In this document: positions 1-64,000 of the stretch, piece by piece | How positions within the stretch are numbered: the first letter of the stretch is position 1 | Layout of the letters: each line of letters opens with the position of its first letter | From: Saitoella complicata NRRL Y-17804 | Taxonomy: Eukaryota; Ascomycota; Saitoellomycetes; Saitoellales; Saitoellaceae | Assembly: GCF_001661265.1 (NCBI RefSeq) | Contig: NW_017567022.1 | Coordinates: 1 to 64,000, forward strand | Reading direction: 5' to 3' | DNA length: 64,000 nt | Position numbers and translations under genes: made by a program | Notes under the pieces: generated by a model | Databases searched by the model: none | Told to the model about the DNA's origin: nothing | The model's input: only the letters and a program-made list of their open reading frames with translations

Positions 1-114
1 AACCCTAACCCTAACCCTAACCCTAACCCTAACCCTAACCCTAACCCTAACCCTAACCCTAACCCTAACCCTAACCCTAACCCTAACCCTAACCCTAACC
101 CTAACCCTAACCCT
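1..114 (+). repeat. Telomere, (CCCTAA)n
   Basis: Nineteen uninterrupted 6-bp units (AACCCT as written) run from base 1 to 114, so the window begins at a chromosome end with the canonical TTAGGG-type repeat on the 3' strand. The tract ends in a run of A (115-120) and then passes directly into transposon coding sequence. No subtelomeric helicase gene or spacer lies between them. The true telomere may be longer than what was assembled. Confidence 0.98.
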
Positions 115-1239
115 AAAAAAGGCATTGCTTGAGGAGAACCTGGAGAGTTTAGTGTATGAGTATGAAAGGTATAGCACTGTCACTGCTTACATCCATACTC
201 TCCTCCCCTACAAGACTTACTTCGTCTCAGCCTGGGTTGATGCTGTTACTCACCTTGGTTCCTCGGTGACATCGCGAGCTGAAGGTGCCCACACCCTAAC
301 CCTAAGTCACATTCAGGTCAGCACGGGTAACCTCATTACTGTCGTCGATCGTTCTCGGTCCTTCATGGAGGAACAACACCAAGAGATCCTGGGCAAGGTT
401 GCTAAGGAGAAGATAAGTGCTGCGACTTCTTTAACAGCTCCTTTCTTTGCCGATGTCAAGTACAAGGTTTCTGCCTTTGCGCTGGACATGATTGAGCAAC
501 AATACATCCTTGCACGTCGGGAGTTGGCCACCGAGTTCAGGTTGCCCCACATGTCGGGGTTACATGAAGCTAGTTTTTGGTCTACCCTGCGCCCATGCCA
601 TCATCGAGGCATTGGAGGGAGATCGTGTTCTCTCTATTAATGATATACACGGGCACTGGCATCTTGTCCTCGACGAAAACTACATTAAGGGGCCTGCAAC
701 TCCTGACACCAACCGACAAGTTCGTGATCCTCAAGTCTTCAACGCTAGAGGACGCCCGAGGGGCTCTCAAAACCGCCGACCAGCCAGGCCACAAAGCTCA
801 ACTCAGCGAGATCCCAGTGCCTTTGAGATCGTTCAGGCCCCAGCAAGGCTCTGTGGTTTATGCAGGCGCCCCAGCCATGATCGGAGGACATGTGAGCTTC
901 GTGGAACCCAAACACCAAGCCAGACTCAGCATCCTATTGCTCCAGTGAATGGTGGGCCATCTCAACCTTGGTTTGTACCGTCCTACGATCCCCTCGAAGC
1001 TGCTCCGGTGCAATATCAGTTCTATGGCCCTCCCCCCGGGGTGCCATGGAATTACTTTGGTGGGTATGGGCACTGAGGAGTCCGTGGGAGTGTTCTGGTT
1101 TTTTTTTGTACATACTGCTAATGTAAATAATATTATCTTGTCGTGTTCTGCTCTGATCTCTCCGATTTGGCAGCTGCGGCGCCGAATCCGCGCGCGGGGT
1201 GTGTTACGAAGAGAATGGGGTGTGCCAGGATCAGGACCC
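115..1239 (+). mobile_element. MULE DNA transposon remnant, 5'-truncated by the telomere
   Basis: This is the 3' half of a Mutator-like element related to the copy at 15978-18359. It encodes the part of the transposase from about residue 345 of the other copy onward: the third catalytic acid motif (RAEGAH), the SWIM-like C-R-G-Y...P-C-A-H segment and a CCHC zinc knuckle (CGLCRRPSHDRRTC). Relative to the inner copy there is a one-base frame change near 548, in a run of C just before the SWIM segment. After the stop near 1076 the sequence matches the inner copy's terminal inverted repeat and ends in GGATCAGGACCC at 1239. Everything upstream, including the DNA-binding domain and the first two catalytic Asp residues, is missing. 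It is non-functional. Confidence 0.9.
293..305 (+). repeat. Internal telomeric patch inside the transposase remnant
   Basis: ACCCTAACCCTAA, just over two telomere units, sits where the related MULE copy encodes Lys-Cys-Leu-Lys directly after the catalytic-Glu motif. The patch replaces its counterpart at the same length, so the sequence on both sides stays colinear and in frame with the other copy. Flanking bases are clearly homologous, whereas about 10 of the 14 bases in the patch differ. Confidence 0.85.
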
Positions 1240-2092
1240 ATAACTATGGACCGTGTGCTATTGTCGCATATCTCACCGAACATTTCGAACCGTTTGCGAC
1301 CTTCCTAGGCCTTCAATGGAGTTGTTCTGTTGGTTTTACGGTGAGGGTTTACGGAGCATGTGCAGCTACCTGCAGATTGCGACAGGCATTTTGCAACCAG
1401 CTGTAGTGTCGTCCGGCTGCGGCGTTTACTCATACGTCGAGTCGCGGTTGTGCCCTTGAGCTTCGCTGGAATCGAATGGGTAGGGAGAGTCTTCAACATC
1501 CAAATCCGAACGCCCGACGGTGGTGTCGTAGATGCGTTCAGGATGATGTTGTATGGACATCTTGTCGAGTTAGGAACCACGCAGTTAGGTAACCCCCTCT
1601 TCACTGGCTGATTTATGTGGCTGTCTTAGCCGGGCACAGGCTCTGTGTGTTGGTTATCGTAGGCAAAGTTTCTCAAGCGGGCAGTTTCCTCCAAGGGATT
1701 GAGACTAAAGCCGGAGACGGATGTCAATGTATATGATCGTGTCCGATGCTACCAATGTTGGAGGTACCCCACGTAAGTGTGTAAAAGGTCTGATTCTTCC
1801 AGTAGAGAGCGAAGCTCCCTTATATCTAAGCAACTATACTATGATACAAAGGTATCAGTGTAGGGTAACCTAGGGCCTGTAGCCCTGCAGAGGCGGTTTC
1901 ACTCAGCGTGCCCTGCAACATACCCCGTGGGCCGTGGAGGTGCGATGAACGCGACTTGATTCTACGGTAAGCCTGTCATAGGAACGAATCCAATCACACC
2001 AGGCGTAGATATTCGAGAATTTGTGAAGATGTGTTCATGATTGCTACCGTACATATACCAGTGTCGAACGGCAACTCCGAGAACATGCCCCG
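1240..2092. other. Subtelomeric non-coding stretch
   Basis: I see no convincing gene here. Open frames are short, overlap on both strands and show no recognisable domain. The segment separates the transposon remnant from the first real gene and probably includes the 3' untranslated region of the ubiquitin ligase that ends at 2093. Confidence 0.5.
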
Positions 2093-3640
2093 TCATTTCC
2101 TCCTCATTGCCACCAACGTGCCGATCATCTCCAAACACCCGCTACAAGCACTCAACCCACAACTTCGACATCTCCTCCCGTCGTCACCTGAACCCTTCAC
2201 CTTACACGCCTCACACCGCTCCTCCTTCCGCTTACCAAACAACTTCCCCTTCCCCTTAGACCGTGCCCAAGTATCCTTGCCCGTGCACTTCCCGAGATGA
2301 ACAGCAACATCGTCCCAACCAGACAACCCCACCAACCGCCTCCCAAGATCATAGTTCAACAGATCACTCCATCGACTCATTCTGACTCGTGCCTCCCTCC
2401 CCTCGGGTACCCACACAACATCCCCGCAATTCCCGTCTTCCAGCCTCCAAGGTTCAATCGCTTGCCGCACGACGTCCACCGCTCCAATCCTCTCGACATG
2501 TGGAGTGCACTCGCACCCTCGTACCCCGACGCCGCCGGCATCGACGAGCCACGCGGCTCCGCAATGATAACAGAACCCATATCCGCAAAGACAGGAAACG
2601 TGTGCGCACCCATCCTTCAGTTCAACCCAACGAGTACAATTTGCACATTGACGCCATCCTCGCTCCGCCGCCAAATGTAGTAACTGCAGTGCCGATGTCA
2701 TGTCACATGTACGATCGGGGTGTGAGGTAGCGTAGCATTTTGTGCAGACGTCTTGATTGCAGTGAGGACAGGCCGGTGAGGTGCTGACATCCGTTCGTGA
2801 TCCGACAAAGGCACCGCAACGAGCGCTAGGGCAGTACACTCGTTCGCGAAGCGCGACAGCCCATTCTCTCTCCTTCTCGCTCCATAGTAGACACTCCGTG
2901 CCATTCAGCACCATATCCGTTCGTAATCCTTCCATCACTGGTCTTTGGCAACAGCGAGGCGGATCAGGGGAATCGAGTGCGTTGAGAAGATAGGTGCGTA
3001 GACATTTGAAGTCGTAGCCGTGACCGCAAGGCGCAACGTGAGTTCGACTTTCGGGCGAGCTGATTAAGCAGAGGTTACACTGGAGGTATGTGTCGCCAAG
3101 GGAGACGCCGCTGTCTTGGCGTTGAGTCGTAGGGGAGATGTTGCGCAGATCGTGGAACGCTGCTTGATGTGTAAGGAAGGGATTGGTGTTCGTAGGCATC
3201 GGTGTATATACCTCGCGTGGATAGGCATACGAAAATGGTGAAAGCGTTGTCGTCGATGTCGGCAGCTGGTCCACCAAACCCAATCCTCTCCTCTCTACAA
3301 ACTCCCTGAACTCATCCAAACCATCCATATCGTCAACAATACCCTCATCCAGCACCCGCTCTTCCTCTGGCTCAGCAATGTATGCCGGCGCCGATCCTTC
3401 TCCAACCGCGTCTCCATACGTCGGCAATTCTTCCTCTGCCTCCTCGTGTCTCTCACCCGTCTGCGTTCGCAACACTTCTCTCATCTCCTCGAGGTACACA
3501 CGATACACGGGAATGATCTCGGCGCTCAACGGATCATTCGGCGTGATGGATGCGAGGTAGGACTGAATCTCATTAAGTTGGAGCCGTATGGCTTCGTGAT
3601 CGAAAGCTTGGTGCTGGGAATGAGGTTGAGAGAAGTCCAT
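2093..3640 (-). CDS. RBR-type E3 ubiquitin ligase (RING1-IBR-RING2)
   Basis: This is a single-exon gene of 515 residues. It should transfer ubiquitin through a thioester-forming cysteine, as RBR ligases do. The first 180 residues are acidic and probably disordered. RING1 spans about residues 188-231 (CNLC, CGHGYDFKC, CC). The IBR spans about 270-312 (CPSARC, CPHC, CTKC, H, C). RING2 spans 332-360 as CANC, then GCAHVSC, CGYGFC and HC, with Cys345 in the position of the catalytic cysteine. A further Cys cluster (CEAC, CRSC, CSGC) near residues 480-510 may bind another zinc. The start was taken at the first in-frame ATG, which precedes conserved-looking sequence. It is the first intact host gene from the telomere. 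The substrate is unknown. Confidence 0.9.
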   Translation of the reverse strand: MDFSQPHSQHQAFDHEAIRLQLNEIQSYLASITPNDPLSAEIIPVYRVYLEEMREVLRTQTGERHEEAEEELPTYGDAVGEGSAPAYIAEPEEERVLDEGIVDDMDGLDEFREFVERRGLGLVDQLPTSTTTLSPFSYAYPREVYTPMPTNTNPFLTHQAAFHDLRNISPTTQRQDSGVSLGDTYLQCNLCLISSPESRTHVAPCGHGYDFKCLRTYLLNALDSPDPPRCCQRPVMEGLRTDMVLNGTECLLWSEKEREWAVALRERVYCPSARCGAFVGSRTDVSTSPACPHCNQDVCTKCYATSHPDRTCDMTSALQLLHLAAERGWRQCANCTRWVELKDGCAHVSCLCGYGFCYHCGAAWLVDAGGVGVRGCECTPHVERIGAVDVVRQAIEPWRLEDGNCGDVVWVPEGREARVRMSRWSDLLNYDLGRRLVGLSGWDDVAVHLGKCTGKDTWARSKGKGKLFGKRKEERCEACKVKGSGDDGRRCRSCGLSACSGCLEMIGTLVAMRRK

Positions 3641-4007
3641 CGTATCGTTGACGTTGCGTCGCTCAACAGCGGACGTTCAGTTGTGCGAGATGCTTGTCAT
3701 GGACGACTTCAGGTGAGTTGAGGTAGACATGACGTTCCATGGCTGAATAGAGTTGCGACTTCGGTGAGGGCCCGCGAACGTCACCAGTTGAAGCCGTCGT
3801 AGCCGAGGAGCCGTCGCAGCTGGGTGGGTTCTTACCCTAAGGGAAAGTTCTCTTATACGAAGATCCTTTCTTCTCGACTGATCGCCATGTACATCTGCTG
3901 GACACAAACTTTCGCGAGCAAACCCTTTGACGTCATATCCACTCACGCAATATAACACCTAAACGTCTTCAGCTGAACTTCCCTAACACCATCCGCTATA
4001 TATCGCT

Positions 4008-4367
4008 ATGCTAAACATCCGCTTGGCCAGATCGACTTTGATCTCTACCTCCAACAGACTGGCCATGGGCGGTCTCCGCTTCGTAGGCACCGGCTCCCAG
4101 ATGTCGGACAACGATCCTGCCGTACGTCGCTCTCGTCTTCCCCCCCCTTTACTCCCTTACTAACAGCGACCTTAGAAACTCCAACGCGCGAAAGAGCGCC
4201 ACCTCAAAGGCGAAGACAAGGACAAGCCCATGGACGACGCTCCCGGGTGGAACGAGACCTTGGCGAGTACGAGTGAGGCGCACGTCAAGGCTGATAAGGA
4301 GGAGGGGACTATGGAGGAGTTCCAGAAGAAGACGGTGCAGCATGTTTCGAAGAAGCACCATGAGTAG
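4008..4367 (+). CDS. Small charged protein, likely mitochondrial, two exons
   Basis: Exons 4008-4121 and 4176-4367 are joined across a 54-bp intron (GTACGT donor, TTACTAAC branch, CTTAG acceptor) to give 101 residues. The first 30 residues lack acidic residues and are rich in Arg, Ser and Leu, as in a mitochondrial presequence. The rest is highly charged, with the core DAPGWNETLAS-TSEAHVKADK. I recognise this core as typical of a small conserved fungal family of unknown function that often carries a presequence. An internal Met (residue 33, MSDNDPA) could give a cytosolic form. The reading frame and splice signals are clear; the role is not. Confidence 0.75.
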
Positions 4368-5218
4368 GATCTGACGAGGAAGGCGGAGGACCAGAGAGAG
4401 GAAGAGAATGCGTGTAAGAGTACCGAGGGCTGTAATGTACGTATGGATAGGTAGGAAGGATACCCGTATATATACCCTGGTTATATGACTCCTTTTTGCA
4501 CTCGCAGCCTAATCCTTTGGGACTATGTCGGTACGGGTGGTGTTATCAATCGGCAGCGTTGAAGGATCGGACTGACGGTGTACTCCCTGGACGTCAACTT
4601 CTTGCCCTTAAAGCTCCTCCGTCGTCACTTGATTCTACTAGCATGAAGTTCACGAGTTCGATCACGTTGATACGGATCCCTTTCTTGATCTGCCGGGTGA
4701 AACGGGACGTATGCATATGTACCGTGCACCGTACACCCGCACCAAGACAAAAAACGCGAAGGAAGAAAGCCCCAGCTCAGTATTACCTATCCTACAACGT
4801 CTGGATCTGAATCCGTACTTGAGTATCCCTCCGACGCAAAGTACTCAAACACGAACTCAAGTCTTGGTTCAGACCCACGACTTCCATCCTCCGCCTGAAA
4901 CTCACTTGCGATGAACATGTCCATTCGGCGCGGTATAGGTCGAGCTTCCCTGACCGTTGTTGTAGTATGTGGAGTTGTCGGACTTCTGGTAGTAGTAACT
5001 CCAGTTCCTTTACCAAGCTGTCAGCCCATCCTTCAGCGAGTTCCAACTTCACACGGGGCAGATGTCAGGAGTAAGGAGGAGAAGGGAGAGCTTTTGACTA
5101 GTTCACACGGTCTCAGGGGTCCGGACGTTCCTGGAATGGGCAAGTCAATCGACCGGATGGTGCAGGGTCCCGCCCCGCCCTTACCCCGCACCCCGCTGGT
5201 TGATCTCCAGATCCAACA
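4368..5218. other. Intergenic stretch
   Basis: No gene is supported here. Open frames are short and lack domains. The segment should hold the 3' end of the small mitochondrial-type gene and the promoter of the dioxygenase gene at 5219. Confidence 0.5.
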
Positions 5219-6300
5219 ATGACGGCCTCACCAAACACCCTGACAATCCTCCCCCTCTCCCCCGCCGAACACTCCACCCAACTCCTCTCCCCCCGCTCCC
5301 TCCAACACGCCCTCGAAGCCCTCCACCGCGACGGCATCGTCGTCCTCTCAAACGCCGTATCCCACGGAAGCATCGATGCGTTGGAAGCGCGGATGTTGAG
5401 CGATGTAGACGTGTTGAGGAAGAAGGACGGGGATGCTATGCCGTATAACTATAACCGGGGGAATGTGCAGCAGGATCCGCCGCCTGTTGTTGAGTGCGTT
5501 CCCTTCTCCCTTTCTCTTTCCATAGTGCTGACGGGTGCGACCATAGGTATTTGAAGAAAGACGTCTTCATGAACCCCTTCGCCGCACACCTCGCAACACA
5601 CTACCTCGGCCCCACCCCGCATCTCCGGTTCAACAGTGGTAACACCGCCCTTTTCTCGCCCGAGGGTGCACGACAACCCGTCCACACGGACGCCGATTTC
5701 GATCATCCGAAGATCCCGTTTGCGGTCGTGGTTAATGTCCCGCTCGTCACCATGACCCCCGAAAACGGTACTAATCATCCCTCCCCCAACCCGCAAGCTG
5801 ATACTTAACCCTAACGCAGGCTCAACCGAACTCTGGCTCGGAACCCACACCTTCACAACCCTCTCCCACCAAGAAGGCGCCCACGGCGACCGTGCGAGTG
5901 GTCGGATTGTGGAGTCTGGACTGAAGGAACGGAGGAGTGCTGGGATTGGTCCCATTCAAGGGACGATTCCAAAGGTTCGTGACGTTAGGGGAAAGTGAGC
6001 AGTGTAAATGCTAACGCATCCACGCAGGGCTCAATCATCATCCGTGACCTCCGCCTTTGGCACGCAGGTCTCCCAAACCACACCCACGCCCCCCGCATCA
6101 TGCTCGCGCAAATCCTCTTTGCGTCATGGTATCGGAACAAGATGTCAATCACCCTTCCCCTCGCTGCTAAAGAGATGGTGGAAGGATGGGAGAGGGAGAC
6201 GGGAGTGAGGGTGGAGGCCGAGTGGGTGGAGGGGGATGGGGAGGGGTATTTGGAGAGGGCTAGGTTTGGGAATGATTATGACTTTGATCAGGAGGCTTGA
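5219..6300 (+). CDS. Phytanoyl-CoA dioxygenase (PhyH)-like Fe(II)/2-oxoglutarate enzyme
   Basis: Four exons (5219-5493, 5547-5767, 5820-5974, 6028-6300) give 307 residues with all phases consistent. PhyH proteins are non-haem iron oxygenases that hydroxylate a substrate using 2-oxoglutarate and O2. The iron ligands fit His138-x-Asp140 (VHTDADF) and His229 (LWHAGLPNHT), with Arg240 (APRIML) placed to bind 2-oxoglutarate. The N-terminal segment (EALHRDGIVVLSNAV) matches the usual PhyH opening. No signal peptide is seen, so it is probably cytosolic. Many fungal relatives act in secondary metabolism, but no pathway genes sit beside it, and the substrate cannot be inferred. Confidence 0.88.
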
Positions 6301-7008
6301 TTGTAGATATCTTCAGGAGAGAGCGTGAATATGGAAATTGTCTTTGGTTGTCCCGGCGAGCGCGTGAGAGCTGTTGTGCGCATACAGTACACTTTGATTC
6401 TCCAGACAAACTCCCATACCGTAAACCGGCTAGATACTGTACATCGCCAATGTGATCGCCCTCTTATAAATCCTCCTCACATATCTGAAGGATCTGAAAG
6501 GGCCTCTTTGGGACGAAGAGACAACTCACCATCTGGAGTATCTACATAACCCAATTCCGGGGCTTCACAAAGGCCGGGTTAGGGGGAGAGGGTTCTTGCG
6601 GGGGCAAGTGTGGATGGGGTGTTTGAAACGAGGGGGAGGAAGGTTGTTTTGATGTGATTGTGCTTTGTTATTTTTGCTTGGTTAGCGGTGTACGATTTTG
6701 ATATCTGGATTATTGCTACGATCTTGAGAATGTGCGATAGGGGGTGAGGATGGGAGGCGTACGGAGATCACATACATTGGACTATCAATACACTTCAACT
6801 GCTATCATATTACACATTCGGGGTTCATCGTCCTTCTTTAATTCGCACAGCGTCGATGTAGAAAGTCACATCGCAATCGTCCTCTTCGAAAAGACGTAGT
6901 CGGTCACGAAAGTGCTGTACGTGGAGTCATCTAAATTTCAGCATACGACGAACCTCTCGTCTCCAAGGAAGAAGATTCGGCATTCAGGTGTGGTCGATGG
7001 CAAGTGGC
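6301..7008. other. Intergenic stretch
   Basis: I see no gene, repeat array or RNA in this stretch downstream of the PhyH-like gene. Reading frames are short and interrupted. Confidence 0.45.
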
Positions 7009-7600
7009 AGGAGTTATCTTGCCACGTATGACTTTGAGTCCAAGCCTAAGGGGATCCCTCGAACTGTGTGAATGCCCAAGCAGTTTGTGGATGAGGGTAG
7101 AGTTGACGTCGGATTTGACGTCGGATCACGAGAAGTCGAAGACAGGCCATGGAAGGCTTTCAAAGAGCATCGCGGTCCAGAGGAAGAGAAGGAAAATATG
7201 TATCTCGTTGTCTCAAGGATATGCGCCGCTTCGTAGAAGTTCCCCCGGCTGCAGAGCTATGGTGACTGGTTCTCCGTCAATCTCGACACTCGATGAGGAC
7301 CTTGGACATACCGCATTCAAGTCTCGACTCATCTTTGTGTGTAGTGATGTGAGGCAACACGAGGTACGACCTCGGCTGCTACATGGTCACCTTACCCGAC
7401 GACGTACCATCTCAGCGTCTCATCACCGGGAACAACAAGGATTCGCCGGTCAAGTGTAACACAGTCATCATACCGACTTGAGTTTGCGCTCAGACGCATG
7501 ACTGAGGTTGTGGTGATGAGGAGATGTGTGTACCCCGAGCAGGTTGTGGATGAAGGAAAAGCTCTGCCGCATATCCGAAACATTGGAGCCATACCATAGC
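7009..7600 (+). pseudogene. Decayed coding trace, family not recognised
   Basis: One frame reads like protein for about 75 codons (for example FVDEGRVDVGFDVGSREVEDRPWK followed by an EEEKEN-type acidic run), but it contains stops near 7065 and 7236. A second block around 7450-7600 repeats a related phrase (YPEQVVDEGKAL against MPKQFVDEGRVD), which suggests an internal duplication or two copies of a domain. No full-length frame exists. It may be a dead subtelomeric gene or part of an old transposon. No family is assigned. Confidence 0.25.
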
Positions 7601-9469
7601 CAGGGATTTCAAGAGGGACACGATGCCGAGAAGGAGGACGAGGATTCCATGAAGGTAGGCCTTTATCTCTTGCTCCGTGAGGTTCCTCTGGTTATGGAGT
7701 TTCCTGAACGGGTGTGTGTGTAGACGCTCGATACTCGAAACAATAACCGGACTTGGTCGACTGGCGCGCCCGTCTTCTGGGGTGAAACTCTCTGAGGATC
7801 ATTTCATCTTGCGAGGTTCTTTCGACTCGTCCGAGGAATACAAAGAACGTCGCAGGATAAAACCACCCTCAGAGTTCGTGAGCATCCATGATCTGGCTTT
7901 CTCGATGTCGTCGTCCTGAGCGAGCGAGGTTTGCGTTAAACAAGGAGCTCCCCGTAAATTCGCGATGAACAGCAAGCAGCAATGACCTCCTTGCTCCGAG
8001 TGACCGGGCGTCTATCGACAATTCAAGCCTATACGCATCTCCATCATCCGATCTCGTTGGTAAGTGTCGCGAGCGCTGAGTGATGTGTCCGCATTCGTGC
8101 AACAGGAGGACCGCAGAAGCCGGAGTACCTCGGTAAATGAAGGTAACATACGGTCCTCACCCTGCGCTTGCCAGGCGTTGACGAATTGCGTCCAAGAAGG
8201 AAACAATCCCTCGATCGATGTTGGTATCGCCGGCGTACCTTACCGTAAGGCTTCTATGAACCTTTCTTAGTAAGAATCCTAACGTGCTTGTTCTCACCCC
8301 ATCCTGTATCATACCGCTCAGGCAACACTCCCCTCCGCGGCAATGGCAATCAACCTCCTCGTGTTCACGCCGCTCCACCGTGTCGCACCGTATCTCGATC
8401 TCTCGATGACTCCAACGCTACGTCGTACGCTCAACACAAGTCAGACAGCAGAGCGGCATCCATCCATCTGGGCGTAGGCCAAGCTTTCCCTACGTTCCTC
8501 CACCTCCGTCACTGATCCGATGAATCCCGATAATGGGCCGCGATGGATGCAGCGCCTCTCTCCTGGTAGGTAACACAGCAAACAACATGTAAAATGGGTA
8601 GATGCGTCCCGAAAAGCAAGTCCATGGGCAGAGGCATAACCCACATAACGCCTCTCTCATCGCAGTTTTCATAGGAATAACTCGAGAAGCGGAGTGTACG
8701 CGTCCAGAAAACCAGTTCCACGCACTTCACGGCCAAAAACAGTCGGTACCGATCCATCAAACGGTCCATCACGCGTCTGGCCTTTCGACCCGATCCCTCC
8801 CGGATCGATCGCGCTGTAACGACGGTATGAATCCATGAAAGGTCCGTCATTCAGCCCCAACATGTAATTGTTCATTCGGACGCAGCTTGTTACTATTTTT
8901 GGCGGTTGGTGAGATATGGCAGAGGGCCGTTGTTGCAAGGTCGTGTCGTGGCTGGATAAGGTTTGCGGAGGTGTGCGGGCCGGAGATTGGAGAAACTGCT
9001 GTCGTAGAAGGAAAAACATGATCGGTTTTTGCTTTCATGGGTTTAGTTCTTGTTGAAAACGGACCGCGTCCATCTGGAATCAGAGTCGACGACTCCAAAA
9101 CCCGACCCAACACCCCACCATAGCATGTAACGTCGAAACATCCTCGGCTTGTCAGAGCTGTCACGTCAGTTCAAATCGACAGAAAGGTAAGTACTCTCTT
9201 CAATTGCTCCTGTTCGCTTCTGATCTCCGGATATCAGCGGCAGGCCAAGAATAGCAAGGACATGTCGCGGACGTCCCGGACCGATGCCATGAAACCTTCT
9301 TCAGCCCTCACCGCATCCATGGCAATCTGCCGAGATCTCTTGCGCTGAGGACATGCGCTCATTTGCGCGTGCCATGGCCCTCACGATCCGGGCCGTCCGA
9401 TACGGTCCTCCTCCGCCTTCTCCGTCTGTTCGTTGACCTTGGCCATGGTTCTTCGACCCAACGGCTGCC
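7601..9469. other. Gene-poor stretch with weak coding traces
   Basis: No intact gene is supported. On the minus strand between about 8510 and 9020 two overlapping frames contain protein-like phrases (NNYMLGLNDGPFMDSYRRYS; RRVMDRLMDRYRLFL) without domain, start or splice structure I could trust. Toward the right end the DNA becomes the promoter of the secreted repeat-protein gene at 9599. Confidence 0.35.
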
Positions 9470-9475
9470 TATAAA
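9470..9475 (+). promoter_or_regulatory. TATA box of the secreted repeat-protein gene
   Basis: TATAAA lies 129 bp upstream of the ATG at 9599, in a GC-rich context. It is followed by a pyrimidine-rich, CAACTAC/CAAACAA-type leader typical of highly expressed fungal genes. Position and leader composition support a strong core promoter. Confidence 0.65.
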
Positions 9476-9598
9476 GGCTGCCGTCGTCCTCCGTCTCTCT
9501 CAATCTCATCAACCCACACCACACTCCAAGAACACCTTCGTTCTACAACTCTCTCGCTTCTACTTTCGTTCACACAACTACAAACAAATCAACCAACA

Positions 9599-10571
9599 AT
9601 GAAGTACCTCACGCTCCTCGCCTCAACTCTCCTCGTCACCTCCGCCCTCGCCGCTCCCGGCTACGAGTACAAGTCCGAGGAAGAATGCACGACCACCTCT
9701 TCTGAGGAGTGCTACACTACCACCTCTTCTGAGGAGTGCTACACTACCACCTCGGAGGATTGCTACACCACCCCGACCCCGTATGACTGCTACCCCGTCA
9801 CCGTCTGGTCCACTTGTTACGAAACCGACACTTGCACAGTCACGGACATTGAGTACACCACTGAGTACAAGACATGTACCGAGACCGACTACTCGACTTG
9901 CTACGAGGAGACCACTTGCTACGACACTTGCACCACCACTGAGTACTGCACCACCACCGAGGTCTCCTACTGCACCGAGTCCGTCTGCAAGACGCCTTAC
10001 ACTACCTACGTTTGGGTTCCCCCGTCATACACTGAGTCCTCTTGCTCGACTGTTTACCCTTGTGGCTATACCGTTCCCACGGAAACTTGCACGACTACTG
10101 AGACCTCCATCTGCTACGAGACCACGACTTGTTACGATGAGGTGACCTACTGCTACACTGACCCCGGCCCGACCGTGACCAAGGAGGTCGAGGTTACTTG
10201 CACCGACTACGTTTACTCCACCGAGTGGTGCACTGAGACCTACACCGACTTCTACACCGACTGCTCTACCTACGTATGTATCCCAACGGCTCTGTTTTCC
10301 TCGTTCGTCTGCTAACAAACGTGCTTAGATCTCTTACTGCACGGAGACTTGCACTGTCCCGTACACTTGCACCGAGACCGAGACTTGCACTGTCACGGCG
10401 ACGCCCAAGACGGAGACTTGCACGTACACCTCGATCGACTACTGTTACTCCACCATCTACGATGAGTGCACGGTGACCGAGACCTGCTACGAGACTGTCA
10501 CGGCTGACTGCAAGCCCACGACCACCGAGTGTGAGCCCACCGAGACCCCTTACAAGAAGGGATGGTTCTGA
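9599..10571 (+). CDS. Secreted Cys/Thr/Tyr-rich repeat protein
   Basis: Exons 9599-10273 and 10329-10571, with a 55-bp intron (GTATGT, TGCTAAC, TTAG), give 305 residues. A clear signal peptide (MKYLTLLASTLLVTSALAAP) is followed by a mature chain made almost wholly of Cys, Thr, Tyr, Ser, Glu and Asp in short irregular units such as SSEECYTTT (tandem at the start), TCTETD and ETTCYDE. About one residue in eight is Cys, so dense disulphide bonding or Cys/Tyr cross-linking in the wall is likely; the Thr runs suit O-mannosylation. There is no GPI-type tail; the chain ends PYKKGWF. The strong TATA and leader suggest high expression. No known domain is recognised. A structural wall or surface protein is the best inference, and an effector-like role is possible. 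Confidence 0.9.
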
Positions 10572-11193
10572 GCGAGTCGTTAGTGCGGAAGGAGTTGATG
10601 GAAAGCTGATGAGATGACGAGTTCTACTTCTTGGTCTTTTTCTTCGTATTTTTGGTTTTCTCTTTTCTTGACCTCCGATCTTTTGAGCTGGGAGGTACCA
10701 CTCTTTCTGCATTTCTCAGCGAGATGAGTCGGCTTGATCTTCTTTTTTAGTACAGTTTTTCTTGGATGTGCGTTCGTTCGTGTTCGTACTTTGTCGCGTT
10801 TAGGGGATGTCAATTGAAGTTTTAAGTGGATGACCTTTACGTTCTGAATTTTCGTAGATCATCTCGCGCCGTGCTTCTCTAAAAGGCAGGACTTGGATGA
10901 TGAGGTTTACTGCAGCACCGAGGTTCCTACGCCTGTCCGCTTACTGTCTCCACGAGAAGATATGGCCACGGCGACTCGACGATATTGATAATAGCATCTA
11001 CTTTTAGCTACCTGTTGGCGTAAACAAATGGAGAGAATGCTCCATTCTCACCGATGTCATGAAAAAATAGATATCACCATGATGCGCCTTCTTCCAACAA
11101 TGGATCGAGCAGGTTAAAGATGCTGGGTATGGTCATCGTTTACTCCGAGATGCCAGCTCTCGAGTATATTCGATCTCTGTTAGGTCCTCGGAC
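10572..11193. other. Intergenic stretch between convergent genes
   Basis: The stretch holds the 3' ends of the secreted repeat protein (plus strand) and the DYRK kinase (minus strand). A T-rich segment at 10620-10770 suits a 3' untranslated region. No other feature is seen. Confidence 0.5.
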
Positions 11194-14100
11194 TCACTTC
11201 CGTCGCTGTAAGAATGTCAGTTAAGCTCCGTGACAAAACTGGAAACACAAACTTACCGGCGTCGTATCGATTCCAACAGTAACGGTCCTCGCCGCTGCGG
11301 ATGCCATGCCACTTCCACTCTGTGTCGTCGCAGCGATCCTGCTTCGAAGCGAGTACCCCTGGCTTCCACCAATCGTATTGCCTTTAGCCGGACTACTCCT
11401 CACCGGTGTCCCAATGCTCGTGCTCACACTCGTCGTACTGCTCTGACCACTGCCAAACGTACTTGGCGATATCTTCGATGGCGCATTCCATTTGGGTAAG
11501 TCGGGTAAGGGACGGCCGGAAGGTGCGAGGGGTGATGCAACAATCGTAGACGTCACACGGGCGCGAGCTTTAGTTGGCGACTTGGAGCGGACGACGCCTG
11601 TGACGAAGTCGTGTTGCAAGGCTTCCATGGGCGTCATACGTGCGTCCGGTGACCACTTCAGACACTTTGTGATGAAGTCCAGGAAGGAATCATCCGCAGC
11701 CGTGAACTTGAGCGCTTGTGCCAATGACTTCGTCGATGGGCGTCGAATCTTTCCCTTGGAGCTCTTGTGAAGCTTCGGCTTCAGGTTGCTCTCTATTGAT
11801 ACTCATTAGCAACTGTCCCTCGTCATCTTCTCAACCACGTTACCGAAGAAGATCCGTCTCCGATCCGACTTTTCAATCAAATGCCTCTCCGGCGGACCAA
11901 AAATCTCCATAATGCACGCCAACTGCTCTTTCTCATCCTCACCAGGAAAGATCGGAAAGCCCGTATACAGTTCCGCCAGAATACATCCCAAACTCCACAT
12001 GTCAATCGGCATACCGTAGTTCATGCCAAGAATGACCTCGGGCGAGCGGTAAAAGCGGGATTGGATGTAAGTGTAGACTGTGTCGATCTTGTCAGTCAAA
12101 GACTCGGGCTGAAACAATTACTGTCACATACCTTTCTCATTTTCGAAACACGAACTTCCAAAGTCAATGGTGCGGATCTCACTGCTGAGGGAATGCGACA
12201 GCAACACATTCTCCGGCTTCAAATCACAATGAATGACCTTGTGCTTGTACAACAGGACCAAGCTTTCCAACAACTGGATCGTAAACCTATCTCAAACGTT
12301 AGCAAAGTCTCTCGTATCGATGATATCACAAACCTCCTGATCATCTCCAACGAACACCCAATAAACCCATTCCCCTTCACAAACTCATACAAATTCATCC
12401 CCAACAACCCAGTCACGATACACAAATGCCCCCTAAAATAAAAGTCATCCTCGACCCTAACGACTCTCGCCACATCGTCCGGATCCCAATCCGTCAGTCG
12501 GCGCAGGATATCGACTTCGATGACGGCTTGTGCGTGGAACCGCTTCTTGTTTCGGATGATTTTGATGGCGACCCATTGTCCAGATTTCCAGTCAAGACAT
12601 CGGATGACGGAGCCGAATGAGCCTTTACCGAGCATGTCGACGCATTGGTAGCGGTATGCGAGATGATCTCCCATGACGGGTAAATAGTCACCTCGCTCGT
12701 CGTCATACCCAGCACCTGCCTCTCCCCTCGCAATATCACCCTGCCTCTTCTTCGTCCCCGGAACGCCCGTGAACCAAACAGGGTTGTAATCCCTAATCTC
12801 CCCAACCTCATACAACGTCAAATCCGCATCCCTCAGCTCACGTTCCGTTAGTTCCCTGCCACGCGTACTCCGCTCCCACAACTCCTCGACGAGACGTTCT
12901 TTCTCCCGTTCGGCTGCGTCGGCCAAGTGTTTTCTCCCGGTTTGGAGGTTACGCATTTCTGCGTCCACCGCAGCGATGTTAAGCTCCTTGACCTCGACAA
13001 CAGTCCTCTCGACCTTCCCCGGACTCGACCACGGCAACGGCGGCGGTCCCATCGCGTCCAATCCAAGTTTATCGCCCTTCCCGAACCCAAATCCGCCAAA
13101 ACTCAATTTCCGGCGTCGTTCACCATAACTCGTCGGCGGCGCAGACGGTAGAGGTGGAACAGGATCCCCAAGCACACTCTTTCTCTCCTTCTCCTTCCTG
13201 GATCCAGACCGCGACAAGGATTTAAAGAATCCCTTGACCTCGGATCCGGCCTGTGCGAAACTCATACTCTTCTCCTTTCTGTGACCTCGAATTTTCTCAC
13301 CGGGCGCGTGTGCGCTTGAGGTCGGGGGGTACGGTTTGGTAACTGAATGCAGGCCGTCTGCCATTGAGATACTCTTGTTGAGGGGTTTGGGTGGTACGTG
13401 CTTGGATGTTGCGGTGGGCGTAACTGGACTTTCCTCTCTCTTCCCTCCCCCGCCAAAGAACGTATACCGCGATGCCGTCAAGGGAGTTTTCAACTTCCTC
13501 TCCTTATCGACAAGTCCAGTCCCACTAAACTTCTTCGGTGTCTCAAACCCGGTAGCCAGCGGCGTCCCAGAAGACGGCGGTCGACTTCCTACTCCGACAC
13601 CCTTCGCCGACTTGATCGGTGATTCACCAACCTTGATCCTACCACCCATCGCACTCCCCGGATTCTTGAGGTAATACGGCGGCAGAACCAGGGGCTCAAG
13701 CGCAGGCTTCGATCGTTGCTGAGAAGTTGTCGAAGAGGTAGTACCACTTGGTGGTCGTGCAAATGGTGTAGGGCGTGTCTGCGTTGTATGCGTGACAGGC
13801 GAAGGTCGTTGAAACGGTGTCGGTGGTGTCGAACTTGGCATATTACTACTCCGTACCGGTTGCACTGTCGCCGAGACGTGCCGTAAAGTCCGTGTTCGCG
13901 GACTCTCCCTCCTCCCCGTGCCAAGTCCATCCGCCTTGGTTTCACGTAGTGCAGTCGCTACTGAGCCCGTGCTTGCGTATGATGCCGATGGTATGCGGGT
14001 GCGAGATGTGGTTGTTGGTGGTTGTCGCGGGGTAGCATTCACGCCCGGTTTGGACGTCGTTGGGGGTGTCGTCCCTTCCGAACGCAATGAACCGCGCACA

Positions 14101-14378
14101 GGTGTAGAGGCCGTTCGAACAGACGATTGGTACCCTGACGGAGCGGCATTCATGCCAGCCCCACTCGCCACCCTCCCCGCAGTCGGACTGATCACACTCG
14201 CCCTACTCCTAGCCAAACTCGCCTTCGTAGGCTGCATCACCCGCTCCAGTCCCTTCGGTAAGGCTGGGACGGGCGGGACCTCGAAGGCCTGGTCGAACAT
14301 GTAAGCGCTTTTCCGGCGTGAAGCACGGTCTGTTGGTGATACGGTCCGGGTCAGAGTTGGTTTCCGCGGGCTTGACAT
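11194..14378 (-). CDS. DYRK-family protein kinase (Pom1/DYRK2-like)
   Basis: Five exons (14378-12334, 12286-12132, 12077-11844, 11792-11257, 11205-11194) join in consistent phase to 993 residues. The first ~570 residues are disordered and rich in Ser, Pro, Thr and Arg. The kinase domain starts near residue 575 with the glycine loop GKGSFG, VAIK Lys606, the catalytic loop HCDLKPEN (Asp703), IDFGSS (Asp723) and the DYRK hallmark [13 protein letters not shown] with autophosphorylated Tyr735 and Tyr737. It ends with a Ser-rich tail. The start at 14378 was preferred over an upstream in-frame extension that looks like leader sequence. In fission yeast Pom1 sets polarity and the size at division; a similar role here is inference. 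The last exon is only 12 bp, so the C-terminus is less certain. Confidence 0.9.
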
Positions 14379-14721
14379 TGTTGCCCGTGGTGGCTTGGGT
14401 GCACTGGTCCTCTGGTGTAGTGTTTGGGTCGACCCAAGGTATACGGCGTTTACGCAGGGCGGTGCGAGGAACAGGACGGGGTGATATGCTAAGGAGCAGG
14501 AGAATAAGCATGAGCATGAAAGTGCTGAATAGTAAGAATAAGATCGCATTTTGTCCTTCCATGGAGGCTACTGAAGACATAAAAGACTGCTATGGAATGA
14601 TCAGAATAAAGAGTATCAATGAAAGAAACTCACTCTCCGGATCCAATGCTCCTGTAAACCCTTGTCTCAACCGTACAAAGACCAACAAACTGTATGGATT
14701 CATCTCAATCTGATTGATACT

Positions 14722-15058
14722 ATTTATAGTAACACCATTCGTACACATCGAAACAGCTTCAATGCTGGGATCCAGCGGGACTCAACGGTCCTTGTCAACA
14801 ATGCCTTCCCAGCTGTTGGTGATACCAAACCCAAGGTCCTCATGCTCTTCATTCTCAGCATCCTCATTGATGGAGTAGAAATCAGGTTAGGGTGGAGGGT
14901 TCTGAAGGGCATGCTTGGAGTCACGCTTAGCCTGCTTCGCCTGAATGCAGGGCTGCCTTTTAAATTCCCTCTCCTCCACAATCAGCTCGTCTTGGAATTT
15001 GCGTTTAACAACAATAGTCTTCACGATCAAGTCTTCGTCTGCGTCGTAAGGGCTTGAG
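14722..15058 (-). pseudogene. Decayed coding trace beside the Myb/SANT-like relic
   Basis: Read on the minus strand, one frame gives protein-like text (KRKFQDELIVEEREFK, then SINEDAENEEHEDLGF) with two internal stops. Its position, orientation and decay match the Myb/SANT-like frame immediately upstream, so both may belong to one dead mobile-element gene. No family is assigned. Confidence 0.3.
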
Positions 15059-15124
15059 TTTGCTGAGAGATGGGACGTGAAGCAGTCGTATTGAGGGTCG
15101 AAGGTTACAAATCAGTGAACTGTG

Positions 15125-15616
15125 TTAAAGACTCTTGTGTACCGCGCAGGCAGCAGCGCTAGGGTGGGCCACCAGTAGATTGGTCTCTTCATGCTCGTCA
15201 GTGGCGCCATCGTCCACATTGATTAGAGTAAATGCAGGCGTCTGATGGTGACCGGTGTTGTCGTTAGGGTGCATGTCGACTTCTTCGACATCCTCGATAA
15301 ACTCGTCGGGGTATGTGGACTGCACCAAACCTTTGTCCTTATCGAGGAGAACAGGAGGACGCATGTTGTGTTTATCCTTAAAGAATACCACGAGCTCGTC
15401 GTAAAAGGGACGAACTTTCAGGATTTTCTCCTTAAGAGTAATTCCATTACCGCGGTCACCACCTCCTGTAGCGCAAGCAATGGCATCTGCTTTACCGAAG
15501 GCTGCATTTAACGTGGTATGCTTGTTTTTGATGGCGACCCGGTCGAAACCGGACGAATCCTTAAGTGCACCGGTAACATCTTCGTCGCAATACTTGTCGT
15601 ACCAACCCCTGAACAT
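15125..15616 (-). pseudogene. Myb/SANT-like domain relic, probably from a DNA transposon
   Basis: A 163-codon frame contains a pattern resembling Myb/SANT-like proteins carried by PIF/Harbinger-type transposons: WYDKYCDEDVTGALKDSSGF, a basic stretch, then KVRPFYDELVVFF. Fainter in-frame text upstream (VTHKNKMAGVKADVQ) looks like the preceding helix of the same domain but is out of frame. There is no usable upstream start and the C-terminal part is acidic and low complexity. I take it as a dead accessory gene of a DNA transposon; a small live host gene is less likely. Confidence 0.4.
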
Positions 15617-15968
15617 CGGCTTTCACTCCTGCCATCTTGTTTTTATGCGTCACGGTTCCACTTGTGAACTGAGGGAAACCGTGATCTGCATCGTCCGTCG
15701 AAAGCTTCCACGGCTCTCAGCAGTAGCTGAATCCTTCTTGCGCTGCCTAGCATCCGCGGCAGCGGAGAGTTGAGTCTGGTTCGACTGGCCCATGATGAAA
15801 CTGGGGCTGTATGCTGGAGTATATGCTAGCTAATAGAAGCTGTAGCGAGTGTTGAACTGGGAGAGGTTTTTGTCGATGGTGGTTAGGGAGTTCACTCGAC
15901 ATCCTTAATGGAGTTAGGTCGGGTATTCAGGGGTTAGAGTTTTCCGGGCAAATCTAACTTTTTGCGGT

Positions 15969-15977
15969 TTAACCTAG
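15969..15977. repeat. 9-bp target-site duplication, left copy
   Basis: TTAACCTAG immediately precedes the left terminus of the MULE and is repeated exactly at 18360-18368. Nine bases is the usual duplication length for Mutator-like elements. Confidence 0.92.
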
Positions 15978-18359
15978 GGGTCCTGATCATTCCAAACCCC
16001 CGTTTGTTCAATACCACACCCCGCGCGCCGAAAATTGAGGAGATCAGAGCAGAAACAAGAGGAATAAAATTATTTACAGTAGCGATATGTACACAAATAA
16101 ATTCCTGACGCTCCTACGCTTCCATCAAGGTCCATATGGACCAAAATAATTCCTAGGCGGGCCCGGAGGAGGCCCGTAAAACCTTTAATGCCCCGGAGCA
16201 CCCATGGGAAGGTTTCCACCAGCCATAGATGCCATCGGGGGCAATGAATAGCCGACTGAGGGTCCTTGAACTGGATGCCCCGATTGGGGAGGGTAATCGA
16301 AGCGAGGCTGTAAGGCGGGTAGACCGTGGAAGGGCATCAGAGGAGCGTCGAGGGGGTTGTAGGACGGCACAAACCATGGTTGAGAGTAGCCATCATCCAC
16401 CGTACCACTTGGAACCGGAGTTTGGCTTGGCATCTGCACGTTACGGAGCTCACATGTCCTCCGATCATGCCCGGGCCGGCTGCAAAAACCACAGAGTCTT
16501 CTTGATGCTTCAACGATCTCAAATGCGCTTGGGTCTCGCTGAGTTGAGCTGAGTGGGATGTTGCGGGATCGATTTTGAGATCCCCTCGGACGTCCTCTGG
16601 CGGTACTGAAGGGCGGGTCTCGGACTTGCTGCTGAGTTGTGTCCAATGTGGGTGCCTCAATGTAGTTCTCGTCGAGGACAAGATGCCAGTGCTTGTGTAT
16701 GTCGTGCATTGTCAAGACCCGGTCGTCGGCCAATGCTTCAGTGATTGCATGCGCACAGGGTTAACCGAAAACCCTCTTCAGGTAACCACGGCAGGTCGAA
16801 AGGGTGAAATTGGTGGCGAGCGAACGACGTGCGAGAATGTACTGCTCCTCAATCAACCCCAATGCGAAGCCCGAAACCTTGTACTTGATATCGGCGAAGA
16901 AAGCGCCCAAAGTCGGTGGAACACTCACCTTCTCGTTGGCTATCTTCCCTATTATCTCCTTGTGTTGTTCCTCCATGAATGCCCGGGAATGATCCACGAC
17001 GGTCAAGAGATTGCCTGTGCTGACTCCAATGTGACCTTTGAGACACTTGTGAGCACCTTCAGCACGGGAAGAGACTGACGATCCGAGGTGAGTGACACGC
17101 TCAACCCAGGCGGAGACAAAGTAAGTCTTGTAGGGGAGAAGGGTCTCGACGTATGAAGTAACAGTCCCATACCTCTCGTAATCACGCATCAAATCAGCGA
17201 GATTCTCCTCGAACTTCTCCTCCGTCAAGGATTTCATGAGCTCCTGCATGGTATTGAAGAAACCATCCCATTCCTCCTTAGTGCGGAATGCACTTTTGCA
17301 GTTCGTCACCACATTCTTCTCAATGTGCCAACGACATAACAATTTGGCGGCGGTGGGGAATACCTTATCATTTGCATGCATAAGGGCAAGCTCGCGGTCC
17401 GTGACGATGACAAGAGGTGTAAAGTAATCCATCAGCTCCGAGTACATACACATTGCCCAGAGATAGTCCTCCCGAGTCTCCCTAGAGAGGAAGCACAATG
17501 CTGAGGTGAACGAAGTGTTGCAACAAGTCATCCCGACAATATGAAGGAGGGGCATCTCAAACTTGTTGGTTTTGTAGGTGCAATCCATGACGAAGACATT
17601 TCGAAAGCGTTTCGTGAAACTGATAGATTGTGGGTGGGTGAAGATTAGGCCGGTAATGCGATTTTCGTTGTCCACCCTCTTCCGGAAAGGCAGGCCTTCT
17701 TCTTCGAGTTTGTCTAACAAGGCAACAATGGGTGTACGCCGGGCAAGATTCTTGACGCGAAGGTCGCGCTTGGCGTTGTAGATGTTGCGGCGCAAAAAGT
17801 CTGGGTTGCCCTCCGGGTCCTCGCGTAGGGCCACGGCAATAGTCCTAGGCAGCGCACCTGCCTTCGTCATCCTCTCAGTGTCTTTGATCTGGGTGGCTGT
17901 GAGTTTCCTGTGCTGGGGGAGTGCCGTGGGATCGATTACGGGCTCATGGTTGTGCTCCCCGTTCTTTGTCGATAACTCCCAATCTCCTGTTATCCCAGAG
18001 AGCTTGCCAACAAGCTTGAAAGGGCAGCCCTGGGCCTTGTGGTTTGATTTGCGCTGACGGGAAGTGCGGTCAAGATTATGGCGATTTCTATACTCGCCGC
18101 CACGGGTACATTTTAGCCATACTTTGCCGGGTTTGGATCGCTCAGTTGAAATGGCATAGCCACGGGGCTTGGCCCAGGCCTGGCCATAATTCTTGAGCTC
18201 TTCCAGGGTAGGGAAAGAGGCATCAGGTGGAGGATCCATTTCTGTCTCCTACAGCTGAGTTTAATGCTGTTTTGTGTGGTTGTTATGCTCTGATCTCCTC
18301 AATTTTCGGCGCGCGGGGGCGTGGTTTGAAGATTTAGCGGTGTGGAATGATCAAGACCC
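15978..18359 (-). mobile_element. MULE (Mutator-like) DNA transposon, structurally complete
   Basis: The 2,382-bp element is bounded by 74-bp terminal inverted repeats (15978-16051 and 18286-18359, equal length, about 80 percent identical). The termini read GGGTCCTGATCATTCCA on the left and the complement of GGGTCTTGATCATTCCA on the right. A perfect 9-bp duplication, TTAACCTAG, flanks it. It carries one transposase gene on the minus strand with a single in-frame stop. Intact ends and a perfect duplication point to a fairly recent insertion. It could still be moved by a transposase supplied from elsewhere. Confidence 0.93.
16185..18239 (-). pseudogene. MULE transposase (FAR1-type DNA binding, MULE catalytic domain, SWIM, CCHC), one stop codon
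   Basis: The frame opens at ATG 18239 and runs to 16185 with only one interruption, TAA at 16761-16763. The FAR1/WRKY-type zinc module is at residues 44-98 (Cys44, Cys72, His96/His98). The MULE domain carries the catalytic triad as Asp219 (VMDCTYKTNKF), Asp281 (VIVTDRELALM) and Glu394 (RAEGAHKCLK). The stop falls at residue 493, inside the SWIM-like segment, between GYLKRVFG and PCAHAI; the telomeric copy has Leu (CTA) there. The frame continues to a CCHC knuckle (CGFCSRPGHDRRTC) and a Pro/Gly-rich tail. A 492-residue product lacking SWIM and knuckle could still be made. Host functions such as those of plant FAR1/FHY3 are not implied. Confidence 0.9.
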
Positions 18360-18368
18360 TTAACCTAG
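18360..18368. repeat. 9-bp target-site duplication, right copy
   Basis: TTAACCTAG directly follows the right terminus of the MULE and equals the left copy at 15969-15977. The sequence resembles a degenerate telomeric unit, in keeping with a subtelomeric target. Confidence 0.92.
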
Positions 18369-19282
18369 CCTCCTTAGCCACTTGAAACCTAACCCTAGGG
18401 CGGTTTTCAGCGAGGTTTAAGCACCTACGTTCAAGCGTGGGTGATCAGAAACAAACCGTCTAAACCTCCATTTAAACGTCATTTAAACGTCATTTCAGCG
18501 AACTCGCTACATTTAAATCTGACGACCCTCAGTGATTATTGCAGGGCGGCTGAAGCACCGTGGGACGGTGTGACAGACCTTTCGTCATAGCTGGGCTTTC
18601 TCACCCAAGGTTGGTTTTCTAAATCCGCCTGGGGCTTCGCACTATGTCATTAAAATCTCACAGGAAGTCGCTCTTCCGAAGATGTCATATCTCGCTGAGG
18701 ACAGGTACGGACTGTGAGATGAGGCCATAAAGGTGTAGTCCCAAGAACGTGTGGGGGAGCGGGTAACACCTGAGAAGGGCTGTGCACTTTTCTTTCCCAC
18801 ATCGCACAGAGACATTCTTTAGTTCATTGTGGCTACCGGGTTAAAGAGACATCTGGTTGGAATTGGGAATGGAGATTCAGTCATGACTGTTGCACTGGGT
18901 GAGAACGAGGATCTATTGCTGATCGATTCACGCCAGCTGGTAGGTGCGAACAGGAGTTAACCTCTATATTATGTACAGGCGCTCTTGTACCGTAGGTTCC
19001 CTTAGACTAGACTCTTTGCCACTTATCATCTCAACAATCGCATCATTTAGATCATTTCCTAGTTAGACCTTCACCTACGCCTAAGCATAAATCCTTTAAA
19101 CCATGGCGATACTAAGTTTCATACCTGAGAGGTGCATTGCCAGCGGAGATGATAATCAATAGTGTACTGTATCCTCCATTCCTAGAAAGAACTCCCTAAT
19201 ACATACTGCTGTCGTTACCGCATGAGCAGCTGACATCAATGCAATATGGGATCGACCACACCGGCTAAATGATATATTTGAG
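18369..19282. other. Intergenic stretch with telomere-like fragments
   Basis: No gene is seen. Near 18380 there is a short telomere-like CCTAACCCTAG, and at 18469-18492 an 11-bp unit (CATTTAAACGT) occurs about twice in tandem. The remainder holds the 3' flank of the thioesterase gene. Confidence 0.45.
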
Positions 19283-20869
19283 CTACGCTTTCGGATCAAA
19301 ACGACCTTTCTCAAATTCCTCGAACTGCCGCTCTTTCTCTGCTCCTCCGGACTGCTGCTCTCTTCTCAGCGCCATCACAGACCTCATCGCATCTCCGTAG
19401 TTGACAGCAGCAATCTGTTTCAGTGTGCCCTTCTTCTCATCCTTTACTCTGAAAGCATAATGGAAGACGCAAGTGGTTTGCCGTTCGCCAGTGAGCGGAT
19501 CGATAACCTCAGCAGAGACTGAAACGGAAAAGCTGCCCCTGTCGACATTAGAGTACACTACTCGTGAGTGAAAATCGAGTATAGAACCGATTGGTACAGG
19601 CTTCTGGAAAGCAATGGAGGAGGAAGAGGTGAAGATAGGTCGAGCATGAGCAAAAAGAGTCGCGGTTGCATGAGCAAGGTCGAATGACTCACGCATGAGA
19701 TAACCTCCAAACACATTGTTGTGAATATTGCGCTCTGTGTACCGCATCAGCAAGTAAGGACTCGTCGCATGGGTACGGAAAACATACCTTGAGGATGACA
19801 GATATTCACTCGCCTTAGAGCAGTCTCTGCTGGCGTAATCTGATCGGGGGATCTTGAGGGCTGAACGTGAAAGGGATCATGTGTCATACTATCCAGATGC
19901 TCCTGACCTAGCCATACTGAGTGGATACGTGCAACTTCTTCCTGCGTCGGCGGTTCTCGAGATAAAGCGTGACTACGATGGTATGAGGCACGCTTCCGAT
20001 TCTCATTGCCAAGGCTGGCGATCAGCTTCTCCTTTTCAGATTCGACATGTAGAGGGTTGATCGACACGGGTTTATTGGTTAATGGGTCGCGTGCAACCCT
20101 GCAAGTCATCATTAGTTGCTGACGCGTGTAGCATCCGGGCTCATGACTTACATCGTGAAGTTCGATAGCAAGATCGGGGTGGATTTTGACACGTCGCCGT
20201 CTTCGGGTAGTTCCTCCACTCTGATCGTTATGTTCATCGACGATTTTCCGACATATGCCACGTGTCCCGACTGCGTCGCTTGTCAGCTCCTGACGTTGTC
20301 TATACCCGGTCCATGATTCGCATACCAGCTTCAAGTCTTTATCCGCAGTCAAAGGGTTCAGCAAATCAATCCGATCGACACTAGCTGTGACAATTCGTAA
20401 TGGTAGGGTATGGACGTCGCCATCTTCGCAATGTCTGTAGGCAATCATCCCAGATAAAGCGTCCAGATCCTCGAAGAGTTTTCCCAACCGCAGTCCGCCC
20501 CACGTGTTTTGATAGTCTTCGCGCATCTCCGCATCGCTCGAAAAAGGACTGTATACAAAATGTAAGCTTCCTGAGAGGAAAAGTGAGACAAGATACATAC
20601 AGAACACCTTCGACGTAACTCTCCGCCATGCGCTTGGGGATCAATTTCCGCTTCGTTGACTCTTCGGCCTGACGCATGGCTTGAAGACGAGTCGACCATA
20701 AGGAGTTGGTAAAAGAGGTTCGGCTGCGCAAGGGTTTATGCTCTTCTGTTGGTTTCGGCGAGGCATTGCTGTCATAGGTGCTGAATTGTCGCGCCGAGGA
20801 GCGGTGAAGGGTTTGAGGCCAAGACCGCACGAAGGAACGAATACGAACAGTCTGATCTCGTATCAGCAT
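19283..20869 (-). CDS. Mitochondrial acyl-CoA thioesterase, ACOT9-like (double hotdog)
   Basis: Three exons (20869-20601, 20548-19788, 19734-19283) give 493 residues. ACOT9-type enzymes hydrolyse acyl-CoA to free acid and CoA in mitochondria. The N-terminus (MLIRDQTVRIRSFVRSWPQ...RQFST) is a good mitochondrial presequence. The first hotdog unit has TWGGLRLGKLFEDLDALSG and ASVDRIDLLNPL, then VARDPLTNKPV. The second has NICHPQERNIHNNVFGGYLMRESFDLAHATA, matching the ACOT9 pattern HPQ..N...N.IFGG.LMR. The final intron (19735-19787) is placed so that HPQ joins ERNIHNN. A GT...AG-bounded 33-nt stretch at about 20119-20151 is in frame and is treated here as coding. The start uses the first ATG; an upstream TTG is not needed. 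Confidence 0.88.
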
Positions 20870-21200
20870 GCTTCCTGGCCAACAACGTGCCAAACAGTCA
20901 AGCTCACCTTCGTTGCCTTGAAATTTCTGAGCATTTCCACCTTTCTTGTCTTCCTGGAGGTCGACCGCCGTGCAGTTCGGACGTACGTCCGCACGCCTAA
21001 TTCGGGAGAGCGCGGTCTGAAGTCATGAGGCATCCATTGTCGGCAGCTGCGAGAGAGACCGGAGAAGGTTCTTCCGGAGACTGCCCATGATCCTGTTCAC
21101 ACCTACAGACTTGGAATGTAGAATACAATGGTACTTGCTTAGCCAAAGGTTTGCTTCGATATTCTTCATTTTCAGCCGCGCTGAGTAGTTATTCAGCTTA
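20870..21200. other. Short intergenic stretch ending at a TA insertion site
   Basis: This is the promoter side of the thioesterase gene. Nothing else is recognised before the TA dinucleotide at 21199-21200 that flanks the Tc1/mariner-like element. Confidence 0.45.
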
Positions 21201-22140
21201 TAGTCGAGTTCTAAAGTCATGCGAATCACGTGTAGCGCGCATGTGCGGGGAAAAAGTTGTAGACCCCGAGAACAAAAACCCTTAGTACTCGACGACTAAA
21301 GGTCTAGGATTGATGGTTGAGGTCGATCCTGAGCCAGGTCAACGGAGGGCATCTTCTCGTGCCTCAAAACCCCGGATTCGGCACACCGTCGAGGTGCCAC
21401 CACCAGCTACTGCCCCACCGCGGTTCCCGCGCAGCAAAACCTGTCAACCTACACCCAGCGTCTCCAGCAATTCGAGACGTGATTCAAGCGTCCGATGATG
21501 ACGAGTGGACTTGCAGAACGATCCTCTCTGCCCTGAAGACATCTCCGCTTCCGACCATGCCCTTGACGTTGCGTACCAGATCATCTGCGGTTCGACAAAA
21601 TCCTTGATGTCTCGACTGCGCTCCGCTGAAGACTTCGAGCAATAGAAGGAGACCGTTGCAGACCTTCAACAGCATGGGGCAGGTAAAGGGAAGAAGTGGG
21701 CTGTTCATATTACGCTCAAGACTGATTTCAGACCTGAGACCTGCCGACGGTACCAGCGGTGAATTCGACGGTGATCTACCCAATGAGAATAAGGGTGGAC
21801 GCAAGGATAAAGGCGAAAAGAAGTACGGTAACAACCTTACGGAGCGTATGCTGAAGGATATTGAGAAGGCAAACGACATACTGGTTCTTAATTCTGTAAA
21901 CGGTAGACTTGTGCTTTTCGGTCCATTCAGCAATGTCACTCACAGGCTGACCACGGAGCGAATTGTGAAGAACCAGAGTGCGCACCATATCATGAACTCG
22001 TTTACCTACCATATGATGACGCGTCCTGGTCTCCTAGGCCCCTGGTTGTCGAGTATGAAGGGTTTTTTGTTTCGACGTTTGCTACCTTTTTTCGGATGCG
22101 CATACCCACACGTGATTCGCATGACTTTAGAACACGACTA
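21201..22140 (-). mobile_element. Tc1/mariner-like element, 940 bp, TA-flanked
   Basis: Inverted repeats of at least 33 bp close both ends. The left end begins TAGTCGAGTTCTAAAGTCAT and the right end is its complement with one mismatch over that stretch; both continue inward to GCGAATCACGTGT. Each end abuts TA (21199-21200 and 22141-22142), the target duplication of the Tc1/mariner superfamily. Between them a minus-strand frame encodes a helix-turn-helix. At 940 bp it is shorter than a typical complete Tc1 element, and no DDE catalytic region is recognisable, so it is probably an internally deleted, non-autonomous copy. Confidence 0.75.
21776..22012 (-). pseudogene. Helix-turn-helix N-terminus of a Tc1/mariner-type transposase
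   Basis: The frame opens MVGKRVHDMVRTLVLHN and contains PVSDIAEWTEKHKSTVYRIKNQ, the pattern of the N-terminal helix-turn-helix in Tc1/mariner transposases (spacing of DIA...KSTVYRI). A possible GTATGT donor follows the helix. Beyond it the frame becomes hydrophobic and then stops at 21776. No DDE/D catalytic core follows before the left inverted repeat. Confidence 0.55.
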
Positions 22141-22142
22141 TA

Positions 22143-22602
22143 CCCGCAGGTCAGCTCCTAGTTGGTCTGTCAGCTGGTGTGTACGAACCCAGTGGGCACG
22201 AGAGGAAGGGGAACGAGATGAAACCGGGTCGAGTGTGGGCAAAGGGAGCTACAGCATCAAAACATCAAAGGCCTCAATATTGACTCGGAACCTCAGACTC
22301 CAATGTGCCGAGTTTGCAATTGATGACGAGTCGAGTTATCGATGCGTATGCCCCGGGTGCCATCGGATTGATCATGACAGCTACAGCTATGTATATACGG
22401 GACGTGTCTGTCCGTAACCCAGAAGGTCGCTCGGGGCTATGCTTTGTGACAACCAATTAGGAGATCAACCCGAGTTCTTAGGCACTATAATGCCCAACAT
22501 TCACTAGGTGGGCCTCTAAAAGATGCTCCATATCATGGCAGGTTCCATCAGGCATTATTTATACATTATGACTGAAATGCCACATAACAAACACGCCCAC
22601 AC
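22143..22602. other. Spacer entering the AT-rich island
   Basis: I see no gene or element with clear ends. A plus-strand frame that begins inside the Tc1-like element runs through here, but it lacks any domain. Confidence 0.4.
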
Positions 22603-22626
22603 CTCTCTACGTTCGTGAGAATCATG
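22603..22626. repeat. Inverted-repeat motif, left member
   Basis: CTCTACGTTCGTGAGAATCATG at this position is the reverse complement, with small changes, of the motif at 25222-25245 and of a weaker one at 23428-23450. The similarity to the 23.4-kb copy continues inward for about 90 bp (around GGACCCAAGCCACGATTTT). It probably marks the end of a non-autonomous DNA element. Confidence 0.6.
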
Positions 22627-22754
22627 TTATTAATTCCCGGTTGATCCATGATTCAGAATCGTGGATTTCGGGACCCAAGCCACGATTTTTATCCCGCATA
22701 GTCCATGACTTTATTCTGCATAATCCAGGAAACAATCGCAGTTCTATAGACCAG

Positions 22755-22893
22755 AAGAGTGAGATTATGAGGCAAAGGAGAGTTATTTTGGGTATTTGAA
22801 CAGCTACGACAGTTATAAACAATGGCCATATGGGTCAGAATGTTAGTACATAGGATACCAAATAAATCTCCCGTGCCTCATAATCTCACTCTT
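22755..22893. repeat. Fold-back (palindromic) element
   Basis: Arms 22755-22798 and 22850-22893 are inverted copies. The outer 20 bp (AAGAGTGAGATTATGAGGCA) pair perfectly and the next ~25 bp pair with a few mismatches. The loop is about 50 bp. The structure would form a long hairpin and looks like a small fold-back MITE. Confidence 0.75.
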
Positions 22894-22991
22894 TTGACCC
22901 AGTAGTACTGTAAATTTTGCTCAGCTTATGTCGCATTTTCCCACGACTTTTACCTGGATCATCCTGAACAAAGTTGCGGGTTACGCGCAAT

Positions 22992-23376
22992 GGGGGTAGT
23001 CAATCCTCTACAAAAAATAATCGCGTAAGTTTTAATCGCGCGGTTGCCATGGCTACTATGCATAAACATCGATTATTTTTACGAGAACGACGAGCAGGGT
23101 CGTAAAAATAATCACTTAAAAAATAATCGCCTAGGGCGAGCGGATGCGCCCAATTAGGAAATTCATGCAGATATCACCCAGGGTCTGCGCATGATCTGCG
23201 TAGCCACGTTGCTCAACCTGTCTCGAGGCAAACTCACCACCATGGATATTCACGTGAGCATGCCTGCTGAAAAAATAATCTGTCTATGTTTTGCAAGGGT
23301 TGGTCAGACCTTAGCGTATTATCCCCTGAACTATAATCTGATTCGCTGTAAAGTTTGTAGAGGATTGACTACCCCC
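22992..23376. mobile_element. MITE-like element, copy A
   Basis: The 385-bp element begins GGGGGTAGTCAATCCTCTACAAA and ends in the inverted form TTTGTAGAGGATTGACTACCCCC. It is flanked by AAT on both sides (22989-22991 and 23377-23379), a likely 3-bp target duplication. Copy B at 26777-27179 shares most of its length, including an internal CCTCGAGGCAAAC and CACCACCATGGATATTCACG. It has no coding capacity. It lies inside the larger inverted-repeat unit that begins at 22603. Confidence 0.8.
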
Positions 23377-23427
23377 AATAACATCGTGGATTATGCAGAT
23401 CAAAATTGTGGTTTGGGTCCTGAAATA

Positions 23428-23450
23428 CATGATACTCACGACCGTAGGGA
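23428..23450. repeat. Inverted-repeat motif, internal member
   Basis: CATGATACTCACGACCGTAGG is inverted relative to the motif at 22603-22626, and the homology extends inward. Together they suggest an ~850-bp element (22603-23450) that received MITE copy A. Confidence 0.5.
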
Positions 23451-23557
23451 TAAAATAACTCAACGCATATAGATGTTCTTTTCGTAATTTGTAAGGTACT
23501 TTGCTGCGACTTTTTTTCTGGCAGTGATGATCCATAATTTTATCTGGGATTGTAATA

Positions 23558-23850
23558 GGGTAGTCAAACCTTGGTAAGAAATCATCCGCTTAAATTATAG
23601 TCGTTTGTTGTCATCGTAACCGCGCGCTACATGAGACCCAAATATGACTTGTTTTTGTCACCTCTCAAAACTGGATGTATGATAACAATTTATCAAACTA
23701 TAAGCAGATCATGTGGGGGGGTAACAAAAAGCGAAGACTAGAATAATTATGCATAGTACATGCATATGTAGGGGTGATCAAACTCGAGAAACTATGATTG
23801 CAAGAATCAGAATTTAATACTGCTTAGAGTCTACTAAGCTTGACTACCCC
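23558..23850. mobile_element. MITE-like element, diverged copy C
   Basis: The copy starts GGGTAGTCAAACCTTGGTAAG and ends AAGCTTGACTACCCC, so the same outer 10 bases recur in inverted form. Part of the interior (ATCATCCGCTTAAATTATAGTCG, CCGCGCGCTAC) still resembles copies A and B. It is shorter and more decayed, and its target duplication is not clear. Confidence 0.45.
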
Positions 23851-24071
23851 TAACCTATGAAATCTTTATTAGGTTCAATTCATAATGTCAAGGATCGTAA
23901 TCCACGATTTTGTCTGGGGTTTCTGCCAGGGAAATCGTGTTTGAATCATGATTTTTCCGTTTGAAAGGCCTCCAAATAAAGTTACTGCCCTACGACTTGA
24001 AAAAATATGGGATTTGACTCTTGAGTGAGTAAGACATGTACTTGTTACTCAGTCAGCGCTCGTACGCCTAA

Positions 24072-24788
24072 CCCCTTGGTCCTGCCCAAGGGAGTAGTGG
24101 TCTGCTGTTGATCCCTCGCACTGCAACTCGGCTCATAGCATCGCCATTGCGCTTGGGATCAAGTGTATTTGCGTCTTTAGTACGTCCAAGTCCAACTCTG
24201 ACTTCAAATCCGACTCCGACTCCGACTCCAGTTCTGACCCGTTTGGCGGATGGAACGGTTATCAACTACGCATCTCGTGGCTGTAAGGCCTTGGCCGAGT
24301 TCACATCTGATCTCGCTTCATCCGATAAGGGTAAGCGACGTGCTGTTGGGCTCGCTCGTCCACCACCTGGTCAACTCGGATCAGCTCACCCACCAGTACC
24401 TCCCAGACCTCCGGCGAAGCAGCGCAAAATCAGTTCTCACCCATTTGATGCTCGCCCTGTGCCCACAAATTTTAGCCAGAGAGTGAAACAGAAGCATTCA
24501 GAGCCTGACAACGACTTAGCACCTGTTGCTGGGGATAAAAAGCGTGTGCTGGCTGTCGCTGCGCACAGGAATAACGCCAAAGCCAGACTGATGGAGATGG
24601 AATCGCAGACGTACCCGGAGTCCAGCATATTTGAGGACCATTTCACACATGAAGATTCTCCTGTCCCTTCGTCACTTCGGCGCTCAGGAAGCTCAGCACT
24701 TTCCTCAACTTCTGCAAATGCTCCACCTGGATGGATATCGTGCCCCCCCAGCGACGGCGTTGCCCCCCAAGGCCACTATCTAGACTAG
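24072..24788 (+). pseudogene. Open frame without start codon in the AT-rich island
   Basis: A GC-richer pocket carries about 235 codons that read like disordered nuclear-protein text: Pro/Thr repeats, PPRPPAKQRKISSHPF, KQKHSEPDND, and a Ser-rich tail. No in-frame ATG occurs before about residue 165 of the frame (MEMESQ), so it is either an internal exon or a broken gene. No domain is recognised. Its base composition stands out from both flanks, which suggests it arrived as cargo of an element or survives from a dead gene. Confidence 0.3.
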
Positions 24789-24980
24789 CCAACACTCCCT
24801 CAAGTATCAACAGCATGGTGGACAGAGGAGGTAAGCGGCGGAGGTGAGAGGAGATCAGAGGAGGATACCTGAGGATACATTGTGTCGAGCGGCCAGCGGC
24901 GGGCGGCAGGCGGGAACGTGAACAGCATACTACTACCATACAGCATATTCCATAATCGAACTTTACACCCATGTTCTGAA

Positions 24981-25016
24981 ATTCATTCTGGGATTCATTC
25001 TGGGATTCATTCTGGG
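24981..25016. repeat. 12-bp tandem repeat
   Basis: ATTCATTCTGGG occurs three times in a row, followed by a partial fourth unit. It lies in the AT-rich island and has no visible role. Confidence 0.9.
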
Positions 25017-25221
25017 ATTCCCATAATAAGTTCTGTGAACCCATGCCATAGAGGGTCACGTCCCGCACTTTTGTTCCGAGATTCCCATAACCTCGTCTTG
25101 GGAGTCCCAAACTTCGTAACGCATACTTTGTCACTTCGTAGGGGAGACATGGAAGGCCACAATCGTGATTTGGATCTCAAGATCCAGAACACAATCATGG
25201 TTAAAACGGCATTTGGTAATC

Positions 25222-25245
25222 CATAATTCTCACGAACGTAGGGAG
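25222..25245. repeat. Inverted-repeat motif, right member
   Basis: CATAATTCTCACGAACGTAGGGAG is the inverted counterpart of 22603-22626. If these two are partners they bound a 2.6-kb unit containing MITE copies A and C and the start-less frame; otherwise they are solo ends of a scattered family. Confidence 0.55.
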
Positions 25246-26776
25246 AAGTGCATTTAGACTACCTCAGGAATTGCAAAAATAACACCTCTAATAAAGGGCT
25301 TGCTACAGAAAACTGCCTTCAAGAATGCAACGAAGAGGGGCATCCTGCTTTATATATACACAATCAACGTACTTGATAATGTGATAATGTCCCTACGTCA
25401 AAACTAATCGTGGACAAAAAAAGTGGGATTAATCCTTGATTTTTTGTCATGGATTATGCTTGATTCTCGCAGGCTTTTGCGCACCCATTGCTTGATATGA
25501 TCAGGCATAATCCATGACTTTTTGGGTCTAATTCATGATTATGTCATGTAAGATTCATGAAAAATCCGGAAAGTTCCTACAAATTGGGGGCAAATGCGAG
25601 AAAATGAAGTGTATCATGAGTATCCTAATGGCCATGGTAGCACTATCATAGGTCCATAACTCAACATGTTAGCATAAGCTCAGTCAAAGAGAAGTATCTT
25701 GTAGCATACCTGACTTTGATTTTGTTTGTGGTGACTTGAAAGATTTTCGGAAATTTCTCAAGTGGTGGTCGGGCTCTGGTCTACATGTTCGCATTTCGGC
25801 ACAGCCACACACAGCCAAACGCTGAATCCAATAGGAATGTTGTGACATCATCATGATAACATGTTTGCTAATCATGTCTCTGTATGATGGCATAAAGAGT
25901 GGAATTTCTTTCCAGGCCGTAATCCATGATAATGTCAAGGACTATGATCCATGTTTCCGTCACATGATTTGTAAACCACACTAACTGCCATGATCCATAT
26001 GTAATCCTTGTCTAATCCACAATATGACATGGATCACACCTTTTGTTAGGACTGAATGGGTTTAATCCTTGACAACTCGCATCATAGGGCAGGTTTAGTC
26101 TTGGCCATGGACCAAATTGCCCTTATTCCCAGATTTAGTTAAAACTCTTGCCCCCAAGTATAGAACAAAATGTATTATGAGTATCCTGGCCGATACAGTA
26201 GCAATAAGTATGTTCGTGTAACTCAGTTTGTTAGCACAAGTTCTCAATCACCATGAAGTCGCGTTCATACCTGTGCCTGGCAAGTTTGACCTTCCGCAGG
26301 CGCTACTGTATATAAATGCATTTGTTGTACACAGAGTAACTGTTACCACCACACGTACAGCACAACCACCGCATGTCGAGGATATAGAAAGAGGTGGACA
26401 GCACTTTTGCCATTCTTGCGATCGATCCTGTACAATGTATGGGTAGATATCGCACAGGCATATGGAGATCATCATCTTCTGGACAATTCGGTTGTGAGGT
26501 CCGACCGACAGTGCCCAGGGAATCACCGAGCGGTGCTGCAATTACCATGGCGCATGTGGCGTGGTACCATGCGCAATATATTGGCGGGAACATCAAAGGA
26601 GCTGCAACAATAGGAGTAGTCAAAGTTAAAGTTCAAAAGATTCCTATAGGATTTCCGCTCAAAAGCCAATAATGGCCCTTATTCTGACTACCAAAGTTTG
26701 ATCTGCTTTTATTTTCTGGCCTTTTATTCCTTTTCTTTCCTTCTTTTTCCTCCTCTTTCCTATTCTCTCTTATATT
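25246..26776. other. AT-rich island, repeat-derived
   Basis: No gene is supported. A segment at about 25610-25690 (GTGTATCATGAGTATCCT...) recurs in diverged form at about 26165-26270. Short forms of the MITE terminus (GTAGTCAAA / TTTGACTACC) occur near 26613 and 26695. Variants of AATCCATGA and its complement are scattered throughout. A GC-richer pocket at 26230-26600 has frames on both strands without domains. Confidence 0.5.
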
Positions 26777-27179
26777 GGGGGTAGTCAAACCTCTGCAAAA
26801 AATAACTGGTAGATTTTTAATCGCGCGGCTGCCAGGGCAACTATGCATAAACATTGATTATTTTTTTACTTTTTTTAAGGTGCTCGAGCAGGGTCATGAA
26901 AATAATTGCTCAAAAAACAATTGAGTATGGGCCAGCGGATGCGTCCAATTAGGAAATTTCTGCAGGTATCACTCAGGGTTTGTGCATGATCTGCGTAGCC
27001 ACGTCGCTCAACCTGCCTCGAGGCAAACACACCACCATGGATATTCACGTGAGCGGGAGCTAACCTTCTGCTGAAAAAATACTCTGTCTATGTTTTGTAA
27101 GGGTTGGTCAGACCTTGGCGTATTATGCTCTGGATTATAATCTAATTCTCTGTAAATTTTACAGAGGTTTGACTACCCC
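26777..27179. mobile_element. MITE-like element, copy B
   Basis: The 403-bp copy is of the same family as 22992-23376, in the same orientation. It starts GGGGGTAGTCAAACCTCTGCAAA and ends TTTTACAGAGGTTTGACTACCCC. It differs from copy A by many single changes and small indels, so the two are not recent duplicates. A 3-bp flanking duplication is not obvious here. Confidence 0.8.
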
Positions 27180-27383
27180 ACTTTAGAAGTCCACTATTCT
27201 CAATTTTGACTACCGCTAATAACTGATTTTGCAAGAGCAGGATAATAAATATTATGATGCATAAGCATAATAGCAAATACGAATGAAATACCAAGAAAAA
27301 CGCCAAAACACAATCCTATACCGTACCAGCCAGCGTAGTTGCACTCACCATGCTTTGAAGCAGAGTGTCAAAAACGGAAGGTA

Positions 27384-28834
27384 TCAGAGCTTATCCCCAA
27401 CCCTGCCAAATCTCTGCTCCCACATTAACAAATCTCTTGTCAGCTGATCCATCATGTACAAGCTCTCCCTCTTCTCTTCAACTTCCGCCAAAGCCTGCGT
27501 GGCTGCACCTCCTCCTTCCTCCTTCACCAACACACCCGCAGTTTCAATCGCAGCAACGGCATCAGCATTTCCAGCCTCGGCTTCGGTTAGCTCCATCACT
27601 ACCTTTCCACCATTCTGTGCTCGTGCTTTCTCAAGCAACTTCTTCCTATCCTCGCGTTCCTGCGCCATCTCAACTTGTGTGCGATGGATGAATTCAATGA
27701 TACCAGCAACGCGCTTGCGCATTTCCTGCATGCTCATCTTCCCGGTAACTACGCGCGGTTTTGCCAATTTTTCGCTAGATTCGTGATTCGATTCAACATT
27801 GATCGATGCGTTGTTTCGGGCTTTACCACGATTGCCTGGGCCACCGCGACGTTTGGTATGGGACGGAGAGGCAACCGGTGCGGTTGCGGCGGTTGATGTT
27901 GCAACCAGCACCGGCTTTGAACGAGACGAGTGGATTGTTGCGTCTGAACCATCACTCACTATACTTCGTCGTTAGCCAGATTCTGGGCGAGGTATTGAAG
28001 GAACTCACGATGACCATCGTCCTTCTTCTTCCCTGCACCCTTCTTGTGGCTCTTTTTCGCTTCTGGCTTAGTACTCTCCCGCTCCATCGGTGGCTTTCTT
28101 TTCTTCTTCGGTTGCCGCTCGTCATGCACCCCAAACTCCTCTTCATCTTCATCGCCTCTTCCATTCTTCCTCTTACGCGAAGCATCTTCTCTATCCTCCC
28201 TCATCCTCCTACCGTCGGATTTGAAGGTTTCAGTATCATCCGGGCCGCGCTTCTTTCCGCGATTCCGACGTTCCTGACGTTCGGCTTCAAGAAGCGAAGC
28301 CTGGATAGCGGCTTCGTAACCGGCATCGCGAGAATTCATAGTCGAGCGGCGTTTGGGACTGTGCGAGCGGCCTTGCGGCATGGAATCTTTGGGCGATTTG
28401 ACTTCACGGGGAGAAGCCCGGGCTGCTGCTTTGTTCTCGGCTTCGACGGCGGCTTGTTGTTCAATGTCGGCGGCGGCAAGATTGTATCGTGACCTTTTAT
28501 GCCTGTATCCAATCGTTAGCTTTGCTCTTTCAGCGCGAACTTTCTGACACTACCTTCCGCTTCTCACAATGCGATGCAAGTCCGGCCTACACTCCTCACA
28601 CCAATACACCTTTCCCTCAACCTGGCTCTCATCTGCAATGCCAACACATTGGCAATGCTGCCACACACCGCATCCCTCACAAGCAATCATCTGCGACGGA
28701 TCGACATCGAGCTCCTCTTCGGCGCGTTGGTCGGCAAGACCGCAGATACAGCGAGTTACTTCGCTCTCTTCATCGACCGGCGCGTCGGGAGCCAGAGTTT
28801 CTGGAGGTGTGGTAAGTGTGGATAGAGATGACAT
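27384..28834 (-). CDS. PHD-finger protein, Cti6-like (Rpd3L histone deacetylase complex)
   Basis: Three exons (28834-28554, 28502-28009, 27958-27384) give 449 residues. The PHD finger opens VTRCICG and continues CEGCGVWQHCQCVGI...YWCEECRPDLH, closest to yeast Cti6, which recruits the Rpd3L deacetylase and reads methylated H3K4. A long basic and acidic middle with nuclear-localisation runs (KKKRKP, KKSHKKGAGKKK) leads to a C-terminal helix, MQEMRKRVAGIIEFIHRTQVEMAQ, also found in Cti6 relatives. In-frame ATGs at 28954 and 28999 could add 40 or 55 residues; 28834 was chosen because sequence after it looks conserved. The nuclear role is inferred from family. Confidence 0.85.
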
Positions 28835-29461
28835 GTTGTCTTCTTGAGTCAAAGAAGGGTTTGCCTCCGAACGGAATGGGCGGCGTGGCGATGTTGTCGC
28901 TGCGACACCGGTCAGTGAATCCGCTGCGACATGATTCCAACGAGCTTTACCCATCGTCCAAAGGTCAGATTCAGTCAGCCTCTGGCAGGATGTATGCACT
29001 GGTCTATCTGTTTCTTGTGACTGAATGCTGGATGTCTGCGACGGTGTACTTCAGCTGGTGGAGGGATCGAAGCAGCGCATTCACCCTTGAGCTTGTTACT
29101 GCAGCTGGGTAAGCGGCGGGGGTCTAAACTCAAGGAAAGCACGTGACAGAAACCCGTATTCTTGTAGCAGAACCTTGTAATATTTTGATTTTCGAGTAAC
29201 GCTCTCTTAAACTTGTTCTGGCGTTGGTCAGGCTATCTTATGTGACCTCTCAATCGTCACTTGGATTTTTGGAGTTCGTAAGCAGTCACACCGGCAAGAG
29301 GCAACGAACTTGAACGAACCAACGGCCAACTCCAACTCCGACAGTTACTCATGTAAGCCATCTGTTGATACACCAGCACATTTCAAGCTTCTATTTCTGA
29401 CTGTTTTGCACAGTTGAAACCGCTGAATATAGGGTCTTGCATCTCCAGAGATCGACGGACC
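28835..29461. promoter_or_regulatory. Shared promoter region of divergent genes
   Basis: About 630 bp separates the start codons of the Cti6-like gene (minus) and the Ibd2-like gene (plus). No TATA box or distinct operator was recognised. Part of the left side may be coding if the Cti6-like protein starts further upstream. Confidence 0.5.
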
Positions 29462-31006
29462 ATGTCTCCAGCGCCCCCTCTTCCGCCGGCACAGTATGCT
29501 GCTGCCGGTTCTGCTGGGCAAACTGGCCCCGGACCAGTTCATAACAACACGGCTCATCCGGGTGTTCAGACTTCGCCAAACTACCCCCATCGTTTGATCT
29601 TGCCTATGCCCAAGAGAAGGGTACCTCCTGCCTCGGCGACCTCGTCACCTGAGGCTGGAAAGGCAGGACTTGTCGGTGGTCCATCCACTCCCAGTCGAAC
29701 ACCGCTATTTCACCTGCCGTATACCTACCCTCCAGTTGACGGAAACTATCCTCCTCCGCCCGCTTCTTCGCCTAGTCCCAACGCATACACCTCCACTGCA
29801 TCCATCCGTACGAGAGACGGGCTTCCAGTACCCCTTTCAGCCGTACAATATCAGTCTCCAGCTCAGCAGCAACTGACTCCTGGCCGCCAAGAGGTCATAT
29901 TTGACAGCTCGGATTCGGAGGGGGATCTGGATGCGGCAGATAACTGCCGTCACTGCTCCCGTGGATGCTGCGATTGGTCAGAGGCGAACGCATCTAACAA
30001 AAAGAAGCGCAAGATCCCGGGATTTGCTGCACAGGGCGGCTCGAACACTGGTGGATCTGGTGCATCGGTCTCCTACCAAGGCGTTGGTGGCGTAGGCCGT
30101 ACTGCCAGTGGCTCACGTCGCCGGACAAGCACTCGAGGTACTTCAGTTCCTCTTTCTCCGGCCAACCCTGCTGTCACCCCCTCCAAAGATCGTCATGCGG
30201 CCGTTGGAGTTGATGGTGAGAACGGCATTGTCCCGGAGGGTGACTTTTCATTTGTCTGCGAGAGCCCCATTGCCAAGAACCTCCCAACACCTGTTCCTCA
30301 CAGTTATATTCCCCCGCCAATCCCTGAAGCTCCAGGTCCTTCACACCAAATGCCACCTACTTCCATGTCAGCACCTCAAGCACCTCCTCCTCCGAAACCT
30401 AACCCTCCCAAGAAGACACCATCATCGAGTCGTCTCCCGCCGCCGCGCACCCGCAAGCCTCGCCCTCAGAATTCGGAACCGAAGGAAATCTGGGTTTGTC
30501 AATTTTGTGAATACGAGGCCATCTTTGGCGAATGGCCTGAGTACCTTTCCCGCCTCTATGATAGAAAGGTACGCGAGGAGAGGAAAGCACGAGCCGAGCG
30601 TCGTCGATTGTTGGAGAAAGCAAAGATGGCAGGAAAGGGAAAGAAGGGATTTGGAAAGAAGAAGACCACTACTCCTATCACGAACAACAACACTCATGGC
30701 ACGGACGCGAATGGAGCACCCATTGAAGGCATTGTGGACAGTGGTCATGCAGAAGGTGGGAATGGGCATCATATAGATGGTCCACTGAGTGAAGGGACTG
30801 GGACACAGAGTGAGCATGGGAGTTATGAGGGCGAAGGGCACGATAAGATACTACCGCCAGGACTAACTCTACATTCGGGACATCAGGCAAGGGTAGGCGC
30901 AGGGGCGAGGAAGGTTGTTGACTTGGATGACGGCGACGAGATACCCGTCCCTGAAACATTTGAGCATGGCGGGGTCGACGAAGATTCATTCGACTCGGTG
31001 GATTAG
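29462..31006 (+). CDS. Disordered nuclear/cell-cycle-type protein with CxxC motifs, possibly Ibd2-like
   Basis: A single-exon gene of 514 residues from ATG 29462 (an in-frame ATG at 29414 adds 16). Most of the chain is Pro/Ser/Gly-rich and disordered. Two short conserved-looking Cys blocks stand out: DNCRHCSRGCCDWSEA near residue 170 and EIWVCQFCEYEAIFGEWP near residue 350, the latter followed by a charged helix (RKVREERKARAERRRLLEKAK). I recall this CQFCEYE-IFG block with a charged helix from fungal proteins labelled Ibd2-like (spindle checkpoint/bud separation), but the match is from memory and weak. The real frame is well supported by length and composition; the function is open. Confidence 0.7.
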   Translation: MSPAPPLPPAQYAAAGSAGQTGPGPVHNNTAHPGVQTSPNYPHRLILPMPKRRVPPASATSSPEAGKAGLVGGPSTPSRTPLFHLPYTYPPVDGNYPPPPASSPSPNAYTSTASIRTRDGLPVPLSAVQYQSPAQQQLTPGRQEVIFDSSDSEGDLDAADNCRHCSRGCCDWSEANASNKKKRKIPGFAAQGGSNTGGSGASVSYQGVGGVGRTASGSRRRTSTRGTSVPLSPANPAVTPSKDRHAAVGVDGENGIVPEGDFSFVCESPIAKNLPTPVPHSYIPPPIPEAPGPSHQMPPTSMSAPQAPPPPKPNPPKKTPSSSRLPPPRTRKPRPQNSEPKEIWVCQFCEYEAIFGEWPEYLSRLYDRKVREERKARAERRRLLEKAKMAGKGKKGFGKKKTTTPITNNNTHGTDANGAPIEGIVDSGHAEGGNGHHIDGPLSEGTGTQSEHGSYEGEGHDKILPPGLTLHSGHQARVGAGARKVVDLDDGDEIPVPETFEHGGVDEDSFDSVD

Positions 31007-31761
31007 TGTGTCAATGGTCAAGACGGCGAACGACGTGGCCAAAATGACGGATGGCGGACGCGGGCTCATGAGAAACGACGATGAGGAGATACCACGATGA
31101 GCATACTCCATTTACCTACCTACCTCCTTTGTACCTCCCCAGGTGCAATCCTACCCTTTCCTCAGCATACACAGGCGCAAACACAAGCATAGCGTTACGG
31201 CATTTATATCATTATCACTAGCATATCGTCATCCCTTGCGACCGCGAGGCGCGTCTACAGCACGCAGCTCGAGGCGATTTTTGTTTTCTTTTTGTTATTA
31301 CGGTTACGGCATTGTTAGCATATTCCCGATGAATGAATGGATGAGCATTTGAGGTTGATCCGTCTCATCTTGCAGGCCTTGGCAATCGCAATTGCCAGCT
31401 GAACGACTGGAAATGCCACACAACGATGTCCGTCCTGTTTTCCCTTTCACACCTCAAGTTCAAAGCGTCCTGCAAATCATGGGCTGCTTTCGCTGTCCAC
31501 CCTACGTCGTCGCCGGCATGGGGTTCTCGAAAGCATAAGTAAGTGTTCAGCCGTGTACTTAAGTATACGTAGGTCATCTAATTTGGCAGGAGGGTCGACA
31601 GGTTGCAGCACCGGAAGAGGGCCAATACAGCTGAATGCTTCAGCTAAACTACCTAGGTACCCATACATTCGTATCTTTCGTCGACCTTGACGGACCAATA
31701 TTCAGTATTATATATGTGCGAAATGACTACGAGGATGCATCCTCTCCACAACAAAACTTTA
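31007..31761. other. Intergenic stretch between convergent genes
   Basis: This stretch holds the 3' flanks of the Ibd2-like gene and the laccase gene. Nothing else was recognised. Confidence 0.5.
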
Positions 31762-34021
31762 TCAAATTCCTGCATCGACTTGGTCAATGACCACGGGAGG
31801 CCGGTCATATCTGTCCGAGTGTTAGCAGTGAAGCACATATATGACTGACCAAAACTTACGATTTCCAGTCCAGTGTGTTCTGGTACCATGGAGACGCAAC
31901 GCTCGGTGCGATATCCAAAGTATTCCGGATGTCGTCCGGGCGTTCTACGAACCTGTGACGCAAGTCAGAGATAATAAATCGGGGTGAATGCGGAAAACAA
32001 ACTGTAATCCCAGGCCAAGAGCGATGTGCCACGCAATATGACAGTGAAACATCCAACAGCCTGGATTGTCCGTCTACCTAACGTGTTAGATAGCTCGCTG
32101 GCATTCTGTTCTGTATTCCTCGTACCTTCCAGGCCAAAACCATGGACCCGCCCGGGGGACACATAGCGGTGTCACGACGTACCGGGTTGTAGCCGTCAAG
32201 GACTGCCGTTGTACTAGCAAGTGTTAGTACCCGTAAGATCAGTACAATATAACGCTCGTTACTTACTTTGTGAATTGAGCCGCCGACTGAGATAGGATAT
32301 AAAAGTCATGTCCATGAAGATGCATCGGATGCGCGATGCCTCCAGGTGTCTGGATGACAAAATATACCCACTGGTCCTTCTGGGTAAAGGTGTATACGTT
32401 GTAGGACGGAGGATAGCTGAGATTAGAGCCGTACCATGCATGATTCTCAACAATGCCGAGAGTTGGCTAAACCAAAATCTGATAAGTCTAACACCGATAA
32501 CCTAGATGTTGGAGGGGATACGTACGTTGCTGTAGTCAATCATGAACGAACTCTCTCCAGGGATAGTTGTGTTCAAGTTTCCCGGATCCGTGAAGGTCGG
32601 TGCTGATGCTGATGTCGTTGGGGAAGTGGCATTGGTCGTGTTCAGTGCTCCACGGACTTGAGGAGCCCCAGGAGGAGGCCCAAACCCTCTCGCGACAGCA
32701 GGAGCCTGGTCCTGAATGTAAAAAAGCTGAGACCGCGAAGGGCCGGAAGTGTTCCAATGATTAGTGATCATTCCGTAGACGAAGTCGGCCTGCAAATCGA
32801 TGGGAACCTCCTTGAACAGCACAGGTTCCAACATACTAGCCGGCAAATCAAGACAGTTCTCCTGAATGTCCCACTTCTCCGTTACCGGATAGGCCAAGGG
32901 CGCTCCGGCGTACCGTAATACTCCAAGACCTGACTGCTGATAGTTTAAATTGAAAGCACAATGGCCCAGAACAGCGGGTTCAGCTCGTATCCAATAATTG
33001 TCAACGTCAAGGCTGGCCTCAAATATGATCTCGTAACGTTGTCCAGGTGTAACGAAGATGTGATCGACCACCACTGGTTGAATAGGTGTGTAATCCGTGC
33101 TGACAAGCGTAAAGTTGTGCTTGTCGATGCTGAAATAGACACTGTTCTCTCCACAGCTACCGACAAGACCCATCTTGTACTTCTTGCCCGGCTCGACAGT
33201 GACATTCAGGTGAGCACCGGTGATCGTACCCGAATTATTGAAGACATTCGTGCCGTTCAGGAGAAGGTTGACGGCATTTTCAAGCACGGCACCGGCGCCA
33301 AGACCGCTGTGCGAAAAGTTCCGCATAACCTGGAAAGCCGATATGTGACGCCAATCCTCAAGCATTAAAGGACCCAAGTCGACATCATAGTTGGCGCTTG
33401 TTGGGCCATAGACGGTAAGCGGACCCAACACTCCTTCAACATATTGCAAGCTGAAATGAGAGTGATACCATGACTGACCATAGTGATCGGCTTTGAAATG
33501 ATAGGTGAAGTTTCCGCCGGGTGGGATTGGCGTCTGAGTGACACCTGGGACGCCATCCATATCGTTGGTGTTCAGCTGAGTTTGTGCGTGCCAGTGGATC
33601 GAAGTTCCATTGTCTTCAAGTTTGTTGGTGACATGAACCTTGATCTCGTCTCCCCAATTTGCCCAGATGTTCGGTCCTGGAATGGTACCATTGACGCAAA
33701 GGACTTGCCTTTCAAAACCATCAGGAGCGAGAGTGATGTTGACAATCTCAAGCCAGTATTCGCGGATGACACCGGTGTTTGGGGATTCTTCAACTGAATA
33801 GTAGTCTGTATAGATACTGTAATTACCCCAGCACTAATGACCTTGTCAGTACATAACGAAGACCTGATCTCGTGTGGGAAAGCACTCACCGAGCGGTTGC
33901 TAGCAGAGTTCTCACAATACGAGTCGGCCCTGCGCTCTAAGGGAAGGACGTGAGCAAATATGCTTTGGAAGAGAACGACTGTCGCGTTGAGAATGAGTAA
34001 GAGTCGAAACATGACGGCCAT
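31762..34021 (-). CDS. Secreted laccase / multicopper oxidase (ascomycete type)
   Basis: Seven exons (34021-33890, 33833-32526, 32466-32267, 32213-32126, 32073-32003, 31952-31860, 31810-31762) give 646 residues, all phases consistent. A signal peptide ([27 protein letters not shown]) is followed by [15 protein letters not shown], typical of ascomycete laccases. All four copper motifs are present: HWH (His124/126), WYHSH (His168/170), [10 protein letters not shown] (His526/529/531) and HCHIAWH (His586, Cys587, His588, His592). Laccases oxidise phenols at a type-1 copper and reduce O2 to water at the trinuclear cluster. Many N-glycosylation sites occur. The chain ends QVDAGI, without the DSGL-type plug of processed laccases. 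A TATA box lies about 110 bp upstream. Confidence 0.95.
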
Positions 34022-34127
34022 GGTTCGTGCAACGTCAACGACTGATCTGGAAAGAAGAAAGCTTGTGGCTTCCCCGACGTTTGTCGAACGAGTGGTTGAA
34101 CGGAATATGTAGTCCAGTAAGCTCCAT

Positions 34128-34133
34128 TATATA
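34128..34133 (-). promoter_or_regulatory. TATA box of the laccase gene
   Basis: TATATA (self-complementary) lies about 107 bp upstream of the laccase ATG at 34021, in the sequence GAGGTATATAATGG on the coding strand. Confidence 0.6.
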
Positions 34134-35056
34134 CCTCGCCTTTGGCAATGGATATGGTGACTGTCGTCGAGCTTGCGCCGGCACCGTTCCGTTTGCGTGG
34201 GCACGGTTGCTCAAGAGCAGCAAGTACATACAGTACCCCAGGCTTTCCGGTACGCAACCGAGCGCGGCTGGTTCGAACTTGAACGCCGGCCGTGAGTGGT
34301 GAACCCCTTCGTCTTTAAATTAAGGATATCCAGAAATAGCTGTGGTCGGTTGGCGAATGGTTGTTTGGTACGTGGCATATACTGCGCAATGAGGTGTTAT
34401 CAGGATGCGACGGTGCGAACAGTACAAGTATACCGATACCGGCCAGCTTTGACTCTCCTACGGTCCGAGGGCTAGAGGTCCGCTTCCGTGCCCGTAGACC
34501 GATAGATAAACCTGAAGCTTCGTCATCCTTGCTCCGATCTGCAGAAGATCACTTTTTGTGCTTGCTTGCCGCATCCACTCAGATATCTTCACGGCCTGTA
34601 GAATGTCGTTTCCCTATATAGCCGCTGGAACGAGACAAGCGATTTGTAGCGTACCCCAATTGCTGAAAACACGGATCAAAAATCAATCGCATGAAACGTA
34701 TGGGGGAATTCGGCCAATTATCGAATTTGTCTCAGGCGTTGCGGCATATCCAATATGGAGCGTAGGCCATGGTCAACTTACCTTCATATATGATCAAGCC
34801 CATCGCGGCATGCTACGAACCCGCATTTGAAAGTAATTGGGATTCCGAATTATGAGCTGAAAAATGGTCCGAGAAGAACAGACATTGAGTCATCACTGCG
34901 ACCCTGATCTCCTACTTTGCAGGTTCGACTACGTGAACGTATCGGGATCTTTATTGCGGACGTGCTTGGGCGATGTCACGTAGGCGTTCAACAACGCACC
35001 GACGTCCAAACTCGAGAAAACATACATTCAAAATCCGAACAACTCTTAACACAAAT
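34134..35056. other. Laccase upstream region and intergenic DNA
   Basis: No gene is seen. The left part is the regulatory region of the laccase gene; the right part holds the 3' end of the flavoprotein gene. Open frames here are short and without domains. Confidence 0.5.
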
Positions 35057-36142
35057 CTAATTCTTCAACCCCTCCGCCTGCGCCCTAACCCTCTCCCTAA
35101 CCAACCCCTCCAACCCCCCTCCCTCAACTTCCTTCCCCCAATCCGGCCTCGGCATTTCAAACCCCTCCCCAACCCTCCCATACGTAATCCCCCCCAACCT
35201 AGACACAGGCTTCAACACATTTACATCAACGATATTCTTCGACGAGTTAAGCGCATCTTCGCGGACGTGAAAGTAGACACCCTCGAGGACGAGGAGGGTT
35301 CCGGTTTGTGCGTGCGGAGGGAGTTTGGAGTGGAAGGGTGTTGAGGAGAGGAGGCGGCATTCGATGCTGAAGGCGGATTCGGCGACGATTGGGGCTTTTA
35401 CGACCTTAGACGGAGTTTGTGTCAACCCACTACGCCCTCGATATTAGCACGTGCAAAAAAGGGAGATGAGGGAGGATGTACGTGAGAGCCCATTCGGAGA
35501 CGTCGGAGGGAGCGTTGATGGCGCAGTAGTTTGCCGCTTCGACCATCCACTCTGAGATAATATTCACCGTTAACTCTTTTGTGTCGAGGGCGTTTTGGAG
35601 GGTATCCTTGAATGCGCCTTGGCCGGACGAGAAGCCGACAACCAAAATCGGTGGCTATCCAACAATCCCAATCAGCATTTGTACGTAAGAAGGATGAGGG
35701 GGTGAGGGAGGACGCACGTCGTGATTGACGATCTGCGTATACGAAAACGGCGCCAGATTCTCTCCTTTCCCATCCTTCGAAACGGTACTAACAAACCCAA
35801 TCGGCCTCGGCACCACGCCCGAAATCAACAGCTTGTAGTTATCACCGGGGACTCTTCCCTCCTCATACGGATCAATACTGATTTTCTGCTTGGTGAGGAC
35901 AGAGGGGTCGGAAGAGCCAGAACCGGGGGTCCAGGCTGGGTTGGGAGATTTGGTGTAGGTGAAGCCCGGCCGGGTAGTGTCATAGTCTGGACGAGAGGCT
36001 TCGACGGATTTGAAGTCTTTGTGGGGGTTACTTCAGTATAAGTCAGCATATGACCACAGCTGGGGGATCAAGGATGAAAGACGCACCGACCGAGGGCAGC
36101 TTCCCACTTCTTGGTTGCTTCTGAAGCGGCGTTGGTAGACAT
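35057..36142 (-). CDS. Flavin reductase-like protein, FMN-binding split barrel (intron-containing paralogue)
   Basis: Four exons (36142-36087, 36030-35718, 35654-35482, 35429-35057) give 304 residues. The core matches flavin-reductase-like split-barrel proteins: SIDPYEEGRVPGDNYKLLISGVVPRPIGFVST, ENLAPFSYTQIVNHDPPILVVGF, then TVNIISEWMVEAANYCAINAP and a closing LGGITYGRVG. Such proteins bind FMN and pass electrons to a partner oxygenase or act as stand-alone reductases; which applies here is unknown. There is no signal peptide. A second gene of the family at 51957-52898 aligns along the full length but has no introns. The intron after NHD is bounded by GTGCGT and GATAG. Confidence 0.88.
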
Positions 36143-36366
36143 CGTTCTTCTTGTCGACTGCAAAAGAAAACGGATCAATACACGAGATTGAGCCAGTTTG
36201 GAAAAGATGTTGGGGGGTGGATGTCGTCGTTACAGGGAGAATCTTGCCAGATCGGGTACTGCACCATCACTGCTCGGTCTGAGAACACTATACGTCGGCC
36301 AACTCTAAAGAGAGGGAGAATGATGGGAGAGCTCCGTTGACGCTGGACGACAAACAACAACGACCA

Positions 36367-39300
36367 ATGCACCCGTCGACTCCGCAGACAGACAGGTTGA
36401 CCAGTGATGGAGGAGCTGCGGCTCAACTCGCTCCTCCTCTGCCGTCATTCAGTACCCCGTTCAGCCATCGGCCATTGTCAAGCACCTCGCCATCCCTCGA
36501 CTCTCAATCCAACAACAATGACAAAAAGACAGTTCCCGTCCAAGTCGCCATCCGCGTCCGTGACCTGCTGGACCAAGACGCCGCACACATCCCCACCCGT
36601 TTCCTCAAATCCTGCGTCGAATGCCACTCACCAACGACCCTCTCTCTCCCCTCCACTGGTCCGTCCTCCTCCACACCTGCTCCCACGAGCACAGGAGGAA
36701 CGAGAAAGAGCTACACCTTCGACCACGTCTTTCCCCCACCCACAACCCAATCCCAAATTTACACCTTCCTCGCACCCGGAATCGAAGCATTCGTTCAGGG
36801 GTACAACGTCTCCATCCTCGCTTACGGGCAATCCGGAGCCGGAAAATCCTACACGATGGGGACCTCCTCGGAATCTTTGGCGTCAGAGGGGATGGGCGTC
36901 ATTCCGCGTGCTGCTCAGCATTTGTTCGAGGTGTTGCCGAGGGGAGGAGGAGGGGAGTCGAGACCGGGGACACAGACGGGGATGAGGACGCCGCAGCCCA
37001 GTCGGTTGAGTATGCCGCCGTCTACCTCTAGTCCGAGGCCGGGGAGTGCTTTGTCACTTTTGTCGAATGCCACGAATAAGGGGGAGGGATGGGAGTTGAG
37101 CGTCTCCTACCTCGAAATCTACAACGAGACGATTCATGACCTCCTATCCCCCTCGTCGTCCTCCAGCATTGCAATTAGCACCTCGGCGACAGGGGTAATT
37201 CAAGTCACCGGCCTCGAGCGTGTGCCGGTAACGTCGGCCCGCGAAATATTGGAGGTATTGGAGAGGGGAAGTAAGGTCCGACAGACAGGCGAGACAGGAC
37301 AAAACGAGAAAAGCTCTCGCTCACACGCCGTCTTCACCCTCTGGCTCACCCAACGCCGTCCACGCACAACAACCCCTCCTCCCCCTCTCACCGAAGGCGG
37401 AGCAGGACCAGGGATGGTGACGGTAGTGAGTAAAATCAATTTCGTGGATTTAGCGGGAAGTGAGAGGTTGAAGAATACGGGTGCGGTGGGTGGGAGGGCG
37501 AAAGAGGGGATTGCGATTAATCAGGGGTTGGCGAGCTTGGGGAAGGTTATTTCACAGCTGTCGTCTGTCCATCCTACTCCCTCTGTCTCGGGTGGGGCTT
37601 CGATTGGGGTTCGTCATATTTCGTATCGTGACTCAAAGTTGACACGACTCCTGCAAGACTCACTCGGTGGTACCGCGCTGACATACATGATTGCATGTAT
37701 AAACCCAGCTGAATACCACCTCGGGGAAACGCTGAATACAATTGGGTATGCGCAGCGGGCACGGAAAGTGAGGGGGCGGCCTGTTGTTGGGGAGATTGGG
37801 GAGGAGGGGTGGGGTGTTGAGGAGTTGAGGGGAGAGGTGGAGAGGTTGAGAACGTCATTGAAAGGGATGCAACTACACGATGCGAAGGTGAAGGGTGTGG
37901 AAGGGGAGAGGAGGACGCCGGAGAGTGTAACGAGTGTTGGGCTGCGAGGCCAGTATGAGAGCTTAATCGCGGAATACGAGGAGACGATTCGCAAGCTTGA
38001 GGATAGTCTGTCAACCACGCGGATTGATCTGAGCACAACCGAATCCCACCTCCTCGACCGCGACCAAAAACTCGCGTACTCCGAATCCCTCAATCTCACA
38101 CTCCAACAACGTCTCGCGAAACTCATGGAACGTGAGAGTGCGACGGAGGCTTACCTCCAAGATTTGGAGGAGAAGTTGGAGGGGGAGGTAAGTGCGGGTG
38201 ATGAGACGTCCGCTCTCGTACAGAATTTAAGGGGTGAGATGGGGAGGTTGAGGAGGGAAGGTCAAGCTGCCGAGGCGTACATCGCGGACCTCGAAGAGCG
38301 GCTCGCGAGGGCTGACGCGGATGTGGAGGGTCTCACAGCACACGTCGAACGTCTCGAGAACGAGATGGAGTGTGATCGACGTGATGCCCGACTCGACTCC
38401 CTGTTGAAAGAGCTGGACGAGTTTAACTCGACCGGGATGAATGGGGAGAAGTTGGATGCGGCGGAGCAGATCGCAAAGTTGGAGGATGATTTGAGTGTGT
38501 TGCAGAGTTCGCATGAGACTGCATTGACGGATTTGGATGATATCAAGCGGAAGCACGAGGAGACCTTGAGGGAGTACGCAGATATCAATGATCGACTCTC
38601 CGAAGCTTTGTCATTGAATGCTTTCGCGATGGCGAATCCCACGCCGGCGCATTCGGCCGCGACGGCGACTACGACAACGACAGCCCTCATCGCAAGTACG
38701 AAAGACAAAAGTGGCATGGATATAGATTTAAAAGGCACGGCGGGAACAAGTCACCAGCCCTTGTTCTCGCCACCTACCTCGCTTTCGCTATCGCAGGAGT
38801 TGCAATTGGCTGGGGAGTCGCTGTCAACAACATCGGACAGCGCTCATACAAACATACATATTACTACTAATAATCTTACAATGGAGGAGTTGGAGAGAAT
38901 CCTCAAAAGGAAAGAGGAGGGGTGTGAGAGGTTGAGGAGGGAGATGGAGGTGGTGAGGATGAGGGAGGGTTACAGTGCTGCGGAGGAGAGTGTGGTGTTT
39001 GATGCGGAGCGTGAGGGTGCGGGTGCGGGGGTGGAGAGGCCAGGTCCGACGAGGGCGGATACGAGTGTGTCAGTCTACCAGACCGCAGGGAATACCCCTT
39101 TGGGCACGCACCTCCCGTTGTCGAACTTGCCTTTGGTCGACGAGCCGTCCGCCGGCACAACATTGAGAAGCGAGGAGCTGGACGACACCCCACGCACCGG
39201 CTTCTCCACCCTCAACAACGCCCTCATCTCCGTCGCAAAACCGGTCCGTCTCTCCCGCGAAGTAAGCACCGAAGAATTCCACGGCGATGACGCTCGCCGC

Positions 39301-40769
39301 CAGCTGTACGAGAATATCATCCGGCAGTTGCATGACCAGCTACAGGAGGCCGTGCAGCGGGCTGCGGAAAGGGATGAATTGGTTGTCAAATTTGAGGGGA
39401 TGGAGAGGGAAATGGAGATGATGAGGGGTGGTCGTGTTGCGACGGACGGGAATGTAAGCGTGGAGGGGGATGATAGTTTCCGGACGGCGAGTGAGGGGCC
39501 GAAGAGTGATGGTACCGACACCACACGAGGCCAGGACTTGAGATTGAAGATCAAGCGCCTCGAACAAGAGTTGCAGGAGACACATCACTCTTGGTCCCAA
39601 ACCCTTGAACAAGAACGCTCCGAAGCAAACTCCCACCTCGCCCGTCTTCGTGGCCAGCTCTCCTCAACCGAAATCATCATAAAAGCCCACCTCGACCGCA
39701 TTTCCTCCCTCGAAGACGAACTCCAATCCTCCCACCGCGAAAACGAACACCACAAAGCCAACACCCTCGAACTCCAATCCCTCATCTCCTCCCTCGAAGA
39801 CAAAATCATGTTAGTTCAGAGAGACCGAGAGGAGGTTGGTGAGAAGTTGGCGGATGTGGCGAATGTGTTGGAGGGGATGCAGAGGGAGTATGCGGCGACG
39901 TTGTTGAGGGCTGAGGAGACGAGTGCGGCGGCGGAGGGGCATCGGAGGAAGGTGGGTGCGTTGGAGGCTGAAGTTCGTGCCCTTAGGGTTGATCGGGACT
40001 CGAATGGGGCGTATGAAACTGAGGCGTCGGGTACGAAGGGACGGTATCCAACCGGGTACAACCCCGACCGCCGTCCCTCCGCCTCCTCGGTCAACTCCTC
40101 TCCCAGCAACGGCAACGGACGACGCACAACGCTCAGTCTTCACACCCCTCCTCCTTCAATGCAGTTCCCTATCCCGATGAACCAACTTCCGCCCCTCCCC
40201 GCAAGTCCAAGTCCGAATGGAACGGGACGTGCTTCGAAGCTGAGGGAGAGCGTGGTCAGTAACGCCAGTAGCCGCATCGGGGAATATACCGAGTTAGAGG
40301 AGAAATTGGACAGGCAGGAAGCTGAGGTGCGGAGGTTGGAGGATCAGTTGAGGCAGGAGAGGAAGTTGATTTCCGCGTTGGAGGATTCCCTGACGGTACC
40401 TTGAGTGTGGTCTCTCTTTTAAGGTATAACTAATATCGGCGTACAGGAAACGGAGAGACTCGTTCGCAGTTTGAGGACGGACATGAAAAAAATCGAGACG
40501 GAGAAGCAGTTGTTACAGAGTCAGGTTGGGGCGATGCAAGCTACCATTGACGACATGCGAGAGGAGACAGCGTCCTACAGGTATGCCAAACCAGACTCCT
40601 CCACGATGCGTCTCGGGAGCTCATGGGTGATGGTAATAGGTACTCTCAACAAGAATTCGAACAGGAACGCGTGAACCGCGCTCGTGCAGAGGAAGCGAAG
40701 AGGGCATTGGAGGAGCGTATGATGGCTTTATCACAGAAACGGAAGAGCAAGTTTCTCGGGTGTTTCTAA
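36367..40769 (+). CDS. Kinesin motor protein, kinesin-4 (KIF4-like) family
   Basis: Three exons (36367-40395, 40447-40580, 40640-40769) give 1,430 residues. The N-terminal motor spans about residues 55-475: P-loop GQSGAGKS (154-161), switch I NEKSSRSHAVF, switch II VDLAGSERLKNTG, then ISYRDSKLTRLLQDSLGG and ETLNTIGYAQRARKVRGRP. The DSKLTRLLQDSLGG and RARKV spacing points to kinesin-4, which moves to microtubule plus ends and restrains their growth. Long coiled coils follow, broken by Ser/Pro linkers, and the chain ends KRKSKFLGCF. Two motor loops are expanded with Ser/Pro/Gly inserts (around 195-245 and the b-sheet region near 290-300). The P-loop has Ser and Ala-Gly-Lys-Ser where most kinesins have GQTGSGKT. 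Confidence 0.92.
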
Positions 40770-41375
40770 CCTATACGGAGGTCATATATTTCAATTGCTA
40801 CATTATGGAGAAGGTAATCGTGGGCCAAGCTTCGAAAGGTTCGGGATCGACCATGTACATGCATGATCCCAGGCGACGGTCAGGCGGGTCTCCTTGCACG
40901 CGTCGCGTATACCCTCTCTGCTCCTCCTCTTGCGATTGCTGTGCTCCGCTCTGCCGTTGTATGTTCTGAACCTTTTGCCCAGTCAAGCAGCGTCGTCATC
41001 GTCTATCTATCCTTATTCAAGTCTACGTCGCATCTTCTCTCACTTCCCTTTGCGTGGTTCATTATCGGGAGATGCGTTGTTGCTGCGCGGTTGAAGTGGA
41101 ATCAAAACAGACGGCAGCCACGTCCCCTAGGACGAAGAAAAACAGGGGAAGGTCCATCGTTCATCCAGCATTTACTCCCAGGAAAACACCAAAGGACACG
41201 TGAAAGGACCAGCCGACACTCTCCGCTCTCTTGACTCGGCCCATTCGTTTCGCCTGTTTGACTTCATCCGTCAACTCCACTTTTCGACCGCATACACTCC
41301 TTACCTTCTCTATCGCCCATCATCAACAGCGCTTTCATCCCAGCCGAAGCGCCAGACAGCACAGTATAATACAAG
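40770..41375. other. Intergenic stretch upstream of the Sho1-like gene
   Basis: The stretch holds the kinesin 3' flank and the promoter of the Sho1-like gene. A pyrimidine-rich leader (about 41260-41370) ending in ACAAG precedes the ATG at 41376. No TATA box is seen. Confidence 0.5.
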
Positions 41376-42460
41376 ATGAACGGGTACAGCAACGGCTACA
41401 CCTCTCCAGAGGCGCGTCCCTACAGCGCTGGACAAGGATACCTCTCCAACCCACCCACCACCGCCCACGGACAACAACTTCAAGCACGACACGTTGAATG
41501 GGATATCGGGGTGGTCATCTCAAACCCGTTCTGGTTGATTACGGGAAGTGTCGCGGTCGTAAGTTCTCAAACCATCAATGCCAAGTGAGGCTTGGTTGCT
41601 GATATGGGATTTACAGATTGCCTGGCTCATTGCCTTCATCGCGTCCATTGCTGGCGACGCACAATCTGACTTCCCGCATTTCGCGTGGTGGGTCATCATG
41701 TACCAAATCTGTGTCATCGCCGCCGTTCTTTGCGCGGTTGTCACGTCGACTATTCCTGAATACACTCTTGCAGTACGTTTTTCTGTAGGAAGATGGTTAC
41801 AAACCGCTAATACAGAGCGTACAGTTGGTAGGATTGGTCGTGACCGCGTTCTCATGGACGTGTTCGATTACGAATACCCTCATCTACTCCGACTCATCCG
41901 CATTCTCCGCCGCAGGTGCTGGACACCTCCTTCTCTCCATCATCAACGTACGTCTTGTCCTTCTCCTCGCTTTCAAACACCCTTGCTAATGTTGTTTTGT
42001 GTAGCTTTTGTGGATTCTGTACATTGGCACCGCACCCACCGCATTCCCCCGCTCCTACATCGACTCCTACAGCATCCCCCACCTGCCATCCTCCACAAAC
42101 GGTGGTGGTCCCGCAAGCACACCCTACCCCTTCTCCTCCTCATACGCAACCCAAAAATCACCCCCAACCTCAGCCGCCTTGCCCCTCCCCCACCCCCACG
42201 TATCCGCACCCCTCGAGTCCACCAACCAAACCACCACCGCAGTTGAGGATGAAACCCTCCCGGCCCCAATGGAATACCCCTACCGCGCAAAGGCAATCTA
42301 CAGCTATACTGCCAACCCGGAAGACCCGAATGAGTTGAGTTTTGCGAAGGGTGAGGATCTGGATATTTCGGATATTAGTGGGAAGTGGTTTCAGGCGAGG
42401 AAGGTTGGGGGGGAGGTCGGGATTGTGCCGAGTAACTATGTTACGATTTTGGATCGTTAG
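41376..42460 (+). CDS. SHO1: Sho1-like osmosensor (four TM segments plus SH3)
   Basis: Four exons (41376-41558, 41617-41772, 41825-41947, 42005-42460) give 305 residues. Sho1 sits in the plasma membrane, senses turgor and scaffolds Pbs2/Ste11 to activate the Hog1 MAP-kinase path. Four hydrophobic spans lie at about residues 47-65, 70-90, 112-135 and 142-165. A Pro/Ser linker follows, then a C-terminal SH3 domain from about residue 247: AKAIYSYTANPEDPNELSFAKGE, then KWFQARKVGGEVGIVPSNYV. ALYDY-, ELSF-, W- and PSNY-type SH3 landmarks are all visible. Length and layout match fungal Sho1 (about 290-370 residues). Confidence 0.95.
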
Positions 42461-42917
42461 GCGACCGACATGAGCGCGAGAGAATGGCGGGCGGTGAGAG
42501 GTTGAGTGAGTGAAGTTGAGGACGCGGTTGGCAGATGTGAATGCGAAGGAGGGAGAGAGTGTGAAGGACAGAGTGGACTCGAACTGGGGGGTGACAAGTT
42601 GAGTGTGCGAGGACGTGCATATACAAAGAATAGCAGAATATGGCAGCGGATATGGACAGGAGTTTTGCTTTCTTGGAGGAAGCGCTTGATCTTTGATGGG
42701 ATGGATATACGTGTGGGTTGGTATATTTCGAAATTTCTTTTTGCATAGTCAATCTATATAATATCCTTGACATACTGTATTGTGCTTTGTCTCTCAGTTG
42801 CAAATTGAGATTGGTCTCGGGGTTGGTCGTCGTCGAAGATGTCATGTTGCACGGAAAGATCGGGGGATGCGGGTGTAGCCGAAACCTTAATTGAGTTGCG
42901 ACAGGAAGGGAAGAGAA
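42461..42917. other. Intergenic stretch
   Basis: This is the 3' flank of the Sho1-like gene and the promoter of the AlkB-like gene. Nothing further is recognised. Confidence 0.5.
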
Positions 42918-43747
42918 ATGATGATTGAAGTGAAGAGGAAGAGGACTACGATTGAGCATTTCTTTGCTCCGCAGGCGAAGCGGTTGCTCTTGGAGGGATC
43001 AAACGAAGCGAAGAAGGTCGATCCACCGAGTCGCCACCCACCCACCGCGAAGCCTCTGTCAACAAAGCCATATGATGTGCCAGAGATACCCGGCCTAATA
43101 GTCCACCCAAACTTCATTTCTCCTACCGAGGATCGCGCCACCATCACCTTCCTCGACACCCTACCCTGGCGTAACGACCTCCAACGCCGTACCATGCATT
43201 TCGGCGGAACATATTGCTACGGCCATCACGTCGGTGAGGGCGGGAAGAAAGCTCCAGGGATGCCGGGGGAATTGGGGTGGATCGTGGAGAGGGTGGTTGG
43301 GGAAGGGATTTTTGAGAGTTGTGATCCGCCGACGAGTGAGTAGATGTCTCGGTCACCAGGGCTACGAGAGGGTGAGCTGACAGTGACGTGGTGATAGATT
43401 GCATCGTGAATGAGTACGTAGGCAACCAAGGCATCAACGCCCACGTCGACAAACTCACCTGCGGCCCCACAATCGCCTCCCTCTCCCTCAACCACGGCTG
43501 CTACTTCAAATTCTACGAACTTCAATCCCCTCACGACGGAACGGTTTGTTCAGGCAAGAACAAAGACGCACCGAGAACCGGGAAAGAGGTAGAGTTGTGG
43601 GTGCCGAAGGGGAGTTTATTGGTGATGAGTGGTGATGCGAGAAGTTTGTGGCAGCATGAGGTGCCGAGGACGATGAGGGGACGGACGAAGTTCAGTAGGA
43701 GGGTCAGTTTGACGTATAGGGCTATGGGGAGGAAGGGTAGTACTTGA
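42918..43747 (+). CDS. AlkB-like Fe(II)/2-oxoglutarate dioxygenase with N-terminal PIP-box-like motif
   Basis: Two exons (42918-43335, 43398-43747) give 255 residues. AlkB enzymes demethylate alkylated bases in nucleic acids, or in some cases proteins. The iron ligands are His155-x-Asp157 (INAHVDKLTCG) and His226 (LWQHEVPRT), with Arg241 and Arg247 (RRVSLTYR) for 2-oxoglutarate, and NxY before them (VNEYVGNQG). The extreme N-terminus (KRKRTTIEHFFAPQAKR) resembles a PCNA-interacting box, [x]xxIxxFF with flanking basic residues, which would tether the enzyme to replication or repair foci. The HVDK...SLSLN order resembles ALKBH8/ALKBH-type domains more than ALKBH2. The substrate is not determinable. 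Confidence 0.9.
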
Positions 43748-44597
43748 TCTGAAATATATATATAGCTTCTCGATACCTAGGTAGTGATTGCCAAACTGCA
43801 TCAATTAAGATACCGAACATAACGGATGGAATGATGAGTGTCGCCATAGACTGATTATTGTACTCAAGGGAACGAAGCATGGGGACCGTTGGGGACCACG
43901 ATATCAGAACGCCGAAGAGTTAACCATTATACTAGACAAAAAAAACCTAAGGAAAACCAGAAGGTGAACAAGAACACACCGGCGAGCCGTCACATCCCCA
44001 CCCACAATAGACATTTTTGAAGATGACCCAGATATACTTCCAAGGCCCACATCTTTTCAACTCCCAATTCCTCCAACAGAATGCACCCAGTTTCCAAAGG
44101 AGGACTCCGTCAAACAGCACACCCAAACCCGAAAAGAAAACCCAAGTAAAGAACGAATAATTCCCATGTAACACAAGCGCCATCAAAGACACAACGTCAT
44201 AGATCTTTTTTGTACAACCTCCACTCCGCAGAGTACCTCCCTCGTCTTTCACCAACGATCTGCGTAATTTGTAGCTCCACTCACTTCGCCAACGACACCA
44301 ATAAAAATGCCGCACGCATCCCAAGAAAGTTTTGCTGATGATTTTTTGTGTGCTAGCATTGTAGCTTTTTTGTAGTTGATGAACCGAAATGCAGGAAAAC
44401 AGCGCCCGGTATCCGAATAAGAAAATCGAAGTAGGAATGTCGATGCCCGTGCCGAGAACTCGCAATAACGAAAAACGAAACGCCCAAAAGTAGTAAAAAA
44501 GACAGGTCCTCCCAGCAACCCAACGAAAAGAACGAAGAACCAATAACGTATGTACAATCCCAAACGAGTAACGCCAGACACAATGACAAGCCGTTCT
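43748..44597. other. Convergent 3' flanks
   Basis: The AlkB-like gene (plus) and the glutamine-rich protein gene (minus) end toward each other here. A 198-codon minus-strand frame in the stretch is Trp/Phe/Cys-rich with no domain and most likely lies in the long 3' untranslated region of the minus-strand gene. Confidence 0.5.
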
Positions 44598-46040
44598 TTA
44601 ACCCCAGACATCCAAAACACCAGTCAATCCCTTTCCTCCCAAAAAGATTTGCTTAGTCCACTCTCCATTAGCGCCTCCCTGTCCGGCAGAGACGCTCCTC
44701 TTCTGTTCACCGGCACCTGGCGCGTCCTCAAAACCCGGGTATTGCAACGGGCTCTGAATGGGCCTGGTGCCAATAGGGGCATGCTTGCCACCGATGCTTC
44801 CGTTCCTTTGAGCCAAAGGGGCACCAGTGTCGGGGGAAGAAGCTTGCGTAGTAGAAGCCGCCGCGGTATTGTTGCTCGGGTCGAAGAAAGCCGAGAACTG
44901 AGCGCTAGCAGGAGGCGAGAGGCTGCTGTTGCTCTTGGTAGATGGCGCACGCATCTGAGTAGGGGATCCAACAGGCGCAGGTGCGCTGGTAGGAATCTCT
45001 TCCCTACCGGCCAAAGGCTCGCTGCCAGTTAAGTACTCAAGTCCAGGCCTAGGGCTAGGGCCACGAGTGGACATGGCAGAGATGGGGTTGCTCCTAGAAA
45101 CACCCCTCAAGTCATCCTCCTGATAAGCAGGTCCGTCCAAGCCCATGGACCTAACCTGCTGCTGAGGCTGTCTCCTCGCCAAAAGTGACTTCCTCTCCTC
45201 ATCGGTGTATCCACCCTGGTGGTGGTGACCAGCGTAGCCAGCAGGGCTATGTCCCCTAACCTGAGCATGCTGCTGCTCAGCCATCAACATGTCCCTTTCC
45301 CTGAGAGCCATCTCCTCCCTGACCCTCTGCTGGTGAGCCTGCTCCTGACGGGCGACACGCCTCTTCAAGTGCAAAAGCTGCTCGGCCTCACGCTGACGCA
45401 TGTTGCCAATACCCATTCCGCTGTGAGAACGCTGGTGCATGTCCATATCGTGAGCGTGGTGAAGACCTTGAGGGATTTGAGAAATGTGAGGGAGCGAGTT
45501 CATGGGGAGACCGGCAGCGTAGTGGCGGGAAGGAACGGTGTGGGCGATACGAGGGTCCCTCTGATCATAACCGTAGGAAGCTCCAGGAAGACTGGGAAGG
45601 TTGGTCTGACGGCCAGGCTGAGCATACAACTTGCCGGTCTTGAGAAGGTTGTCGACAGCCTTTTCAACTTCTGTAGATCAAAAGGGTTAGCATACGTCCG
45701 ATGACAGGCGTTTGACAGGTAAGTGACAGCTCATCCGGAAAAATGCAGCAAAACTTCATTCAGTAAAACAAAGACTGCTCATTCAATCCCAATGAACTGT
45801 ATCACAATCCAACATACCTTCCAATTGCGAGTGAAATGCCGCACTGCCAGTTTCTCCGTCCTGACTCTCAGCCTTAGCATTGGCAGCAGCCTGCTGAGCC
45901 GCAGCAGCCTGAGCAGCAGCCCTCGACTTATCGTAAGCCATCTGTGCAGGGTTCGAAACACTCTTGTCCGAATATCCCAACCCGCCTCCACCTGACCTGG
46001 CGGACCAAGTGGAGGAAGGGTGATCGACGTAAGCAGCCAT
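44598..46040 (-). CDS. Low-complexity Gln/Ala/Ser-rich protein, conserved start region
   Basis: Two exons (46040-45818, 45670-44598) give 431 residues, joined across a 147-bp intron, nearly three times the local norm. The N-terminus MAAYVDHPSSTWSARSGGGG is followed by an Ala-rich helix (QAAAAQQAAANAKAE), then EVEKAVDNLLKTGKLY, the most conserved-looking part. Next come a His/Gln-rich charged coiled coil (QREAEQLLHLKRRVARQEQAHQQRVREE) and a Ser/Pro-rich tail. I do not recognise a named family. Codon use in the coiled coil and Ala tract is strongly biased, as in a well-expressed gene. A regulatory or scaffold role is possible but not shown. Confidence 0.75.
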
Positions 46041-46789
46041 GAACGGAAGACGAAGGAAGCGCCGGAAGTGTTGGTATTAGAAGATATTCGAGGGGGGATC
46101 GGTATGAACAGTCAAGTCCTTCCGATTTGAAGGTGCTGTGGTAGCGGAGTGGGGGGTGTCGTGGGGGGTTGTTGTTGGTTGAGTTTGTGAGGTGGCCGTG
46201 CTGCACTGAATTTTCGAGGCGTGCGGTGGCCGCTTATTGGCTCGAGGTGGGGGGCCCGTCAGAGGAGGAAGTCAGTCACGCAGGAAACGGATTACACTGG
46301 GAAATATGGCATTGAATGCCTTGTGTTTTTACTGAAAACCTCTTCTGCCCGTGGCCTGCTCCCGGCCTCGCCTCGTTCGCTGCACCTGTAGCTATTTATA
46401 GCAGGGCGTGACCGTGAGTGCATCTTGACATCTGAGGAGGACGAGTGCTATTGTTCGTAGTAATGGAATTCTACCGTTGTTGACCTTGGAGTACGCCTGC
46501 CATCTCGAGGGAAGTCCTAGGGTTAAACGGGGTTGATGTTGAGCATTACAGTTGACGCCCTCCCAAACGTATGGGGACATAGTTCAAAGACAAGGTAATA
46601 AAGCAATTACAATTCCAGATTATGATAAAAATTATCCAAGTGAAGCCCGTATCCCAAAATCACTCTCAAGAAAAGCCAACAACAAGGGTATCCATCCCAA
46701 CCACTATAGTCCCCACAACCCATCCGGATCCATTCCCATTCGTGTAACCTCAACCTCTACCTCGCCAAACCCGGGTATATGTATGCGTC
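46041..46789. other. Intergenic stretch
   Basis: The left part is the promoter and leader of the low-complexity protein gene. The right part is the 3' flank of the GPI-type gene. No further element is recognised. Confidence 0.5.
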
Positions 46790-47704
46790 TCACATCATCA
46801 TGACACCAACAACACCAGCACCAACCATACCAACCAAACTCACCGCCAAGGCCCCCGCACCGCTGGCAGCAGATCCACTCACCGTTGCAGCAGCAGCACC
46901 GCTGACCCTGCTGACACTCGATCCACTGGCTTTGCTGGCAACAGCTGCGCCGGTCGCACTCGCACTCGCAGTAGAGCCCGTTCCACTCGCAGAGGCAGTA
47001 GCAGTGGCGGAAGCGGAAACGAGCATTGCGTTCTCGACAGCAACGGTAGCGACATCGATATTACACCTCGACTGGATCGAAGAACTAATACTCGCGTACT
47101 CAGCAGTGCCGTTAAACCCGTCATAGTCTTCTCCCTCCTGCTCCCCAACCTCCAACGCCAACCCAATATACCCAACAACACAGTCGGAACAAACAACACT
47201 GTCGGGCAACATATTCCACTCCGCTCCGTCCTCGCTGGTATCGTTTGAAATACTGCCAACCGCATCGATCCAAGTTTGATTCGTGGAAGAGAGGACGGCG
47301 CAGAGTTCGTCTGTGGAGGAATCGCGAAGACAGTAAAAGTTGTAGTAGTACAACTGCTGCCTCGTTTCATTCGCGGGACTCACATCACCATACACCCCAG
47401 GACAATGCCTCGCCGCTCCCTCCACCAACGCTTCCATCCCAGCTAAACACTCCTGCGTACAAAAACTCTCCAACTTCGCGACACCGGCCTCGGTGAAACC
47501 ACCGGTGGTGGGTGAACCGATGGAGTCGGTGTAGAAGATGGAGAGGTCGCAGGGGATTGTGGTGTTGAGGGTTGCGAGGCAGGCGGCGGGGAGGGCGGAG
47601 GTGTTGGACCAGTCGGAGCCATAGGTGTCGAGGAAAGTAAAATCAGCACGCACGCTGTTCACGGCGCCGATGGCGGCAATGAGGGTTGAGAGTTTGAGGA
47701 GCAT
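46790..47704 (-). CDS. Secreted, probably GPI-anchored Cys-containing surface protein
   Basis: A single-exon gene of 304 residues. The signal peptide (LLKLSTLIAAIGAVNSVRA) is followed by a folded region with eleven Cys residues spaced like fungal surface domains (AACLATLN, IPCDLS, FCTQECLAGM, RHCPG, NFYCLRD, ELCAVL, VVCSDCVVGYIGL, SRCNID). A Ser/Ala/Gly-rich stalk comes next, and the hydrophobic end (AGALAVSLVGMVGAGVVGVMMM) suits replacement by a GPI anchor. Several N-glycosylation sites are present. The family is common in filamentous fungi, but I cannot assign an activity. It starts at the first ATG, directly before the signal peptide. Confidence 0.88.
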   Translation of the reverse strand: MLLKLSTLIAAIGAVNSVRADFTFLDTYGSDWSNTSALPAACLATLNTTIPCDLSIFYTDSIGSPTTGGFTEAGVAKLESFCTQECLAGMEALVEGAARHCPGVYGDVSPANETRQQLYYYNFYCLRDSSTDELCAVLSSTNQTWIDAVGSISNDTSEDGAEWNMLPDSVVCSDCVVGYIGLALEVGEQEGEDYDGFNGTAEYASISSSIQSRCNIDVATVAVENAMLVSASATATASASGTGSTASASATGAAVASKASGSSVSRVSGAAAATVSGSAASGAGALAVSLVGMVGAGVVGVMMM

Positions 47705-48111
47705 CGTGTATGTCTGCGGATACTGTAAAGATCGTGTTTTCTGAAAGAGAGGGATCGAAGCCTTTATGATGTTGACAACATGAACTGCTCCGGCTTTTAA
47801 GTCCCTTCATCTCGGCGTATCCGAAGGGCGGAAACGGTTCTGGATCCTTGCGTCGGATGCGCATGGGAGCGCAGCGCGGGTCAACAGGTTGGTGGGGTGA
47901 GTCGGTGTCAGATAGAGACGGTGTAAGGAATAAATTAGAGAGAATTGGCTGTATCATTCTCAGAGGTATAATTGACGTGCGAAACGTGGACTCCCTTCGA
48001 ATCCGGTCATTGCGGCGTGCCTGGAGCAGAGGGTAACCATCTTGTTGAACTGGAGAGGACAATCACCGCAACACCCAAACCATCAACCTTGCTACGACGA
48101 CGTCTGAGACG
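47705..48111. promoter_or_regulatory. Shared promoter region of divergent genes
   Basis: 407 bp lies between the start codons of the GPI-type gene (minus) and the ceramide synthase gene (plus). No clear TATA box is seen on either strand. Confidence 0.45.
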
Positions 48112-49487
48112 ATGTCCACTCTAAGCCCAAACCAAAAAGACCGTCTCCGCATGTCACGTATCCCCTCCGACACAGGTCCCTCAATTGCTACCACACCAGC
48201 GAGCGCACGATCCGAGGCTGCGACGGTGAGGAGAAGACGCGCGTTAAGTGTGCAGAGGAGGACGTTGTCGCATACATGGCATTCATACGTCGAGACTTCT
48301 AATAATAACACATGGCGTACGTCCCTTTCCCTCTCCCTTCAATTGCGATTGAGTGTACAGCGGGTGTGTGGATATGACAGTGCTGATCATGAATGCTATG
48401 TAGTGACGCCGTTAATCGTGATTTTGATCATGCTCGGCTTATTTGCGATCAACCCGACCACGACAAACCCAATCTACCACTTCCTCTTCATCTCTTACCC
48501 CGTTTCCGGTGAGCCACCGCGTCCTTACCCTACCGAACCCAGCATTTACCACAACAATCCCCAACTCTATGGAAAGGGACTCTACGATATCGCATTCTGC
48601 GTATTCTACACAATCGTGTTCTCGTTTGCGCGAGAGTTCGTGATGCAGGTTTTGTTAAAGCCGTTGGCGAGGAGATGGGGAATCAAGGAGGGAAAGAAGA
48701 TGAGCAGGTTTTTGGAGCAGGCGTATACGTTCTGCTACTTTTCCATCTCTGGAACATTCGGATTGGTTCGTTTCTCAATCCTCCCATTCTCCTCTCATCG
48801 ACATCCAACTAACAATTAACACCAACATAGATCGTCATGTCGAGGACTGATATGTGGTTCTTCAACACCCCCGCATTCTGGCAGGCATACCCCCACCGCG
48901 CCCTCCCTCTCGACTTCAAATTCTACTACCTCCTCCAAGCCTCCTACTGGCTCCAACAAGCACTCGTCCTCCTCCTCCAACTCGAAGCCCCGCGGAAAGA
49001 TTTTAAAGAATTGGTATTGCACCACATCATCACCCTCCTCCTCATCGGCCTCTCATACCGTTTCCACTTCACCGCGACCGGGGTAGCGGTCTTCATCACC
49101 ATGGACGTCTCCGACGTCTTTCTGGCCTTATCCAAATGTCTGAATTATTTGGACCACCCCCTCGGCACCCCCTGCTTCGGCTTCTTCATCCTAGTCTGGT
49201 TCTACTGCCGCCACTACCTCTCCGCTCAAATCCTCATCTCCTGCCTAACAACCTACAACAACCCCCCCTACACCCCCTTCCCCGAGCCCATCGACTGGCT
49301 GAACCAACAATACAAGTGTTGGATCGCGAAGCCGATTACGGTTGGGTTGTTGGGTGCGTTGTTGGGGGTTAATATTTTTTGGAGTTGGTTGATTTTGAGG
49401 ATTGCGGGGAGGTTTGTGTGGAAGGGGGAGGCGAAGGATGAGAGGAGTGATGATGAGGAGGAGGAGGAGAAGAAGAAGGGGGAGTAG
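48112..49487 (+). CDS. Ceramide synthase, Lag1/Lac1 type (TLC domain)
   Basis: Exons 48112-48316, 48404-48765 and 48831-49487 give 407 residues. The enzyme N-acylates sphingoid bases with fatty acyl-CoA in the ER. A basic Ser-rich N-terminus leads to several membrane spans. The Lag motif in exon 3 has the catalytic His pair and Asp pair: LVLHHIITLLLIGLSY (His253, His254) and FITMDVSDVFLALSK (Asp281, Asp284). The C-terminus is strongly acidic (DDEEEEEKKKGE), as in yeast Lag1 where casein kinase 2 acts. The first intron (48317-48403, 87 bp) is a multiple of three and open, so a retained form would add 29 residues before the first membrane span. The proposed splice sites are standard. Confidence 0.92.
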
Positions 49488-49834
49488 GGGGAGTGATTCG
49501 TAGATGATGATGAGACGTATACGGTATTGCCATGGAGAACACTCTGCCTAGAAATCGTCAAAATAATACACGATCGTTGCCCAATCGTGACGCAAACACG
49601 AACGGATATGAATGGGACGACTCGACGCGTGGGCGGGCGAGATGAAGGGAGAATATCGAAGAAAGGAGTTACGAACAATTTGCTACAGCAGCGACATTTT
49701 TATACGCGAAACGAGTCATTTGATAAACCTAAACATTTCATAACAACATACAAAACCCGCAAGAAATGCAGCAACACAACGCCCTCGAGCTGCCACTATC
49801 ATACAAACGTATTCCACCCATACCGTAACCCCAC
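49488..49834. other. Convergent 3' flanks
   Basis: The ceramide synthase and MFS genes end toward each other here. Nothing else is seen. Confidence 0.5.
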
Positions 49835-51397
49835 CTAAATCGTCATCCTGAACTCCGGATGCCTATAACCCAAATCCTCGCCATCCCTGACCTCCGCCCA
49901 CCTCTCATTCCTCCCCCCCGCATCCCTAACCTTATTCTCCCACCGATTATACCACACAGTCCCCGCCGTAACCAACCACGCAACACACAGGAACCCCAAA
50001 TTGATAGCATGACCCGTCTTATACCCCGGCGCATCCTTAGTCACGTACGTAAATGTAGCCACGAACGCCGCCATATTCGCGATAGCGAGCTGGAGCGCTG
50101 TCCCCGTTGCGCGGGTATAATGCGGTGCGAGGTTGTTAGAGAGCCATGCCATCACAGTGGGGGAACCGGGGAAGATTCCGATGGAGGCGAGGAAGGTTCC
50201 AACGTATTTTGTGGTTGGGTTGGAGGATGTGAGGAGGAGGAGGTAGCCGGTGATACCGAGAGGGGTTGTGAGCATGATGAAGTATCCGCGGCGTTTGAAG
50301 CGGTCGGAGAAGTGAGCTGTTGTCAAGACTGAGATTGCGCCGCAGATGTAGGGCGGGACTGACAACAGTTGAGTCTTGGTGGTCGAGGCGGTGAAGGTCT
50401 TCAGAATCGTCGGCTAGACAGAAGTTAGTAAGAAGGAGGGAAAAGGGAACAGGGAGGGGCATACCAAAAACAAGGAAAACGAATAGATCGGTGTGATCAA
50501 ACAGAAAAAGATCGTGGCCGTCAACCACGTATTCCAATTCGCCACCGCCCTCCAAACCTGCTTCCCCTTGAACCCAGCCCCAGCTTCATCCTCCCTCGTC
50601 ACGCCTCCATCCAGAATCAACCTCTCCACCGCAATGTGCCTCTCTTCGCTCGTGAGGAATGAGGCACTGCCGGGATCGTTGGGCAGGAAGAAGATGGTGA
50701 TGACGCCGAAGATAACGGTGACGATACCTTCGATGATGAAAATCCAACTCCATCCAAGTAAGCCGCCGATTCCGCGCATCTGTGCGATCCCACTCGCCAA
50801 CAACCCACCAAAAGCCCCAGACAACGGAGCAGCAGTATAAAACAGACCCACCCGATACAACAACTCATGCCTCCGATAAAACGTACTCAAATACAAAATC
50901 AAACCCCCCAACAACCCTCCCTCAAACATACCCAGAAAAAAGCGTGCGACCAATAGTCCCTCATAACTCTTCACAATCCCCATCAACGTTCCAACAACGC
51001 CCCACCCAATCATGATTCCCGGCAAGAAAATCCTCGGTCGAGCGCGTTTGAGAACGAGGTTCGCGGGGACTTCGACGATGATGTAGGAGACGTAGAAGAT
51101 TGCTAGGGCGACGTTAAATTGGGTTCCGGTTAGGTGGAGTTGGGTTGTTAAGCCATCGATGCGGGCGTTGCCAATGTTGGAGCGGTCAATGAAGGCGAGG
51201 AGCCAGAGGCCGAAGATCCAGGGGATGATGTGAAAGTCGAGTTTACGGCGGATCTTTGCTTCGAGGATGGGGTCGATGGGTTGGTCCGTACGAAGGGAGA
51301 CGGAGGGGGAGAGGGTTGCGCCGTCGGTTGCGGCGACGTTCTCGACTTGTTCGATCTTCATTTTGTCCATTTCGTGGTATGTTTGCTGTTCTGCCAT
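49835..51397 (-). CDS. MFS permease, anion:cation symporter (Dal5/Tna1-like) family
   Basis: Two exons (51397-50465, 50413-49835) give 503 residues with twelve predicted membrane spans. The family imports organic anions such as allantoate, nicotinate, pantothenate or biotin precursors with protons. Landmarks are RKLDFHIIPWIFGLWLLAFIDRSNIGNA (first span and loop), the ARFFLGMFEGGLLGG span-4/5 region, and GWSWIFIIEGIVTVIFGV near span 6. After the intron, SVPPYICGAI and DRFKRRGYFI start the second half. The start ATG at 51397 was chosen; an upstream GTG is not needed. It is divergent from the flavin-reductase paralogue 560 bp away, which suggests co-regulation. Confidence 0.93.
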
Positions 51398-51956
51398 CTT
51401 GGTCTTCACTCTTCCTCAACAATTTCAAAGATCGAGGAGCAGCGGGTCGCCTCTTAAGCACCCAGGATCGCCTCCGTTACCCCACGCTCGCTCCCATGTT
51501 CCACAGCCGCGGAAGGAAAGCTGGATAAACTCCAATAAGCGAACAAGCGAGACGCCCCGCACTTCCTCCACAGCTGATCCGCATGCTTCCGCTATAGTAA
51601 TGCGGGGAAACCTTATGTGATCCACCGGGAGATTGAGGAGGGTGGAGCACCAATGAGAACGGAAAGGTGAGAGCTGGTCGGGCGGTACAGTAACTGTGAT
51701 GGGGGTTTACGGTTATTACGAATTGAATTGAGAAAGAGATGTCTCCTTGATTGATCACAATTGCTGGGTCAACAGGCGTCGCCAAAATCATCCGGTGCTC
51801 GCGCTAGGGAGCCTTGCAGGATTTCCCCGCTGCTCAGCTCGGGCAATCCCGCCGTCACCAACACCTTCAATTCCCATCGATCCCGTCGATCCCATCAACT
51901 ATCTCCCTCAAAAAGACCCTCCTCTCCCGTCACCAACCCTCAAGCAACAGATCAGA
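51398..51956. promoter_or_regulatory. Bidirectional promoter region, MFS permease / flavoprotein
   Basis: 559 bp separates the two start codons. No TATA box or obvious repeated binding site was found by eye. The right part contains a pyrimidine-rich leader just before the flavoprotein ATG. Confidence 0.5.
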
Positions 51957-52898
51957 ATGGCAATCGGCGACAACCCCGAAAAACACCTCGACGCAGAACA
52001 GCACGTCCGCCGCAACCCCCACCCCGACTTTAAAAAAGTCGAAGCCTCCCGTCCAGACTGGGAAGAAGATGCTTCCCACTCCTGGCACTACACCAAAACC
52101 CGCTCTCCGGACTGGACGCCCGGATCCGGCGCCAACGATGACGTATGGACGAAAACCGATACCGTATCGATTGATCCATACGAGGAGGGCCGTCGTGCGG
52201 TCGATAACTACAAGTTAATGATCTCCGGGATCGTTCCCCGTCCCGTCGGGTTCGTCTCCACGATCAATCCCACCACCAACGTCCCGAACCTCGCTCCCTT
52301 CAGTTTCACCCAAATGGTCAACCACGACCCCCCAATCTTCGTCATCGGCTTCGCCTCCTCCATCGCCGAGGCAAAAGACACGCTGTCGAACCTCCTCACC
52401 ACGAAGGAATGTGTCATCAACATCATCTCCGAAACATACATCGAAGCCGCAAACTACACCGCCATCGACGCTCCCTCCCACGTCTCAGAATGGCCACTCT
52501 CCGGGCTGCATCCCGCACCCTCTGTCAACGTCCAGCCCAGTCGGGTTGCTGAATCACCTTTCAGTATCGAAGGTACATTGTTGAATGCGCAAGAGTTCAA
52601 GAATCCGAGCGGAAAGGTGACGGGAACGATGTGCACAATTCAAGGCGTCTACTTCCACATCCATGCCGCCGCTCTCAACGCCGAGAGAAATATCATCGAC
52701 CCGGCGGTTTTGAGACCGATTTGTCGGTTGGGAGGGATTTCGTATGCGAGGTTGACGGCGGGGTTCGAGTTGCCGAGGCCGGATTATAATAAGGAATTGG
52801 AGGGGGAGAAGTATGGGGAGGAGTTGAAGGAGGCGGCGGGGATACTTAAGGTGCACGGTGATAAAGAGAGAGATGCGTTGGTGGGGGAGAAGTTGTAG
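51957..52898 (+). CDS. Flavin reductase-like protein, FMN-binding split barrel (intronless paralogue)
   Basis: A single-exon gene of 313 residues. It aligns throughout with the gene at 35057-36142: NPHPDFKKVEASRPDWEED, then SIDPYEEGRRAVDNYKLMISGIVPRPVGFVSTI, NLAPFSFTQMVNHDPPIFVIGF, VINIISETYIEAANYTAIDAP and RLGGISYARL. It should bind FMN and act as a reductase or as the flavin-supplying partner of an oxygenase. No introns are present where the paralogue has three. The open frame extends 210 bp upstream of the chosen ATG without another ATG, so 51957 is the start. Its divergent MFS neighbour hints that the two handle one imported substrate. Confidence 0.9.
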   Translation: MAIGDNPEKHLDAEQHVRRNPHPDFKKVEASRPDWEEDASHSWHYTKTRSPDWTPGSGANDDVWTKTDTVSIDPYEEGRRAVDNYKLMISGIVPRPVGFVSTINPTTNVPNLAPFSFTQMVNHDPPIFVIGFASSIAEAKDTLSNLLTTKECVINIISETYIEAANYTAIDAPSHVSEWPLSGLHPAPSVNVQPSRVAESPFSIEGTLLNAQEFKNPSGKVTGTMCTIQGVYFHIHAAALNAERNIIDPAVLRPICRLGGISYARLTAGFELPRPDYNKELEGEKYGEELKEAAGILKVHGDKERDALVGEKL

Positions 52899-53352
52899 GT
52901 AGTTATATTGGCACCATATCATAGTGAGAGGATCAAGAGAAGACACACGGGCACTCATGCCACGAAGATACCAAAAACCAACCGGAAATCCAAGCGGAAC
53001 CCAGCTCCCCTGCTCTAAAACCCTACTACAATAACTTTCTCCCTTCTCGAGCTCTCCTGTCCATACCATCCTCGGACCGTGCGTTCCGACTCGTCCCTAC
53101 GCATCCGTCATGGCGTGTGCTCTAGTGGTGCAGATGGGAGTGAAGCTTAGTCAGAACGGAAGACTTTTACGAAAGAAAACACTGCTGCGTTAAGGGAGGA
53201 CATTCGTTCAAGACGACGAGGTTTGTTCATTACGAAGAACGAACCGCTCGACAGATCACTCCGCCCCACACGACTCCGCTCCTCCGCGCTATACGACACG
53301 ACCCGGGTGACAAAGACGAACAAACGACAGACGACAACCAACGACTAGGAGG
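52899..53352. other. Intergenic stretch
   Basis: 3' flank of the flavoprotein gene and promoter of the small membrane-protein gene. No further feature is recognised. Confidence 0.5.
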
Positions 53353-54357
53353 ATGATTTCCCTCCGCACAACCTCCTTGACAATCTCCCTCTCCTCACTC
53401 CTTACAAATGCCCTAACGACCCTTCTCGCCCGTCAATTACCAGCAGACGATTATCTTATGAGTGATGCGTTGAGTTGGTATGCGTGGTTTGCGGTGGGTG
53501 TATCGTGGGTTGGGGTTTGGGGGGCATGGCGGGTATGTATCTATCTTCCCCCATCTACCCACTTCCTGTGTTCATCTACCGTCGCGAGGGGATGTGGATG
53601 GTGCGGTGCAAGTGAGTGAACATGGCTAATGATGCGTTGATAGCGAGACGCAACAAAGCTATCCTTCTTCTCCGCCTACTACACAATCGAAACAATCCTC
53701 TCCTTCCTCCTCCGCACATTCTTCATCTTGTGCATCTTCACGTTTCAGCAAGATCTTTGTACGTTTTTTACGCGGACGCCGAATACTTTCTCGCCGATTC
53801 ATGAGCATATCCCACACGGACCTCCACCAGCGCACCATCACGCCGCACTCGGGGGTCCCGGAGCAGGGGTTTACGAGGGACAATTTGGCGGAGTGGTATT
53901 CTTCGACGGCCCCCACCTAACCGAACAAACCTGCCGCAACCTGGTCGAGACCCTTCCCATCGAATCCCTCGTCTCCATCTTCCTCGCGATTGGAGCCGCG
54001 GTACAGGTTTTGGGCGCGGTTGTTGTGCATCGGTATGCGAATGAGTTGTGTACGCGGACGGAGTGGAGGGAACAGAGACGGAGGAGGAGCTCGAGTGTGA
54101 GTAAGGAGGTATGGAGGGTAGAAGAGATGGAGGAGGGGTTGCCGGCGTATGAGCCTGCTGCTCCGGCGTATGAGAGTGAGGAGAAGAGAGGACAGGGGGT
54201 CGAGGTGCCGTTGCCGGCGTATATGGATATCGCTGCGAACGAAGCAGAGGAGCGGGAACAGCAGGAAGAGAGCGTGCAGGAGAGCGTGAGGGTTCGTGGA
54301 CCGGTTTGTGCCGGGGTTCATTGTGTTTGGTTTGAGGAGGATGATTTGCATTTCTGA
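53353..54357 (+). CDS. Membrane protein of unknown function, three to four spans
   Basis: Exons 53353-53532 and 53644-54357 give 297 residues, with an intron of 111 bp. Hydrophobic stretches lie at about 38-60 (SWYAWFAVGVSWVGVWGAW), 66-98 (FFSAYYTIETILSFLLRTFFILCIF) and 170-195 (VSIFLAIGAAVQVLGAVVV). An N-terminal Ser/Thr/Leu-rich segment may be a fourth span or signal anchor. The loop between the last two spans is His/Pro/Gly-rich. The cytosolic tail is acidic with GLPAYEP and PLPAYMD, phrases resembling adaptor-binding (L/P)PxY motifs of Rsp5-type ligases. No family is recognised. Confidence 0.75.
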
Positions 54358-54947
54358 TGGGCACTCCTTGTCATGGGTGCTTGACGGATCCGTGAGTGAG
54401 TGTACGATGGAATTGACATACGATGCCTTTTGCTTTGTTTCTCTTTGAGTGTTTCTGCTCGGGCAGTATGATTTACTGGTTTGTATCTTTTGTTTTGTTC
54501 GTTTTTCCGGAGTTCGTTCAGCTTGCAGTTGTCTTTGATGCATTCATTTTACGGGTTACATTATGATTAGGGATGGGTTGGAAGGATAGGACACGGCTAG
54601 GTCATTTTCAATGCTTTGCTTTTCTTGAATAACGTCCCTTCTATGTGAAAGCGAGCGTGGTAGGCTGTGTGTTCGATGTGCAAACGACCTTGTTGTCGTT
54701 TCGCCTTTAGCTTCGTACGTACCGAGACCTCATGATCCGGCAGTCGTTTGAACTGTGCCGTAATGGGGGACAGTATCTGAATTCGAAGAAAACCGTCGAA
54801 GTGAGAGCACCCTTCATCACAACGGCAACGAACGGCACGCCCTTTCCTTGATCACGGGCATCCTGACAGATCACCACGATGTGTCGCTAGCACCCTGTAG
54901 AGCCGTTAGCCTCGCCCATACGGACAATGGCAGCGATTCTACCCCTT
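54358..54947. other. Convergent 3' flanks
   Basis: Holds the ends of the membrane-protein gene and of the minus-strand gene that stops at 54948. No other feature is seen. Confidence 0.5.
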
Positions 54948-55694
54948 TCACGTCGTCTCCCGCTGACAATACTCCAATAACGCCATCATCTCCTCCGCCT
55001 GCTTCTTCTCCAACTCATCCTTTTCCTCCTTGTCTGCCTCACCCGACACAACGAGCCTGTAAGCGCCACTCAGTCAACCAAACTGTGAAATAACACACTG
55101 CAGCTCCAGGCGCTTACCTCTCAACACGATCGACAAACTTCTTGGCCTCTCGCCGTGCTGTGCTTAGAGAGTTTCCCGTAGGATCCCAGGTGCGGATCAA
55201 AACTGGGTGAGAGATGCGGGAGAGCCACCATCTACGACAGCTTGTGAGCAGATCATCCCTAATTAGGATTGTGAACGTACATGCTATTCCAGAAATCTTT
55301 CTCCCTTCGATGCAATATCGCATGCCTACACCCACCATTAGCCTCCTCCAGCTCCTCTTCTCCGCTCTGACCTTCAAACTACGTACCAGTAATCAGCACT
55401 GATCTCCCCATCCATACTCTGCGCAATTTCATGCGCTTCATGTAAGTTATCGTTCCATACGTGTAAACCAGACTTGAAGGTGTTCTGCTTCTTGGGGAGT
55501 TGAGCGATCTCGCCGGTGAGCGAGGCGTCAAAGACGGAGGTTGGGCAGAGAGGAGGGAGGGAAGTGCGCTTTGTAAGTTTGGAGGCTAATGAAGACATTT
55601 CTGGATTGACCGAGGTGAGAAAGTCCGGAATCCAGGTGCTGCCAGTCCTACGTCGGCTGGACGTCATCGCGCGGTATCGTCGAATGCATGGCAT
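54948..55694 (-). CDS. Small conserved fungal protein with HVWND/WHAILHRRE motifs
   Basis: Four exons (55694-55387, 55325-55281, 55231-55118, 55056-54948) give 191 residues; one exon is only 45 bp. The core is VFDASLTGEIAQLP, then SGLHVWNDNLHEAHEIAQ, then YWHAILHRREKDFWNS and RISHPVL. I recognise this arrangement as a conserved fungal family without established function, whose members share (HA/SG)LH(V/L)WND, AH.(I/L)AQ and YWHAI.HRRE. It then runs into a charged C-terminal helix (EADKEEKDELEKKQAEEMM). The start at 55694 is the first ATG of the frame after a stop-free leader. No signal peptide. Confidence 0.8.
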
Positions 55695-55771
55695 AATCAA
55701 AGTGTGAGTCACAGTGGGTTGAAGGAGTCCATTGTAGCTATATATTCCGTGACCAGCACTCAACCTTCATC

Positions 55772-58120
55772 TCACATGCCGGCCGCTTTCTGCTCAACCC
55801 GGATCCGGGGCAACTGTCCACCCTGACCTCCTCCCTGCTCCTCGCACTTCACCCAGCAATCCTTCATCTGGTGATATAGATGGTCTCGTGTGTGCCCCCT
55901 CGAATGGTAACCGTAGAACTTCTCGCGCAGAAAAGAGTCCTCCATCGCGGCAGAAAGGAGAAGGATCGGTGAATTCGCACGTATTCCGGTCGGCAGTGAT
56001 CGGAGCGCGTATGTGAAAAGTACGAAAGCGACGAAAAGGCACACAAGCATTGCCATGAGGAATAGACACCCCACCACTTGACGGCTATTCCAGCGACAGG
56101 TTTGTAACCAGTGGCTTCGAGATAAGGACGATTGCCGTAAAAAGAGCTCTTGTATAGGCATAAGCATGGATCACGAAGGTCACGTTCGAGGACTGACCTA
56201 CCAAGAGCGTGCGAGCTGCACCATACGCAGCGATTGTGAGTTTGGACTCAAAAGCCGTTGAGTTGAGAACCCGAGTGTGCTCATCCACGGGCCACGACAG
56301 AGGAAAACTGCGATAGTCGACATCGTTTGAGCCGTCGCTCCGGAGGATAGTATCTCCCATAATCCATGCAATTCCGTTTACCAAATACTGACTCATCTGT
56401 ACAAGATACTGTCAGGTAGATGGTCAGGATCGGTGTTGGCCTAGGCTTACCATTCCTAGCAAGCCCACTTGGTCCGTAGGATGACCTGCTGTCCTGGAGG
56501 TTTCGTTAGACCTCAACGTACAGTTTTGTAAGTTTCTCTGGACAAGTTGACAATCTCCAACGACCTCGTCCATTGTTGAAGTACATTTCATCACATAGGC
56601 CCATCCCAGTGTTCCATTGTCGGTCGACGTCAAGGTCTGCATATAACGCGTTATGTTGCTGCCAAAGTTGCCAGGGACTTTGCCGGCAACCAAAAATAGC
56701 AAATTGAAATTGCCACTATCGTCGTAGGTAGTATTCACATCAGCACTTCCGTTCCTGTGCATGATTATGATGGGCGTGTTCATGAACCGTACTAATTGAT
56801 CAACCTGCATATTGGAAGTATTAAGACTCACGTTTAGGACTGGAACGTGCCCCCCCATATCCAGGTTCAGACTGATGTTGAATGCCATTTCGTCGACCGT
56901 TGTGCACTGGACCAAAGGCATAGCTCCCTAGTATCCATTAGACCCTGTGTTTGAGAATGGCTCATCGTCTCACCTTGATACCCCTCCAGGTCTCATCTTG
57001 GGTAGAATTCTGCTTAGTCGCAGACATCGGCCACACAGCCCCACTCTGAGGATCCTCCACACTGGTAGTGTTCAACCCAATCGCTGCCTGAACAAGCATG
57101 CTTTTGGTAGGAAGTATAATCCTTTGGAGATCAAAGACACCAACAAAACACCTGCCTTGTTGTACGTAGAAATCGTAAGATCGGGATTGTTGGGATACCC
57201 AAACGACTGATTACCGAAATGAGCAGTAACGTTTGAAATGAATTGGAGACCGAGCTTCGGATATGGTGCTTGATGAAGGACGGCGCCGGTGGCTACCAAA
57301 ACGGTAAGATATGCGACCATGGTAGCCACCGGTGCTTTCGATTGAAGCCGCCTTGCCCACCTAACCTTGTCAGTTAGTCGTGATTCCATCGTCTAACGAC
57401 CATTACGTACCACATTGAGACTAGAGTGCTCCAGTACCGAAAGCCTCAATCACTCAGTGCATCGAAATCACAAAGTGAAATACCCCCTCGCTGAGCTTCC
57501 ATCCATTTCAGCTCCGTCTCAAACTGAACCAAAGCCATACCCAGCAACACGACCAAGATCCACCCCACACTGCTTGTGACAAGAGAGATCACAGTATCCA
57601 CGGCAGCAATGCTCCATGACTGAGGACAGAAGACAAATACGCCGTCGCGAGCCGTGATATCATTCTGTGATGCCAGCAGGAACAAGCCAAAGCAGATGAG
57701 CAGCAAAACGACAATTACGAGGGAAACCCAGGAGAAAACCTCCGCGGTGCTCGCTTGCTTTATGACACGAACCATATTCAAGCCTTTCGCGCCCCGGTTG
57801 ACACGCATGGTCATAGAAGCGTACTCAGCGTCAGAGACCGTCAATAGGGGCTGACCTGAATCATCGCCGGCTATATAAGATACAGCAGGACTCGCAGACC
57901 GACTGGACACAGCGGAGCCATATTCACTGGGCGATAGACTCGATTGGGGTGGTAATGGACGAAGTAAAAACGGCTGAGGTCCAACATCTGATAAAGCTCG
58001 CCGATGCGTCTTCTTGTGCGCTAACGAGTTGACCCACTCATGTTCTTCATGCTGTGTGGAAAGTGATTCGGCATAGCCATATGTGTTCTCGTCAAAAGGA
58101 CTTTGAAAAGGGTTAGCCAT
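55772..58120 (-). pseudogene. Pseudogene of a multi-span membrane glycoprotein (tandem paralogue of 58611-60844)
   Basis: The start MANPFQSPF at 58120 and the overall layout match the intact neighbour: disordered Ser/Pro N-tail, three N-terminal membrane spans (SWVSLVIVVLLLICFGLFLL; AAVDTVISLVTSSVGWILVVLLGMALV; ATMVAYLTVLVATGAVL), a large N-glycosylated outer domain, SQYLVNGIAW and a last span. Compared with the neighbour I count an in-frame TGA within FDALSD-GFRYW near 57446, an ~11-base insertion before VFDLQRIILP near 57150, and a frame change in the last span near 56065. Introns inferred near 57400, 56930, 56430 and 56180 keep normal splice signals; the one after GLLG is shared with the paralogue. 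Sequencing error cannot be excluded for any one lesion, but three make a pseudogene likely. Confidence 0.75.
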
Positions 58121-58610
58121 CGTAGTCGTGCGGATCAATCAGATGCTGTATATATCAAAGGACCTTCCACACTTGAACTCGAAGAATCAAAGATATGGTC
58201 ATCATATATAGATTCAGCAAGTGCAAACACAAAATAACCGGCCCGCAAATATGCGGGAGAACCGAGCCATATGGCACTCGGCCGTTATGGTCCGCGAATA
58301 ATTCGTGCGGACGCACGGTGGCCGGCTTCCTACCGAGCCAAGAGAATCTCGTAACAACAGGAAGCACAGCGCCTCGATCATGATTATCTCTGCGAACTAG
58401 CTCGTTCGGGCAATTGCATCGAAACAGAGATTGGCTGAGACCCTTGGTATCATATGGGCAGGGATATCGACCGGGCGTGCGAGACGCTGCAAGCCCAAAC
58501 CTTAATCACACCAATTGCCCTAAGGTGGCCAATTATGTATGAGGTACGTATGAGGAACTTGGTTGATAGTTCGTAAACATGCTGCTATTGTTCTCAATCT
58601 TGCAGTCATC
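58121..58610. other. Intergenic stretch between tandem paralogues
   Basis: The promoter side of the pseudogene and the 3' flank of the intact copy. No gene or repeat is recognised. Confidence 0.5.
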
Positions 58611-60844
58611 TTAATCGGCACCTTGCACGAAACGAACTGGTAAGGTCTGATCCTCCACGCCCATCGCTCGCTCCCCATTCCGATGCCACGTATCTGGAGC
58701 TCTGTTCGTCTCGAGTACTGCACCAAGTTTAAAGCGACGATCCCGGACCTTTCGAACGACGTCCTGTCTCTTACAACCGTCCGTCCTTGCAAGCTCCTGG
58801 AGTAACTCAGGGTCAGAGGTAGCTGTAGTTAACAACATCGCCGGTGAATTTGCATGAGCGTTGATTGGAGAAGACCGAAGAATGTAGTTGAAAGAAATGA
58901 ACGCCAGGAAAAGGGCGAATAGCAGGAACACCATAAGGTATGCACCCCATAACTTGAAGGCTATCCCCGATCTGTGCTCGTAGCCTGTGGCATTCGTGTA
59001 CGTGTTGACTCCATAATAGGAATTCAGAAGCGTCTTAGCTGCTGCATTGTGGGCCAATTGCAATTTCTGAGTGAAGAAATCAAAACTAGGTAGCGGCACG
59101 CTTTTGTTGTCGATTTCAAGAGGAACGTTCGTCCACAGGAGAGGGTACGTCCGATTCGCAGGGAAATCATCAAGGTCTGGGTTGGCCATGTGCCAGGCCA
59201 TTCCGTTAACGAGATACTGACTTAGCTGTGACGGAGGTCGGTTAACTTTCTCGGAATATGCGCCATGGAACTCACCTGACCCAACAAACCAGGTTCGTCT
59301 GGAACGGGATGTTTGGACACCCCAGTCGCGTTATCCCGAATCACACAGTGTTGCAACTCGCGGCCAACCAATTCGCAGTCTCCATTGACTTCTTTCATGG
59401 CGAAGGAGCATTTCAGTACGTATGCCCAACCGGCGAAAGTCCTGTTACGCCCATCGATATCGTACCATTCAGACGGTTGTGCCCAATAAGATTTTGTGAT
59501 ATAGTCCGGCAAGTCGTAATAGTAGCTGCCGCTGACTATACCTGACAACATAAAGGTGAGATTGAATTGGTCGGTTGTGTTGTAAATTCCAGACTGCTCC
59601 GGAAGGATGATACCGATGAAGGGAGTATTGTGAAACTGGGACAGTTGAGTGAGACACGTGTCCAATCGACTATAGTTGACCGAGAATGCCGGGATTGACT
59701 TGTTACTTTGTGAGGGAGGCCAGCCCATGTAGAGCACAGGATCCGGTACCAGTTCGCAAGTCACACCAGGTAATGCTCCGGTCACATTATACCAGGTTTC
59801 GTTCAGAGTGGCATTGCCAGCGCCAGCAGGAGTCGACGGCCAGACAGCTCCGCTCTTGGAATCTTCGACGCTGCTTGTATTGAGATTGAAAGCAACGTTC
59901 AGCATGATACCGTTAACCGGTAAAATGATGTTTCCCATGTCAAAGATTCCCGTGTAGGAGCTATAATTGTACTTACTCACAACGAGACTGTCATTCGGGT
60001 ATCCAAAAGCCTGTGCTTCAATGACGCTCGTCTTCTTGAAGCCAACCTTTGGGTATGCTGCCTGGTTCAGGATCACTCCAGTTGCGATGAGGCTGATCAG
60101 GTAGAAGAGCATACAAGTCGCTAACCATCGGGATTGCAAGCGACGTGACCACCACATCGATGCGAGCGTTGTCCAATACCGGAAACCATGATCACTCAGC
60201 CCGTCAAAATCACCAAACGCTATGCCATTTTCCCGATAAGCTTCGATCCATTTCAATTCGGCCTGAAGTGCGATGAGCGTGACGCCCATCAACGCAGCAA
60301 GGATCGAACCAATCAATGAGGCTACCAAAGATATGACAGTGTCAACCGCGGCAACGCTCCAGCCAGAGGGAAAGAACACAACCACTTCATCACGCAATAG
60401 TAGATGTTTTGCTCTGGTTGTCAAGACCAAACCGACGATGAGCAGAACGAAGACCAATAAACACAAGGCGGTCCAAGTGAACAAGTCGATGTTTTCCACT
60501 TCTCCCCATATTTTTCGAAACGGCGAGCTGGGCGTGATCACGACCTCGGAGTGCCCCAGAATCCTTTCGTCGTCGGCTCCGAGAAGAGAATTGACACTGT
60601 CGTCACGTGGATGTTCTGTCCTAAATGGCGAGGGAGTACTTCCACCTGAGACGCTCGATCCAGCATAACCGGGAGAGTAATTGTCATACGACGGCAGAGA
60701 TCTGAGAGGAACAGGGCGGGCAGGTGAGCTAGAAAGGGAGCGGACGTAGGTGCGCCTCGAGACAGACGGATGAAGATAATGATCCGCTTCGCCATGACGA
60801 CCAGACCTTTCGTCAAGAGCGATGTCGTTGTAAGTCTCGTTCAT
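58611..60844 (-). CDS. Multi-span membrane glycoprotein of a fungal family, function unknown
   Basis: Two exons (60844-59276, 59225-58611) give 727 residues. A ~118-residue Ser/Pro-rich tail precedes three membrane spans at about 121-142, 165-190 and 240-258. A large outer domain of ~320 residues follows with many N-glycosylation sites and paired Cys (GVTCELVPDP, DTCLTQ, LKCSFAM, DCELVG, LQHCVIR). It closes with GLLGQ, LSQYLVNGMAWHMANPD and one more span (LWGAYLMVFLLFALFLAFISF). Fungal genomes carry families of this layout with the VNGMAW phrase, without a known role. A cell-surface receptor or wall-linked function is inference. Its neighbour at 55772-58120 is a decayed copy. Confidence 0.82.
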
Positions 60845-63632
60845 GGAGTCGGTTAGAGACGGCCAGGTAACGCAGACGATCCATCTTATAACCCTTGAAG
60901 GCTGTTAAGCCGTTAAACGACCTTCATCGACAGGCGCCTCTTCCCGCCTCGCATGCCACATGCCAACCTTCGGGCCGTAACGACGGGAAAGAAGGGTTAA
61001 GCCACCGTCCTGCTGAAAACAGCAAACACGTCGAAGAAGCGGCCCTCAGGCGGCGAAAACTTCAGAACATGAATGCTGATTTGTCCGCTAAGGTGGTATG
61101 GAATCCATCCTTTCACGTTCAGTACGATCATTGCGCTTGAAGCTTCACGACTGCGCGCAAGCGAGACTGCAAGGGCCCGCAAACCCGGACCCCCGACAAC
61201 AACGACCTGAATCCTATCAGGCTGTACGCTTGTCATTCAGCATTTTACCGCCATGCAAGACTGCTTAGACAATAGAAGCGACAAGTCGTATGCCGAACAT
61301 GAAGTCCTGGGCGGGTCCTCAGTACATTGTGAGTGTTGGGCGGTCGGTGCTGATGCATGTATGCTGGTTGAAGAGGCCCATGCGTGTCAAAATGCGCGAA
61401 GGCCAATTCAGAGCAAACATCTGGAGCCAGCACGGCGTACATATACACACGTCGAGGCTCAAATGGCTTTCACAAAGCCACTCACGGTGGTTGCCTCGCT
61501 CTGCATCGGTACAATGCGCATTTTCTGAGGGACATGGCAGCGTTCACTCTCATTTCGCGATCGGCGGTTTCTGAGTACTGCGGGCAACGTTCAAACCGCC
61601 TGTGTGACGAAGAGCTTAGCTGTGAAGCATCATTCTTCGAATTTTAACTCCCCCTTGGTCCTCGGTCTGTTTGCTCTGATCGAAGCTCCACTTGTCTCCC
61701 GGTGGGGTCTCTCCTGTGAGCGCGACGGGAGTGCCCGCAGCACAAGGCATTCTCCTTGGAGTAGTGGTTGTCAGCATGCACGGCCCCGCTTGAAACTGTA
61801 TACTGAGAATGTCTGCCGAGGTTCTGACATGTGCCGCGGCTTAAAACTGGGAACATGCGGCCCTTCTTTGATGTTTAAGGGACTTGCGTTGAAATGCCCC
61901 TTAAACATAGTTACGGGCCGTTACGCAGACTTTCCGTCTGTCTTACTACTGCGGCATGCAGTATGGCAAAAGCGAGGGGAAAAAATCTTTTATGAGTTGT
62001 GGAGGTGCCGCCAATTGTGCGGGACGTGATCAAGAACCATTGCCGGTGGATATCCGTATAGTTATCAAGAGCGTGTTCAGCCGGCGGCAGAAACGATATG
62101 AATCCCGTCAGAAGAGTCAGCGAATGCACCGGAGGTCTTAAAGTCCTGTGGATGACGCTCATCTCGTGTCCACGGTTTGTACGGGCGTGGGGCAACGAGG
62201 AAAATACGAGACGCAGTACAGCTACATTATGATGATAGGTAAACATGCGACGGCTACGATTGCCTACACTTAACTCAAATCAGAGAGGGTTCGATGATGA
62301 CGAACTATATGTTCGCCTCAGTCGCTCAACAGGGGTCGACCCCCACCATGAGACAGCAGAACGATACATACGGGTCTGAAACGTCGGTTCTACTGCTAGC
62401 GACGAACCTGGGCGCGCAGCAACGATCGTCTCGGGAAAAAGCTTAAGCGTTTCAGCACATCAAGAGCTTTCATCGAAATTTCAGATGTGACCTCGAGATG
62501 GCAGATAGCCGTGTCGTTATGTACTTTAAAGATTTATGAGACATTGAGTATGGATGGAGGATCTGTGCGAGTGGTTCTCCACGGGTGACATCCATTTTCG
62601 CGGGTGGCTTTGCTACAAACATCAGGTCACAATAGCAATCGTCTGGTATACAGAATTGTATACCTAGGTACTGAGGCACATTTCTATGAGCGACTGCCCT
62701 GGTGACTCCTGAGTTTTACGGTTTCCCACCCAACTGCGAAGCGCGGGTACATGCAGCCGGCTCATCCCAGGGCATCTGAGCTCGGTTGACGTGCGTCAGC
62801 TGAGCGGATATCTGCATTAAGAGGCAAATCCCCGAACCTTAATTTGGCGATACTTGTGATCTTCGACTTACGTAAGCGAAGGGCATCTCATGTTGAGTAA
62901 GCGGCGCTTACCTTTTAACTTCGTGTTGCACGGAGAACTTGGGTTCGCAATTTTTGGGCTGGCCGAGAATGACGTTCGGTGAGGAGACTACGGCGGAACT
63001 ATGCCACGTCTATGGAATGATATGGCGAAAGAGCTGCGTCTACCACGCTTTCACGGGTCTTATATTCTTCGATCTCATCGAGACATGTGTTTATCTCTTA
63101 TCATTGCGGGATGGATGGGATGAGGAGCATGCATTGTCACGTCAAGGGTCCTTTATTCTTGACCTCCCAAGATTATCCGAGTTTAAGTTAATCGGCTTCA
63201 TGGTGTACGTACGGGGGCGGTCAAGCACGCGTGGTCTTCAGCTGGAGGATTGCTAAGCCTGAGTCACAAGAACGCGATACGAGGGATGTCGAGCCCTTCC
63301 CGCGGTCATCAGAATTCGAGAAATTAAGGTGCACCTTAAAGGTTCCCGGGTCATGACAAAGAGCTGTTGTCCAAGGGTGGCATGTTTACTGCCTGTATAT
63401 GGGTACAATCCGATCCTTACGGAGACCAGTACGAAAGGAATTCGCGACCACGGGGAGAATGTGGAAATGAGGAGATGAGGGGAATGTGAAGAAGGATAAG
63501 GAGCTGCCCTAAGCTTATGTGCATTTTAAGGGGAACAACCATATGGTACGCCCCTACAACATCGCACGAAACGACCGGCAATGACTGTCTCCTCCATTCC
63601 ACTCTCGCTTCCCGCTGGTCACCGTGGAAGCC
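60845..63632. other. Gene-poor stretch
   Basis: Nearly 2.8 kb without a supportable gene. Open frames are short, overlap on both strands and lack domains. One small hairpin is visible at 61871-61908 (arms ATGTTTAAGGG / CCCTTAAACAT, loop 16). The right end is the regulatory region of the secreted protein gene at 63727. Confidence 0.45.
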
Positions 63633-63638
63633 TATAAA
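63633..63638 (+). promoter_or_regulatory. TATA box of the terminal secreted-protein gene
   Basis: TATAAA in GCCTATAAACAG lies 94 bp upstream of the ATG at 63727, followed by a CA-rich leader (CATCAACACACTC, TCAATCAACATCTCAAC), a typical strong fungal promoter layout. Confidence 0.65.
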
Positions 63639-63726
63639 CAGTCTCCGTCACCCCGCCCAAGCTGTTCCTCATCAACACACTCTCATCTCTCAATCACTTG
63701 ATACTTCGTTCAATCAACATCTCAAC

Positions 63727-64000
63727 ATGAAGGTTTCCATCATTGTCGCTGCTCTTTTCCTGGGAGCGTCCAGTTTTGTCGCTGCGTCTCCGGTCCCTAC
63801 CGTTGGGACCACCCCTGGCGTTATTCCCGCCCCTCCCCCGAGCTCTTCACCGCAGTCGGGGGGTTCCACGACCGCTATGGGTGGATCTGGTGGATCTGGT
63901 GGATCTGGTGGTGCCGGTGGCAAGGCCAACGGAGGTGACGGCGGTGACAAGAATGAAGGTGGCAAGAGCGGTTCTGCGAAGGCGTTTACATCTCTCGTCA
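63727..64000 (+). CDS. Secreted Gly/Ser-rich protein, runs off the window
   Basis: The frame starts at ATG 63727 with a clear signal peptide (MKVSIIVAALFLGASSFVAAS) and is open to the last base (91 codons seen). After a Pro-rich part (VPTVGTTPGVIPAPPPSSSP) comes a tandem GGS/GGSGG stretch (GGSGGSGGSGGAGG) and a Gly/Asp/Lys-rich segment. The full gene lies beyond the window, so its end and any introns are unknown. The TATA box and leader suggest good expression. A wall or secreted structural protein is the likeliest class. Confidence 0.8.
   Translation, partial: MKVSIIVAALFLGASSFVAASPVPTVGTTPGVIPAPPPSSSPQSGGSTTAMGGSGGSGGSGGAGGKANGGDGGDKNEGGKSGSAKAFTSLV

Follow-up and report, generated by a model that had tools for sequence, protein, structure and literature searches.

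A 13-base telomeric replacement in a MULE remnant at a chromosome end of Saitoella complicata, best read as a short interstitial telomeric sequence

Introduction

Telomeric repeats in mammals are described as inserted at breaks together with deletions (PMC2246262, PMC7215372, PMC8537989), and bases in the register of the repeat are usually found at the break (PMC2246262). In the available text of two papers, PMC2246262 among them, about a quarter of the loci (20-33%) are without such register bases, which are therefore not a strict requirement. Some loci carry bases that are complementary to the RNA adjoining the template (PMC2246262). Among fungi, an excess of short internal telomeric motifs is described for Pyricularia (PMC8381367), and the chromosome-fusion junctions of Kwoniella are given as free of interstitial telomeric repeats (PMC11185503, in its available text); such runs are thus not universal in fungi. 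Empty-site comparison of single scars was not seen in the available portions of PMC8381367 for Pyricularia oryzae, and no equal-length telomeric replacement is reported in the accessible parts of the literature searched.

Here we describe a 13-base telomeric patch in a MULE transposase remnant, of which the best reading is that it is a fungal case of a known class, the short interstitial telomeric sequences. As in the mammalian members of this class, to judge from the available text, the runs are short, were gained in one step within unrelated sequence, lie in some cases in transposable elements and often come with loss of flanking bases; head-to-head forms occur among the mammalian ones too. 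Unlike at the mammalian loci in these accounts, a C precedes TTAGGG here, as it does at most telomere junctions of the CCCTAA phase in this genome; the measured internal runs are mostly 13-19 bases long (with a search threshold of 13), and the patch is an equal-length swap. The likeness to P. oryzae, as given in the available portions of PMC8381367, lies in a fungal genome with a surplus of two-repeat internal motifs that are denser toward the chromosome ends.

The locus is of use as a clear fungal case of telomeric repeats that most likely stem from break repair, with eight paralogs that preserve the sequence originally there. Furthermore, knowledge of the telomerase RNA would make it possible to test from sequence whether telomerase wrote such runs. 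On its own, the swap of equal length is a curiosity.

The terminal array and the MULE remnant

The window, which is the whole stretch of DNA analysed, covers 64 kb from the start of contig C31, itself 175,542 bases long, in a genome of 14.12 Mb and 34 contigs. Its relevant features are as follows; a slash marks a junction.

1..116, + strand: terminal telomeric array at the left end of C31, 19.3 copies of AACCCT, 100% perfect
117..1140, + strand: MULE transposase region, a remnant truncated by the telomere; its family also takes in the inner copy and 12 further matches in the genome
287..292, + strand: outer junction, GCCCAC/ACCC; read on the G-rich strand, TTAGGGT closes the added piece and the native GTGGGC comes next
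293..305, + strand: patch ACCCTAACCCTAA, replacing sequence of the AAATGTCTCAAAG or AAATGTCTCAAGG type, 13 bases in for 13 out
306..309, + strand: inner junction, CCCTAA/GTCA; TGAC/TTAGGG on the G-rich strand
16334..17210, - strand: inner MULE copy, unpatched, 73% identical to the outer remnant and on the same contig

The MULE remnant directly adjoins the array end at 116 and is truncated by the telomere, and the patch lies about 176-177 bases from the array end. The outer remnant, whose own 5' side is cut by the telomere, was assigned to MULE through its 73% DNA identity to the inner copy, and no Pfam match was found for 119-637 at E up to 0.1. Both the transposase domain and the terminal inverted repeats by which a MULE is recognised are present in the inner relative, which overlaps an open frame at 16761-18248 (- strand) bearing the Pfam MULE domain (E 4.6e-21) and is flanked by 80-nt inverted repeats (15975-16054 and 18283-18362) that are 80% complementary.

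We searched for the family with window positions 117-1100, and homology to two copies was observed to run on to 1140. At least 14 genome matches were found including the remnant itself, and nine of these span the patch site. Matches on C14, C6, C18, C29 and C19 do not span it and were omitted from the alignment. The window also holds two direct copies of a repeat of about 400 bases (22991-23375 and 26776-27179), 86-91% alike in three pieces, with similar pieces on C16, C18 and C23.

The patch and the bases it replaced

All 13 bases of the patch are telomeric, at an internal site. A search of the window for ACCCTAACCCTAA with up to two mismatches gave 23 matches, 18 of them inside the terminal array (1-116). 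Among the five outside the array, where shuffles average 0.88, the patch is the only exact one. The eight other copies spanning the site read CA[A/G/C][A/G]TGTCTCAA[A/G]GGTCACA and are as long there as the patched copy, and C2:432304 has one extra base just past the patch position; this empty-site comparison is one of paralogs rather than orthologs. Telomeric letters at the site were observed in the chromosome-end copy only, and in 0/8 of the others among the matches listed, whose distances to the closest contig end range from about 12 kb to about 306 kb. The sequence-only reading of this DNA had set as a check whether only near-telomere copies carry CCCTAA-type bases, and among the aligned copies this holds. 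Inherited variation of the family was ruled out as the source because none of the other eight site-spanning copies carries the patch bases.

The replaced stretch stands out sharply from its surroundings. Compared with C2:648370 the patch has 10 mismatches in 13 positions, against 47/920 (5.1%) outside it (164-292 plus 306-1100), and compared with C12:420702 it has 11 in 13, against 57/913 (6.2%) over the same outside positions. Past position 164 the worst other 13-base stretch against C2:648370 has 4 mismatches. The one comparable stretch against C12:420702 (10 mismatches) is a 10-base deletion of C12 itself, opposite about 169-178. With unpatched copies of equal length and flanks that are 5-6% different, the length-preserving telomeric patch proposed for 293-305 of the remnant is confirmed, and so is the loss of the Lys-Cys-Leu-Lys codons relative to the inner copy. 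The reading frame is retained across the patch, with AHTLTLSHI in the outer remnant and AHKCLKGHI in the inner copy.

None of the eight other copies is an intermediate that carries part of the changes, so a single event is the simplest account of a change that is derived in the terminal copy. Microhomology at the outer junction, as read from the sequence, is at most about one base. In addition, the patch has a single orientation with colinear MULE sequence on both sides, which sets it apart from the telomere-fusion type, recognised by a head-to-head array, (TTAGGG)n(CCCTAA)n, or by subtelomeric flanks that have been joined.

Comparison of another run with its empty copies

Another telomeric run, at C31:166472, lies in what we read as a Tc1/mariner-like transposase frame. 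A query of 901 bases around it gave nine matches including itself, and two aligned copies without the run, C1:857024 (90% identical) and C2:230476 (89% identical), read TTG-AG-GTGCACC where the run-bearing copy reads TTG-CTAACCCTAACCCTAA-GTGCACC. Sixteen bases were thus gained and two lost, for a net change of +14. More distant matches spanning the site on C14 and C26 are, by their coordinates only, 14 and 12 bases shorter than the matched query stretch. The inner junction on the G-rich strand is C/TTAGGG, as at the patch.

The equal length at the patch had been taken as a sign of template-directed rewriting from telomeric sequence, and this is not borne out by C31:166472, where 16 bases came in and 2 went out, so that the amounts gained and lost vary. 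This insertion, the single other run that can be compared in this way, is the chief evidence against equal length as a mechanism, and a general rule of swaps of equal length was dropped for the same reason. The 13-for-13 swap is thus most simply a coincidence, as far as this one comparison goes. When 30 run-bearing loci were compared by local BLAST with the collected loci, no match spanned a run together with both flanks, save overlapping sequences from the same place. No other copy was found in the genome for the C31:130489 run, which by our reading lies in a retroelement-like frame.

Internal telomeric runs across the genome

We searched the genome for perfect 13-base telomeric runs followed by a base that does not continue the repeat, in all six phases and with reversed-pattern controls. 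Each phase is named by the bases at which the repeat stops. In the order CCCTAA, AAC, AACC, AACCC, CCCT and CCCTA, there were 43, 7, 8, 15, 16 and 8 matches. These were split by position and strand into end matches, within 160 bases of a contig end, and internal ones of at least 13 bases, which number 19, 1, 4, 4, 6 and 1 (35 in total). The controls gave 3, 1, 1, 2, 2 and 6. Only the CCCTAA phase clearly exceeds chance in number (19 internal against 3 in the control), compared with 16 against 12 for the five other phases pooled. A lower limit of 13 bases on run length was weighed and set aside; runs of exactly 12 bases in the CCCTAA phase numbered 3 against 5 in the control. In these counts the palindrome at C1:492045-492089 supplies two of the 35 internal matches, C25:283277 and C26:494 are internal though less than 0.5 kb from an end (the former where the terminal array is degenerate), and the AACC and CCCTA runs were mostly placed by coordinate alone.

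We measured 18 of the internal CCCTAA runs, leaving aside the long array at C5:415028. Eight are 13 bases and two are 19 bases long, with the other eight at 14, 15, 16 or 27. Hence 17/18 fall at 13-19 bases, and since 13 is the search threshold, a pile-up at this length is partly expected. Some of the internal runs may be unrelated sites such as promoter motifs or intron branch points (for example C29:5923). Longer internal telomeric arrays distant from contig ends were noticed at C18:243348 and C5:415028.

Internal CCCTAA runs were found to be concentrated near contig ends, which serve here as a proxy because some of them are without a telomere. Four of the 19 lie within 1 kb, where 0.5% of the genome is found (p ~2e-6), and eight within 10 kb, which holds 4.8% of the genome (p ~1e-6). 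As the patch had prompted the analysis, the statistics were repeated without it, giving 3/18 (p ~9e-5) and 7/18 (p ~1e-5). The internal runs of other phases (n=15, with the palindrome counted once) are also enriched: 3 fall in the outermost 1 kb of contigs (p ~5e-5) and 4 in the outermost 10 kb (p ~0.005), and an excess near ends is therefore not peculiar to the CCCTAA class. Some runs of this class lie as far as hundreds of kb inside a contig. The patch is not a one-off in this genome.

The patch has the same orientation as its nearest telomere. The eight CCCTAA runs nearest to ends are divided evenly, 4 like the nearest end and 4 against it, and all 19 are divided 6 like and 13 against. In P. 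oryzae, by contrast, most subterminal motifs point as former telomeres would, according to the available text of PMC8381367.

Bases at the junctions

The base after CCCTAA was G in 19/24 end matches, or 19/22 once two steps within an array were dropped. It was G in 12/19 internal runs, and in 11/18 without the patch (p ~0.014 against one in three). A preference for G is therefore common to telomeres and internal runs, and is expressed more weakly internally. At telomeres of this phase the second base is T in 13/22 and the third is C in 10/22, compared with T in 6 and C in 6 of the 18 measured internal runs (the patch included), which gives no clear sign that the internal runs share the GTC part of the preference. 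The patch junction, CCCTAA/GTCA, fits the telomere preference. The common junction preference suggests that telomerase itself may write the internal runs.

Origin of the patch

We consider the patch to be a short interstitial telomeric sequence that probably arose when a double-strand break within the MULE was repaired, by telomerase extension and end joining, with a probability of about 0.68. On the G-rich strand the break would have left a 3' terminus with the sequence GAATGTGAC, to which telomerase would have added TTAGGGTTAGGGT. About 13 bp would have been lost on the opposite side of the break, and the ends would have been joined with 0-1 base of microhomology. Both the patch and C31:166472 would fit a break at which telomerase extended a 3' C end, the opposite side lost bases and the two were then joined. 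The features expected of such a sequence were found, namely the identity of the repeat, a known empty sequence with a gain in one step, and changes of the end-joining kind at the break site (13 bases replaced at the patch; 2 lost and 16 gained at C31:166472). The even split of orientations near ends is expected under break repair, if telomerase can act on one side of a break as well as on the other. Against this origin stands the base before TTAGGG, a C that is not in the register of the repeat. Our confidence was also trimmed because the enrichment near ends is not specific to the CCCTAA phase and the internal preference for G is weaker without the patch. Under the break-repair account the equal length has no cause other than coincidence, and only two runs are comparable with empty copies.

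Telomerase or a microhomology-type repair had been named as a possible source from the start and is rated likely; similar runs are also enriched near contig ends. What stands of the sequence-only interpretation is the replacement of native sequence by telomeric sequence, and what is not borne out is the step from equal length to a special template-directed rewriting.

A more detailed form of the telomerase account is tentative and in our judgement unlikely. Here telomerase would start on a 3' terminal C and stop after TTAGGGT, so that the scars would consist of C plus TTAGGGT plus whole repeats (13 or 19 bases). The bases that seed natural telomeres would also pick the sites for filler, the RNA would continue as CCCUAAG(UC) 3' of the template, and the 13-base product would have bridged a 13-base MULE gap in register. 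Eight of the 18 measured runs (14, 15, 16 and 27 bases) fit neither length. Telomerase templates hold more than one and no more than two repeats according to the available text of PMC3603654; an earlier version, in which 13 bases were one pass over the template, sits badly with this and was recast as whole repeats plus TTAGGGT, and the recast version was itself rated lower for the same template length. Rfam scans of 20 loci found no telomerase RNA, and a search with RF02462 gave no match in this genome and none in 14 control genomes either. If the RNA of this fungus reads CCCUAAG beside the template, as we would predict, the patch would parallel the loci with adjoining complementary bases in the accessible part of PMC2246262.

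The equal length would be accounted for directly by an internalised vestigial telomere. The chromosome would once have ended at the site, with repeats added at GTCAC and later eroded to about two, and 117-292 would then have been copied from a MULE by break-induced replication, with the MULE homology keeping the 13 non-matching bases in register. In the available text of PMC8381367 such internalisation is put forward for telomeres of Pyricularia, and the patch does point like the telomere about 176 bases away; among all 19 CCCTAA runs, however, 13 are opposite to the nearest end and 6 like it. The outer piece is nominally nearer to the C2 copy (3/129 mismatches against 44/791 for the rest), but the difference is not significant (Fisher p 0.14), and no compared MULE copy suits as donor of the whole piece, since C2:648370 aligns only from window position 159 inward and C12:420702 has its own deletion of 10 bases opposite about 169-178. 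Conversion from a compared MULE copy was rejected on this ground too. In-register filling or break-induced copying from a MULE copy is possible; the vestigial telomere as a whole seems to us rather unlikely.

The same proximity of the array, about 176 bases away and oriented as the patch, would suit a polymerase that switched templates, jumping from the MULE to the array, copying 13 bases and returning in register. Immediately ahead of the patch, CCCACA agrees with an in-register CCCTAA at 4/6 bases. Runs of the same form are nevertheless found at distances of up to hundreds of kb from contig ends, and random switching would not yield the telomere next-base preference seen at the inner junctions, which makes this quite unlikely. 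An error of assembly or polishing comes to mind at a site 293 bases from a contig end, but it is very unlikely given similar runs deep within contigs, patch flanks that retain private differences from the other copies, and the clean empty-site comparison at C31:166472. Ordinary point mutations or chance have a negligible share. Ten mismatches in 13 at a background of 5.1% have a probability of about 3e-11, about 9e-5 perfect 13-base telomeric runs, counted over all phases, would be expected per 1000 positions, and none of the eight other copies is intermediate. Repair of a break with telomeric addition thus remains the preferred reading.

Other telomeric runs inside contigs

Five further internal runs were observed in settings of their own. 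At C18:367211, some 0.5 kb from the contig end, the opening ~100 positions of an 18S rRNA gene precede a telomeric run of 19 bases; the 18S piece scores 47.2 bits against an Rfam cut-off of 50, and no clear 18S match was found past the run. A 13-base run at C30:244503, in the opposite orientation to the nearest telomere, is followed directly by sequence like the ends of C29, C14 and C27. Head-to-head runs of TTAGGG and CCCTAA are found inside contigs at C1:492050, C4:324995 and C27:134848, the latter two with a short TTAGGG arm. At C1:492050 sequence like the end of C29 starts within one base of the run, and at C4:324995 sequence resembling several ends stops at most ~10 bases from the run or inside it, which suggests that telomeres were fused or joined there long ago. 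The events at these five loci look like fusions or joinings, of another kind than the MULE patch.
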